This document shows, one piece after another, positions 1 to 46,928 of a stretch of 46,928 nucleotides of DNA. The position numbers and the translations under genes are program-made. Below the pieces are notes generated by a model, which was given only the letters and a program-made list of their open reading frames with translations, did no database searches and had not been told where the DNA came from. Origin of the DNA: Clostridia bacterium (GTDB lineage: Bacteria > Bacillota > Clostridia > RGIG7378); contig JAFYSJ010000033.1 in the NCBI GenBank assembly GCA_017559445.1, positions 1 through 46,928 on the forward strand. Direction: 5' to 3'. The first letter of the stretch is position 1. Every line of letters starts with the position of its first letter.

Positions 1-102
1 CACTTTCAGTTTAATAAAAGTTCTTGTTTTGCACTGTTTATTTTTCAAGTTTCAACCGCTTGTCTCAGGCGTTCGTTACCGTTCGCTCGCGACAGCTTGC
101 AT
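1..102 (-). other. rRNA operon leader (5' part), running out of the window
   Basis: This stretch lies just downstream of a strong rRNA-type promoter on the minus strand. It contains a GC-rich inverted segment (about 56-97) followed by an A-rich stretch with a CTTGAAAA-like motif, as is typical ahead of 16S rRNA in Firmicutes. No protein-coding gene is visible. In Bacillus-like origin regions an rRNA operon follows gyrA, so I infer that a 16S rRNA gene starts just left of position 1. The rRNA itself is not in the window. Confidence 0.6.
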
Positions 103-131
103 ATAATACCACCCTGAAATACCTCTGTCAA
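103..131 (-). promoter_or_regulatory. Strong sigma-A promoter, probably of an rRNA operon
   Basis: On the minus strand there is TTGACA (126-131), exactly 17 bases, then TATTAT (103-108). Upstream of the -35 (about 132-165) is a run of A and T tracts that looks like an UP element. A consensus -35, ideal spacing, an A/T UP element and a GC-rich start of the transcript are together the hallmark of rRNA promoters. Confidence 0.75.
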
Positions 132-162
132 CACCTTTTTTAAAAAATTTTTTAAGAAATTT

Positions 163-200
163 AAAAGGCCGAAACGCCCTGTTTTCAAGGCTTTCCGGCC
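163..200 (-). terminator. Intrinsic terminator of gyrA
   Basis: Read on the minus strand, GGCCG at the base pairs with CGGCC, with an inner AAAGCC/GGGCGTTT stem and a small loop, followed by TTTT. It lies 43 bases after the gyrA stop and directly upstream of the rRNA-type promoter, so it separates the two units. Confidence 0.8.
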
Positions 201-243
201 ATTTAATACTTTTGTGTTAGTGGTTATATTTCAAACACTACAT

Positions 244-2775
244 CTATTCTTCAGTAGTCTCAGAAGGCTCCTGAACCTGTGTTTCTTCGCTAGAATTTCC
301 TTCTCCAGGAAGTTCTTCATCAGGCTCCTTATCTGCTCTAGCAACGCCTACAATGTTTGCGTCGTCGCCAACTCTCATAACAGAAACACCCAAAGCTGCT
401 CTCTTATATACATTAATATCAGATGCAGCCATACGGATAATTGTACCATCGTCACAGATGAGCATTACGTCATCATCCTCACCAACAAGTACAGCACCTG
501 CTAAGAGACCTGTCTTATCTCTAAGATCTCCAGTAGTAACACCCTTACCACCACGTGTCTGAACTCTGTACTCAGATACTGGAACTCTCTTGCCGAATCC
601 CTTCTCTGTTACAACAAGCATCTTCTGGTCATCGGAAGTTACAACATTCATGGAAATTACGCTATCGCCTTCCTCAAGGAGAATACCTCTTACGCCCTGA
701 GATACACGTCCGATAGGTCTAACGTCACCGTTATCGAATCTGATACACTGGCCGTTCTTAGTTGTAATAATAATGTCGCACTCGCCACCATTAACTGCAA
801 CGCCAACAAGAGAGTCCTCATCTCTAAGAGCAATAGCCAAAAGACCACTCTTACGAATGTTAGAATACTCTGACATAGGAGTCTTCTTAATGATACCCTG
901 CTTTGTTACCAATGTAAGGTACATATCATCACTGAATTCCTCTGGCAAGTTGAGTACTGCTGTAACTGTTTCTCCACCCTCAAGCTGAAGAAGGTTAACA
1001 ATAGCCATACCCTTTGCCTGACGGCTACCCTCTGGAATCTGGTAAGCCTTAAGCTTAAATACACGACCTCTAGTTGTGAAGAACAACAACATATCGTGGC
1101 TAGAGCAAACCATAATATCCTTAACAAAGTCATTTTCTTTAGTTGTCATACCGGCAACGCCCTTACCACCACGACGCTGAGCTCTGTATGTGTCTGTAGG
1201 AAGTCTCTTAACGTAACCTGCGTTGGACATTGTTACTACAACAGCCTCTTCGTTGATCAAATCATCAATGTCAATCTCGCCCTCGTAAGGAACAATCTTG
1301 GTGCGACGAGCATCACCAAACTTCTTGCGGATAACCTCAAGCTCATCCAGGATAATCTGCTCAACCTTAGTAATGTCAGCCAAAATGCCTCTAAGTCTAG
1401 CAATTGTTTCCTGGAGCTCTGCATACTCGCGACGAATGGAGTCAACCTCAAGGTTTGTCAAACGACCCAAAGTCATATCAACAATATGCTGTGCCTGTAC
1501 GTCGGAGAAACCAAATCTCTCAATCAAGTTTGCCTTAGCCTCTGGTACGTTCTTGGATCCACGGATAATGCGAATAACCTCATCAAGGTTATCAACTGCA
1601 AGCATATAACCCTCCAAAATGTAGGCTCTAGCCAATGCCTTGTCCAACTCGTACTGAGTTCTACGTCGAATAACATCTCTCTGATGCTCAACGTAGTACT
1701 CGAGAAGCTGCTTAATATTCAAAACCTTAGGCTCAAGCTTACCGCCCTCTGCTGGAACGATAGCAAGCATGTTAGCACTAAAGGAAACCTGCAAATCTGT
1801 ATGCTTATAAAGCTGGTTAAGAATAACCTGTGGGTTAGCATCTCTACGAAGCTCGATATTGATGCGAACCTCATGCTCACGGTCAGACTCGTCAAGAATA
1901 TTTGTAATACCCTCAATGCTCTTTTCCTTAGCAAGTTCTGCAATACGTCCAATAAGACGAGCCTTGTTAACGCCGTAAGGAAGTTCGCTAACCATAATGG
2001 AGGACTTGCCATTAGCGTGCTGCTCAATCTCACACTCAGAACGAACGATCATCTTACCGTGGCCTGTGCGATATGCCTCGCGGATACCCATCTTACCGAG
2101 GATGTTTGCTCCTGTTGGGAAGTCAGGTCCCTTAATAACTGTCATAAGCTCATCTGTGGAGCACTCAGGATTCTCCAACAACATACGGATACCGTCAATA
2201 ACCTCGCCCAAGTTGTGAGGAGGAATGTTAGATGCCATACCTACGGCAATACCATTAGTACCGTTAACCAAAAGGTTGGGGAATCTAGCTGGGAATACAG
2301 AAGGTTCCATTTCGTGCTCATCATAGTTAGGACGGAAGTCTACAGTATCCTTCTTAATATCTCCCATAAGCTCAAGGGAGATTTTAGCAAGTCTAGCCTC
2401 AGTGTATCGAGCAGCAGCTGGCGGGTCACCGTCTCTAGAACCGAAGTTACCCTGTCCATCTACCAAGGGATATCTCATAGAGAAATCCTGGCCCATACGA
2501 ACCAAACTGTCGTAAATAGCTGCGTCACCGTGGGGGTGATACTTACCTTGTACGTTACCTACTGTAGCCATACACTTACGGTATGCCTTGTCAGGTGTGA
2601 AACCCATATCCAACATGGAGTACAAGATACGTCTGTGAACAGGCTTCATACCATCACGAACGTCAGGAAGAGCTCTATCAATAATTACGCTCATGGCGTA
2701 CTCGATAAAGGACTTCTTCATCTCGGTCTCAATTTCTATGGGAATAATGTTGCCAACCTTCTCGATATATTCCAT
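244..2775 (-). CDS. gyrA: DNA gyrase subunit A
   Basis: GyrA is the DNA breakage-reunion subunit of the type II topoisomerase that introduces negative supercoils; its partner GyrB is at 19671-21614. The N-terminal winged-helix region carries the AARYTEAR motif with catalytic Tyr124. The C-terminal beta-pinwheel carries the GyrA box QRRGGKG, and a related QTRGGKG repeat lies further on. At 843 residues with an acidic Glu/Ser-rich tail it is full length. The ATG is preceded by AGAGAGGAT. In the quinolone-determining region the residue matching E. coli Ser83 is Ala85, while Asp89 matches Asp87. The gene is separated from gyrB by about 17 kb, whereas many Firmicutes have gyrB-gyrA adjacent. A promoter with an unusual early hairpin lies upstream (2818-2890). 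Confidence 0.98.
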
Positions 2776-2817
2776 ATAAATCCTCTCTAATTAAACTCTA
2801 GCGGGTTGCTACTATCC

Positions 2818-2851
2818 TAAAAAAAGCGCAGACTGCCGCAACAGCCTGCGC
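2818..2851 (-). terminator. Hairpin plus U-tract between the gyrA promoter and gyrA
   Basis: On the minus strand GCGCAG pairs with CTGCGC, with an inner GCTG/CAGT stem and a TTGCGG loop, followed by seven T residues. It could be the terminator of the deoC operon, whose stop is about 160 bases upstream. It also lies immediately downstream of a good promoter (2862-2890), so it would be the first structure made in the gyrA transcript. The loop GTTGC can pair with GCAAC about 20 bases further on. Shape is certain, role is open. Confidence 0.75.
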
Positions 2852-2861
2852 ATGTATACAA

Positions 2862-2890
2862 ATTATACCATCAAAGGATGTGTTTTTCAA
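2862..2890 (-). promoter_or_regulatory. Putative gyrA promoter
   Basis: TTGAAA (2885-2890), 17 bases, TATAAT (2862-2867) on the minus strand, with TGG just before the -10 (extended -10). The inferred start near 2855 is only a few bases before the hairpin at 2818-2851. No better promoter is seen between that hairpin and gyrA. Confidence 0.7.
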
Positions 2891-3010
2891 GAATTCGCCT
2901 TCTAAGGGCAAATTTTTAGGTCCTAGACCACATTTGCCAAAAGACATGTCGCGAGTTTCCTGATTAAAATCTAGCTTAAACAGCTTTTATGCCCGTTTTT
3001 GAGCCTCTGT

Positions 3011-3664
3011 TTATTGCTGCTCCTTAACAATCTTTACGATTTTGCTTGTTCCAAGGCGATCTGCGCCCATATCTAAGAACATCTGGCCATCTTCGAGAGA
3101 TGAAATGCCACCAGCTGCCTTAATCTTAACCTTAGGACCTACGTGCTTTGCAAAAATCTCGATATCATGAGGTGTAGCTCCACTTGTGGAAAAGCCTGTG
3201 GATGTCTTAATGTAGTCTGCACCAGCCTCTGTTACGATTTCACACATACGAATCTTTTCTTCGTCTGTCAAAAGGCATGTTTCAATTATAACCTTAAGAA
3301 CTCTGTCGCCGCAAAGCTGCTTGAGAGATGCTATTTCCCTCTCAACATCCTTCCAAAGGCCTTCCTTTACCCAACCCAAGTTAATAACCATGTCGATTTC
3401 GTCTGCACCATTCTGAAGTGCCTCGGATGTCTCAAATGCCTTAATAGGTGTTGTGTTGTAACCATTGGGGAAACCAATAACTGTGCAGATCTTAACTCTG
3501 CCCTGGGCATAGTCTGCAGCCTGTCTTACAAATGAAGGTGGAATACATACAGATGCTGTCTCATACTTAATTCCATCGTCAATGATAGCCTTAATCTGCT
3601 CCCATGTAGCTGTCTGTGCCAACAAGGTGTGGTCAACGTGGTGCAACATTTCTTTAACGTTCAT
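3011..3664 (-). CDS. deoC: Deoxyribose-phosphate aldolase
   Basis: DeoC splits 2-deoxyribose-5-phosphate into glyceraldehyde-3-phosphate and acetaldehyde in deoxynucleoside breakdown; it is a cytosolic class I aldolase. The Schiff-base lysine is in DYIKTSTGF (Lys153), the proton-relay lysine in VKIKAAGG (Lys182), and the catalytic Asp in DEIDMVIN. At 217 residues it has the usual bacterial length. It starts two bases after the stop of the ABC exporter gene and is probably the last gene of that operon. Other deo genes (deoA, deoB, deoD) are not nearby, so its place in the operon looks incidental. Confidence 0.95.
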
Positions 3665-3666
3665 TT

Positions 3667-5442
3667 TTATTCCTCCCTAAACTGGTATCTATAGAGACCG
3701 GCGTAGATGCCGTCCTGTGCCATAAGCTCCTCGTGGTTGCCTCTCTCTGCAACGCCTCTCTCGTCGATAACGATGATTTCGTCGGCTTTCTTAACTGTGG
3801 AAAGTCTGTGGGCTACGATAATCTCAGTTCTGCCCTTACCAAGCTCCTCCAAGGAAGACTGTATCTGCATTTCTGTTGCATTATCCAAAGCAGATGTGGC
3901 CTCGTCCAAAATAAGGATTGGGGGATTCTTAAGGAATGCTCGAGCAATGGAAATTCTCTGCTTCTGTCCGCCACTGAGCTTAACGCCTCTCTCGCCAACA
4001 TTTGTGTCATATCCATCTGGTAATGTCATAACATAATCATGGATATTTGCTCTGCGTGCTGCCTCCTCAATTTCTTCCTGGGAAGCATTGAAGTTACCGT
4101 AAGCGATATTCTCACGGATTGTGCCATTAAAGAGGAAAACGTCCTGTGCAACAATACCGATGTTTGCACGGAGGGAGTCTCTTGTCATGCCCTTTATATC
4201 CATGTCATCAATCAAAATACGTCCACCGCTAATTTCGTAGAATCGTGGAATCAAGTGACAAAGAGTTGTTTTGCCGCCACCAGAGGGGCCAACCAAAGCA
4301 ACAGTTTTGCCTGCATCAATTTCAATATTAAGGTTATGTATCAAAAGCTTGTCGTCACCGATAGTTTCCTGATCTCTGTAGTCGAAACAAACATCCTCGA
4401 ATCTAATTGTGCCGTTTACCTTACCAACATCAACTGCATCAGGCTCGTCTTTTTCTTCGGGCTCATCCATAAGGTTCAAGAAACGCTCAAATCCTGTGGA
4501 TCCTTCCTGTACCTGCTCAAAGAGACCAACCAACATGTTGATAGGTCTAAGGAAGCTGTGGATGTAAAGCAAGAATGCAGTGAAGGCACCAATTGTAATT
4601 ACACCCTTATAAAGGAAGATACCGCCACCAACAATTGCCATAAGGTAAAGCAAGTCCATAAGGAAAGTCATACCGGAATGGAACTGGCCCATGGACTTAT
4701 ATCTATAGGAAGATGCCTCAACAAACTGGCCGTTGATATTGTCGAACTTAGAAAGCTCGTGATCTCTTGTTGTGTAAGCACGGGAAACTCTGATGCCGCT
4801 AACAGAATTGTTAATGTCAGCGTTCATTTCAGCAGTCTTTTTGCGGCAGCTGGAAAATGCATCGTGCATACGCTTACGCATAATGAGGGCAAAGATAACA
4901 ATAATCGGAACAAATGCAAAGATGATCAAAGTAAGCTGCCAACACTTCTGAACTAAAATGATGAAAGAACCGATCATCATAATGCCAGCCAAGAAGAAGT
5001 TCTCGGGTGCATGGTGGGCTAGCTCAGATACGTCGAAGAGGTCGTTGTAAACCTTGGACATAATTGTACCTGTCTCGTTGTCGTCGTAGTACTTAAGTGG
5101 CAACTTCTGCAGGTGATGGAAAACATCATGACGCATTGCGCCCTGCATTCTTGTACCGATAACGTGGCCCTGGTATGCGATGAACATGTTACAGAACATC
5201 TTTACTACATATATAAGTAATAAGAGTCCGCCCAAGAGAAGGATTGTCTTGAGAATGCTTTCTGCAGTCAATGCGCCTGTGCCCTCTGCAAGTCCCTCAC
5301 AGCTATCAATAATTTTTTCTGCCACAGAAGGGTAAACCAAATCGATGATTGATACGATAAGCGCACAGATCATGTCGATGGAGAACAACTTCATATGTGG
5401 TCTATAGTAACGAATAAACCTTCTAATCATGGATAACTTCAT
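3667..5442 (-). CDS. ABC exporter, fused membrane and ATPase domains (MsbA/MDR type)
   Basis: A 591-residue half-transporter that would work as a dimer in the membrane and export a lipid, drug or peptide; the substrate cannot be told from sequence. Residues about 1-310 form a six-helix type I exporter domain. The ATPase domain follows, with GPSGGGKTT (Walker A), LSGGQKQR (signature), [12 protein letters not shown] (Walker B) and a switch histidine in VAHRLST. The ATG has AAAGGG upstream and lies inside the end of the FAD dehydrogenase gene (20-base overlap), which implies translational coupling. No second half-transporter gene is adjacent, which favours a homodimer. Confidence 0.93.
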
Positions 5443-7018
5443 TGTCTAATCCCTTTCTTGCTAATGCCACATACTCTGCGGCCTTAATTCCGTCCATTGC
5501 TGCAGAGGTAATTCCTCCTGCATATCCCGCTCCTTCTCCCGTTGGGAAAAGGCCCTTAATATTTACTGCCTGTCCATTACTGTCCCTATCAATACGAACT
5601 GGCGAGCTTGTTCTGGCCTCCACGCCTGCCAAAATGGCATCTGGTCTATCAAAGCCCTTGATTCTGTGGGAACCAAAATAAGTTACTGCATTAATAATAT
5701 CTTTTTCGAGGTGTCCTGGCAAAATACCCCTCAAATTGGCAAATTTCCATGTTCCCCTAAAGGCCGGGTTAACTTGTCCAAGTTTTTTGGTTTCCTTAGA
5801 CTGCTTGTAGTCCCCAAAGGTCTGAGTTGGAATGTCTCCTTCTGCAACCTCATATGCCTTTTGCTCCATTTTACGCTGGAACTCGATACCTGCTAAAGGA
5901 CCATCTCCCTCATAATCCTCTGGCCTTACTGAAACAACTATTGCACTGTTAGCATTTTCGCCATCTCTCTGACTGTAACTCATGCCGTTAACACACAATC
6001 TACCTGATTCGGAAGATGAGTTAACCACGTATCCGCCTGGGCACATACAGAAACTATATACTCCACGACCCTCTGGCGTGTTGTATGTAAGCTTATACGG
6101 AGCGGGACCAACGATTTCTGGTTTTTCCTGTCCATACAAAGCCTTGTTAATCTGTGTCTGTGGATGCTGGATTCTAAGTCCGCAGGCAAAAGGCTTAGCA
6201 GTCATGGTTACGCCCTGATCGTACAGTGTGTAGTATGTATCTCTAGCGCTATGACCAATGGCCAAGACAACTGCATCTGTTTCGTAATATGCTTTAGATG
6301 TCTTTACGCCTGTTACATATCCATTTTCTATGCTAAGCTGGAGCATCTTTTCGTTGAAATGAATCTCTCCGCCTAATTTTTCAATGAGATTACGAATTTG
6401 AGGAACGATCTGTCGTAATTTGTCAGTTCCTACATGGGGCATAGCGTCAATCAAAATGTCAGGGGATGCGCCGAACTCAACCAATGTCTCCAACACAAAC
6501 TTGTTACGACCTGTGGCGTCCTTGGTGTTTGTGTTAAGCTTTCCGTCTGAAAAAGCTCCTGCACCACCTTCGCCAAACTGTACATTTGACATTGGATTAA
6601 GGTTTCCTGTGTGCCAAAAATCCATTACCTGCTGGGTGCGAGTTTCCATATCAGCGCCCTGCTCAATTACGATGGGCTTCATACCCTGCTTTGCCATAAC
6701 CAGTGCTGCGAAAATACCCGCAGGTCCAAAACCTATAACAATTGGCCTTGGTCCATCTGGAATATTTTCCACAGGGAACTTGTACTCCACGGGAGTTACC
6801 TTAGTTACTCTGTTATTGGTCTGAATCTGATCCTCATCAGGAACCTCCACATCTACTGTATAGCAATAGAAGATACCTTCTCTTGCGTCGATGCTACGTC
6901 TAACAATTGAAACAGTCACAGGTGCATCCTTAGGCAAGCGCAAAATACTCCTAACAGCAGCTTCCATTCTGTGCTGGGAGTGACCTGGCTTAAGTTTTAC
7001 CTGACTGATTCTAATCAT
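5423..7018 (-). CDS. FAD-dependent dehydrogenase (COG2509 type)
   Basis: A 531-residue flavoprotein. A short N-terminal domain (about 1-90) precedes a dinucleotide-binding fold, VIGFGPAGIFAALVMAKQG, that binds FAD. The C-terminal part carries GEGAGYAGGITSAAMDG, as in uncharacterised NAD(P)/FAD-dependent oxidoreductases of this group. The substrate is unknown. Distant relatives include BaiN-like and other clostridial flavoproteins, but nothing here supports a specific reaction. It follows rlmH by two bases and overlaps the ABC exporter gene, so the genes are probably co-transcribed. Confidence 0.88.
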   Translation of the reverse strand: MIRISQVKLKPGHSQHRMEAAVRSILRLPKDAPVTVSIVRRSIDAREGIFYCYTVDVEVPDEDQIQTNNRVTKVTPVEYKFPVENIPDGPRPIVIGFGPAGIFAALVMAKQGMKPIVIEQGADMETRTQQVMDFWHTGNLNPMSNVQFGEGGAGAFSDGKLNTNTKDATGRNKFVLETLVEFGASPDILIDAMPHVGTDKLRQIVPQIRNLIEKLGGEIHFNEKMLQLSIENGYVTGVKTSKAYYETDAVVLAIGHSARDTYYTLYDQGVTMTAKPFACGLRIQHPQTQINKALYGQEKPEIVGPAPYKLTYNTPEGRGVYSFCMCPGGYVVNSSSESGRLCVNGMSYSQRDGENANSAIVVSVRPEDYEGDGPLAGIEFQRKMEQKAYEVAEGDIPTQTFGDYKQSKETKKLGQVNPAFRGTWKFANLRGILPGHLEKDIINAVTYFGSHRIKGFDRPDAILAGVEARTSSPVRIDRDSNGQAVNIKGLFPTGEGAGYAGGITSAAMDGIKAAEYVALARKGLDNEVIHD

Positions 7019-7020
7019 GA

Positions 7021-7503
7021 TTACCTGTGATATGGACGGTGGTTAATAATCGTCTCCGCCCTATAGATTTGCTCGACCAGAATCATTCTGGCCATCTGAT
7101 GTGTAAATGTCATCTGGGACATGGAAATGGCTTCGTTTGCTCTATCCAAAACGGATTTGTGAATACCAAGGGAGCCCCCAATAACAAAAGCAACCTTAGA
7201 AAAACCTCTATTTGCCAAGTTTGTAAGCTTTTCTGCCAAACCTTCACTGGAAATTGGCTTGCCCTTTACGTCTAGAGCGATTACGTATGCGCCATTGGGA
7301 ATAGCTGCCAAAATCTTGGCTGCCTCCGTTTCCATGATTTTCTTAACTTCTCCGGGAGTTGGATTGGAAGGAATCTTTTCGTCCGGAAGCTCCTTAATCT
7401 GGAGATTGCAAAATGCGGACGCTCTCTTGCGAAACTCCTGCACACCTTCGCTATAATACTTTTCCTTCATGGAGCCCACGGCAATTATTTCAATTGTTTG
7501 CAT
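7021..7503 (-). CDS. rlmH: 23S rRNA pseudouridine-1915 N3-methyltransferase
   Basis: RlmH is a SPOUT methyltransferase that uses S-adenosylmethionine to methylate pseudouridine 1915 in helix 69 of 23S rRNA, acting on the assembled 70S ribosome. The 160-residue protein has the usual length. It contains VIALDVKGK, the knotted SAM-binding part FVIGGSLG, and the family-specific C-terminus ending RPYHR. It overlaps the 3' end of the metallo-hydrolase gene by 14 bases. The pairing of a WalJ-type hydrolase and rlmH near the origin is also seen in Bacillus. Confidence 0.96.
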   Translation of the reverse strand: MQTIEIIAVGSMKEKYYSEGVQEFRKRASAFCNLQIKELPDEKIPSNPTPGEVKKIMETEAAKILAAIPNGAYVIALDVKGKPISSEGLAEKLTNLANRGFSKVAFVIGGSLGIHKSVLDRANEAISMSQMTFTHQMARMILVEQIYRAETIINHRPYHR

Positions 7504-8299
7504 ATGGAATACATACCGTCCTTCCTGGGCCTTCTCTGGAGGCGACCTCCAAGGAAATATCCTTATTTACATCGACTCCGCCATTTTTGAGCACTGTCTC
7601 AGCTGTCATTCTAGCAATGTCGGGGTAATTATTTTCTTTAGACAAATGGCCCAAAATAAAGTGCTTAGTGCCATCCTGTGTAAGTCTCAAAACATTGGCG
7701 GCCGCATCGTCATTAGAAAGATGTCCGTGGTCGCTGATGATTCGCTGCTTAAGATAGTATGGGTATGGTCCACACTGCAACATGCCAACATCATGGTTGG
7801 ATTCAAGTAAAACTGCATTAGATCCCTTGATTTTTTCGTACAAGGACTCACTCACATTTCCAATATCGGTACAAACTGTCACCTTGTTGTCCCTGTCGTA
7901 TACTGAATAAAACTGTGGATCTGCGGAGTCGTGAGGTGTGGAGAATGCCTGAATCTCCAGAGAACCTATATGTACTGTGTGGCCGTCGTCCTCAATGGGC
8001 ATTTGCATCTCAGGTGCAATCTTTCCAATCTGGGGTCTCATGTGAAGCCAAGTAAGTCTATTGGCATAAATCGGTATACCAAGCTTGCGACTTATGATAC
8101 CAACACCTTTAACGTGATCACCATGCTCGTGTGAAACAAAGATTGCCTTAAGCTTTGAGGCATCTTTGCCTGCCTGTTCCAAGGCATTAAGAATGCGGCT
8201 GCCACTGACACCCGCATCTATGAGAATGGCAGAATCATCATTTCCCACATAGATGCAGTTGCCACTGCTACCACTATATAGACTGCATAATTCTGTCAT
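7490..8299 (-). CDS. Metallo-beta-lactamase-fold hydrolase, YycJ/WalJ family
   Basis: A 269-residue MBL-fold protein with the metal-binding motif HEHGDH and an N-terminal YSGSSGNC stretch characteristic of the YycJ/WalJ group. Relatives are proposed 5'-3' exonucleases acting in DNA repair or in coordinating division with replication; the activity of this one is inferred only from family. The walRK two-component genes that accompany walJ in Bacillus are absent here. It lies between murA (18-base gap) and rlmH (overlap). Confidence 0.9.
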   Translation of the reverse strand: MTELCSLYSGSSGNCIYVGNDDSAILIDAGVSGSRILNALEQAGKDASKLKAIFVSHEHGDHVKGVGIISRKLGIPIYANRLTWLHMRPQIGKIAPEMQMPIEDDGHTVHIGSLEIQAFSTPHDSADPQFYSVYDRDNKVTVCTDIGNVSESLYEKIKGSNAVLLESNHDVGMLQCGPYPYYLKQRIISDHGHLSNDDAAANVLRLTQDGTKHFILGHLSKENNYPDIARMTAETVLKNGGVDVNKDISLEVASREGPGRTVCIPYANN

Positions 8300-8317
8300 T
8301 AGTATTTCCTCTATTTA

Positions 8318-9583
8318 TTAATCGTCTACTCTTTCGATATCTGCACCAAGGTGCTTGAACTTGTCTACCAAGTTCTCGTATCCTCTGTCGATGTACTTTA
8401 CGCCAGAGATAGCTGTTGTGCCCTGTGCGCAAAGGCCTGCAATAACCAAAGCAGCGCCAGCTCTAAGGTCGCTTGCACTAACTGGTGCACCCGTAAGTCC
8501 CTCGCCACCATGAATAACAGCAACTGGGCAGTTTACGTCGATGTTTGCTCCCATTCTGTTAAGCTCATTGGCGTACTGGAATCTAGTGAGCCAAACTGTT
8601 TCCTTAATTGTGCTATCACCCTGTGCCTGTGTAAGCAATGTTGCCATCTGAGGGTGAAGGTCTGTGGGGAAGCCCGGGTAAGGCATAGTCTTAATAACAG
8701 CTCTACCGAGAGGCCACTCCTTGGGGAAAACGTGAATGTAGTCATCGCCTGTGTCAATGCCAACGCCCATTTCCTCAAGCTTAGCTGTCAAAGACTCCAT
8801 GTGCTTAGGAATAACGTTGCGAATGAAAACATTACCACGAGTTGCGGCTGCAGCAATCATAAATGTGCCTGCCTCAATCATGTCCTGAATAATTGTATAA
8901 GATGTATGGCCCTTAAGCTCGCTAACGCCAGTAATCTTAATAACGTCTGTACCTGCGCCTCTAATCTTAGCGCCCATGTTGTTAAGGAAGTTGGCAAGGT
9001 CAACAATATGTGGCTCCTTAGCAGCATTTTCGATAGTTGTGCTACCTGTTGCTCTAACAGCAGCAAGCATAATATTAACTGTAGCGCCTACGCTAACTGT
9101 ATCCAAGTAAATGGATGCACCCTTAAGTCCGTTAGGTGCTTCAACAAAAAGCTTACCATACTCCTGACGAACTACTGCACCCAAAGCCTCAAAGCCCTTG
9201 ATGTGCAAGTCGATTGGTCTCTCACCAAAGTTGCATCCTCCGGGAAGTGCAACAACTGCCTTACCAAATCTGGAAAGGAGTGCGCCTGCAAAATAAATGG
9301 ATGCGCGAATGTTAGACATCTCATCATCTGTGAAATCATGCGTTGCCAATGCGCGTGTATCAATAGTAACTGTATTGTTAGAGTGGTGCTTCCACTCCAT
9401 ACCTTTTTTTGTAAAAATAGTCTCGATGCAATCGATATCTGTAATGTCAGGAATATTCTCCAGGTTGTATACGCCTGCCTGAATAATAGTTGCAGGAAGC
9501 ACTGCCACAGCTGCATTCTTAAATCCGCCAACGAAAACGTTACCTGCCAATGAGCTGGGTCCCTGAATAATAAGCTTTTCCAT
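8318..9583 (-). CDS. murA: UDP-N-acetylglucosamine 1-carboxyvinyltransferase
   Basis: MurA transfers enolpyruvate from PEP to UDP-GlcNAc, the first committed step of peptidoglycan synthesis, in the cytosol. Lys22-Asn23 (FKNAA) and the catalytic Cys117 in PGGCNFGERPIDLH are present, so fosfomycin sensitivity through this Cys would be expected. I chose the ATG of MEKLII because the family starts there; the extra 15 residues possible upstream (to 9628) are not family-like and run into a terminator stem. The 421-residue product is full length. It follows the LtaS-like gene after a terminator. Confidence 0.95.
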   Translation of the reverse strand: MEKLIIQGPSSLAGNVFVGGFKNAAVAVLPATIIQAGVYNLENIPDITDIDCIETIFTKKGMEWKHHSNNTVTIDTRALATHDFTDDEMSNIRASIYFAGALLSRFGKAVVALPGGCNFGERPIDLHIKGFEALGAVVRQEYGKLFVEAPNGLKGASIYLDTVSVGATVNIMLAAVRATGSTTIENAAKEPHIVDLANFLNNMGAKIRGAGTDVIKITGVSELKGHTSYTIIQDMIEAGTFMIAAAATRGNVFIRNVIPKHMESLTAKLEEMGVGIDTGDDYIHVFPKEWPLGRAVIKTMPYPGFPTDLHPQMATLLTQAQGDSTIKETVWLTRFQYANELNRMGANIDVNCPVAVIHGGEGLTGAPVSASDLRAGAALVIAGLCAQGTTAISGVKYIDRGYENLVDKFKHLGADIERVDD

Positions 9584-9619
9584 ACTAAAAACCTGCCTTA
9601 ATCTAGTTAAATGCACAAC

Positions 9620-9648
9620 AAAAAACAAGTGCTGAGTACACTTGTTTT
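9620..9648 (-). terminator. Terminator after the LtaS-like gene
   Basis: AAAACAAGTG (9622-9631) pairs with CACTTGTTTT (9639-9648) around a seven-base loop. On the minus strand the stem is followed by a T-rich run. It ends the yabP-yabQ-divIC-LtaS-like unit and lies just before murA. Confidence 0.75.
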
Positions 9649-9683
9649 GATTTTATCATTATTTTGCAATTATGAATAGTATA

Positions 9684-11657
9684 TTATGGGATTTCGTACA
9701 GATATCTCTTAACATATCTGTAGCCGAAAATGGCATCGTAATTCAAAATTCTGTATGATTCGATACTTGCCTCCAAATATTCCGGTGTTTCTCTAAAGGC
9801 CTTACCCTCATCATCCACAACAATACCGTCGTAAATAACCGAGAGCACCTCTCCTCTACGCCAGATTTGCTTGTACATACCATACATTGGAAGCTTTGCC
9901 CAATCGAACATAATTTCAGGCAAAAGCCATGAGCTAATTGTATCTGTAGAGCACATGAACTCGGCTGTATCCAAATGAATTATTGTGTTTGAGGAAATAA
10001 TATTTCCCTCTTCATCTTTGATTTCTTCAATTTCCTCGTATGTTTCGTTACCCCAGATAACCACGGGAACAGTATTCATAAGCAAAGTCTCCTCCATGGT
10101 CCACTGGTAAGAGTGTGAACCTGATACGAGACCTCCGTGATAGTAAAGACCATAGAAACCGTCGAAGGAAGGTAGTCTGCTACCCATGAAGCACATCTTG
10201 GTTGGATAATCTAGGTTTTCCATTCCATCTGTAAGCTTTTCCAACATCTGGTCTGCATGTTCCAAGCCCATAAGATATGTGTTAAAGGCATCTGCCCAGC
10301 CAACCTGAATGTTCAAGGTTACATATGGATTATCATCGTACTTGTTTTTTGAATAAGGAATTGTGTTCTCTGCAGTAACTACAAAAATAAATGTTGGCTC
10401 TTCTGCATCCTCCAAAATCTGAAGAATCATGTCTGCCATGGCATCGTCAGAAATAACGCCACCAATGCGCTGGGCCTCCTGGGGGAAGTCCTCGGCAGAA
10501 ATAAACAAGTCGATTCCCATGTCCTGGTATACAGAGTCCCTATTCCAAACAGAGGACTTTTCTGCAGAAATTGCAACTGTTTTGTATCCGTAATCCTTGA
10601 ACATATCTACAATTGTAGGCACGTAGGGTGACATGTACTGTGTGTATGCTGATGTACCTGTTGGTAAGAATTCCATGGAAAGGCCTGTCAAAAGCTCGTA
10701 TTCCAAGTTGCAAACCTTGGTGCCATTAACAGGGGAAACGATATTTTTGACATATCCCTCTTGCTTAAACTGGGAATAGCACTTCAATGGATTCTCAGAT
10801 ATTTCGTATTTCTTAAGAACGCTTGGATCCCAGAAGTTCTGGTTAACTACCATAACCATATGAGGGGCATCATCTGGAACATCTTTGTTTTCGTCCTGGC
10901 CAGTCAACTGCTTAATCTGAGTTGCCATGGCATCAATTCTAGATTCTGTGTATTTTCCAGGGATTTCTACAAAAGCATCCTGACATCCCATGAAAAAGCT
11001 CAAGATAAAACCGTTCTTTTCACAGCGCAAATCCTGACTGGTAATGCTGTGGTCTACACCCATGCTGGTCATAACATTTCCAACAACGGGCAAAGATGGG
11101 AAACAACCCATAAGCACAACCAACAAACCTGCGATGAAGGCGCAAACTCTATTAATTGGCTTAATTTTGTAAAGGCGTGTCATGGGTATGGTCACAATCA
11201 AGATTGCGCAAATTGCAATACAGAGCACAACCAAAACTAGACTCTTTGCCTTAATAATTGAAGGTAAAAGCGCTACAAGTTCCCTAGGAGATGTGAAATC
11301 CCACACCTGCAAGGGCTCGTCCACTATTCTAATTTTGAAATAACTTATATAAGTCAACAAGAAAGTGACTCCTGTGAAAATTGCAGTACCAATATTTAAG
11401 TTGCCAGATGCAGATACAGCAACAATCAGCATTCCGGAGAAAATAAAGGAGTTAACTAAGAATACCGTTGGGTTCGCACGGAGCCAATCCAATGTGTAGG
11501 AAAAACTACCGTTATGCAAAGTCTGGGATAAGAAGGCAGCTAACAAAGGGAAAATAATAATGGCAGCACAATAAATTGCCATGGACAAACCCTTGCCCAC
11601 ACCTGTATTACTCTCTCTCACTACTATGAAACTACGAGATTTGCGCTTATTTGCCAT
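9684..11657 (-). CDS. LtaS-like membrane protein with degenerate catalytic site
   Basis: A 657-residue protein with about five predicted membrane segments in residues 25-190, then a large outer domain of the lipoteichoic-acid synthase/sulfatase fold. The core family pattern is easy to follow: NGTKVCNLEYELLTG retains the acceptor Thr313, and WNRD is present. But the metal ligands of the family are changed: NES is NQN (272-274), the GDH triad is GSR (492-494), and the NH of the MQNHGGY-type motif is NT (431-432). It should therefore not bind the catalytic manganese. It overlaps the divIC-like gene by 11 bases and is the last gene of a sigma-E-type spore operon. I infer a structural or binding role in the spore envelope. 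Confidence 0.8.
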   Translation of the reverse strand: MANKRKSRSFIVVRESNTGVGKGLSMAIYCAAIIIFPLLAAFLSQTLHNGSFSYTLDWLRANPTVFLVNSFIFSGMLIVAVSASGNLNIGTAIFTGVTFLLTYISYFKIRIVDEPLQVWDFTSPRELVALLPSIIKAKSLVLVVLCIAICAILIVTIPMTRLYKIKPINRVCAFIAGLLVVLMGCFPSLPVVGNVMTSMGVDHSITSQDLRCEKNGFILSFFMGCQDAFVEIPGKYTESRIDAMATQIKQLTGQDENKDVPDDAPHMVMVVNQNFWDPSVLKKYEISENPLKCYSQFKQEGYVKNIVSPVNGTKVCNLEYELLTGLSMEFLPTGTSAYTQYMSPYVPTIVDMFKDYGYKTVAISAEKSSVWNRDSVYQDMGIDLFISAEDFPQEAQRIGGVISDDAMADMILQILEDAEEPTFIFVVTAENTIPYSKNKYDDNPYVTLNIQVGWADAFNTYLMGLEHADQMLEKLTDGMENLDYPTKMCFMGSRLPSFDGFYGLYYHGGLVSGSHSYQWTMEETLLMNTVPVVIWGNETYEEIEEIKDEEGNIISSNTIIHLDTAEFMCSTDTISSWLLPEIMFDWAKLPMYGMYKQIWRRGEVLSVIYDGIVVDDEGKAFRETPEYLEASIESYRILNYDAIFGYRYVKRYLYEIP

Positions 11658-11946
11658 TTAGATCAAAAATAACCTCTCCGTCCTTAATGTATCCGCTCTT
11701 ACGTGCAACATACTCCATGAAGGCGTTGGGGTCTTCCCTGTACATGTCGATAAGAACCTGCAACTCCTGCTTATTCTGTCTAGCTGCTGTAAGTTCAAGC
11801 TGAGCTTGATTGTACTCATCCCTGGCGTCCATAGCTGTATTAACAGAATCCACAAGATATACGCTGGCCAAAAGGATACAACACAAAACAAGGACTAAAG
11901 CAAAAATAAGTCCTAGATTACGCTTTGTGCCTACGCCTATCTTCAC
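11647..11946 (-). CDS. Septum formation initiator protein, DivIC/FtsL type
   Basis: A 99-residue bitopic membrane protein: a short cytosolic N-terminus, one membrane segment (about 12-32), a coiled coil rich in Gln/Glu/Leu (about 38-65), and a conserved tail in which Y-AR-K-GYIKDGEVIF matches the DivIC family. DivIC joins FtsL and DivIB in the divisome. In Bacillus divIC follows yabQ, as here. The start overlaps yabQ by 29 bases. Being in a spore-type operon, it could serve the engulfment or polar septum as well as vegetative division. Confidence 0.85.
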   Translation of the reverse strand: MKIGVGTKRNLGLIFALVLVLCCILLASVYLVDSVNTAMDARDEYNQAQLELTAARQNKQELQVLIDMYREDPNAFMEYVARKSGYIKDGEVIFDLNGK

Positions 11947-12301
11947 GAGTTCGCCTCCTACGCCATCTTGATTTAACTATGATAACAAATTTTGAAACGG
12001 CCGTGAAGAACATATTTATTGTATTGTCCACAGAAGGGGCCACCCAATATGAATATTGTTGCAAGCCTAACACATAAACTAGGCAGGGGCTTAACCTAAA
12101 TCGTCCAGAATCATACTGGTGCATTAGGAAGAGAAGCAAAATAGCCGATACTATGCAAAAGCAGAAATCTCGAATCCAACGAAATATTAAGAAACCAGGC
12201 AAATGCCTAGACACACTACCTAAGAAACTTAATATAAAGCCACCCAAAACTCCAAGCACAAAGGATATAAACAGATAAACTATACCCTGCTGCCACAACA
12301 T
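11918..12301 (-). CDS. yabQ: Spore cortex biosynthesis protein YabQ
   Basis: A 127-residue hydrophobic protein with four likely membrane segments and a very basic tail (RWRRRRTREDRRRHK). Size, topology and position between yabP and divIC identify it as YabQ, a mother-cell membrane protein required for spore cortex formation in Bacillus. Its ATG overlaps the yabP stop by one base. Sequence similarity by eye is modest, so the neighbourhood carries much of the call. Confidence 0.82.
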   Translation of the reverse strand: MLWQQGIVYLFISFVLGVLGGFILSFLGSVSRHLPGFLIFRWIRDFCFCIVSAILLLFLMHQYDSGRFRLSPCLVYVLGLQQYSYWVAPSVDNTINMFFTAVSKFVIIVKSRWRRRRTREDRRRHKA

Positions 12302-12570
12302 TATCTAAATAGCCTCTTCCAAAATGAGTTTTCGCCATCCACTGCGTGCTTATACACCATGGAATCAATGGTACCAGACAAAACTAACACGTGCTCATCT
12401 TTGTCAAGTCGTTCAATGTTAAGGGAAGTGCCCTTTATGCTAAGGACCCCTTTGTTCGTACGAGCTTGAATTTCCTTTTCATCATACATGGCCACATCTA
12501 TTAATCCTTCCAAGGTCAATGTTTTGCGACCTTCGCAGGTTAGTTTGTGAACCATTTCCTTTTGCTGCAT
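12301..12570 (-). CDS. yabP: Sporulation protein YabP
   Basis: An 89-residue protein of the YabP/YqfC family, which are small beta-rich proteins made in the mother cell and needed for cortex assembly. The family core is visible in LTLEGLIDVAMYDEKEI, TNKGVLSIKG and LNIERLD. It is the first gene of the yabP-yabQ-divIC-LtaS-like unit. A good sigma-E-type promoter lies 26 bases upstream of the ATG, with GGGAG as ribosome binding site. Confidence 0.9.
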   Translation of the reverse strand: MQQKEMVHKLTCEGRKTLTLEGLIDVAMYDEKEIQARTNKGVLSIKGTSLNIERLDKDEHVLVLSGTIDSMVYKHAVDGENSFWKRLFR

Positions 12571-12595
12571 AGTCTACTCCCATATTTTATAAAAA

Positions 12596-12624
12596 AGTAT
12601 ATGAATCGGCTTTATAAAATATTA
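12596..12624 (-). promoter_or_regulatory. Sigma-E-type (mother cell) promoter of yabP
   Basis: On the minus strand TAATATT (12618-12624), 14 bases, CATATACT (12596-12603). The Bacillus sigma-E consensus as I know it is KMATATT, 14-15 bases, CATACAHT. The -35 matches fully and the -10 in seven of eight positions. yabP is a sigma-E gene in Bacillus, so site and gene agree. Confidence 0.7.
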
Positions 12625-12629
12625 AACAT

Positions 12630-12661
12630 AAAAAGAGCGAACCACCGAAGTGATTCGCTCT
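12630..12661 (-). terminator. Terminator of rpsF-ssb-rpsR
   Basis: AGAGCGAA (12634-12641) pairs with TTCGCTCT (12654-12661); on the minus strand the stem is followed by TTTTT. It lies 21 bases after the rpsR stop. Confidence 0.88.
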
Positions 12662-12681
12662 GGTTATCAATTTAAAATTGA

Positions 12682-12951
12682 TTACTGTACCTCATATGGC
12701 AAGAGTGCAATCTGACGTGCTCTCTTGATTGCTGTAGTAACCTCTCTCTGGTGCTTAGCGCAGCAGCCTGTTACTCTTCTGGGGAGGATCTTTCCTCTCT
12801 CAGATACATACTTGCGAAGACGGTTTACGTCCTTGTAATCAATAACCTCAACCTTCTCTGCACAGAATGCGCAAACCTTCTTACGAGGTCTTCTAGGTCT
12901 CATTGGTCCCTTAGCGTCAAAACCGCCAGCGGGCTTTCTGTTCATAGACAT
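12682..12951 (-). CDS. rpsR: 30S ribosomal protein bS18
   Basis: bS18 binds 16S rRNA together with bS6 on the platform of the small subunit. The 89-residue protein carries KVCAFC and GCCAKHQR, so it is the cysteine-containing (zinc-type) form rather than the Cys-free paralogue. The C-terminal [10 protein letters not shown] is family-typical. It is third in the standard rpsF-ssb-rpsR operon, 34 bases after ssb, and is followed by a strong terminator. Confidence 0.97.
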
Positions 12952-12985
12952 GTTAAATGCCTCCTTTCATGCTACTAATGTGTTG

Positions 12986-13411
12986 TTAGAATGGCATGTC
13001 AGAATCGTCATCGATAGGGTAGAATCCTGAACCGCTATCTGGTGTTGCGATTGGAGCTGACATTGCGGGTGAGTTCTGAGTGTAGTTATCAGATCTCTTG
13101 CTCTCAGCGAAGTTAATCTCCTCAGCAATGATATCTGTGGCGTAATGTTTCTGACCATTCTGATCGTCCCAAGATCTGTTCTGGATAGAACCGATAACGA
13201 TGATCTTAGTACCCTTGGTCAAATACTTCTTACAGAACTCTGCTTGGTTTCTCCAGGCGACGATATTAAAGAAGTCGGCCTTACGCTCTTCTCCCTGTCT
13301 AGCAAAGCTTCTGTCAACAGCGAGGCTGAAAGAGCAAACAGGAGTACCAGTTGCTGTCATTCTAAGCTCGGGGTCTCTAACAAGACGACCCATCAAAAAA
13401 ACCTTGTTCAT
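12986..13411 (-). CDS. ssb: Single-stranded DNA-binding protein
   Basis: SSB coats single-stranded DNA during replication and repair. The N-terminal OB fold is clear: MNKVFLMGRLVRDPELR, FSLAVDR, FFNIVAWRNQAE and KGTKIIVIGSIQ. A short Gly/Ser/Pro linker leads to the acidic tail DDDSDMPF, the docking site for partner proteins. At 141 residues it is of ordinary length. It lies between rpsF and rpsR, the usual place for the essential chromosomal ssb. Confidence 0.97.
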   Translation of the reverse strand: MNKVFLMGRLVRDPELRMTATGTPVCSFSLAVDRSFARQGEERKADFFNIVAWRNQAEFCKKYLTKGTKIIVIGSIQNRSWDDQNGQKHYATDIIAEEINFAESKRSDNYTQNSPAMSAPIATPDSGSGFYPIDDDSDMPF

Positions 13412-13437
13412 TCGTCTCCTCCATTAAACCGTGTACA

Positions 13438-13725
13438 TTACTCAGCTCTTCTTACTGTCATGTACTTAATAACGCCCTCTGTAATCTTGAGATTTCTCTC
13501 CAGCTCCTTAGGGAACTCAGCGTCTGCGCTGTAGTTAACCAAGAAATACTGGCCCTCGGTCTTGTAGTTGATTGCGTATGCAAGCTTCTTCTTGCCCCAA
13601 TCCTCAATACCCTCAAGTGTTGCAGAGCTCTCTACAAGAGACTTAAACTTCTCAGCCAATGCCTGAATCTGCTCATCTGCAAGAGTAGCATCAACGATGA
13701 AAATTGTTTCGTACTTGTTAAGCAT
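13438..13725 (-). CDS. rpsF: 30S ribosomal protein bS6
   Basis: bS6 pairs with bS18 on the small subunit. NKYETIFIVDATL, EDWGKKKLAYAI and the Tyr/Phe-rich QYFLVNYSAD are family landmarks. I start at the ATG of MLNKYE because AGGAGG lies eight bases upstream; a GTG three codons earlier lies within the GGAGGTG itself and is unlikely. The 95-residue product heads the rpsF-ssb-rpsR operon. The leader contains two hairpins that may serve S6:S18 feedback control. Confidence 0.97.
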   Translation of the reverse strand: MLNKYETIFIVDATLADEQIQALAEKFKSLVESSATLEGIEDWGKKKLAYAINYKTEGQYFLVNYSADAEFPKELERNLKITEGVIKYMTVRRAE

Positions 13726-13735
13726 GTGTAGCACC

Positions 13736-13812
13736 TCCTTCCGGACTAATACGGCCCTGTCTTATGACAGAGCAAGGAATAAATTACCTGCTGCATAGGT
13801 GAACCTACGCAA
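13736..13812 (-). promoter_or_regulatory. Structured leader of rpsF (candidate S6:S18 autoregulatory element)
   Basis: The roughly 85-base leader has a hairpin near its start (GCGTAGG pairing with CCTATGC, 13793-13810) and a second hairpin (CTGTC-ATAA-GACAG, 13757-13770). The second is followed by GGCCGTATTAGTCCGG just before the ribosome binding site. S6:S18 complexes bind a leader motif with a conserved CCG in many bacteria, and two CCG triplets occur here. The match to that motif is by eye only. Confidence 0.4.
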
Positions 13813-13820
13813 GCTATGGG

Positions 13821-13849
13821 ATTATATCATAAGGGTGGTTTATTTACAA
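13821..13849 (-). promoter_or_regulatory. Promoter of rpsF-ssb-rpsR
   Basis: Minus strand TTGTAA (13844-13849), 17 bases, TATAAT (13821-13826). It starts a leader of about 85 bases before the rpsF ribosome binding site. Confidence 0.75.
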
Positions 13850-13915
13850 TATATTTATTTAGTGGTTGTGCAAGCTGTCAAACCTATACCTGTAGGATTT
13901 TTGCATCATCCACAA

Positions 13916-13944
13916 TTTACTGTACTTTTTATAGATGTTATAAT
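13916..13944 (+). promoter_or_regulatory. Putative promoter of the SH3-domain gene
   Basis: TTTACT (13916-13921), 17 bases, TATAAT (13939-13944). The -10 is perfect and the -35 matches four of six positions. It lies 46 bases before the ATG at 13990. Confidence 0.5.
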
Positions 13945-13989
13945 ATTTATGTGTAATATTATATATTAGAGAATACTTGGAGGGACCCC

Positions 13990-14616
13990 ATGGATACATC
14001 TAATCGTAAGCAGAGATTGTTTATTTTTGGCGTAATTATTTTACTTATCACTGTAATAATTATTCTTGTGGTTCTTTTTTCTGACAAGGGACAGGGACCT
14101 CATATCTATGACAATCCCACGGCAACCCCAACAGCTACTCCTATAGCTACATCTACACCTATTCCATCTAATCCAACACCAACTCCAGTTGCTACTCCTA
14201 CTGCAGCTCCAACTAAGGTTGTTGTAGATTTGCAGGATGCAAGCTCCTCTGTAAACATGAGATACTCAGCATCCACAGATAGCGACAATATTATCTGCGC
14301 AGTTCCAAGTGGCACAGAAGTTAAACCTTTGGATATTGCAGGACAGTGGATGAAGGTTTCTTACCAGGGCGAAATTGGTTATATTATGACCTCTTTCCTT
14401 AAGTTGACTGGCTCATTGAATGGATACATTAAGCTTTCCGATGATAGTTCCACTGTAAACCTTAGAGCAACAGCATCTTCCTCTGGCACTATCGTAACAA
14501 CACTTGGCAATAACACCAAGATTACTATTCTCTCCGTCGGTAGCGATTGGATCCAGATTACAACAGGTGAATACGAAGGTTATGTAAGCTCTGCCTTTGT
14601 AAGACTTAGCGAGTAA
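13990..14616 (+). CDS. Membrane-anchored protein with two bacterial SH3 domains
   Basis: A 208-residue protein: a basic N-terminus, one membrane segment (about 10-31), a Pro/Thr/Ala-rich linker built on ATP and PT repeats (about 42-74), then two SH3b domains (about 76-135 and 143-206), each with VN-R-AS---S---I and a W-----YQGEIGYI-like end. Bacterial SH3 domains usually bind cell-wall peptides, and the linker would span the wall. No enzyme domain is present. GGAGG precedes the ATG. It is the only plus-strand gene left of the origin, so it runs against the replication fork. Its last 37 bases overlap the end of a convergent gene. Confidence 0.85.
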   Translation: MDTSNRKQRLFIFGVIILLITVIIILVVLFSDKGQGPHIYDNPTATPTATPIATSTPIPSNPTPTPVATPTAAPTKVVVDLQDASSSVNMRYSASTDSDNIICAVPSGTEVKPLDIAGQWMKVSYQGEIGYIMTSFLKLTGSLNGYIKLSDDSSTVNLRATASSSGTIVTTLGNNTKITILSVGSDWIQITTGEYEGYVSSAFVRLSE

Positions 14617-14993
14617 CGAATACCCCCAAGAATTAAGAAGAGTATTCCTACTACCCAAAATATAATCATGTAAGGACTTGTGGTTCCATAGATTTCCAAA
14701 ACTCCTTGCATAGCGCTACCAAGTGTTAAAGTAGCAATTCCAGAATTCCATAAGTTTGAAGCATCCCTGCCAATGGCGGGGATTTTCTTTATTTTCCAGA
14801 AAAGTCCGTATGGCAAAACACCTAAAAGGAGTGGAAACAAAAACAGGAAAACCATGAATCCAGAGTATACCTGATGGCTGTTAATCTCATAAATTGTGCT
14901 AAATAGTATGCAAAATAAGGTTACACCTGCAAAGGAAATACAATTTTTCTTAGCTCTGTTTGGAATATTAGTATCCGATATAAACAATGTCAC
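14580..14993 (-). CDS. Small four-helix membrane protein of unknown function
   Basis: A 137-residue protein with four predicted membrane segments (about 21-36, 43-62, 87-100 and 108-128). I do not recognise the family. It starts with GTG, with GGAG five bases upstream, inside the 3' end of a decayed glycosidase gene (26-base overlap). Its stop lies inside the coding end of the convergent SH3 gene. Overlaps at both ends suggest a compacted, recently rearranged segment. Confidence 0.6.
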   Translation of the reverse strand: MTLFISDTNIPNRAKKNCISFAGVTLFCILFSTIYEINSHQVYSGFMVFLFLFPLLLGVLPYGLFWKIKKIPAIGRDASNLWNSGIATLTLGSAMQGVLEIYGTTSPYMIIFWVVGILFLILGGIRYSLSLTKAELT

Positions 14994-15262
14994 TTACGCT
15001 CCTTTCAGAAATTTTTCTACCATCTGTGGTTGGTTTATTAATCAGCTTTCCATTGAAAACCATTGTGGATGATCCGCCACCGTCCAAATTGTAAGCACAT
15101 TTTGCTCCCAAACCCTGAAGGAATGTTGCGAACAATGTCAGAATAGTTCCATAAAAAATGGCCCATGCAAAAGGTTTCTTCAAAAACTGCATCAAAAAAC
15201 TCCTTAGACGAAATATTAACTATTTTATCTAAAGAGTCTAAAAAAGGCTTAAAATGTAACAA
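14968..15262 (-). pseudogene. Remnant of a phosphodiester glycosidase (NAGPA/DUF2233 domain)
   Basis: The C-terminal core of the family is clear: LGAKCAYNLDGGGSSTMVF followed by NGKLINKPT and ISERSVSDIVYIGY. The N-terminal two thirds of a normal NAGPA protein are missing. Upstream, readable residues continue only by changing frame (15038-15262 in another phase). Complete members remove GlcNAc from phosphodiesters in wall polymers or exopolysaccharide. I infer a truncated, frameshifted relic left between the kinase-like gene and the small membrane protein. Confidence 0.65.
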
Positions 15263-15281
15263 TTAAATTATTACGAGTTTG

Positions 15282-16334
15282 TTAAGATAATCGTATTTTT
15301 ATATCCGATTTATCTGGAATGCTAAATGTATGGAAATACTTATCCTCCATAGGAATCCACTCATTATTGAATCGCTCCCACATCTTGGGTCCATTTCTAT
15401 CTAGAATCCTATTTTTCTGCAAATTCTTATCTATTTCTATAAATATTTTTAAATCTGCATATTCTCCAAATAACGGATGATTGCTATATGAGCCCTCTAC
15501 AATCCTATATTTGCTAGCCTTAACTGTAACAGATCCACCCATGGCCATTTTTGAGCAATCAAAGGCTGAGTATATAAGCTCTTCTTCCTTATGAATATCC
15601 ATCAAAACCTGTGCAATAAATCTTTCGTAATGCACATTTCCTCCCGCTTCAGAAAGTCTGCGACCTGTTCGAAGTTCAGGAGGTAAGAAGAAGTCATCCA
15701 TGTGAATTTCTCCAGCACCCAAAGCATCTGCTAAAAGCTTAGATAATGTGGATTTACCAGAGGCTGCTGGGCCATCGATTGAAATTACATATGAGCCTGT
15801 ATCCTTCTGCCCTATTTTCTCCAATATGGGTAAAAGCTTCATATACTTCCTATTTACTATTCTATATGCTGGCTTTTCACCATCTCTGTATTCCTGACTG
15901 TGATGTACAGCTCTAATACCCTGAGATAAGTAGTCTTGTATAAATAACTTATGTTTTCCCGCAGATATATTAGTGGTTTCTTGTGAAATTAACTCTGTAG
16001 TTTCATCTAAAAGCTTTAAAAATATGGCTTCTCCATCTTCTACCGGAATTACACTTGCAACAAATATATTAAATAAAAATTCTGGATTAAGTCTTCTATA
16101 TTTCCATCCAGCTATATTCACTCTGCAAAAGTCGTCAGAAATAGGCTCATATACTGAAACATTTTCTGCTGGTGTTAGCTCATATTCCTTATAGAAATAA
16201 TTACTAGCCCCCTCTAAATTACTAAGTAAATGTTCAGCACCAAAAACAGCTTGGAAACAAAGCTTAATTACATCCTGTGACTGAATGCTTGAATGATTAT
16301 TTAATTGCTGACGAAAATAATTCAAAAATTCCAT
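15282..16334 (-). CDS. P-loop kinase (uridine kinase-like) with an N-terminal unknown domain
   Basis: A 350-residue protein in two parts. Residues about 1-165 form a domain I do not recognise, rich in aromatic residues, with FGAEHLLSN and WKYRRLNPEF. Residues about 180-345 are a uridine-kinase-like P-loop domain with GPAASGKST (188-196) and HMDDFFLP, the substrate-binding Asp pair of the family. The C-terminal pattern R-ILDRNGPKMWERFNNEWIPMED-YF is also seen in stand-alone uridine kinase-like proteins. The substrate may be a nucleoside or another small alcohol. GGAGG lies five bases before the ATG, and a promoter is seen at 16352-16380. Confidence 0.78.
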   Translation of the reverse strand: MEFLNYFRQQLNNHSSIQSQDVIKLCFQAVFGAEHLLSNLEGASNYFYKEYELTPAENVSVYEPISDDFCRVNIAGWKYRRLNPEFLFNIFVASVIPVEDGEAIFLKLLDETTELISQETTNISAGKHKLFIQDYLSQGIRAVHHSQEYRDGEKPAYRIVNRKYMKLLPILEKIGQKDTGSYVISIDGPAASGKSTLSKLLADALGAGEIHMDDFFLPPELRTGRRLSEAGGNVHYERFIAQVLMDIHKEEELIYSAFDCSKMAMGGSVTVKASKYRIVEGSYSNHPLFGEYADLKIFIEIDKNLQKNRILDRNGPKMWERFNNEWIPMEDKYFHTFSIPDKSDIKIRLS

Positions 16335-16351
16335 GTCTGCCTCCTATGGAA

Positions 16352-16380
16352 AATATACCATTGACACAATATGTTCTCAA
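16352..16380 (-). promoter_or_regulatory. Promoter of the kinase-like gene
   Basis: Minus strand TTGAGA (16375-16380), 17 bases, TATATT (16352-16357), with TGG before the -10. It abuts the T-run of the tRNA terminator, so the gene has its own transcription unit. Confidence 0.65.
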
Positions 16381-16386
16381 GAGCAT

Positions 16387-16413
16387 AAAAAAAGACGACC
16401 TCTTGGATCGTCT
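16387..16413 (-). terminator. Terminator of the tRNA-Ser pair
   Basis: AGACGA (16393-16398) pairs with TCGTCT (16408-16413); on the minus strand a run of T follows. It begins right at the CCA end of the second tRNA. Confidence 0.85.
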
Positions 16414-16504
16414 TGGCGGAGAAGCGGGGATTCGAACCCCGGCGCCAGTAACCTGACCTAACGATTTAGCAAACCGCCCCCTTCGGCCTCTTGGGTACTT
16501 CTCC
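16414..16504 (-). tRNA. tRNA-Ser, anticodon GCT
   Basis: A 91-base class II tRNA. The acceptor stem GGAGAAG/CTTCTCC is followed by G and an encoded CCA. The anticodon loop TTGCTAA gives GCT, reading AGC/AGU. The T arm contains GGTTCGAATCC. The long variable arm is typical of serine tRNAs. It follows tRNA-Ser(TGA) by 13 bases in the same transcript. Confidence 0.95.
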
Positions 16505-16517
16505 ATGTATTAAAGGT

Positions 16518-16608
16518 TGGCGGAGGAAGTGGGATTCGAACCCACGAAGGACGTGAATCCTTGCCGATTTTCAAGACCGGTGCCTTAAGCCAACTCGACC
16601 ATCCCTCC
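16518..16608 (-). tRNA. tRNA-Ser, anticodon TGA
   Basis: A 91-base class II tRNA. The acceptor stem GGAGGGA/TTCCTCC (one imperfect pair) is followed by G and an encoded CCA. The anticodon loop CTTGAAA gives TGA, reading UCA and other UCN codons. It has a long variable arm and a T arm with GGTTCGAATCC. It is first of the pair and is driven by the promoter at 16626-16654. Confidence 0.95.
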
Positions 16609-16625
16609 GCGAAAACCGCCCCACT

Positions 16626-16654
16626 ATAGTACAACAACCTTTTTTGTTTGTCAA
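16626..16654 (-). promoter_or_regulatory. Promoter of the tRNA-Ser genes
   Basis: Minus strand TTGACA (16649-16654), 17 bases, TACTAT (16626-16631), about 18 bases before the mature 5' end of tRNA-Ser(TGA). Confidence 0.8.
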
Positions 16655-16664
16655 TTATGCTTTT

Positions 16665-17438
16665 TTAATTCTGTTGAGTTTCTGTTCCAGCATTTTCTGC
16701 CTTATCAAGAACCTGCTGAATTTTATCCTCAATTTCCTCTAATTTTTCGTCAAGAAGAAGTTCTGACTTTTCTTCTGCAATGAACAAGCAAAGTCTCTCG
16801 AATGCTTCACTCTCACCTGCTGCATCACAAGCCAAAAGCATTAAGCACAAGGACCTATCATAAATATCTCCTCTAGAAACGTAATCTGTTACAGACTCAA
16901 ACTTCTCAAGTGCCATCTTATACTTACCATTAGCATAGAACCTAACACCTTCGTTGTAAAGCTTCTCCGCCTGCTTCTGGTTACATGCATCCTCTAAAAC
17001 ACTGTATATAGCGTTTTCATATGTAGCTTTAACAGTATCAAGCTGCTTAAGACAATCTATATAATCTTCATTAATATAGAGAACAAGCAAATTAGAAAGA
17101 GCTGTAAGCTCCTCCATTGTGGCCTTTACCATGTTCTGAGCTTCTTGGCTGTCCAACTTAAGATCATCCAAAGCCTGCTGCTTTTCATTTAAATACTGCT
17201 GAATATCCTTAAGATTATCCTCCAAAGAAGCAATTGTATCGCCTGCTTCTTCCTGCTGAGTTGCATACTTATCAATAACGCTATTGATCTGCTCCTGATA
17301 ATCCTTCTCTGACTGGTCAACCTTAATCTGGCTAACAATTGCCATTGCCAAAATAATTAAAGCACCCATAAAAAGGATTATTCCATAAACTACGAGCGTT
17401 CTAATTTGGCTCTTTTTCTCTGTATTAATATTTTGCAT
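16665..17438 (-). CDS. Membrane-anchored coiled-coil protein with a TPR-like end, unknown function
   Basis: A 257-residue protein: a short basic cytosolic N-terminus, one membrane segment (about 14-36), a long coiled coil (about 40-115), and a helical part with one TPR-like unit (AEKLYNEGVRFYANGKYKMALEKFESV, written here with its flanks at about 155-185). The acidic tail is helical. I start at the ATG of MQNINTEK because GGAGG lies nine bases upstream; longer starts extend into DUF4446 without support. It overlaps DUF4446 by 14 bases and ends the parA-parB-DUF4446 unit. I do not recognise a named family. Confidence 0.7.
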   Translation of the reverse strand: MQNINTEKKSQIRTLVVYGIILFMGALIILAMAIVSQIKVDQSEKDYQEQINSVIDKYATQQEEAGDTIASLEDNLKDIQQYLNEKQQALDDLKLDSQEAQNMVKATMEELTALSNLLVLYINEDYIDCLKQLDTVKATYENAIYSVLEDACNQKQAEKLYNEGVRFYANGKYKMALEKFESVTDYVSRGDIYDRSLCLMLLACDAAGESEAFERLCLFIAEEKSELLLDEKLEEIEDKIQQVLDKAENAGTETQQN

Positions 17439-17913
17439 TGAGTGCATCCTCCAATACGTCCTTTTCTTCTGCGGAAAGCATATACTGACACAAACCGCTG
17501 GAAATAGGCTTAGCAAATGTTGTTGTACCTTCTCTTGTATACAAACCTGTAATCAAAACACCGTCGTTGTTTCTATCCAACAATACTACTGAGAAGGACT
17601 GGTCAGATCCAACATCTTCAAAAACATTATATCTCTTAACAGAAACCTTTTGAATATTTGTGGCAGATCTATTATCCAATTCGATAATTCTGTTGTTTGC
17701 CATAACATATTCCTTCTTAAGGTAGTCAATTTCCTCAAGATTTCTGAAGATAACATCTTCAATACTAGATAAACCTTCGCTATTACGCATGAACTTCTTA
17801 TATTTTGCTTCCAACTTGCTAGTACGACTAATGAGCCATACCAAAAGGCCCAAAGTAGCTGCTAACATTAAGGACATTATTATAAGAACGATTCTCAATG
17901 TGGTTACTGACAT
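17425..17913 (-). CDS. DUF4446 family protein
   Basis: A 162-residue protein with an N-terminal membrane segment (about 5-28), a short coiled coil (about 33-78) and a C-terminal soluble domain. That domain has the family landmarks KRYNVFEDVGSDQSFSVVLLD, DGVLITGLY and YAKPI-like TFAKPI. DUF4446 genes commonly follow parB in Clostridia, as here, starting one base after the parB stop. The function is unknown; the position suggests a link between the segregation complex and the membrane. Confidence 0.88.
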   Translation of the reverse strand: MSVTTLRIVLIIMSLMLAATLGLLVWLISRTSKLEAKYKKFMRNSEGLSSIEDVIFRNLEEIDYLKKEYVMANNRIIELDNRSATNIQKVSVKRYNVFEDVGSDQSFSVVLLDRNNDGVLITGLYTREGTTTFAKPISSGLCQYMLSAEEKDVLEDALNAKY

Positions 17914-18828
17914 TTATTTACCCTGTCCTCTCTCAAACACCTCAAGGATTCTATCTAAATCCTCGTTGCTATAGAACTCAATAACAACTTTTCCCTTACC
18001 CTTGTTAGAAGAAAGGGAAACCTTAGTACCCAAAAGCTTAATCATACGATCCTGAAGATCTGCAATTGCAGCTGTTTCCTGTTCATCAACAACTGGAGCA
18101 GGTGTCTCCTCAACTGTATTATACTTTTTAACTAATTTTTCTGTCTCTCTTACACTGAGATGTGCACCAAGAATAGCCTTAAGAAGTTCTGGTTCCTTGG
18201 ACTTGTCCTGTAAACCAAGAATTGCTCTAGCATGTCCAGTAGAAAGTTCTCCTGTAATGAGCTTTTCTCTAACTTCTTCAGAAGATTTAAGTAATCTCAA
18301 GGAGTTTGTAATAGTGGATCTATCCTTACCAACACTCTTACCGAGATTCTCCTGAGTAAAGTTATACTCTTCAATAAGCTTTTCGTAAGCCTCAGCCTCT
18401 TCAATAGGGTTAAGGTCTTCTCTCTGAATATTCTCAATAAGAGAAACCTCCATAAGCTCTCTCTCAGAATAATCCTTAATAATTGCAGGAATCTTCTTAA
18501 GTCCAGCAACTCTAGATGCTCTCCATCTACGCTCACCGGCGATGATCATCCAGTTGTCACCGTTTTTCTTAACGATGATTGGCTGAATAACACCGTGCTC
18601 CTTAATAGACTCAGCTAATTCTACGATTTTGTTATCATCAAAGAATTTACGTGGCTGAGCCTTATTAGACATAACCTTGTCAATATCAAGCTCAATAACA
18701 CCATCCTTATATTCAGGTGCCTTCTTTGCTGGTAAAATCTCTGCCTCAACTGCAGATTCTACGTTTGTAGGAATAAGTGCATCAAGTCCTCTGCCGAGGC
18801 TGCGCCTTGGATCTCTCTTAACTGCCAT
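17914..18828 (-). CDS. parB: Chromosome-partitioning protein ParB (Spo0J)
   Basis: ParB is a CTP-dependent clamp that loads at parS and slides along DNA, recruiting condensin and stimulating ParA. The N-terminal RRSLGRGLDALIP is the ParA-contact motif. The CTPase motifs GERRWRA and ENIQREDLNPIEEA are intact. A helix-turn-helix in TQENLGKSVGKDRSTITNSLRL binds parS. A C-terminal dimerisation part follows a Pro/Glu-rich linker. At 304 residues it is of normal length. It follows parA by one base, with two parS sites upstream at 19608-19670. Confidence 0.98.
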   Translation of the reverse strand: MAVKRDPRRSLGRGLDALIPTNVESAVEAEILPAKKAPEYKDGVIELDIDKVMSNKAQPRKFFDDNKIVELAESIKEHGVIQPIIVKKNGDNWMIIAGERRWRASRVAGLKKIPAIIKDYSERELMEVSLIENIQREDLNPIEEAEAYEKLIEEYNFTQENLGKSVGKDRSTITNSLRLLKSSEEVREKLITGELSTGHARAILGLQDKSKEPELLKAILGAHLSVRETEKLVKKYNTVEETPAPVVDEQETAAIADLQDRMIKLLGTKVSLSSNKGKGKVVIEFYSNEDLDRILEVFERGQGK

Positions 18829-18829
18829 C

Positions 18830-19600
18830 TTAATTCTCCTTGTTAATTACTTCCTTGGCCAACTCTATGTAAGCCTTTGCACCTGTACATTTTGCATCAT
18901 ACATCACAATTGGCATACCAAAGCTAGGAGCCTCACTGAGTCTAACATTTCTAGGAATCAGTGTTTCGTATACATTATCACCAAAATGATTCTTAATCTC
19001 TTCTACAATCTGAATAGAAAGGTTTGTTCTAGAATCAAACATTGTAAGAACAAGTCCATCTACAGCCAAGTTACGATTAAGTCTCTTACGTACAAGAGAA
19101 ATTGTATTCATAAGCTGAGACAAACCCTCTAATGCATAGAACTCACACTGAATTGGTACTAAAACAGAGTTAGATGCTGTCAAGGCGTTAAGTGTAACCA
19201 ATCCAAGAGATGGAGGACAATCGATTAATACATAGTCATAATCAGCCTCAATTTCAGCAATTGCCTCTCTCAATATGGTCTCACGAGACATCATAGACAC
19301 TAATTCTATTTCTGCACCTGCCAATTCGATGCTAGAAGGACATAAATAAAGATTTTCCTGACATGTCTCAATTACAACATCCTTCATGGAAGTTCCATTA
19401 ATAAGGACATCGTAAACAGAATTCTTTAAGCCAGTCTTATCTACTCCAAGACCACTTGTTGTGTTGCCCTGAGCGTCGATATCTACTAACAAAACCTTCT
19501 TTCCCAAATAAGCAATACAGGAACTAAGATTAATAGATGTAGTTGTTTTTCCTACGCCACCCTTTTGGTTAGCGATTGCAATAATCTTTGCCACTTTCAC
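18830..19600 (-). CDS. parA: Chromosome-partitioning ATPase ParA (Soj)
   Basis: A Walker-type ATPase that binds the nucleoid as an ATP dimer and, in the Soj branch, also adjusts DnaA activity. The deviant Walker A is KGGVGKTTT with the signature lysine before GG; VLIDCPPSLG is Walker B. It has 256 residues and no DNA-binding N-terminal domain, as in chromosomal Soj. It is co-directional with gyrB, with only the parS-bearing 70-base gap between them and no clear promoter in that gap. Confidence 0.97.
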   Translation of the reverse strand: MKVAKIIAIANQKGGVGKTTTSINLSSCIAYLGKKVLLVDIDAQGNTTSGLGVDKTGLKNSVYDVLINGTSMKDVVIETCQENLYLCPSSIELAGAEIELVSMMSRETILREAIAEIEADYDYVLIDCPPSLGLVTLNALTASNSVLVPIQCEFYALEGLSQLMNTISLVRKRLNRNLAVDGLVLTMFDSRTNLSIQIVEEIKNHFGDNVYETLIPRNVRLSEAPSFGMPIVMYDAKCTGAKAYIELAKEVINKEN

Positions 19601-19607
19601 AGTTCAA

Positions 19608-19623
19608 TGTTTCACGTGAAACA
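19608..19623. promoter_or_regulatory. parS site 1
   Basis: TGTTTCACGTGAAACA, the perfect 16-base parS palindrome, extended to 20 bases by AA/TT flanks. It lies seven bases upstream of the parA start codon, so ParB binding should also affect parAB expression. Confidence 0.96.
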
Positions 19624-19654
19624 TTGTCCTTTCTCAAATTAGTTTCACATTTAA

Positions 19655-19670
19655 TGTTTCACGTGAAACA
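19655..19670. promoter_or_regulatory. parS site 2
   Basis: A second perfect TGTTTCACGTGAAACA, ending directly at the gyrB stop codon; its flanks extend the palindrome to 26 bases (19650-19675). Centre-to-centre distance to site 1 is 47 bases. An isolated half site GTTTCAC lies between them (19642-19648). No other parS was seen in the window. Confidence 0.96.
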
Positions 19671-21629
<1,959 letters not shown>

Positions 21630-21890
21630 CTAATAAGTCCTAATCTCTAATCGCTTTTTGAGCGTACTTGTGTTCAAACTACTTGTAAAAATCTTAAACC
21701 CATTATATTTATCACTTACAATGATAAATGCCTTGGGCAACAGTCCTGACATATCATCAATAATCTTATCTTCTTCGATCCTATTGAAAAATTCAGCACC
21801 ATCTTTTGTTGATGTAACATTATCCATGTCACAAATCGCAATTATATCCTTTTTAGGGATCATAATATCATTGCCTATGTGCAAGAACAT
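21630..21890 (-). CDS. remB: RemB-like DUF370 protein (YaaB)
   Basis: An 86-residue protein of the DUF370 family. MFLHIGNDIMIPKKDIIAI and KAFIIVSDKYNG are family landmarks. In Bacillus the gene between recF and gyrB is remB, regulator of extracellular matrix, related to the RemA DNA-binding ring protein. It overlaps the end of recF by 16 bases. Confidence 0.88.
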   Translation of the reverse strand: MFLHIGNDIMIPKKDIIAICDMDNVTSTKDGAEFFNRIEEDKIIDDMSGLLPKAFIIVSDKYNGFKIFTSSLNTSTLKKRLEIRTY

Positions 21891-22999
21891 TCTGTGTCCA
21901 CCAACTTTCCCTTAGATATATGGTAATAATTAACCTTATCAGAAACCATTTCAAAAAAGCTCTTGTCAGTGCCTGTAAAAAATGTCTGATTAGAATCTAC
22001 CACTTTACCTATTGCCAAACGGCGACTACCGTCTAACTCACTCATTACATCATCCAACAAAATAATTGGAGCCTCTCCCTTAACTTGCTCAAAAATATCA
22101 ATTTCTGCCAACTTAAGAGTTAAAACTGCAGTTCTCTGTTGTCCCTGTGATCCATATGCCTTAAGAGATCCATTTTGAGTCATAATGTCCCAGTCATCTC
22201 TCTGTATGCCTTTATGAGTCATCTCCTTGATAATATCTATTCTGCGACTATCTCTAAATTTATTTAAAATAGTCTCCTTAATACCATCTATAGAAATGTT
22301 TTCATTAATTGCAATATCTGGACAGTAGATGAATTTCATCTGTTCTTCACCGCCAGAAAGGTCATGGCTCTTAACTAAACAAATATCATTAATTCGCTTA
22401 GTAAATTCTATTCTCTTAGAAACAATACCAGATGCATAATCTGCCATCTGAATCTCAATATCCTCAAGTAGCTGTCCCATAGATGGTCTGTTCTTAACTT
22501 CTTTAAGAATACTGTTTCTGTGATCCAGCAAATTAGAGTATATCTGCAAATCAGAGTAATATTTTGGACTTATTTGACAAAGCAAAAAATCCATAAATTT
22601 ACGTCTATCTGCAGGAGCACCTTTTACAATTTTAAGGTCCTCTGGAGAAAACAAAACTGTATTAATTCTTCCAATTACATCTGCAGATTTTCTAGCAGAT
22701 AAACCATCAATTTTAACAGCCTTTTTCTCTTGATTTTTCTTTACTATTTGAATCTGACTCTCTTTTCCATCTTTGCTGAAAATCATATCAATATAGAAAT
22801 AATCAGATCCAGATCTAATCATTTCCACATCCTTAGATGTTCTGTGGGAACGAAGAGAAGAACAATAATAAATAGCCTCTAAAATGTTAGTTTTTCCTTG
22901 TCCATTTTGTCCGTGCAAATAATTAATGCCAGGACCTGGATTAAATTCTAGACTTTCATAATTTCTAAAATTAGAAAGTTTAATACTATTTATTTGCAC
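21875..22999 (-). CDS. recF: DNA replication and repair protein RecF
   Basis: RecF is an SMC-like ATPase that helps load RecA at gaps with RecO and RecR. Walker A is GQNGQGKTN (near residue 30), the signature motif region includes GSQGQQRTAVL, and Walker B is ILLDDVMSELD. At 374 residues it is full length. The start codon directly follows the dnaN stop with no spacer. The small S4-domain gene (yaaA/rlbA) usual between dnaN and recF is absent. Confidence 0.96.
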   Translation of the reverse strand: MQINSIKLSNFRNYESLEFNPGPGINYLHGQNGQGKTNILEAIYYCSSLRSHRTSKDVEMIRSGSDYFYIDMIFSKDGKESQIQIVKKNQEKKAVKIDGLSARKSADVIGRINTVLFSPEDLKIVKGAPADRRKFMDFLLCQISPKYYSDLQIYSNLLDHRNSILKEVKNRPSMGQLLEDIEIQMADYASGIVSKRIEFTKRINDICLVKSHDLSGGEEQMKFIYCPDIAINENISIDGIKETILNKFRDSRRIDIIKEMTHKGIQRDDWDIMTQNGSLKAYGSQGQQRTAVLTLKLAEIDIFEQVKGEAPIILLDDVMSELDGSRRLAIGKVVDSNQTFFTGTDKSFFEMVSDKVNYYHISKGKLVDTECSCT

Positions 23000-24103
23000 T
23001 TAGTTTGTGCCCCTAACTGCAGCGATTGTATATACAAAGCTATCGCCAGAAACAGGCTTAATTGTACATGGTCCGAGAGCTGTGCAAATATTAAGTACTA
23101 CTGTGTCCTCTTCGATAACTCTAACAATTTCGTAGAAAAGTCTAGGATTAAAGGAAATAGTCATTGGCTTACCTTCCATGTTAACAGGCATTTCGTCCTT
23201 AATCTTACCACCCTCAGAGTTAGCGGAAATTGTCAAAATATCGTTGTTAATATCAAGCTTAATGGAGTACTTACGAGATTCGGAATAAAGGAGAACAGAT
23301 CTCTCAAGACAAGAAAGAAGCTGATCTGTGTTAACAACAAGCTTAGTTTGGTAATCTGTCATTGCTAAATTTCTATAATTAAGGTACTTACCTTCCAAAA
23401 TTCTAGAAACAACTTCTGTACCAGGTACGGAGAACAAAATTTGATTATTGCTTACTGTAATAGAAAGGTCTCCCTCATCGTCACTAAGAATCTTACCAAT
23501 ATCACCCATTGTCTTAGCAGGAACAATGCAAGAGAAATTGCTGTTCATCTGTGTCATTACAGATCTACGAAGAGCCATACGAATACCATCAATTGCAACT
23601 ACAACAACATTGTTCTCATCTGTTTCAATAAGAATACCTGTAAGAACCTTTTTTGTTTCATCTGTAGAAGCAGCGAAAATAACCTGACGAATAATCTCCT
23701 TCATTTCCTGCTGAGAAATAACAATCTTTTCACCATTTGCAACAACTGGAAGTCCTGGGAAACCTTCTGCATCTCTTCCTTTAATCTTAAACTCTGCAGA
23801 ACCAGAAACAATTGTAATGTCGTATGCAGGTGTTACAGAAATAGTAAGTGTATCCTCTGGAAGTTTCTTAACGATTTCGCCAATAATTCTAGAATCAATA
23901 ACTACAGAACCTGTTTCGTTAACAGTTGCAGGACACTCTGTTCTAATACCCATCTCAAGGTTATTACCTGTAAGAACAACCTTGCCCTCCTCTGCTACAA
24001 AGAGGATACCCTCAAGAATGGAGTATGTTGTTCTAGGATCAACTGCCTTCTGAGCAATGCTGATTGCGTTTGTCAAATTATTTCTGTTACATGTGAAAAT
24101 CAT
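23000..24103 (-). CDS. dnaN: DNA polymerase III beta sliding clamp
   Basis: The ring-shaped processivity clamp. The 367-residue protein begins with MIFTCNRNNLTNAISIAQKAV and ends with the conserved-type CTIKPVSGDSFVYTIAAVR (abridged ends), giving three clamp folds. AAAGGAG precedes the ATG, which borders the origin unwinding region. Proteins with QL-LF motifs dock here; the Y-family polymerase at 35136-36641 has such a motif. Confidence 0.98.
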   Translation of the reverse strand: MIFTCNRNNLTNAISIAQKAVDPRTTYSILEGILFVAEEGKVVLTGNNLEMGIRTECPATVNETGSVVIDSRIIGEIVKKLPEDTLTISVTPAYDITIVSGSAEFKIKGRDAEGFPGLPVVANGEKIVISQQEMKEIIRQVIFAASTDETKKVLTGILIETDENNVVVVAIDGIRMALRRSVMTQMNSNFSCIVPAKTMGDIGKILSDDEGDLSITVSNNQILFSVPGTEVVSRILEGKYLNYRNLAMTDYQTKLVVNTDQLLSCLERSVLLYSESRKYSIKLDINNDILTISANSEGGKIKDEMPVNMEGKPMTISFNPRLFYEIVRVIEEDTVVLNICTALGPCTIKPVSGDSFVYTIAAVRGTN

Positions 24104-24142
24104 GGAGTGTCTCCTTTATAAAATCAAATAGTATTATGATTG

Positions 24143-24154
24143 TAGTAGTAGTAG
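24143..24154 (+). promoter_or_regulatory. DnaA-trio element, TAG x 4
   Basis: Four perfect TAG triplets in tandem, followed by GGGC (24155-24158) and then the first box. DnaA-trios in Bacillus have the same trinucleotide sense and the same position relative to the GC-rich spacer and box, and guide DnaA filament growth on single-stranded DNA toward the AT-rich side. Confidence 0.75.
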
Positions 24155-24158
24155 GGGC

Positions 24159-24175
24159 TGTCAGTATGTCAGTAA
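24159..24175 (+). repeat. Two tandem origin boxes (TGTCAGTAT, TGTCAGTAA)
   Basis: Copies at 24159-24167 and 24167-24175 share one base, so they are spaced eight bases apart. The first differs from the consensus only in its last base. They sit next to the GC spacer and trio, the place of the two strand-opening DnaA boxes in Bacillus. Confidence 0.8.
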
Positions 24176-24231
24176 ATCCCTGAAACCCTTGATTTACAAG
24201 GCTTTCAACTATGAAAATTATCAACATTAAC

Positions 24232-24252
24232 TGTCAGTAAAAATGTCAGTAA
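24232..24252 (+). repeat. Two origin boxes (TGTCAGTAA, perfect)
   Basis: Perfect copies at 24232-24240 and 24244-24252, 12 bases apart, in the same orientation as the first pair. A near-canonical TTATCAACA lies just before them (24218-24226) on the opposite sense. Confidence 0.8.
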
Positions 24253-24314
24253 ATTTTTGATATGTTGGTATCTAAATTTATAAACATTTTATTAACCCTT
24301 TATCCAATGGAAAA

Positions 24315-24323
24315 TGTCAGTAA
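24315..24323 (+). repeat. Origin box (TGTCAGTAA, perfect) abutting the dnaA stop codon
   Basis: The fifth copy ends exactly one base before the dnaA stop codon and has the same orientation as the others. Confidence 0.75.
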
Positions 24324-25655
24324 CTATACGTTTCCGCTGATGATTTGAATAAGCTCATCAATTTTTTCTTTGACTGTGATCTTAGTATTAATATCTTCCT
24401 TGATCTTATCGTAAGCGTAAATAATAGTTGTATAGTTTCTATTACCAAAGGCAGCGCCAATCTTGTTAAGAGAAGCATCTGTTAATTCTCGACAAAGATA
24501 CATGGCAATCTGTCTTGGATATGTAATGTCCTTAGTTCTCTTTTCGGAAAGGAAAACAGAGGGTTTAATATTAAAGTATCTAGCAACGGCTTCCTGAATA
24601 GTCTTAATGGTAATAACCTTAGGATTATTAGGAAGGGATTCTCTAAGTGCCTCTACTGTCAATTCTCTAGTAATTGGTTGGCCTGTAATGTTGGAGTAAG
24701 CAGATACCTTGTTAAGTGCTCCTTCAATCTCACGAATATTAGAAACAAACTTACCTGCAATGTACTCAAGTGAACTATCGTCAATATTAACTCCGCCAAT
24801 CTTAGCCTTTTTCTTAAGGATTGCGATTCTAGTTTCATAATCTGGTGGAGTAATCTCTGTGATTAATCCCATTTCAAATCTAGAAACAAGTCTTTCCTCC
24901 AAAGAAATAAGTCCCTTAGGTGGCTTATCACTGGTGATGATTATCTGCTTGTTTGCCTCATAAAGGGCGTTGAATGTGTGGAAAAATTCAATCTGAGTAC
25001 TTTCTTTTTTCTCCAAGAACTGAATATCATCAATAAGGAGATAATCAATAGTCCTGTACTTCTCCTTGAATTTTTCAGTAGTCTTATTTGTGATTGAGTT
25101 AATAAGTTCAGTCATAAATTTCTCAGAGGAAATGTAGAGAACCTTTGCCTCTGGGTTGTTATTGAGAACGTAGTTACCTATTGCGTGCAAAAGGTGTGTC
25201 TTACCAAGACCAGCAGGGCTATATAAGAAAAGGGGGTTGTAAGCACCAGCAGGATTCTCAGCTACAGCAGCACATGCAGCATGAGCAAAACGGTTACCAC
25301 CGCCAATAACAAATGACTCAAATGTATATTTAGGGTTAAGTGAAGAAAATTTAATAGAGCTACTGTCTGTAAGCTTGCGCTCTTGTTCCATAACAAAAGA
25401 TTCGTTACCTTTAACGAAGAAATAAATCTTATAATCCTTTTGTGTAACAATGCTAACAGCAGCAGAAATCAAATTGGAATAACGGGACTCCAAAGTATTC
25501 TTAATAAACTCAAGCTCTACCATAAGGTACATGCGGTCCTCATCCATGCTGTATGGGATGATTGGACTGATCCATGTTCTATATGTAAGGTCTGTAACCT
25601 CAGGCTGTATTGTCTCTAAGACTTTATCCCAAATGTTGTCTATAGAATTAGCCAT
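24324..25655 (-). CDS. dnaA: Replication initiator DnaA with divergent DNA-recognition motif
   Basis: DnaA binds origin boxes and opens DNA as an ATP filament. At 443 residues all four domains are present. The AAA+ part has SPAGLGKTH (Walker A, 146-154) and LLIDD (Walker B), and NIREIEGAL holds the sensor arginine. The C-terminal DNA-binding domain keeps YPRQIAMYL with Arg381 (E. coli Arg399), but the signature that normally reads GGRDHTTV is GNRNYTTI (404-411). Thus Asp433 becomes Asn407, His434 becomes Tyr408, and Pro423 becomes Asn397 (SLNKIG), while both threonines stay. These are residues that contact box bases, which fits the non-canonical boxes next to the gene. A promoter is seen at 25725-25753. 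Confidence 0.97.
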   Translation of the reverse strand: MANSIDNIWDKVLETIQPEVTDLTYRTWISPIIPYSMDEDRMYLMVELEFIKNTLESRYSNLISAAVSIVTQKDYKIYFFVKGNESFVMEQERKLTDSSSIKFSSLNPKYTFESFVIGGGNRFAHAACAAVAENPAGAYNPLFLYSPAGLGKTHLLHAIGNYVLNNNPEAKVLYISSEKFMTELINSITNKTTEKFKEKYRTIDYLLIDDIQFLEKKESTQIEFFHTFNALYEANKQIIITSDKPPKGLISLEERLVSRFEMGLITEITPPDYETRIAILKKKAKIGGVNIDDSSLEYIAGKFVSNIREIEGALNKVSAYSNITGQPITRELTVEALRESLPNNPKVITIKTIQEAVARYFNIKPSVFLSEKRTKDITYPRQIAMYLCRELTDASLNKIGAAFGNRNYTTIIYAYDKIKEDINTKITVKEKIDELIQIISGNV

Positions 25656-25724
25656 ATAACCCCCAAAAATACCTCTAAAAAATGTCTAAAAGGGCGCAGT
25701 AATGCCCGGACATTATATAGAGTT

Positions 25725-25753
25725 ATAATAGCAAAAAATGGCCCTTTTTACAA
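25725..25753 (-). promoter_or_regulatory. dnaA promoter
   Basis: Minus strand TTGTAA (25748-25753), 17 bases, TATTAT (25725-25730), with TGC just before the -10 (extended). The transcript would start about 63 bases before the dnaA ATG and form a small GGGC/GCCC hairpin whose loop contains TTACTG, the first six bases of the origin box. Confidence 0.7.
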
Positions 25754-25980
25754 CAGAATTGTTACTATAGAAAAGGGTAATGACAAATAATTAATGATCA
25801 ATTAAGCTAATCAATAATGATGAATGAAGATGTAAATTATTTTTGGATAATAATGTGACTTACTGATAAATAAGATATTGTAGTTAATTAAAGTCCTTTA
25901 TTTGTATTTAGTCGTTCATATTTTTAAAAATCAAATAATAATTAGCGTTAGCAAAGAACATTTAACACTAAATATGGTAG

Positions 25981-26009
25981 TTGACATAGATACCCTATTC
26001 AAATATAAT
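25981..26009 (+). promoter_or_regulatory. rpmH-rnpA promoter
   Basis: TTGACA (25981-25986), exactly 17 bases, TATAAT (26004-26009): a full-consensus sigma-A promoter, 63 bases before the rpmH start. Confidence 0.92.
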
Positions 26010-26072
26010 TCGTCCGTATGCCCCTCGTAGGGTTTACTATATTTTGCGCAAAAAACTTGGAGGTTTTTAGAT

Positions 26073-26207
26073 ATGAAGATGACATTTAATCCTAACACAA
26101 GATCCAGAAGCAAGAAGCACGGTTTCCGTCTTAGAATGAGCACAGCTAACGGCCGTAAGGTTCTCAAGGCTAGAAGAGCAAAGGGCAGAAAGGTTCTCTC
26201 TGCATAA
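26073..26207 (+). CDS. rpmH: 50S ribosomal protein bL34
   Basis: A 44-residue, highly basic protein beginning [18 protein letters not shown] and ending in [10 protein letters not shown], the standard bL34 pattern; it binds 23S rRNA. TTGGAGG lies before the ATG. As in most bacteria it is divergent from dnaA and followed by rnpA (38-base gap). It heads the rightward rpmH-rnpA-yidD-yidC-jag-mnmE-mnmG-rsmG run. Confidence 0.97.
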
Positions 26208-26245
26208 GGTCTAATCTAATTAGATCTGATTTTTAGTGGATTCAG

Positions 26246-26644
26246 ATGATCAATACAGTCTCTCTCAAACGAGGTAGTGATATTGTCAAAGCATTTAGAC
26301 ACGGCAAGTTTAAGGCTGGCCGTTATTTGACAGTATACGTAAGACGCAACCGCCTGTCTTATAATAGACTTGCGGTTAGTCAAGTTAAGCATTTTGGTAA
26401 TAGTGTTGAGAGAAATAGGGCGAAGCGTCTCAGCAGGGAAAACTACTCACAACTCGAACCAGGGCTCATTACCGGCATTGATTTGGTAATTGTAGCCCGC
26501 GCCTGCAACCCTAAGCCTGACTACTATATGGTCAATTCTGAACTCAAGTATCTACTTAACAAGCTAGAGCTATTTAAAAAGGAAAGTACAAGTGAAGAAA
26601 TTATTCCTTTGGATGATAAGGTTTTACCAGAAGCATCTGTCTAA
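26246..26644 (+). CDS. rnpA: Ribonuclease P protein component
   Basis: The small basic protein that assists the RNase P RNA in maturing tRNA 5' ends. [21 protein letters not shown] contains the conserved RNR box region. The 132-residue protein has a C-terminal extension (about residues 105-132, acidic) beyond the core fold. Its last 53 bases overlap the start of yidD, a common arrangement. Confidence 0.95.
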
Positions 26645-26804
26645 ATTAAAGGGATACCCCACGTGCAGATTCGTTCCCACGTGTTCTCAGTACGCATATG
26701 AAGCAATCCAAAAGCATGGAGCCCTCAAAGGGGGCTTTCTAGCATTATGGAGACTTTTGCGATGCAATCCTTTTTGTAAGGGTGGATACGATCCAGTTCC
26801 ATAG
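26592..26804 (+). CDS. yidD: Membrane protein insertion efficiency factor YidD
   Basis: A 70-residue protein of the YidD family: [14 protein letters not shown], then the conserved-Cys core [15 protein letters not shown], then [15 protein letters not shown]. It is a peripheral inner-membrane factor that helps YidC and Sec insert proteins. It lies between rnpA and yidC as in many genomes. Confidence 0.95.
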
Positions 26805-26833
26805 TCTATTGAGCAACATAACAGGAGATAAAT

Positions 26834-27811
26834 ATGTTTGATTTTATCATTAAGCCAATTGGCTCTTTTTTCCTGTGGATGTATAACACAATTGCCTTCC
26901 AGAATTACGGATTGGCAATTGTTTATTTCACAGTAATCGTTCAGCTGTTGATGATTCCTCTTACAATCAAGAGATGTAAGTCTACTATCTTGATGCAGAA
27001 GATTAATCCTCAGTTGCAGCACATTCAGAAGAAGTATGCTAATGATCAGAAGAGAATGCAGGAAGAGCAGCAGAAGCTCTACGATAGCATTGGTTACAAC
27101 CCAATGAGTGGTTGCGGACCTTTGTTTATTCAGCTTCCTGTAATTATGATTCTCTGGCAGGTTATTGGTAGTCCACTTAAGTATGTATTTAACTGGTCTA
27201 CAGGTGCTTTGGAGAAGGCTTGCACATTGATTTCTGGTGCAGTAGAGGGCTTAGAGTTAACAACTAAGACAGCTTACTATCAAATCACAATTATGCTTCA
27301 TAAGGATGCACTTCCAGCAGAGTTCTTCACAGAGTTCGGTATTGAGAACAACTTGTTTAACATGGATTTGTTCGGCATGAACCTTGGTAGAATTCCTGAT
27401 TGGCATCCAGACGTTGTATTTGGTCCTCAGTGGAAGATTTACCTTCCTTTGTTCATTTTGGCAATTGCTTCCGCAGCATTGTCTTTCTTCATGAACAAGA
27501 TCAACATGAAGTCTACTCAGGGCCAGCAGGCAGAGGGACAGAACCAGGCTATGAATGGTTGCATGTCTATTTACTTGCCCCTTATTTCATTGCTTTTGGC
27601 ATTTAAGTTCCCCGTAGGTTTGTCTATTTACTGGATGACATCTACAGTTGTGTCCACAGGTTTGCAGCTTGTTCTTATGAAGTACGCAAAGGCAGAGGAT
27701 GCAAAGGCAGAAATTGCTCGTCAGCAGGAGCTTGAGCTTAAGAAGCAGATTATTGAGGAACAGAACCGCGCTAAGCAGGAAGAGAGTTCCCAGGAGGAAA
27801 AGAATGACTAA
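26834..27811 (+). CDS. yidC: Membrane protein insertase YidC/SpoIIIJ
   Basis: A 325-residue Oxa1-family insertase with five membrane segments. It has the hydrophilic cytosolic loop QKINPQLQHIQKKYANDQKR and the conserved NP-SGCGPLFIQLPVIMILW stretch. The N-terminus lacks a lipobox, so it is the short form without a lipoprotein signal that is common in Clostridia. The highly charged Gln/Glu/Lys tail is likely to contact the ribosome. The stop overlaps the jag start by eight bases. Confidence 0.95.
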   Translation: MFDFIIKPIGSFFLWMYNTIAFQNYGLAIVYFTVIVQLLMIPLTIKRCKSTILMQKINPQLQHIQKKYANDQKRMQEEQQKLYDSIGYNPMSGCGPLFIQLPVIMILWQVIGSPLKYVFNWSTGALEKACTLISGAVEGLELTTKTAYYQITIMLHKDALPAEFFTEFGIENNLFNMDLFGMNLGRIPDWHPDVVFGPQWKIYLPLFILAIASAALSFFMNKINMKSTQGQQAEGQNQAMNGCMSIYLPLISLLLAFKFPVGLSIYWMTSTVVSTGLQLVLMKYAKAEDAKAEIARQQELELKKQIIEEQNRAKQEESSQEEKND

Positions 27812-28520
27812 GTCAGTTGAGACATTTGGTAAGACAATCGAGGAGGCACTTCAGGAGGCTCTTAACCTTTTGGGTGTAGATCGCGATCAGGTAGATTACG
27901 TTGTTTTGGAGGAGCCTTCTAAGGGTCTTTTCGGCAAGATTAAGAATGCACGTATCCGCGTAACTCTTTTGGATAAGGAGACACCTGATGCAGTTGAGGC
28001 AGTAGTTGCTGAGTCTGAGGTTGTTGAGACAGTTGCAGAGGCAGCTGTTGAAGTAGAAGAAGATGAGTTCCTTGAGGAAGAGGAGCTTGCTTGCGAGTAT
28101 ATCCTTTCAGTATGCGAGGCAATGGGCCTTGAGGTTGAGCTCGTAACAGAGGTTAGCGATAACACAATTAGCATTGAGGTACAGGGTGAGGATCTCGGAC
28201 TTCTCATTGGTAGAAGAGGCGAGACACTTGATTCTTTGCAGTACTTGGTAGGTCTCATTGTTAACAAGAACAGAGACAAGTACTATAAGGTAAGCATTGA
28301 TGCAGAGAACTACAGAGCTAAGAGAGAGGCTGCTCTCGTTCGTCTGGCTAAGAGAACTGCAGATAAGGTTGCAAAGTACAGAAGACCAATCACTCTTGAC
28401 CCTATGAATCCTAATGAGCGTCGTATTGTTCACTCCGCTTTGCAGGGTTACAGAGGTGTTGAGACATACAGTGTAGGAGAAGATCCTAACAGAAAGGTAG
28501 TTATTAGACCTGTAAGATAA
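27804..28520 (+). CDS. jag: RNA-binding protein Jag (KhpB), Jag-N, KH and R3H domains
   Basis: A 238-residue protein: Jag-N domain (1-50; ETFGKTIEEALQEAL, GLFG), an acidic linker of Glu/Val repeats (about 58-95), a KH domain with LLIGRRGETLDSLQYL, and a C-terminal R3H domain with PNERRIVHSAL. KhpB pairs with KhpA to bind RNA and affects cell elongation. I start at ATG 27804 because GGAGG lies just before it and the longer frame is not family-like. It overlaps yidC and shares one base with mnmE. Confidence 0.94.
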   Translation: MTKSVETFGKTIEEALQEALNLLGVDRDQVDYVVLEEPSKGLFGKIKNARIRVTLLDKETPDAVEAVVAESEVVETVAEAAVEVEEDEFLEEEELACEYILSVCEAMGLEVELVTEVSDNTISIEVQGEDLGLLIGRRGETLDSLQYLVGLIVNKNRDKYYKVSIDAENYRAKREAALVRLAKRTADKVAKYRRPITLDPMNPNERRIVHSALQGYRGVETYSVGEDPNRKVVIRPVR

Positions 28521-29917
28521 TGCATAACACTACAATTGCGGCGATTGCTACATCGCTGGGAACAAGTGGAATAAGTATAATCAAACTAAGCGGTTGCGAG
28601 GCTTTTGCTATTTGCGACCGCCTTTTTGTTTGCCCAGGGGGATTTTTGTCAAAAGCTCCCAATACAATTACATATGGTAAGATTGTTGACCCTGCTACAG
28701 GCGAGACTGTGGACAAGGTTTTGGTTAGCAAAATGCAGGCTCCCAGAACTTACACAGGAGAAGACGTGGTTGAGATTAACTGCCACGGAGGTATGTTGGT
28801 AACTAGACGAGTTTTGCAACTTGTTTTGAACGCAGGTGCTTTGCCAGCAGAGCCAGGAGAGTTTACCAAGAGAGCATTTATGAATAACAAAATGGATCTT
28901 TTGGAAGCAGAGGCCACCATGGATTTGATTGGCGCAAAGGCTGACAAGGCAGCAAAGGTTGCTATTCAGCAGATGGAAGGTGCTCTTTCCAAGGAACTTG
29001 GCCAGTTGGCAGATAGCTTAGCTAATGTATGTGCTAAGATTGACCTTTCTACAGATTTCGACGAACTGGATTCCTTTGATTATGGTCCACAGAACGTGGC
29101 TAGAGAATTGGGGCCAGTTAGAGAAGGTCTTAAGAGATTGGCAGGCACATTTGATTCTGGTCGCAAGATTAGAGATGGTTTGTTGGTAGTTATTTGTGGT
29201 AGACCAAACGCTGGTAAATCCTCTTTGCTTAACAGAATGCTTGGCGAGGAGAGAGCCATCGTTACAGATATTCCAGGTACGACTCGCGATACAGTTGAAG
29301 AGGCAATTAGCCTTGGCGGATACATGGTGAGATTTGTAGATACTGCAGGTCTTAGACAGGGGGATAGTCTTGATCCAGTTGAAAAGATTGGTATCGACAG
29401 AGCATATGCCAAGATGGAGTCCGCAGATATGATTATATACATGATCGACATGTGTGGTGACTTGGATAAGCAGGTACAAGAGGCTCAGGAAATGTGTCAA
29501 AAGTATGGTGAAAATACTCCCATGGTGATTGTTGCAAACAAGGTGGACATGTGTGGCGAGGAAGAGGCCATTAAGCTTTTGAACAATATTCAGGGAGCCC
29601 AGCTTACATCTATTACACTTAGTGCTTTGAACGGTCTGGGTTTAGATAAGCTTCAGGATGTTATCCTTAAGCAGTGTGCCACAGAAGATGATCTTATGGG
29701 TCAGGGTATTTTGGTTAATGAAAGACAAAAGCAGCTAGTTCAGAGGGCAATTGCTCATTTGGACAGGGCAGTTATTGCAGGAAATGCTGGAATTCCTCTG
29801 GATGTTCTGTATACTGAGATAAGTAGCGGAGTTCAGGCTCTTAACGAATTGACAGGTAGATATATCGACATGGAAGCTATCGATAAAATGTTTAGCTCAT
29901 ATTGTGTAGGTAAGTAA
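28520..29917 (+). CDS. mnmE: tRNA modification GTPase MnmE
   Basis: With MnmG it installs the (carboxymethyl)aminomethyl group on wobble uridine 34 of several tRNAs. The N-terminal part binds tetrahydrofolate. The G domain has GRPNAGKSSLLN, the TTRDT switch, DTAGLR and NKVD. The C-terminus ends in CVGK with the functional cysteine. The 465-residue protein is complete. Its ATG overlaps the jag stop (TAATG). Confidence 0.97.
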   Translation: MHNTTIAAIATSLGTSGISIIKLSGCEAFAICDRLFVCPGGFLSKAPNTITYGKIVDPATGETVDKVLVSKMQAPRTYTGEDVVEINCHGGMLVTRRVLQLVLNAGALPAEPGEFTKRAFMNNKMDLLEAEATMDLIGAKADKAAKVAIQQMEGALSKELGQLADSLANVCAKIDLSTDFDELDSFDYGPQNVARELGPVREGLKRLAGTFDSGRKIRDGLLVVICGRPNAGKSSLLNRMLGEERAIVTDIPGTTRDTVEEAISLGGYMVRFVDTAGLRQGDSLDPVEKIGIDRAYAKMESADMIIYMIDMCGDLDKQVQEAQEMCQKYGENTPMVIVANKVDMCGEEEAIKLLNNIQGAQLTSITLSALNGLGLDKLQDVILKQCATEDDLMGQGILVNERQKQLVQRAIAHLDRAVIAGNAGIPLDVLYTEISSGVQALNELTGRYIDMEAIDKMFSSYCVGK

Positions 29918-29921
29918 AAAG

Positions 29922-31796
29922 ATGGAATATAGTGCAGGAAAAGTAGACGTAATAGTAGTAGGTGCAGGTCACGCAGGATGCGAGGCTGCTTTGGCTGCGG
30001 CTCGAATGGGCTGTCAGACTATTTTGTTTACCATTAACATGGATGCAGTGGCTAACCTTCCTTGTAACCCTAGTATTGGTGGTACAGGTAAGGGACATCT
30101 CGTTAGAGAAGTAGACGCTTTGGGCGGTGAAATGGGTAAGGCAGCAGATGCTAATATGATCCAGATTCGCATGCTCAATAGAGGTAAGGGTCCAGCTGTA
30201 TTTTCCTTGAGAGCACAGATTGACCGTCGTCGTTATCAAGAGCACATGAAGCAGGTTGTGGAGCAGACACCTAACCTCCTTTTGAGACAGGGTGAGATTA
30301 TCGACCTTCGTAGGACAGAGGACGGAGAGGCTTGGGAGTGTGTAACACCAACAGGTGGCGTATACACAGCTAAGGCAGTTGTTCTTACAACAGGCACATA
30401 TTTGGCAGGTTCCATTATTGTGGGTGAGTACAAGCAGACATCTGGTCCAGATGGTATTCATGCAGCCATTGGTCTGTCCGACGCCATGCGCAAGCTTGGT
30501 ATTACCTTGTTTAGATTCAAAACAGGTACTCCATGTAGAGTTAGTCGTCGCAGCGTGGATTTTTCTAAGATGGAAATTCAAGAGGGCGAGGATGTGGAGC
30601 CATTTTCCTACGAAAGCAAAGGCGTTACTAACAGCGCAAGTTGCTATTTGACTTGGACAAACGAAAATACACACAACATTATTAGAGAAAATATTGGTAG
30701 AAGTCCACTTTATTCAGGCAAGATTTCTGGTATTGGACCTCGTTATTGCCCATCCATCGAGGATAAGGTAATGAGATTCCCAGACAGATTGCGCCATCAG
30801 GTGTTCATCGAGCCCCTTGGCATGAATACAGAGGAAATGTACGTACAGGGCATGAGCTCTTCTTTGCCAGAAGAGGTTCAGCTACAGATGCTTAGGTCCA
30901 TTGAAGGTCTGGAAAATGTAGAGGTAATGCGTACAGGCTACGCCATTGAGTACGATTGCATCGATTCCTTGCAGCTTAGATCTACTTTGGAGTTCAAAAA
31001 GCACAAGGGATTATTCTCTGCAGGACAGATTAACGGTTCCTCTGGTTATGAGGAGGCTGCAGCACAGGGTATCGTAGCTGGTATTAACGCAGCTCTTCAG
31101 GTTCAGGGTAGAGAGCCCATGACTGTGGACCGTTCCGAGGGATATATTGGTGTTCTCATCGACGATTTGGTTACAACAGGCGCAGATGAGCCATATAGAA
31201 TCATGACATCTCGCTCCGAGTATAGACTTTTGTTGAGACAGGACAATGCAGACGCACGATTGACTCCCAAGGGCCGTGAGGCAGGTCTTATTTCAGATGA
31301 GAGATGGAACGCCTTTTTGGAAAAGCAGGAACTTATCCAGCAGGAAATGGATAGACTGGAGGCTGCTCACCTTGGTACAGGAGCAAAATTCCAGGAATTC
31401 TTTGACGAAAGAGGCACGGCTAGACCACAAAATGGTACAACTTTGGCAAATCTTTTGAGAAGACCTGAGCTCACATACAAGGATATTGAGGTTTTCGACA
31501 AGAAGCGACCTGACCTTCCCCAGAATGTACAGAACGAAGTTGAGATTCGCGTAAAGTACAGCGGTTATATCAAGAATCAGCAGGAGCAGGTTGAAGCTTT
31601 TAAGAAGAATCAGCAGATTAGACTGCCAGAGGATATGGACTACATCAACATGTCAGGCCTTTCTAAGGAAGGTGCAACTAAGTTGGACAAGATTAGACCA
31701 GAAACTTTGGAACAGGCAAATAGAATCACAGGCGTTCGTCCAGCAGATATTTCAGTTTTGTTGATCGAATTGGCCAGAAGAAAGGGACAGAAATGA
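29922..31796 (+). CDS. mnmG: tRNA uridine 5-carboxymethylaminomethyl modification enzyme MnmG
   Basis: The FAD-dependent partner of MnmE. GAGHAGCEAALAAARMG is the FAD-binding motif. NPSIGGTGKGHLVREVDALGG and the second signature GQINGSSGYEEAAAQG are family-specific. The helical C-terminal domain (DYINMSGLSKEGATKL) that contacts tRNA and MnmE is present. It has 624 residues and lies four bases after mnmE. Confidence 0.97.
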   Translation: MEYSAGKVDVIVVGAGHAGCEAALAAARMGCQTILFTINMDAVANLPCNPSIGGTGKGHLVREVDALGGEMGKAADANMIQIRMLNRGKGPAVFSLRAQIDRRRYQEHMKQVVEQTPNLLLRQGEIIDLRRTEDGEAWECVTPTGGVYTAKAVVLTTGTYLAGSIIVGEYKQTSGPDGIHAAIGLSDAMRKLGITLFRFKTGTPCRVSRRSVDFSKMEIQEGEDVEPFSYESKGVTNSASCYLTWTNENTHNIIRENIGRSPLYSGKISGIGPRYCPSIEDKVMRFPDRLRHQVFIEPLGMNTEEMYVQGMSSSLPEEVQLQMLRSIEGLENVEVMRTGYAIEYDCIDSLQLRSTLEFKKHKGLFSAGQINGSSGYEEAAAQGIVAGINAALQVQGREPMTVDRSEGYIGVLIDDLVTTGADEPYRIMTSRSEYRLLLRQDNADARLTPKGREAGLISDERWNAFLEKQELIQQEMDRLEAAHLGTGAKFQEFFDERGTARPQNGTTLANLLRRPELTYKDIEVFDKKRPDLPQNVQNEVEIRVKYSGYIKNQQEQVEAFKKNQQIRLPEDMDYINMSGLSKEGATKLDKIRPETLEQANRITGVRPADISVLLIELARRKGQK

Positions 31797-32524
31797 TAGA
31801 GAAAATCATAAGATATTGTCAGATAAATGGCATAACTGTTAGCCAGGAACAGGCACAGTTGCTTAACCAGTACATGACATATATGTTGGAGTACAACACT
31901 CACACAAATTTGACTGCCATTACTGATCCTGACCAGTTTGTTATGAAGCACTTCGTAGATTCATTGGCTTTGCTTGAGGAAATCGGCGAGATTAAGGCTG
32001 GTATGACATTAATCGACATTGGCAGTGGCGCAGGACTTCCGGGTATTCCACTTTCCATTATGTTGCCAGAGCTCCAGGTTACAATGGTTGAGGCAACAAA
32101 CAAGAAGGTTACATTTATTAACAGTGCGGTGGAGAAGCTGGGACTCACTAACGCAAAGGCAGTTTGGGGCAGAGCAGAGGAACTCAGCGGTCCTGGTAAG
32201 CCAATGAGAGAGGCATACGATATTTCTGTAGGTCGTGCAGTTGCTTCCTTGCCAGTTATGGTTGAGTATTGCTCTCCATTTACAAAGGTTGGAGGTAGAA
32301 TGCTTGCCATGAAGGGCCCCAAGACTGACATGGAACCACCATACGAAAAGGCAGCTAAGGCACTTAACTTGAAGCAACTTTCCTTTAAGGAAATCGAACT
32401 TAAGTGGGAGGACCCACAGCAGGATACAATTTGTCGACAGATTTATTCCTTCCGCAAGGTAGAAAAGTTATCGTCAAAATATCCTCGTAAAACTGGAAAA
32501 GCTGTAAAAGAACCCATCTGTTAA
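31793..32524 (+). CDS. rsmG: 16S rRNA (guanine-527 N7)-methyltransferase
   Basis: A Rossmann-fold methyltransferase acting on G527 of 16S rRNA; loss gives low-level streptomycin resistance in other bacteria. The SAM-binding motif is IDIGSGAGLPGIPL, with GRAVASLPVMVEY downstream. It has 243 residues and overlaps mnmG by four bases (ATGA). Its last codons lie within the stem of the following terminator. Confidence 0.96.
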   Translation: MIEKIIRYCQINGITVSQEQAQLLNQYMTYMLEYNTHTNLTAITDPDQFVMKHFVDSLALLEEIGEIKAGMTLIDIGSGAGLPGIPLSIMLPELQVTMVEATNKKVTFINSAVEKLGLTNAKAVWGRAEELSGPGKPMREAYDISVGRAVASLPVMVEYCSPFTKVGGRMLAMKGPKTDMEPPYEKAAKALNLKQLSFKEIELKWEDPQQDTICRQIYSFRKVEKLSSKYPRKTGKAVKEPIC

Positions 32525-32542
32525 CAAGATGGGTTTTATTTT
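32511..32542 (+). terminator. Terminator after rsmG
   Basis: AACCCATCT (32511-32519) pairs with AGATGGGTT (32527-32535), followed by TTATTTT. The rsmG stop is in the loop. It ends the rpmH-to-rsmG run. Confidence 0.88.
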
Positions 32543-32635
32543 GCGCAAAAACTTGAGATTTTATGGATTTTCTGGTCGAAATGTTTTTGTTTACACCAAG
32601 AGGCGATGAAAGTAAAACTAGCCTTGGAGGTGCCA

Positions 32636-33244
32636 ATGGAAATAATCGAGTATGTAGCAATTGAAAAAATCCTTTTGCCGGAAAATAGAATGAGAGAAAA
32701 GATTCCTCACAACGGAATCAGGGAACTTGGTCAGTCTATTATGGCTGTTGGTATGTTGAACCCATTGGTTTTGAGGCCTGGAAAAGAAGGGACTTTTGTC
32801 TTGGTGTGCGGAAATAGGCGACTTAGGGCAGCAAAGGAAGTGGGATTAACTCGAGTGCCTGCAATTGTTATCCCAATGGATGATATAAGGGCAGAGGAAT
32901 TTGCGTTGGTAGAAAACACTTTACGAGAGCCTTTGACAGACGGAGACTTGGTTAGAGCATATTCAAGAAGACAAGGTCGCGATGATAAAGTCGCTTTTTG
33001 TCGCGCGCTAGGTTGGCATATTAGTAAAATTAGTGACATATGTGCCAAGATTCAGGTGCGAGAAGAGAACACGGAATGCGGAAGGCACGTGCAGATAAAG
33101 GGTGCCACAGATATTCGACTAGTGGATAATACTGTTCAAAGGGCTGTGGATTTAATCCAGAAATCTTCCCTCGGGGCAACAATGCTTAGAGAAGAGGATG
33201 AACAACAAGTTTCATACACAATAAGGGTGAAAAAACCTGTGTAG
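32636..33244 (+). CDS. Short ParB/Noc-like nuclease-domain protein
   Basis: The gene sits where Bacillus carries noc, just after rsmG. Residues about 3-100 are a ParB N-terminal domain with GNRRLRAAKEVG (usually GERR-RAA) and ENTLREPLTDGDLVRAY (usually EN-QRE-L-P-E). A helix-turn-helix follows at about 110-140 (VAFCRALGWHISKISDI). I start at ATG 32636 because GGAGG lies five bases upstream. At 202 residues it is about 80 shorter than Noc and lacks a clear C-terminal dimer domain. The N-terminal membrane-binding helix of Noc is also absent. It may be a reduced nucleoid-occlusion protein. Confidence 0.7.
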   Translation: MEIIEYVAIEKILLPENRMREKIPHNGIRELGQSIMAVGMLNPLVLRPGKEGTFVLVCGNRRLRAAKEVGLTRVPAIVIPMDDIRAEEFALVENTLREPLTDGDLVRAYSRRQGRDDKVAFCRALGWHISKISDICAKIQVREENTECGRHVQIKGATDIRLVDNTVQRAVDLIQKSSLGATMLREEDEQQVSYTIRVKKPV

Positions 33245-33289
33245 CCTAAGGACTCTTTGTGGTAAGATAGACGGGATTGGAGGATTACC

Positions 33290-34435
33290 ATGTCAGAGAA
33301 GTTATATTATAGAGATAGTCATATTAAGGATTTTTCAGCCACAGTTCTTGACTGCGTAGAGGCAGAGGGAGCTTGGCTTGTGGAACTTGACCGCACAGCA
33401 TTTTTCCCAGAGGGTGGCGGACAGTATTCAGATACAGGAGTTATTGATGGCGTGTCGGTTTCTGACGTACAGGAGGAAGGCGACACAATTTGGCATAAAG
33501 TGGCAGAGCCCATTGAGGTGGGTACAATTGTGGAGTGTTCCATTAATTGGCCAGAGAGATTTGAGAAAATGCAGTGTCACACAGGCGAGCACATTATTTC
33601 TGGTATTGTGCATGCTTTGTATGGTTATGACAACGTAGGTTTCCACCTGGGTGAGGACTATGTGACTTTGGATTTCGACGGTCCACTTACTCGCGAGCAG
33701 CTAGATAAGGTGGAGGATATTGCATGCGCAGTAATTGCATCTAACGTGCCAGTGGAGACAAGCTTCCCAGAGCCGGCAGAGTTGGCCATGATGGAGTACC
33801 GCAGCAAGTTGGATTTGACAGAAAATGTGCGAATTGTTTCCATTCCTGGAGTGGATGTTTGCGCATGTTGTGCACCTCATGTTGCATATACAGGTGAAGT
33901 TGGAATGTTAAAGCTTTTGGACTGTGTTAAGCATAAAAAGGGTGTTCGAATTTTCATGACAGCTGGATTTAGATTGCTCCGCGACTATCGTATGAGATAT
34001 ACACAGACAGCACAGGTTTCATCCATGTTGGCAGTGCCACAGGCTGGAATTGTGGAAGGTGTTGAGCGACTTCAGAAGGAATGTGCTGATTTGTCCTACC
34101 AGCTTAAGGGAGTAAAGATTGAAAAGGCCATGGCTGAGCTGGAAAAGGTTCAGAAGGATGGCGAAAACATGGTTATGTTTGTGGATAACTGGGATTACGA
34201 TGTAATGGTGCCAGTTGCAGACAAGGGTAAGACCATGACTCAGGGCATTTTTGCATTGTTCTCTGCCACAGGTGAGGGACAGTACAGATATGTAATTGCT
34301 TCCGAAACAGTGGATTTGAGAGCTAAGACAAGGGAGATCAACCAGGCCATTAACGGCAAGGGTGGAGGAAGCTCCAATTTGATCCAGGGAAAAGCATGTG
34401 GAGAAGAAGAGGCACTGCGAGCAGTGTTCCACTAG
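33290..34435 (+). CDS. Alanyl-tRNA editing protein, AlaX-L type with DHHA1 domain
   Basis: A free-standing editing protein that hydrolyses mischarged Ser- or Gly-tRNA(Ala). The FPEGGGQYSDTG motif opens the alanyl-tRNA synthetase-like domain. The zinc ligands are in CHTGEHI and VCACCAPHV. A coiled linker (about 240-285) and a C-terminal DHHA1 domain ending in KGGGSSNLIQGKA complete the long form (381 residues). GGAGG precedes the ATG. The last codons contain a CACTGC/GCAGTG hairpin, and the mini-hairpin array begins right after the stop. Confidence 0.9.
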   Translation: MSEKLYYRDSHIKDFSATVLDCVEAEGAWLVELDRTAFFPEGGGQYSDTGVIDGVSVSDVQEEGDTIWHKVAEPIEVGTIVECSINWPERFEKMQCHTGEHIISGIVHALYGYDNVGFHLGEDYVTLDFDGPLTREQLDKVEDIACAVIASNVPVETSFPEPAELAMMEYRSKLDLTENVRIVSIPGVDVCACCAPHVAYTGEVGMLKLLDCVKHKKGVRIFMTAGFRLLRDYRMRYTQTAQVSSMLAVPQAGIVEGVERLQKECADLSYQLKGVKIEKAMAELEKVQKDGENMVMFVDNWDYDVMVPVADKGKTMTQGIFALFSATGEGQYRYVIASETVDLRAKTREINQAINGKGGGSSNLIQGKACGEEEALRAVFH

Positions 34436-34440
34436 GCGAG

Positions 34441-34733
34441 TAGGCCACGAGCAAAGCTCGTTAGTGAGCCGCTACGCTAGTGAGCCGCACCGTTGGTGCT
34501 AGTGATCCGCAAGCAGAGCTTGCTAGTATACGCTCGTTTCACTCGCTAGTGAACCGCGCTATCGCGCTAGTAACCGCAACTGCGTTGCTAGTGAGCCGCC
34601 TTCGGCTAGTAGGCCGCTGCGCTAGTATCCGCTCGTTTCACTCGCTAGTGAACCGCTGCGCTAGTAGCCGCAACTGCGTTGCTAGTGTGCCGCACCGTTG
34701 GTGCTAGTGATCCGCTACGCTAGTGAGCCGCGA
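34441..34733 (+). repeat. Array of 14 TAGT-centred repeats alternating with mini-hairpins
   Basis: Fourteen copies of GCTAGTgA-CCGC-like sequence have TAGT starting at 34462, 34478, 34500, 34524, 34547, 34568, 34589, 34607, 34623, 34646, 34662, 34683, 34705 and 34721. Spacing varies from 16 to 24 bases because a different short insert lies in each interval. Most inserts plus the flanking GC form a hairpin with a three-base loop, for example GCACC-GTT-GGTGC, GCAAC-TGC-GTTGC and GCAAGC-AGA-GCTTGC. Several inserts occur twice (ACCGTTGGT, AACTGCGTT, TCGTTTCACTCG, TACG, TGCG). It lies between convergent genes; the last unit encodes the tail of the YolD-like protein. Confidence 0.85.
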
Positions 34734-35139
34734 TATGGCCTAGTTCTATTTTTACCACATAATCCAAGCCTATTTCAGTGGTGTCGGACAACACCAGTAG
34801 GCGATGGAAACAATCGATCTTTTTAACACAGGAGGTGCTTGTAACATAGCGACCTCCTTCTTTATGCCTATCGGGCACAAAGTAAGTAATAGTAACAACT
34901 GGATTTTTGTCCAGTATGGAATTCAATGTCTGCAATTGATGGTTCAATTCAACCAGTTGGTCTTCGTTTAGCACAATCTGCGTATCTGTTAAGCGACCAG
35001 CCTCTGCCACCTGCTCGTCGTATCCAACTAATGCAGAGAAAGGTGCAAACTGTGCAGCCCTTGCAGACATGGACATGGGAGGATGTTTGGTAGACTGGTG
35101 GTGTGGCATATTGATAATATCGTCGTAAGGTGTCTTCAT
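34720..35139 (-). CDS. YolD-like protein
   Basis: A 139-residue protein with the YolD core DDIINMPHHQSTKHPPMSMSARAAQFAPFSALVGYD (spread over residues 5-42; MS--RAAQF-PF-AL-GYD is the diagnostic pattern). YolD proteins accompany UvrX/DinB-type Y-family polymerases on plasmids and phages and are thought to act like UmuD. Its ATG overlaps the stop of the polymerase gene by four bases. The final six residues (GHIAAH) are encoded by the last unit of the mini-hairpin array, so the repeat has probably replaced the original end. Confidence 0.88.
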   Translation of the reverse strand: MKTPYDDIINMPHHQSTKHPPMSMSARAAQFAPFSALVGYDEQVAEAGRLTDTQIVLNEDQLVELNHQLQTLNSILDKNPVVTITYFVPDRHKEGGRYVTSTSCVKKIDCFHRLLVLSDTTEIGLDYVVKIELGHIAAH

Positions 35140-36641
35140 GCCTTGTGTCCTCCAATCTGTTGGTTTCTGTCTTTTTGTGTAGCCCCTTCCTCCAAGCTAA
35201 GGCCGCGAAGGATGGCATTTTTGCCATATTTTTCTTTAATAGAAAGCACAGCTTGCTGCATGCGCTCTTCGCGTTCGTCTGTCTTGGATGTATCGGAACA
35301 AAGGCTAAACAAATCTAACTGCTCTCCCATGGTGCATACAGGAATTTCTGAGCGATATATTACGTGGTTGGCCACAAGATTGAGTCTGCGGATTAACAAG
35401 TCAGGGTTGGCAATACGTTGGAAAAGTTCTCTTGCAAAATCCACGAACTTGTTAGAAGAGCAGCAATAGGAACCCATGTTAATGGAACCATGGGAATGCT
35501 TAGGAATAGCTCTGCCATATGGGTCAATGGTTATAGGGCCATTGTACTTGGCTGCACGCAATGGGTCCATTAAGTTGTCGATGTCATAGCCAATGGTAAG
35601 CACAAGCTGGTCTGCAACAACACCCTTGGCCATAAGGGAAAGAGCCAGCTGGTCGGCCATTTCTGTAACGACAACTTCTGCCTTGGAATATTCATATGGG
35701 TGCTGCAAAACTTGCCCGGAACCTAAGCTGTGGGAAGAGGAGCGGTACCCCTTAATGTCGGCAATTGTACATGGTTCATATCCCCAGGCATGATCGATGA
35801 GGAGCTCTGCGTTTACACCAAAGAGCTTATAAAGCAAATCTTCGTTATGGTAGTCAGTAGGCTTTCCGATGGAACATCTGGCCACGTCGCCCATGGTGTA
35901 CATGCCATATTTTTGAAGCTTTTTGGCATAGCCTCGGCCAACTCTCCAAAAGTCAGTAATAGGTGTGTGGCTCCACAAGGTCTGACGGTATGTCATTTCG
36001 TCTAATTCTGCAATACGAACGCCATCCTTATCTGGCTTAATGTGTTTTGCGCCAATATCTAGGGCAATTTTGCAAAGGAACATATTTGGGCCTATTCCTG
36101 CAGTGGCAGTAATGCCTGTAGTTTGCAAAACATCCTGAATAATATGCATGGCCAGTTGGTGGGCAGTCATCTTGTATGTCTGCAAATAACACGTGACGTC
36201 CATGAAAACCTCGTCAATGGAGTATACGTGCATGTCTTCAGGGGCAATATATTTGAGATAAATATTGTAAATGCGAGTGCTGTACTCCATGTATTTGGCC
36301 ATTTGTGGAGGAGCTACGATGTAGTCTAATTCCAAATCTGGGAAGGCCTGGAGGTCAGTGTCTAAATAGGATTTGTCGGAAAATGTACGATTAGGAGCTT
36401 TGGCACGACGCAGATTGTTAATCTGACGTACCTTTTGGACTACTTCAAAAAGTCTTGGTCTGCCGGGGATACCGTGGGCCTTAAGGGAAGGGGTAACAGC
36501 TAGGCAAATAGTCTTCTCTGTACGGCTGTTATCTGCCACCACAAGATTAGTTGTAAGGGGATTTAGCCCACGCAAAACACACTCCACCGAAGCGAAGAAA
36601 GACTTAAGGTCTATGGCGATGTAAGTGCGGTTGGGGTTCAT
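35136..36641 (-). CDS. Y-family DNA polymerase (UmuC/UvrX type)
   Basis: A translesion polymerase. The catalytic Asp is in AIDLKSFFASVEC (near residue 10), and the second acidic pair is in YSIDEVFMDV. GITATAGIGPNMFLCKIA and GRGYAKKLQKYGMYTMGDVA form the palm/HhH region, and the little-finger domain follows. EQLDLFSL near residue 445 matches the beta-clamp docking motif. With 501 residues it resembles the UvrX/ImuB-like group in Firmicutes rather than short DinB. A putative LexA box and an extended -10 promoter lie upstream. It is read toward the fork moving right, unlike the genes to its left. Confidence 0.93.
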   Translation of the reverse strand: MNPNRTYIAIDLKSFFASVECVLRGLNPLTTNLVVADNSRTEKTICLAVTPSLKAHGIPGRPRLFEVVQKVRQINNLRRAKAPNRTFSDKSYLDTDLQAFPDLELDYIVAPPQMAKYMEYSTRIYNIYLKYIAPEDMHVYSIDEVFMDVTCYLQTYKMTAHQLAMHIIQDVLQTTGITATAGIGPNMFLCKIALDIGAKHIKPDKDGVRIAELDEMTYRQTLWSHTPITDFWRVGRGYAKKLQKYGMYTMGDVARCSIGKPTDYHNEDLLYKLFGVNAELLIDHAWGYEPCTIADIKGYRSSSHSLGSGQVLQHPYEYSKAEVVVTEMADQLALSLMAKGVVADQLVLTIGYDIDNLMDPLRAAKYNGPITIDPYGRAIPKHSHGSINMGSYCCSSNKFVDFARELFQRIANPDLLIRRLNLVANHVIYRSEIPVCTMGEQLDLFSLCSDTSKTDEREERMQQAVLSIKEKYGKNAILRGLSLEEGATQKDRNQQIGGHKA

Positions 36642-36657
36642 GGGATTCCTTAAAAAA

Positions 36658-36669
36658 GAACATATTTTC
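36658..36669. promoter_or_regulatory. Putative LexA (SOS) box of the Y-polymerase operon
   Basis: GAACATATTTTC differs by one base from the Firmicutes LexA consensus GAACATATGTTC. It lies 16 bases before the polymerase start, at the expected transcription start, where a repressor would block initiation. Confidence 0.6.
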
Positions 36670-36672
36670 TAA

Positions 36673-36681
36673 AGTATACCA
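36673..36681 (-). promoter_or_regulatory. Extended -10 promoter of the Y-polymerase gene
   Basis: Minus strand TGGTATACT, that is TG-N-TATACT. There is no good -35 at 17 bases, as is usual for extended -10 promoters. The inferred start falls within the LexA-like site. Confidence 0.5.
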
Positions 36682-36705
36682 TGAATAATGGTTGGAGAGA
36701 AGAGG

Positions 36706-36960
36706 TTATTCCTGATCTAAAGGCTGAAGAAGGTCATATAGGGATACGCCCAGAACCTTTGAGAAGTATGCAAGTTCGATATCTGTTACAAAGCGTTTGC
36801 CACATTCTATACGCTGAATGGCATTCTTACCCACGTCTAGACCTGAGAGTTGCAGAGCATCTGCAAGCTCTCTTTGAGAAAGCTTGTTGTTGTGCCTATA
36901 TAGAGCGATATTTTTACCGCAAAGGTTGTTTAAACCATTTGTCGTTCTATTAGCAAACAT
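36706..36960 (-). CDS. XRE-family helix-turn-helix regulator
   Basis: An 84-residue single-domain regulator: GKNIALYRHNNKLSQRELADAL leads into the helix-turn-helix, with KNAIQRIECGKRFVTDIEL as recognition part and VLGVSLYDLL closing the fold. I start at ATG 36960 because GGAG lies seven bases upstream; the longer frame starts at a TTG without support. Two palindromes of identical core lie upstream, between this gene and spoVT, and are candidate operators for it. Confidence 0.85.
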   Translation of the reverse strand: MFANRTTNGLNNLCGKNIALYRHNNKLSQRELADALQLSGLDVGKNAIQRIECGKRFVTDIELAYFSKVLGVSLYDLLQPLDQE

Positions 36961-37031
36961 TGTAATGCTCCAATAATAATAGGGATTTTCCAAAGGTGTT
37001 ACCCAATAAATTTAGTTCATATGGGAGTTAA

Positions 37032-37056
37032 TTTTGACATTCACTAGATGTCAAAA
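37032..37056. promoter_or_regulatory. Palindromic operator 1 (TGACAT-N7-ATGTCA)
   Basis: A 25-base near-perfect palindrome with core TGACATTCACTAGATGTCA. Each arm contains TTGACA, a consensus -35. On the minus strand this -35 is followed 17 bases on by TTAACT, a weak -10 for the XRE gene. No such repeat occurs elsewhere in the window apart from copy 2. Confidence 0.7.
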
Positions 37057-37185
37057 TGCCTAGTTCAGTTAATAACTTAGATGAGAAAGAGTCCTCAAAA
37101 ATGGACAGTCATTGTGATAACTTGGGACAATAAACGACAAAAGATTTACAAATTCCACATAATTGCTTGAGGGAAAGATTAGATT

Positions 37186-37204
37186 TGACATTTAGTAGAT
37201 GTCA
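37186..37204. promoter_or_regulatory. Palindromic operator 2 (TGACAT-N7-ATGTCA)
   Basis: Core TGACATTTAGTAGATGTCA, identical to copy 1 in both arms and differing only within the seven-base centre (TTAGTAG against TCACTAG). It lies 80 bases before the spoVT start and 151 bases from copy 1. One arm again contains TTGACA. Confidence 0.7.
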
Positions 37205-37283
37205 TAGAGCGTATAGCGCAAGGAGATAATAGTAAATGTTCCAAATTTTGGAATTAGAAGAATTTGAACTTGTGAGGAGCGTT

Positions 37284-37820
37284 ATGAAGGCTACTGGAAT
37301 AGTTAGAAGAATAGATGAATTAGGTAGAGTTGTTATTCCTAAGGAAATTCGCAAGACAATGCATATTAAGGAGGGCACTCCTTTAGAAATTTATACAAGT
37401 AGTAATGGAGACATCATTTTTAGAAAATACTCTCCCGTTGGTGAGGCTTTACAGGTTGCAGAGGATTTGTGTGCAACCATTACAGAAACTACAGGTTTAG
37501 CAACTATTATTACAGACACGGAGACAGTAGTTGCAGCTGGGGATAGTGGCGTGGATCAACTTAAGGAAATTGCTCTTTCTCAGGAAGTAGTGAAGATTAT
37601 CGAAGATGGTAAGCTATACGAAAAAGAAGGGGATAAGGAACTCCTTTTGAGCAAGTGGGCAGATAATTGGAATGTTGTAATGCTCTGTCCAGTATTGGTT
37701 AAGGGTGAGTTGGTAGGCAGTGTTGCAATTATTGCAAAGGAACAGGTTGAGTTAGGAATTAGAGAGCGTGTCTTAGTAAAGGCTGCGGCAGATATTCTTA
37801 GCAAGCAAATGAATGCATAA
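37284..37820 (+). CDS. spoVT: Stage V sporulation regulator SpoVT
   Basis: A 178-residue AbrB-type regulator. The N-terminal swapped-hairpin DNA-binding domain reads MKATGIVRRIDELGRVVIP. A GAF-like C-terminal domain (about 55-178) follows, with LATIITDTETVVAAGD and PVLVKGELVGSVAII. SpoVT tunes sigma-G genes in the forespore. I start at 37284 because GAGGAG lies six bases upstream and the family begins there, not at an ATG 16 codons earlier. It is followed directly by a terminator. Confidence 0.95.
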   Translation: MKATGIVRRIDELGRVVIPKEIRKTMHIKEGTPLEIYTSSNGDIIFRKYSPVGEALQVAEDLCATITETTGLATIITDTETVVAAGDSGVDQLKEIALSQEVVKIIEDGKLYEKEGDKELLLSKWADNWNVVMLCPVLVKGELVGSVAIIAKEQVELGIRERVLVKAAADILSKQMNA

Positions 37821-37824
37821 CTTT

Positions 37825-37850
37825 AAGCGAGGCGTTGTCCTCGCTTTTTT
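37825..37850 (+). terminator. Terminator after spoVT (copy A of a 36-bp repeat)
   Basis: AAGCGAGG pairs with CCTCGCTT around GCGTTGTC-type loop bases, followed by TTTTTT. The 36 bases 37815-37850 recur without change at 39350-39385. Confidence 0.92.
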
Positions 37851-37902
37851 CATGGAAGCTTTTGTGGTAAAGTTGTAGTACAGCATGAGAGGAGGAAGGT
37901 GT

Positions 37903-39345
37903 ATGGATCAGGAATTAGAGAAACTTTTATCGGAATTTGACGATGCCACAGCTCAGGCAATACGTGAGCTCATATATAACCATAGGCTCCTCGAAACAAA
38001 GGCTGATGGCAAAGACTTAATAATGGTCGTAGAAAATAATGGTTCCTGTAGAGCCAGTCTAGTGTTTAAAAATGTTCAAAATCCTTTGGGTGATCAAACC
38101 GATTATGCCAGTTTTGATTTTGAACTTTTGAAGGAAGAGACAACTGGTAAGTATCATCTTATAGGTTCCTACGATACCTTTGATGAGGATGAGTACATAA
38201 AGGTAGATATTATTTTTGATTCCGCAGAGCTTAGGACCGAAGTTTATAGCGCCGTTGGTGAAATTCGATACGAATTGAATCCGTGGGAGATGATGATTCA
38301 GGTTTGCTCTGCAATTTTGTCCAAGGCTGAAATCTCTGAGACTTTATTGAATCAGCAGGAAAAGAAACTTATTCCATTAATGGAAGAGGTTACTTGCCTA
38401 ACTGCATGGGGTGAAGCTTATTTAGAAAGAAAGGTAGACTATTCAATTCTAAAGGCCATGGCTGAAGAAAGGAGACTTAAGAAAACATCTGCTCAGATTG
38501 GCAAGCTTGTTCAAGCCATAACGGAAAAGAAGAGAACTTTTGCTATTAGAGCTTCTTTGTTTGCTACACTTTCTTTAAAGGAAAACGAATCTTTATGGAG
38601 AGATATATGGCAGCAAATCTCCGAATCTCAGAGTTTATATCCCCAAAAGTCTGAAAATTCTATTAATAGAGATGAACTCCTGGCTCAGAGAAAAAAGGTA
38701 GAAGTTACCATGGCCAAGAGAGGCTATGTCGGAGAATATCCTGTTTTCTATAAAATGGGTGAACTGAAGGGTTGCCGAAACATTCCTTCGAATGGCGATT
38801 TATATACGATTTTCAATGAGAAGCGAATGCAGTCTATCATATATTTTTCAGAAATAGTCACCATGGAAAATAAGGCTATAATATTTCCAGTGGCGGCTAC
38901 TGCATTTCTCAAAAAGCAGGAGCAGTTGGATGATGTGTATGGCTGTATGTTTAATGCAAAGGGAAGGAGAATCATATCCGCCGTACCTAAGGCATCTCCC
39001 GTCTTTGAGGAAGAAGACAGCACCAGTTTGTCGCAAAAGATTGATTTGGCGTGCAAGATTGCTCAGTGCATAATCCTTACAAAGGAAGAAAAGCGCTCAC
39101 AAGTAGGAAGAACATCTTTTAATTGGGGCATGATGTTGTTTACTCTTGTTTTTGGAGGTGGATTTTTTGGCGGCGCCATGACCTTAGGTTTTACTTTGCT
39201 ATTAGTGATTTTTGGTTTATTTGATAGCGAGCTTGGCGTAGCAGGTATGTTGCAGGGATACCCTTGGTACTGGGTATTGTTGTTCGGTGGGCTAGGCTTT
39301 GGCTTGCCAATGGGAATAATATATGGGTTTGCTAATAGAAAATAA
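37903..39345 (+). CDS. Large protein of unknown function with two C-terminal membrane segments
   Basis: A 480-residue protein. Residues about 1-410 are soluble, charged and mixed in structure, with a helical stretch at about 150-225. Two Gly-rich hydrophobic segments follow at about 415-445 and 455-475, so the bulk is probably cytosolic and anchored by its end. I do not recognise it with confidence; it may belong to one of the DUF families found in Lachnospiraceae. I start at ATG 37903 with GAGGAGG upstream. It lies between two identical 36-base terminator copies, which suggests insertion of the gene between spoVT and metF. Confidence 0.75.
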   Translation: MDQELEKLLSEFDDATAQAIRELIYNHRLLETKADGKDLIMVVENNGSCRASLVFKNVQNPLGDQTDYASFDFELLKEETTGKYHLIGSYDTFDEDEYIKVDIIFDSAELRTEVYSAVGEIRYELNPWEMMIQVCSAILSKAEISETLLNQQEKKLIPLMEEVTCLTAWGEAYLERKVDYSILKAMAEERRLKKTSAQIGKLVQAITEKKRTFAIRASLFATLSLKENESLWRDIWQQISESQSLYPQKSENSINRDELLAQRKKVEVTMAKRGYVGEYPVFYKMGELKGCRNIPSNGDLYTIFNEKRMQSIIYFSEIVTMENKAIIFPVAATAFLKKQEQLDDVYGCMFNAKGRRIISAVPKASPVFEEEDSTSLSQKIDLACKIAQCIILTKEEKRSQVGRTSFNWGMMLFTLVFGGGFFGGAMTLGFTLLLVIFGLFDSELGVAGMLQGYPWYWVLLFGGLGFGLPMGIIYGFANRK

Positions 39346-39359
39346 TATAGCATAACTTT

Positions 39360-39385
39360 AAGCGAGGCGTTGTCCTCGCTTTTTT
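39360..39385 (+). terminator. Terminator after the unknown gene (copy B of the 36-bp repeat)
   Basis: Same hairpin and T-run as at 37825-37850; the repeat unit is 39350-39385. It ends the unknown gene, whose stop is four bases before the repeat. Confidence 0.92.
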
Positions 39386-39507
39386 GTTGTCAAAAACAAT
39401 GTACAAAGATGTTAACTTTTTGGCACAAACCCTTTCACCTGATGCAAAAATCTTGTGACTGTTATATAGTTATATGGTTACCACCTAAGAAAGGACATGG
39501 CTTTCAC

Positions 39508-40386
39508 ATGAAAATCATAGATATACTTAAGCAGGACAAGTTGTCCCTATCCTTTGAGGTTTTCCCACCTAAGACAGAGACTGTCTTTGAGTCCGTTCGC
39601 GCAGCAACACAGGAGATTGCCAAGCTCAATCCATCCTTTATGAGCGTTACATACGGAGCCGGCGGTGGCACAAGCCGTTACACATTGGACATTTGCAAGG
39701 AGCTTAAGGATACATATGGCATGGCTACTTTGGAGCACCTTACATGCGTTTCCTCCACTAAGGAAACTGTTGCCCAGCGAATTCAAGAAATCGTGGATGC
39801 AGGCATCGAAAATGTAATGGCCCTCCGTGGAGATATTCCAGAGTCTATGAAAAACGATGACCGCAGCAAGTGGGCATACAGCCACGCTGTGGATTTAGTC
39901 CGTGAACTTAGGGAAAAGGCACCAGATCTTTGCATCGGTGGAGCTTGCTACCCAGAGATTCATCCCGAAAGCGTAGATCAGAAAGAGGATATTAAGTACC
40001 TTAAGGAAAAGGTGGAGGCAGGATGCGACTTTTTGACTACACAGATGTTTTTTGACAACAATTTGCTGTACAACTTCCTTTACAAAATTAGGGAGGCTGG
40101 TATTACAGTTCCAGTTGTGCCAGGCATCATGCCTATTACAAATGCAAATCAGGTGGCCAGGGCAATTTCCTTGTCAGGCTCCTTTGTGCCCCAGAGGTTC
40201 AAGAGCTTGGTGGACAAGTTCGGTTCTGATCCAGCAGCTATGAAGCAGGCAGGTATCGCCTATGCTACAGACCAAATCATAGACCTTTACGCAAATGGAA
40301 TAACAAATGTGCACGTGTATTCCATGAACAAGCCAGATGTGGCAGCCAAGATTCAGGCTAATTTGTCCGATATTTTAGGAAAATGA
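39508..40386 (+). CDS. metF: Methylenetetrahydrofolate reductase
   Basis: MetF reduces 5,10-methylene-THF to 5-methyl-THF, the methyl donor for MetH. The TIM barrel begins with LSLSFEVFPPKTE, and GGACYPEIHPES and CDFLTTQMFFDN are family landmarks. I start at MKIIDIL, giving the usual 292 residues; a start at 39370 would add 46 unrelated residues. The only purine-rich site, AAAGGA, is rather far (13 bases). The 120-base leader shows no SAM or cobalamin riboswitch that I can recognise. Its stop overlaps the next gene by four bases. Confidence 0.95.
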   Translation: MKIIDILKQDKLSLSFEVFPPKTETVFESVRAATQEIAKLNPSFMSVTYGAGGGTSRYTLDICKELKDTYGMATLEHLTCVSSTKETVAQRIQEIVDAGIENVMALRGDIPESMKNDDRSKWAYSHAVDLVRELREKAPDLCIGGACYPEIHPESVDQKEDIKYLKEKVEAGCDFLTTQMFFDNNLLYNFLYKIREAGITVPVVPGIMPITNANQVARAISLSGSFVPQRFKSLVDKFGSDPAAMKQAGIAYATDQIIDLYANGITNVHVYSMNKPDVAAKIQANLSDILGK

Positions 40387-40973
40387 TCACAGTTGTAACT
40401 AAAACTTACAATAACATAGAGCCAGATAACAGGGAGATTCTCAGGTACGCAGGCTGCATGGAGCCAGATAACAACGTCAATACCTTAATGCAAAGCAGCT
40501 TGGTGGAGGCAGCAGCAGTTTTATCAGGCAAGGCATGCTATGTGGTTTTGTCCCAGGAGGAGTTGGAGGAAATCCCAGAATTAAACCAGGTTATTAAGGG
40601 ATCCCAGGATTTGCAATATCTTTTGAGAGGTTGCTCCAAGATAGTTGTTATGGCAGCTACCATAGGTGTGGGAATAGATCGCCTCATGGCAAAGTATGGA
40701 AAGATAGCTCCCTCCAAGGCGCTCATGTTTCATGCAATTGGTGCAGAAACCATCGAAAAGCTTTGTGACATGGTTTGCCAGGAGATTTCCCAGGAGTTGG
40801 GAGCTGAACTCACATACAGGTTTAGCCCAGGGTATGGAGATTTGCCACTGGAAACACAGAGGACAGTTTTCGACATTTTGAATCCACCCAAACATATTGG
40901 ACTTACATTACAAGAAAGTACACTCATGGCCCCGAGTAAGTCGGTTACAGCCATAATGGGAGTGAAAAATTAA
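40383..40973 (+). CDS. Stand-alone methionine synthase reactivation-domain protein
   Basis: A 196-residue protein matching the C-terminal activation domain of long cobalamin-dependent methionine synthases: AATIGVGIDR, then YRFSPGYGDLPLETQ, the SAM-binding type motif, and LMAPSKSVTAIMG at the end. In E. coli this domain is part of MetH and re-methylates oxidised cobalamin using SAM and an electron donor. Here it is separate and lies between metF and a metH that lacks it. It should act in trans on MetH. Confidence 0.9.
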   Translation: MITVVTKTYNNIEPDNREILRYAGCMEPDNNVNTLMQSSLVEAAAVLSGKACYVVLSQEELEEIPELNQVIKGSQDLQYLLRGCSKIVVMAATIGVGIDRLMAKYGKIAPSKALMFHAIGAETIEKLCDMVCQEISQELGAELTYRFSPGYGDLPLETQRTVFDILNPPKHIGLTLQESTLMAPSKSVTAIMGVKN

Positions 40974-40983
40974 GGAGTGTCAT

Positions 40984-43380
40984 ATGACATTTAGAGAATA
41001 TCTCAAAAATAACAAAGTATATTTGGACGGCGGCATGGGAACCCTCCTTCAGGAGAGGGGACTTAAGCCCGGCGAAAGGCCAGAGCTTTGGAACATTACA
41101 CACAAGGACATAATCGTAGAGATACATAGGGCCTACTATGATGCAGGCTCAAATGTTGTTAGCGCCAATACTTTTGGAGCTAATGTTTTGCATTTCGACG
41201 AGGTGGAGCTTAAGACAATAATCGACGCGGCAGTAGCTAATGTTAGAGAGGCAGCAAATGCATCTACATCTCAGGGGCCTAAGTTTGTTGCCTTGGACAT
41301 TGGACCAACAGGCAAGCTTTTAAAGCCCTTGGGTGACTTGGATTTTGAGGATGCAGTGGAGGTTTTTGCCAAGACTGTTAGACTTGGCGTTCAGGCAGGT
41401 GTGGATTTGATTATTATCGAGACCATGAACGACAGCTACGAGACAAAGGCCGCTTTGCTAGCAGCTAAGGAAAACAGCGATTTGCCAGTTATTGTGTCCA
41501 ATGCATACGGACAGGATGGCAAGCTCATGACAGGCGCCACACCTACAGCTATGGTTGCATTGGCAGAGGGCATGGGAGCGGATGCAGTAGGTGCAAACTG
41601 TTCTTTAGGATCTGCACAGTTAGTTGACGTGGCACAGGAGTTGCTTTCTGTTGCCTCTATTCCAGTTGTTATTAAGCCAAACGCTGGCTTGCCACACACA
41701 GAGGGAAATAAGACAGTATTCGACGTGGGCCCAGATGAGTTTGCCCAGACAATGGCAGAGATAATTTCCATGGGTGTCCGCGTTGCAGGTGGTTGTTGTG
41801 GTACAACACCAGCTCACATTGCAAAAATGGTAAGCGAAACTAAGGAAATCGCACCTAAGGCCTTGGAGGACAAGGGTATTACCATGGTTTCCTCCTATAC
41901 ACATGCAGTTGTGTTCAAGGATGAGCCTATTCTTATTGGTGAGCGCATCAACCCCACAGGCAAAAAGAGATTTAAGCAAGCTCTAGTAGAAAACGACATG
42001 GACTACATCCTGACAGAGGGTATTAACCAGCAGGAAAAGGGCGTGCATATCTTGGACGTAAACGTAGGTTTGCCGGAAATTGACGAAGTAGATATGTTGA
42101 CTCGTGCAGTTTGCGAGCTTCAGGCAGTTACAGATTTGCCACTTCAGATCGACACAGCAGATACAGTTGCCATGGAAAGTGCTCTCCGCAGGTATAACGG
42201 TAAGGCCATGATTAATTCCGTAAATGGTAAGGTCGAGGTTATGGATGCTATTTTTCCATTGGTGAAAAAGTATGGTGGTTTGGTAGTTGCTCTTACTTTG
42301 GATGAAAGCGGTATTCCATCTACAGCAGAGGGACGAATCCAGATAGCTAAGAACATTTTGGCTAAAGCACAGGAATTTGGTATTTCACCAAAGGATATTA
42401 TTTTTGACACATTGGCCATGACAGTCAGTGCAGACAACAAGGCTGCGGTTGCAACATTGGACTCCTTGGCATATATCAAAAATCAGCTAGGTTGTCATAC
42501 TTCTTTGGGTGTTTCAAATATTTCCTTTGGCTTGCCCAACAGAGACGCAGTAAATGGCGTGTTCTTTGGCATGGCATTGGAGAGGGGCTTAAGTGCTGCA
42601 ATCATGAACCCTTACTCTAGCGAAATGCTCAAGACCTACTATGCATTTAAGATGTTAAGGGGCATGGATGAAAACTGCGCCCAGTACATTTCTAAGGCAG
42701 ACTCCTTTGGCACAGTTGCGCCTAAGACAGCGGTGACAGGATCTGTGGCTGCATCTCAGGAGGCTATGGACTTAAGACAGGCCATTATTAAGGGCCTTAA
42801 GGATATGGCATACCAGATGACAAAAGAAAAGATTGCAACAGTAGAGCCTCTTGAAATCGTAAATCAGGAAATTATCCCCGCTCTCAATTATGTGGGTCAG
42901 GGATTTGAACAAAAGACTATGTATTTGCCACAGCTTCTCATGAGTGCAGAGGCCGCAAAGTCCGCATTCCAGGTGATCAAGGAGGCCATGCCCAAGGGTG
43001 GAAACAACAAGGGCACATGCGTTTTGGCCACAGTAAAGGGAGATATTCACGACATTGGCAAAAACATCGTAAAGCTTCTCATGGAGAATTACGGATTTAT
43101 GGTGGTGGACCTTGGCAAGGATGTTAAGCCAGCTGAAATTGTCGATAAGGTTGTGGAACTCCATGCTCCAATGGTGGGACTTTCTGCTCTAATGACAACA
43201 ACAGTACCGGCCATGGAGGAGACCATTGTTTTGGTTAGAGAAAAAGCTCCTTGGTGCAAGGTAATCGTAGGTGGAGCGGTTCTCACACAGGAATATGCTG
43301 ATAAAATTGGCGCAGACAAGTACGCATCCGATGCTATGGAGGCAGTTAGATACGCAGAACAGATTTGCGTAGGAGAGTAA
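40984..43380 (+). CDS. metH: Cobalamin-dependent methionine synthase, without activation domain
   Basis: Transfers a methyl group from 5-methyl-THF through methylcobalamin to homocysteine. Residues 1-300 are the homocysteine barrel with zinc ligands Cys206, Cys271 and Cys272 (GGCCGTTPAHI). About 315-560 is the pterin barrel with GERINPTGKK. About 590-798 is the B12 module with DIHDIGKN, whose histidine ligates cobalt, and GLSALMTTT. At 798 residues it ends after the B12 domain, as in many Clostridia and Thermotoga. The missing activation domain is the preceding gene, ten bases upstream. Confidence 0.97.
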   Translation: MTFREYLKNNKVYLDGGMGTLLQERGLKPGERPELWNITHKDIIVEIHRAYYDAGSNVVSANTFGANVLHFDEVELKTIIDAAVANVREAANASTSQGPKFVALDIGPTGKLLKPLGDLDFEDAVEVFAKTVRLGVQAGVDLIIIETMNDSYETKAALLAAKENSDLPVIVSNAYGQDGKLMTGATPTAMVALAEGMGADAVGANCSLGSAQLVDVAQELLSVASIPVVIKPNAGLPHTEGNKTVFDVGPDEFAQTMAEIISMGVRVAGGCCGTTPAHIAKMVSETKEIAPKALEDKGITMVSSYTHAVVFKDEPILIGERINPTGKKRFKQALVENDMDYILTEGINQQEKGVHILDVNVGLPEIDEVDMLTRAVCELQAVTDLPLQIDTADTVAMESALRRYNGKAMINSVNGKVEVMDAIFPLVKKYGGLVVALTLDESGIPSTAEGRIQIAKNILAKAQEFGISPKDIIFDTLAMTVSADNKAAVATLDSLAYIKNQLGCHTSLGVSNISFGLPNRDAVNGVFFGMALERGLSAAIMNPYSSEMLKTYYAFKMLRGMDENCAQYISKADSFGTVAPKTAVTGSVAASQEAMDLRQAIIKGLKDMAYQMTKEKIATVEPLEIVNQEIIPALNYVGQGFEQKTMYLPQLLMSAEAAKSAFQVIKEAMPKGGNNKGTCVLATVKGDIHDIGKNIVKLLMENYGFMVVDLGKDVKPAEIVDKVVELHAPMVGLSALMTTTVPAMEETIVLVREKAPWCKVIVGGAVLTQEYADKIGADKYASDAMEAVRYAEQICVGE

Positions 43381-43381
43381 C

Positions 43382-44032
43382 ATGTTCTTTGAAAATGTTT
43401 ACTTTGTAAATGGAACGGCTTACGCAGGCAAATCCACATTAGTAAAGGAACTGGCAGAGAGATATGGTGGTATTCTTTGTGAGGAAAATTACCAGGATCG
43501 GTTGTTGGATACCTTGGATAAGGCGGAGTTCCCTTGTCTTACATACACAAGGGACTTGGTGGATTGGCACGACTTCGTTAGACGTACCCCGGACCAGTAC
43601 GAGGCGTGGATTAAGGGAGTGACTCTTGAGTGTGAGCAAATTGAGTTAAGGATATTGGAAGGTTTGCAACAGGATGGAAGGCCAATTTTTGTAGATACAA
43701 ATGTGACATTGGAAACTCTTAAGAAAATTGTTCCTCATGACCATGTGTTGATTATGTTGGCCGACCCAGATATATCTGTAAACCTGTTCTTTAATAGGCC
43801 AGACAAGGAAAAGCAGTTCTTGTATAGGCTTATTTTGGAGGAGCCGAACCCTGAGGCGGCTCTGGAGAACTTTAGGCAGTGCCTCTCTAGGATTAACTCC
43901 CAAGAAAATTATGATAAGTTCTTAAACTCAGGATTTAATGTTTTGCTGAGAGATGAGAACAGGGACATTGATGACACAGTGAAAATGGCAGAAAAGTTAT
44001 TTGGATTAGATAAAAGGTTAGCTTTAGATTAA
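43382..44032 (+). CDS. P-loop nucleotide kinase-like protein of unknown substrate
   Basis: A 216-residue protein with Walker A GTAYAGKST near residue 12, DTNVT as a likely Walker B Asp, and a lid-like region rich in Arg and Lys (about 138-150). The fold looks like small-molecule or nucleotide kinases, but I do not recognise a family. It starts one base after the metH stop with GGAG upstream and is followed by a terminator, so it is the last gene of the metF-metH operon. A role in the folate or methionine pathway is possible but only from context. Confidence 0.75.
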   Translation: MFFENVYFVNGTAYAGKSTLVKELAERYGGILCEENYQDRLLDTLDKAEFPCLTYTRDLVDWHDFVRRTPDQYEAWIKGVTLECEQIELRILEGLQQDGRPIFVDTNVTLETLKKIVPHDHVLIMLADPDISVNLFFNRPDKEKQFLYRLILEEPNPEAALENFRQCLSRINSQENYDKFLNSGFNVLLRDENRDIDDTVKMAEKLFGLDKRLALD

Positions 44033-44050
44033 GCTAATCTTTTCTTTTTT
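44012..44050 (+). terminator. Terminator of the metF-metH operon
   Basis: AAAAGGTTAGCTT (44012-44024) pairs with AAGCTAATCTTTT (44031-44043), followed by CTTTTTT. The stem overlaps the last codons of the kinase-like gene. Confidence 0.9.
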
Positions 44051-44112
44051 GAGAAGATGGGTATAGGCAAAATAGGAGACGATACTATCAAAAACGTTGC
44101 CAAGGCCAAAGA

Positions 44113-44144
44113 AAACTCGCATTGCATAGGAACAATACGAGTTT
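44113..44144 (-). terminator. Orphan hairpin, probably the old ddh terminator
   Basis: AAACTCG-C-ATTG pairs with CAAT-A-CGAGTTT around an eight-base loop (one mismatch). On the minus strand it is followed by TTTTC. It lies 20 bases beyond a 17-base copy of the ddh 3' end (44164-44180), the expected distance of a ddh terminator before the ATPase gene came between. The 295-base gap 44033-44327 holds no gene that I can support. Confidence 0.55.
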
Positions 44145-44163
44145 AAAAGTTTTTATTATTTTT

Positions 44164-44180
44164 TACAACAATTCCTTGCG
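44164..44180. repeat. 17-bp direct repeat, left copy (ddh 3'-end sequence)
   Basis: TACAACAATTCCTTGCG, identical to 45710-45726. On the minus strand it encodes the end of Ddh (RKELL and stop). Together the copies bracket the AAA_14/DUF4143 gene. Confidence 0.8.
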
Positions 44181-44240
44181 GAATTTTCAGCAATAAAGGT
44201 GAATTCGTGTTTCACTATGAAAAAAGTAAATTTATACTCG

Positions 44241-44294
44241 ATATTCCCTCAAAAAAATGTAAAATCGCAGTATATATTCGCTCAAAAAAGTGTA
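44241..44294 (+). repeat. Direct repeats in the promoter region of the ATPase gene
   Basis: Two 21-base units (44241-44261 and 44274-44294) match in 19 positions and share the block CTCAAAAAA with ATATTC before and TGTA after. They are 33 bases apart, about three helical turns. The second runs into a TATAAT (44293-44298), so a protein bound here would control the following gene. Confidence 0.65.
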
Positions 44295-44327
44295 TAATAA
44301 GTATACAAAAGAAAATGGAGGCAAAAA

Positions 44328-45677
44328 ATGTATCTGAAGAGAAAAATAGATGACTATTTAAAACAATGGAAAACTACGGATAACAGAAAGCCTTTGATTG
44401 TTAAGGGATCTAGGCAGATTGGTAAGACAGAGTCTATAAGAATTTTTGCAAAATCAGAATATGTCAACTTCATTGAAATGAATTTTGTCGAGAACCCTAA
44501 ATTTAAAAAAGTTTTAGATGATGGATATAGCGTAGAGAGTATTATAAAAAATATTTCTTTAATGGAACCAGGGTATAAGTTTGTTCCAGGAGAGACGCTT
44601 TTGTTTTTTGATGAAATTCAAGAATTTCCTGAGATAGCAACAGCATTAAAGTTTTTTGCTATGGATGGACGTTTTGATGTTATTTGCTCTGGGTCCATGC
44701 TAGGAATAAATTACAACAAGATTGAGAGCAATAGCGTAGGATATAAGATGGACTATACAATGTATTCTATGGATTTTGAGGAATTTCTTTGGGCTAGGGG
44801 TTACGAGTCTCAAGCAATTGATGATATGTTTAATCATTTGCTTAAAATCACGCCTTTTTCATCATTGGAAATGGATATATATTCTTCAGTTTTTTTGGAC
44901 TTTTGTATTCTAGGCGGAATGCCAGCAGTAGTTAGTGAATTTATTAAGAATAAGACCTTTCAAGGCACATTAGATATTCAAAGACAATTGATATCAGACT
45001 ATAAGGAGGATATTAGAAAATATGCCATTGGATTAGATCAAAGTCGTATTGTAAATGTGTTTAATAGTATTCCTGTTCAACTTGCAAAAGAAAACAAAAA
45101 ATTCCAGTTGTCCTGTGTAGAAAAGGGAGCGCGCTTTAAAGATTATAGAGGATGCATAGAATGGTTAGAAGATGCGGGAATGATTCATTTATGTTATTGC
45201 TTAAACAATGCGGAACTCCCATTAAAGGGGAACTATGATATCAACAAATTCAAAATATATTTTAGTGATACAGGATTGTTGGTTTCGCTTTTAGATGATG
45301 AGGCTCAAGAAGATTTGAGAGCGAATAAGAATTTGTCTGTTTATAAGGGGGCTTTGTATGAAAGTATTGTAGGAGAAGCTTTAGTTAAGGCAGGATATTC
45401 CCTTTATTATTACAAAAGAGAAGATTCGACATTGGAGCAGGACTTTTTTGTAAGAACTCCAAATAGGTTAGTTCCAATAGAAGTAAAGGCAACAAATAGT
45501 AAAGCAAAGTCTCTTATTCAACTTATTACTAGTGAAAAATATCCTGATATTTCATTTGGAATTAAGTTATGTGCATCAAATGTGGGACTTGAAAACAATG
45601 TATATACAATTCCTTATTTCTGCTCATTTTTATTAAAAAGGTTTATAAAAGAAGCAGATTTTTCAACCGTAATGTAA
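44328..45677 (+). CDS. AAA_14/DUF4143 ATPase
   Basis: A 449-residue protein of the family with an N-terminal AAA_14 domain and a C-terminal DUF4143 domain. Walker A is GSRQIGKTE (near residue 28) and Walker B is LLFFDEIQEFPE. The C-terminal part contains ALYESIVGEAL and the PIEVKA motif of a PD-(D/E)XK-like nuclease fold. Such genes are scattered among gut bacteria, often as single mobile genes, and their function is not established. The gene is visibly more AT-rich than its neighbours, is flanked by 17-base repeats, and carries its own promoter repeats and terminator, which suggests lateral gain. Confidence 0.9.
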   Translation: MYLKRKIDDYLKQWKTTDNRKPLIVKGSRQIGKTESIRIFAKSEYVNFIEMNFVENPKFKKVLDDGYSVESIIKNISLMEPGYKFVPGETLLFFDEIQEFPEIATALKFFAMDGRFDVICSGSMLGINYNKIESNSVGYKMDYTMYSMDFEEFLWARGYESQAIDDMFNHLLKITPFSSLEMDIYSSVFLDFCILGGMPAVVSEFIKNKTFQGTLDIQRQLISDYKEDIRKYAIGLDQSRIVNVFNSIPVQLAKENKKFQLSCVEKGARFKDYRGCIEWLEDAGMIHLCYCLNNAELPLKGNYDINKFKIYFSDTGLLVSLLDDEAQEDLRANKNLSVYKGALYESIVGEALVKAGYSLYYYKREDSTLEQDFFVRTPNRLVPIEVKATNSKAKSLIQLITSEKYPDISFGIKLCASNVGLENNVYTIPYFCSFLLKRFIKEADFSTVM

Positions 45678-45683
45678 AGAAAA

Positions 45684-45701
45684 GGCCCTCAATTGAGGGC
45701 C
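45684..45701. terminator. Bidirectional terminator between the ATPase gene and ddh
   Basis: GGCCCTCAATTGAGGGCC is a perfect 18-base palindrome with T-rich sequence on both sides. It serves the convergent ATPase gene (plus) and ddh (minus). Confidence 0.88.
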
Positions 45702-45708
45702 TAATTTT

Positions 45709-46701
45709 CTACAACAATTCCTTGCGAAGTTCCTCTGGAGACTTGGGAGAAAGGTATGCTGGTGGAACATCAAATACAGTTTTGGCTCCGCTCATGCCCT
45801 CCTTGGCCATCTTGTATGTGGCTCTTGCATATGCCACGATAACGCTGGCTGTGAACTCTGGATTGGAACCTAACTTTAGGGAGTACTCGATCATCTGCTT
45901 AGTTTCGCATGTTTCACCAGTAACGCCTGTGCGAATAACGAAACCACCGTGAGGGATACCCTTGTGATTCTTGTCCAACTCCTCCTGTGAGATAAAGTTA
46001 ACAGTTGTGTCGTAGTCAGCAAAGTAGTTGGGCATTGTCTTAATCTCGTTCTCGATGCGATCAAGGTCTGCGCCCTCTTCTGCAACAACGTAGCACTCTC
46101 TTGTGTGCTTTTCGCGAGTAGTGAGGCATGGATTTTCACCAGCTCTTACTCTATCCAAAGCCTCCGGCACTGGCACTGTGTACTGCTTGCCGTCCTTAAC
46201 GCCGTCGATGCGTCGAATTGCGTCGGAGTGACCCTGGCTAACACCCTTGCCCCAGAATGTGTAATCCTTACCATCTGGGAGAATGCAGTTGCCCAAAAGT
46301 CTCTGAAGACTGAACATACCTGGATCCCAACCTGCGGAGATCAAAGCAATGTGGCCACCTTCCTTAGCAGCAGCATCACAGTTTGCAAAATGCTCTGGAA
46401 TACGTGCGTGTGTGTCAAAGCTATCTACTATGTTAAAGAGCTTGGCATACATGGGGCTCTGTACTGGCAAGTCCTTAGCGCTGCCACCGCAGAGGATGAG
46501 CACATCAAGCTTGTCCTGCATGGATGGAACTGCGTCCACGTGATATACAGGAATCTCAGGACTGCATGTCTTAAGAGTCTCGGGAGCGCGTCTTGTGAAG
46601 AAAGCAACAAGCTCCATATCTGGGTTCTGTCTAAGTGCAAGCTCCACGCCACGGCCCAAATTGCCATAGCCTAAAATACCAATTCTAATCTTATCGTTCA
46701 T
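45709..46701 (-). CDS. ddh: meso-Diaminopimelate D-dehydrogenase
   Basis: Makes meso-diaminopimelate from tetrahydrodipicolinate and ammonia with NADPH, a one-step bypass in lysine and wall synthesis. The N-terminal Rossmann motif is IGILGYGNLGRGVELAL. FFTRRAP supplies the phosphate-binding arginines for NADPH, and SAGWDPGMFSL and WGKGVSQGHSDAIRRI are family-specific. I start at MNDKIRIG (AAGGAAGAA upstream); a longer frame to 46779 is unlikely. The 330-residue product is complete. Its last codons form the right copy of the 17-base repeat. Confidence 0.95.
   Translation of the reverse strand: MNDKIRIGILGYGNLGRGVELALRQNPDMELVAFFTRRAPETLKTCSPEIPVYHVDAVPSMQDKLDVLILCGGSAKDLPVQSPMYAKLFNIVDSFDTHARIPEHFANCDAAAKEGGHIALISAGWDPGMFSLQRLLGNCILPDGKDYTFWGKGVSQGHSDAIRRIDGVKDGKQYTVPVPEALDRVRAGENPCLTTREKHTRECYVVAEEGADLDRIENEIKTMPNYFADYDTTVNFISQEELDKNHKGIPHGGFVIRTGVTGETCETKQMIEYSLKLGSNPEFTASVIVAYARATYKMAKEGMSGAKTVFDVPPAYLSPKSPEELRKELL
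45710..45726. repeat. 17-bp direct repeat, right copy (inside ddh)
   Basis: TACAACAATTCCTTGCG, the functional 3' end of ddh including its stop codon. It is identical to 44164-44180. Confidence 0.8.
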
Positions 46702-46798
46702 ATAGATTCTTCCTTTATTAAGATACCATTTAGGTATACCACAAAGTTGGCCCCTTGGGAATAAACGATTTTTATCCACATTTAAGAGCCTTGAATTG

Positions 46799-46928
46799 TC
46801 AAGTTAAGTGCAACACTGTTGAATTATAGATCTCATATGGAGTCAGATATCCCAAACATTTTCTTGGCCTACAATTTAATTCTAACGCTATAGACTGAAT
46901 ATATTCTTCTGGAATAGCTGTCAAATCC
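46799..46928 (-). mobile_element. IS30-family transposase, C-terminal end (cut by the window edge)
   Basis: Reading leftward from the edge gives 42 residues ending in a TGA at 46799-46801. They contain ALELNCRPRKCLGYLTPYE followed by IYNSTVLHLT, the typical end of IS30-type integrases (LN-RPRKCL-W-TPYE). The sequence around the stop codon (TTGTCAAGTTAAGTGCAAC, 46796-46814) probably holds the terminal inverted repeat, so the element should end near 46785-46800, about 85-100 bases upstream of ddh. Whether the rest is intact cannot be seen. Confidence 0.8.

Follow-up and report, generated by a model that had tools for sequence, protein, structure and literature searches.

The replication initiator DnaA and its presumed boxes appear to have changed together in a poorly known gut clostridium, and we regard a coordinated shift (co-evolution) of DnaA-box specificity as the best explanation of the two sets of changes, with a probability of roughly 0.8 on the evidence of sequence comparison. 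The DNA analysed (the window) spans 46,928 bases from the start of contig 2 in a draft clostridial genome of 1.68 Mb. Co-evolution had been proposed in the initial annotation, and it gains support from a joint change that is seen again in a sister species, that places the variant boxes in the slot of the basal unwinding (BUS) layout, that is set against canonical outgroups and that is paralleled in a second lineage by the same C6->G substitution.

The origin and its variant boxes

The sign of the GC skew flips at 24-26 kb of the window, and the dnaA-dnaN stretch is therefore the origin region; together with the standard gene order, this makes the dnaA-dnaN gap a real chromosomal oriC. As membership of DnaA demands, a single dnaA lies beside dnaN at the skew minimum. 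The genes after dnaN are, by sequence recognition, presumably recF, gyrB, parA and parB, and those diverging on the other side of dnaA we take, on the same grounds, to be rpmH, rnpA, yidC, jag, mnmE, mnmG and rsmG. The features of the region are:

23000-24103, reverse strand: dnaN (beta clamp), the downstream neighbour of dnaA
24104-24323, reverse strand: dnaA-dnaN intergenic region of 220 bp, the predicted oriC, with the GC skew sign change, boxes and trios
24143-24154, reverse strand: four DnaA-trios, CTA CTA CTA CTA (3'-GAT-5' on the other strand), then AT-rich DNA (trios as defined in PMC8287927)
24154-24158, reverse strand: GC-rich patch GCCCC between the box pair and the trios
24159-24167, reverse strand: variant DnaA box ATACTGACA, second of the BUS pair, with one base in common with the first; conserved in the sister species (L003)
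24167-24175, reverse strand: variant DnaA box TTACTGACA, first of the BUS pair; the slot in L085 holds TTATCCACA
24218-24226, forward strand: single near-canonical site TTATCAACA in the opposite orientation; the aligned L003 site (4430-4438) is TTATTGACA
24232-24240, reverse strand: variant DnaA box TTACTGACA; its L003 counterpart is ATACTAACA
24244-24252, reverse strand: variant DnaA box TTACTGACA, kept at the same offset in L003
24315-24323, reverse strand: variant DnaA box TTACTGACA, immediately after the dnaA stop codon; conserved in L003
24324-25655, reverse strand: dnaA, 443 aa, the sole DnaA of the genome

Pattern search bore out the description of the 220-base gap as holding four copies of TTACTGACA and one of ATACTGACA, all five in one orientation, and no canonical box. 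On the forward strand these read as TGTCAGTAA (24167-24175, 24232-24240, 24244-24252 and 24315-24323) and TGTCAGTAT (24159-24167); on the dnaA strand TTACTGACA begins at offsets 0, 71, 83 and 148 and ATACTGACA at 156. TTACTGACA is the sole motif repeated in the gap. It keeps bases 1-3 and 7-9 of the canonical box and has three core changes, two of them at positions that the consensus TTWTNCACA fixes; the third, at position 5, falls where the canonical box is degenerate, which leaves T4->C and C6->G as the informative ones. TTWTNCACA is absent from the gaps of the window and its sister, neither of which has the box cluster of a canonical oriC, and the two copies of TTATCCACA in the window (34180 and 46772) are far from the gap. 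The near-canonical TTATCAACA is present as first described but is not the only such site, since TTATAAACA at 24278 also has a single mismatch; the sister's TTATTGACA, aligned with TTATCAACA, is intermediate between the old and new boxes. The initial annotation had overlooked the DnaA-trios, the abutting of the last box on its neighbour and the substitution H439Y (Tyr413) in DnaA.

The expectation for an exact 9-mer over the whole window is 0.47, in keeping with the earlier estimate of less than one, and five copies were reached in none of 100 shuffles. Since the motif was chosen after the fact, the fair test is for any 9-mer at all: one occurred in at least four copies in 15 of 5000 gap shuffles, a post hoc chance of about 0.003. 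The searched genome set includes one other species of the window's genus and none further in its family or order. This sister (G001, L003) is a sheep-colon MAG whose DnaA is 86% identical to that of the window and carries the same recognition residues. The gap, likewise of 220 bp, has its boxes at offsets 0, 71, 148 and 156; ATACTAACA stands in place of one window box, and one extra CTACTGACA has arisen. With the motif now fixed beforehand, the sister gap contains three copies of TTACTGACA, and none of 5000 shuffles gave more than one. Between the two gaps, the box columns defined in the window are identical at 42 of 44 positions (95%), compared with 102 of 162 (63%) elsewhere (p=1e-5). The combination that would speak against co-evolution, the same DnaA signature with canonical boxes, does not occur in the sister, which alone among the relatives has the full signature.

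The last box pair, TTACTGACATACTGACAG, is followed by CCC, CTACTACTACTA and AT-rich DNA. A BUS consists of a box pair with DnaA-trios within 16 bp (PMC8287927; cryo-EM in PMC10721633) and, provided that TTACTGACA is accepted as a box, the window has such a pair no more than 16 bp from at least three trios. It resembles the BUS of B. subtilis (PMC6669920, PMC8287927, PMC10721633) in its head-to-tail box pair, GC patch, CTA trios and dnaN, and in the domains I, III and IV of its DnaA; it differs in that its boxes, TTACTGACA and ATACTGACA, share one base, where those of B. subtilis are TTATCCACA-like, and in its changed DnaA recognition residues. The same slot is filled by TTATCCACATAGCCAACAGCACTTATTACTATTATTACTA, holding TTATCCACA, in L085 (DnaA about 55% identical) and by a sequence beginning TTATTCACATAATTAACAGCAC, holding TTATTCACA, in L010. 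Because the variant boxes occupy the canonical-box slot of these relatives before the trios, we take them to be sites for DnaA and not for another regulator. A viral scan for the BUS pair gave no match. Three genomes with an Asp433-His434 DnaA (L182, L163 and L112) have as their second, trio-proximal BUS box TACTAACA, one base off TACTGACA; a weak trio-proximal site of the TACTAACA type might have been the source from which the variant box spread.

Genome-wide counts were obtained by pattern search. TTATCCACA occurs 23 times against 33 for its reversed control, unclustered and not enriched, while TTACTGACA occurs 17 times against 9 for its control. Four of these copies are in the gap, 11 of the 12 other exact copies outside the window are inside long open stretches and the fifth exact copy in the window, at 17904, falls within a coding region and is not conserved in the sister. 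The variant box is therefore concentrated at oriC, and the genome search found no wider regulon; a TTACTGACA regulon beyond oriC was rejected, nearly all copies being coding and the nearest one unconserved. Pairs of TTACTGACA matched in five other genomes among 391 of the class, none of them near dnaA or dnaN.

In many clostridia dnaA is flanked by boxes on either side. The rpmH-dnaA interval (25656-26073) contains no exact variant or canonical box in the window or the sister species, and a sub-origin on the rpmH side was rejected as a candidate, given a single TTACTGATA at 25860 in the window that is missing from the sister. The origin may be monopartite.

The recognition residues of DnaA

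The protein exceeds the cut-offs of PF11638, PF00308 and PF08299, corresponding to domain I, the AAA+ domain III and the C-terminal HTH domain IV, and scores 541 bits against TIGR00362 (cut-off 344). There is one DnaA gene in the genome, the sole other match being below the curated cut-off. Residues were mapped by alignment to B. subtilis DnaA (8btg, E=5e-136) and by matches to the E. coli domain IV entry (1j1v). N397, N407, Y408, R381, T409 and T410 are thereby equivalent to P423, D433, H434, R399, T435 and T436 of E. coli, exactly as had been claimed. In E. coli DnaA, base-specific contacts are ascribed to R399, P423, 432-435, 438 and 439 (PMC5043019; PMC7561715). At these positions the window DnaA has the changes P423N, D433N, H434Y and H439Y (E. 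coli numbering) and keeps R381, R406 and T409 (R399, R432 and T435). The changed codons are:

24465-24467, reverse strand: N397
24435-24437, reverse strand: N407
24432-24434, reverse strand: Y408
24417-24419, reverse strand: Y413

P423, D433 and H434 are usual in DnaA without being strictly defining; the window has N, N and Y, and these three residues vary among other true DnaA proteins also. Changes at 423 are common in other lineages, and Y439, found in 25 of 149 DnaA loci, is not distinctive. N433 itself is a rarity, present in 23 of 213 genomes; its combination with Y434 was confined in that sample to the window and its sister. In a search of 398 genomes of the phylum for a GNRNYTT-like DNA pattern, only the window's own match was DnaA among the 20 that were retrieved; the readable ones among the rest proved to be rpmG (L33) or a penicillin-binding protein and were discarded as further DnaA candidates.

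A second lineage and the residue-to-base relationship

DnaA and the dnaA-dnaN gap were gathered by searching at class, order and family level and from the contigs of named genomes; both were usable in 213 genomes. The triad N423, N433 and T435, whose definition was refined and in which the role of T435 was noticed after the data had been seen, is present in 7 of the 213, in two separate clades. It has two origins on a tree built without domain IV, too few for a significant sign or phylogenetic test. The second clade (L048, L054, L057, L060 and L065) is made up of rumen or abomasum MAGs whose DnaA is about 40% identical to that of the window. These genomes resemble the window in the triad, in gaps that lack TTWTNCACA and in the change C6->G, the BUS box being TTTTCGACA in four of the five and TTTTCGACC in L054; unlike the window, they keep H434 and T4. 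C6->G thus accompanies N423, N433 and T435 in both lineages, and T4->C occurs only where Y434 has been added. A second variant box family, TTTTCGACA with TTTTGAACA, is present in the gaps of this clade.

In the wider sample TTWTNCACA is missing from all seven triad genomes but from only 32 of the 189 without N433 or S433, and at least two copies of TTnnnGACA are found in six of the seven and in 2 of the 189. At position 6 of TTnnnnACA, genomes with D433 have C in 475 of 791 boxes and G in 24; in triad genomes G occupies 22 of 37 and C never occurs.

The attribution to individual residues stood in part. D433N alone as a sufficient cause of G6 was ruled out once the second lineage's family had been sampled. 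Outside the triad, canonical boxes are lacking in 9 of 17 genomes with N433 or S433, and the other 8 still have one or more, for the most part with S or A at 435; a TTTTCCACA is retained by each of L194 and L271 (N423, N433, A435) and L270 (N423, N433, S435). N433 lineages with S or A at 435 have mixed A6/C6 boxes, often with some C6 kept, and this weakens the attribution, as does the frequency of H439Y elsewhere. H434Y alone was likewise ruled out as a sufficient cause: Y434 does not suffice for C4 because H433-Y434 lineages keep TTTTCCACA, with T4. Outside the window and its sister Y434 is always paired with H433, and in the 213-genome sample T4->C is confined to a single lineage.

Several other genomes bear on the diversity of origins. 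In L052, L055, L059, L068, L075 and L209 DnaA has His-Tyr at 433-434 and canonical-type boxes (TTTTCCACA or TTATCCACA) surround dnaA, an apparent swap of His-Tyr for Asp-His without a change of box. L233 and L237 (S423, N433, H434 and S435) have gap boxes TTTTAAACA or TTTTGAACA, which may amount to a third variant, and lack canonical ones. The DnaA of L014, L031 and L176 has N433 and A435; an S4-domain gene and recF come after dnaA in these genomes, with dnaN outside the stretch examined, and their origin may be elsewhere.

Interpretation and significance

From the observed sequence, its conservation and layout, the distribution among lineages and the parallel case we infer a scheme of binding and of residue-to-base assignments. 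TTACTGACA would be the DnaA box of this lineage, its head-to-tail array putatively bound through the changed recognition helix, and the last two boxes would position DnaA for loading onto the adjacent CTA trios and opening of the duplex, as in the B. subtilis BUS. Asn423 and Asn433, with Thr435 kept, may have replaced the reading of C6 by that of G6, and Tyr434 may, in their context, accompany C4 instead of T4. On general chemical grounds, the amino group of C or A can donate a hydrogen bond to Asp, whereas Asn would be able to address purines; this would fit the A6/G6 boxes of N433 lineages. A residue-to-base code in the changed helix is likely rather than proved. A broader proposal, to which we give a little less than even odds, is that the triad is a recurrent switch from C6 to G6, made at least twice in clostridia, and that Tyr434 adds T4->C to it, which would make the pair orthogonal to canonical DnaA and boxes.

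Specificity might instead have been relaxed and not switched, many middle bases being tolerated and TTACTGACA being one of several sequences bound, TTATCCACA included. The mixed boxes of the N433 lineages with S or A at 435 and the persistence of the TTATCAACA site are in its favour, but relaxation predicts drift and varied boxes, whereas TTACTGACA is uniform and constrained across two species and no TTWTNCACA is left in either gap; we consider it unlikely. Coincidence, with an origin that drifted and HTH substitutions that are neutral or serve another role, is less probable again: the lineage is a long branch in its own order, and H439Y and changes at 423 are common elsewhere, but the rarity of N433, the restriction of its pairing with Y434 to the window's lineage and the parallel C6->G in a distant clade all tell against it. 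That TTACTGACA is the array of another DNA-binding protein (such as a regulator of dnaN), with DnaA acting on degenerate sites or elsewhere, is very improbable: operators, too, can take the form of a 9-mer repeated ahead of a gene, and one near-canonical TTATCAACA is inside the gap, but the boxes are exactly in the BUS slot before the trios and retain DnaA-box bases 1-3 and 7-9, the skew marks the origin, the genome has no canonical cluster elsewhere, the base-contact residues of DnaA have changed and the second triad lineage has similar boxes.

A coordinated shift of specificity has precedents among known systems. A 2015 review found no box in studied origins more than two mismatches from TTATCCACA except in Thermotoga, the H. 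pylori box, with changes at positions 2 and 5, being the most distant 9-mer (PMC4285127). Thermotoga maritima, with its ACCTACCAC boxes (12-mer AAACCTACCACC; PMC10316083, PMC4285127), shares changed base-contact residues and non-canonical boxes with the window but differs in box sequence and length, and is deep-branching, whereas the nearest outgroups of the window are canonical; the Thermotoga-type ACCTACCAC core does not occur in the window's gap. In Epsilonproteobacteria helix 5 substitutions were proposed to set box preference (PMC5043019), and the TCATTCAC boxes of this group (PMC5043019, PMC4285127) are comparable in that a lineage-specific preference is ascribed to that helix; they have two mismatches, at positions 2 and 5, and keep T4 and C6, both of which have changed in the window. 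The kind of change is thus already known, and TTACTGACA and its residue set are not described in the literature examined; a text search for TTACTGACA gave no paper on DnaA boxes among the 20 of 157 matches listed.

Few regulatory words of bacteria are as conserved as the DnaA box. Its three core changes in this lineage, accompanied by corresponding substitutions in the reading helix and by a partial parallel elsewhere, allow one to test how an essential, single-copy initiator-origin pair evolves. Origins of the TTACTGACA type can be missed by tools that search for canonical boxes, and the window's pair of initiator and origin could become an orthogonal replication-initiation module. The parallel lineage suggests a testable rule by which bacteria may rewrite the code of their origins.
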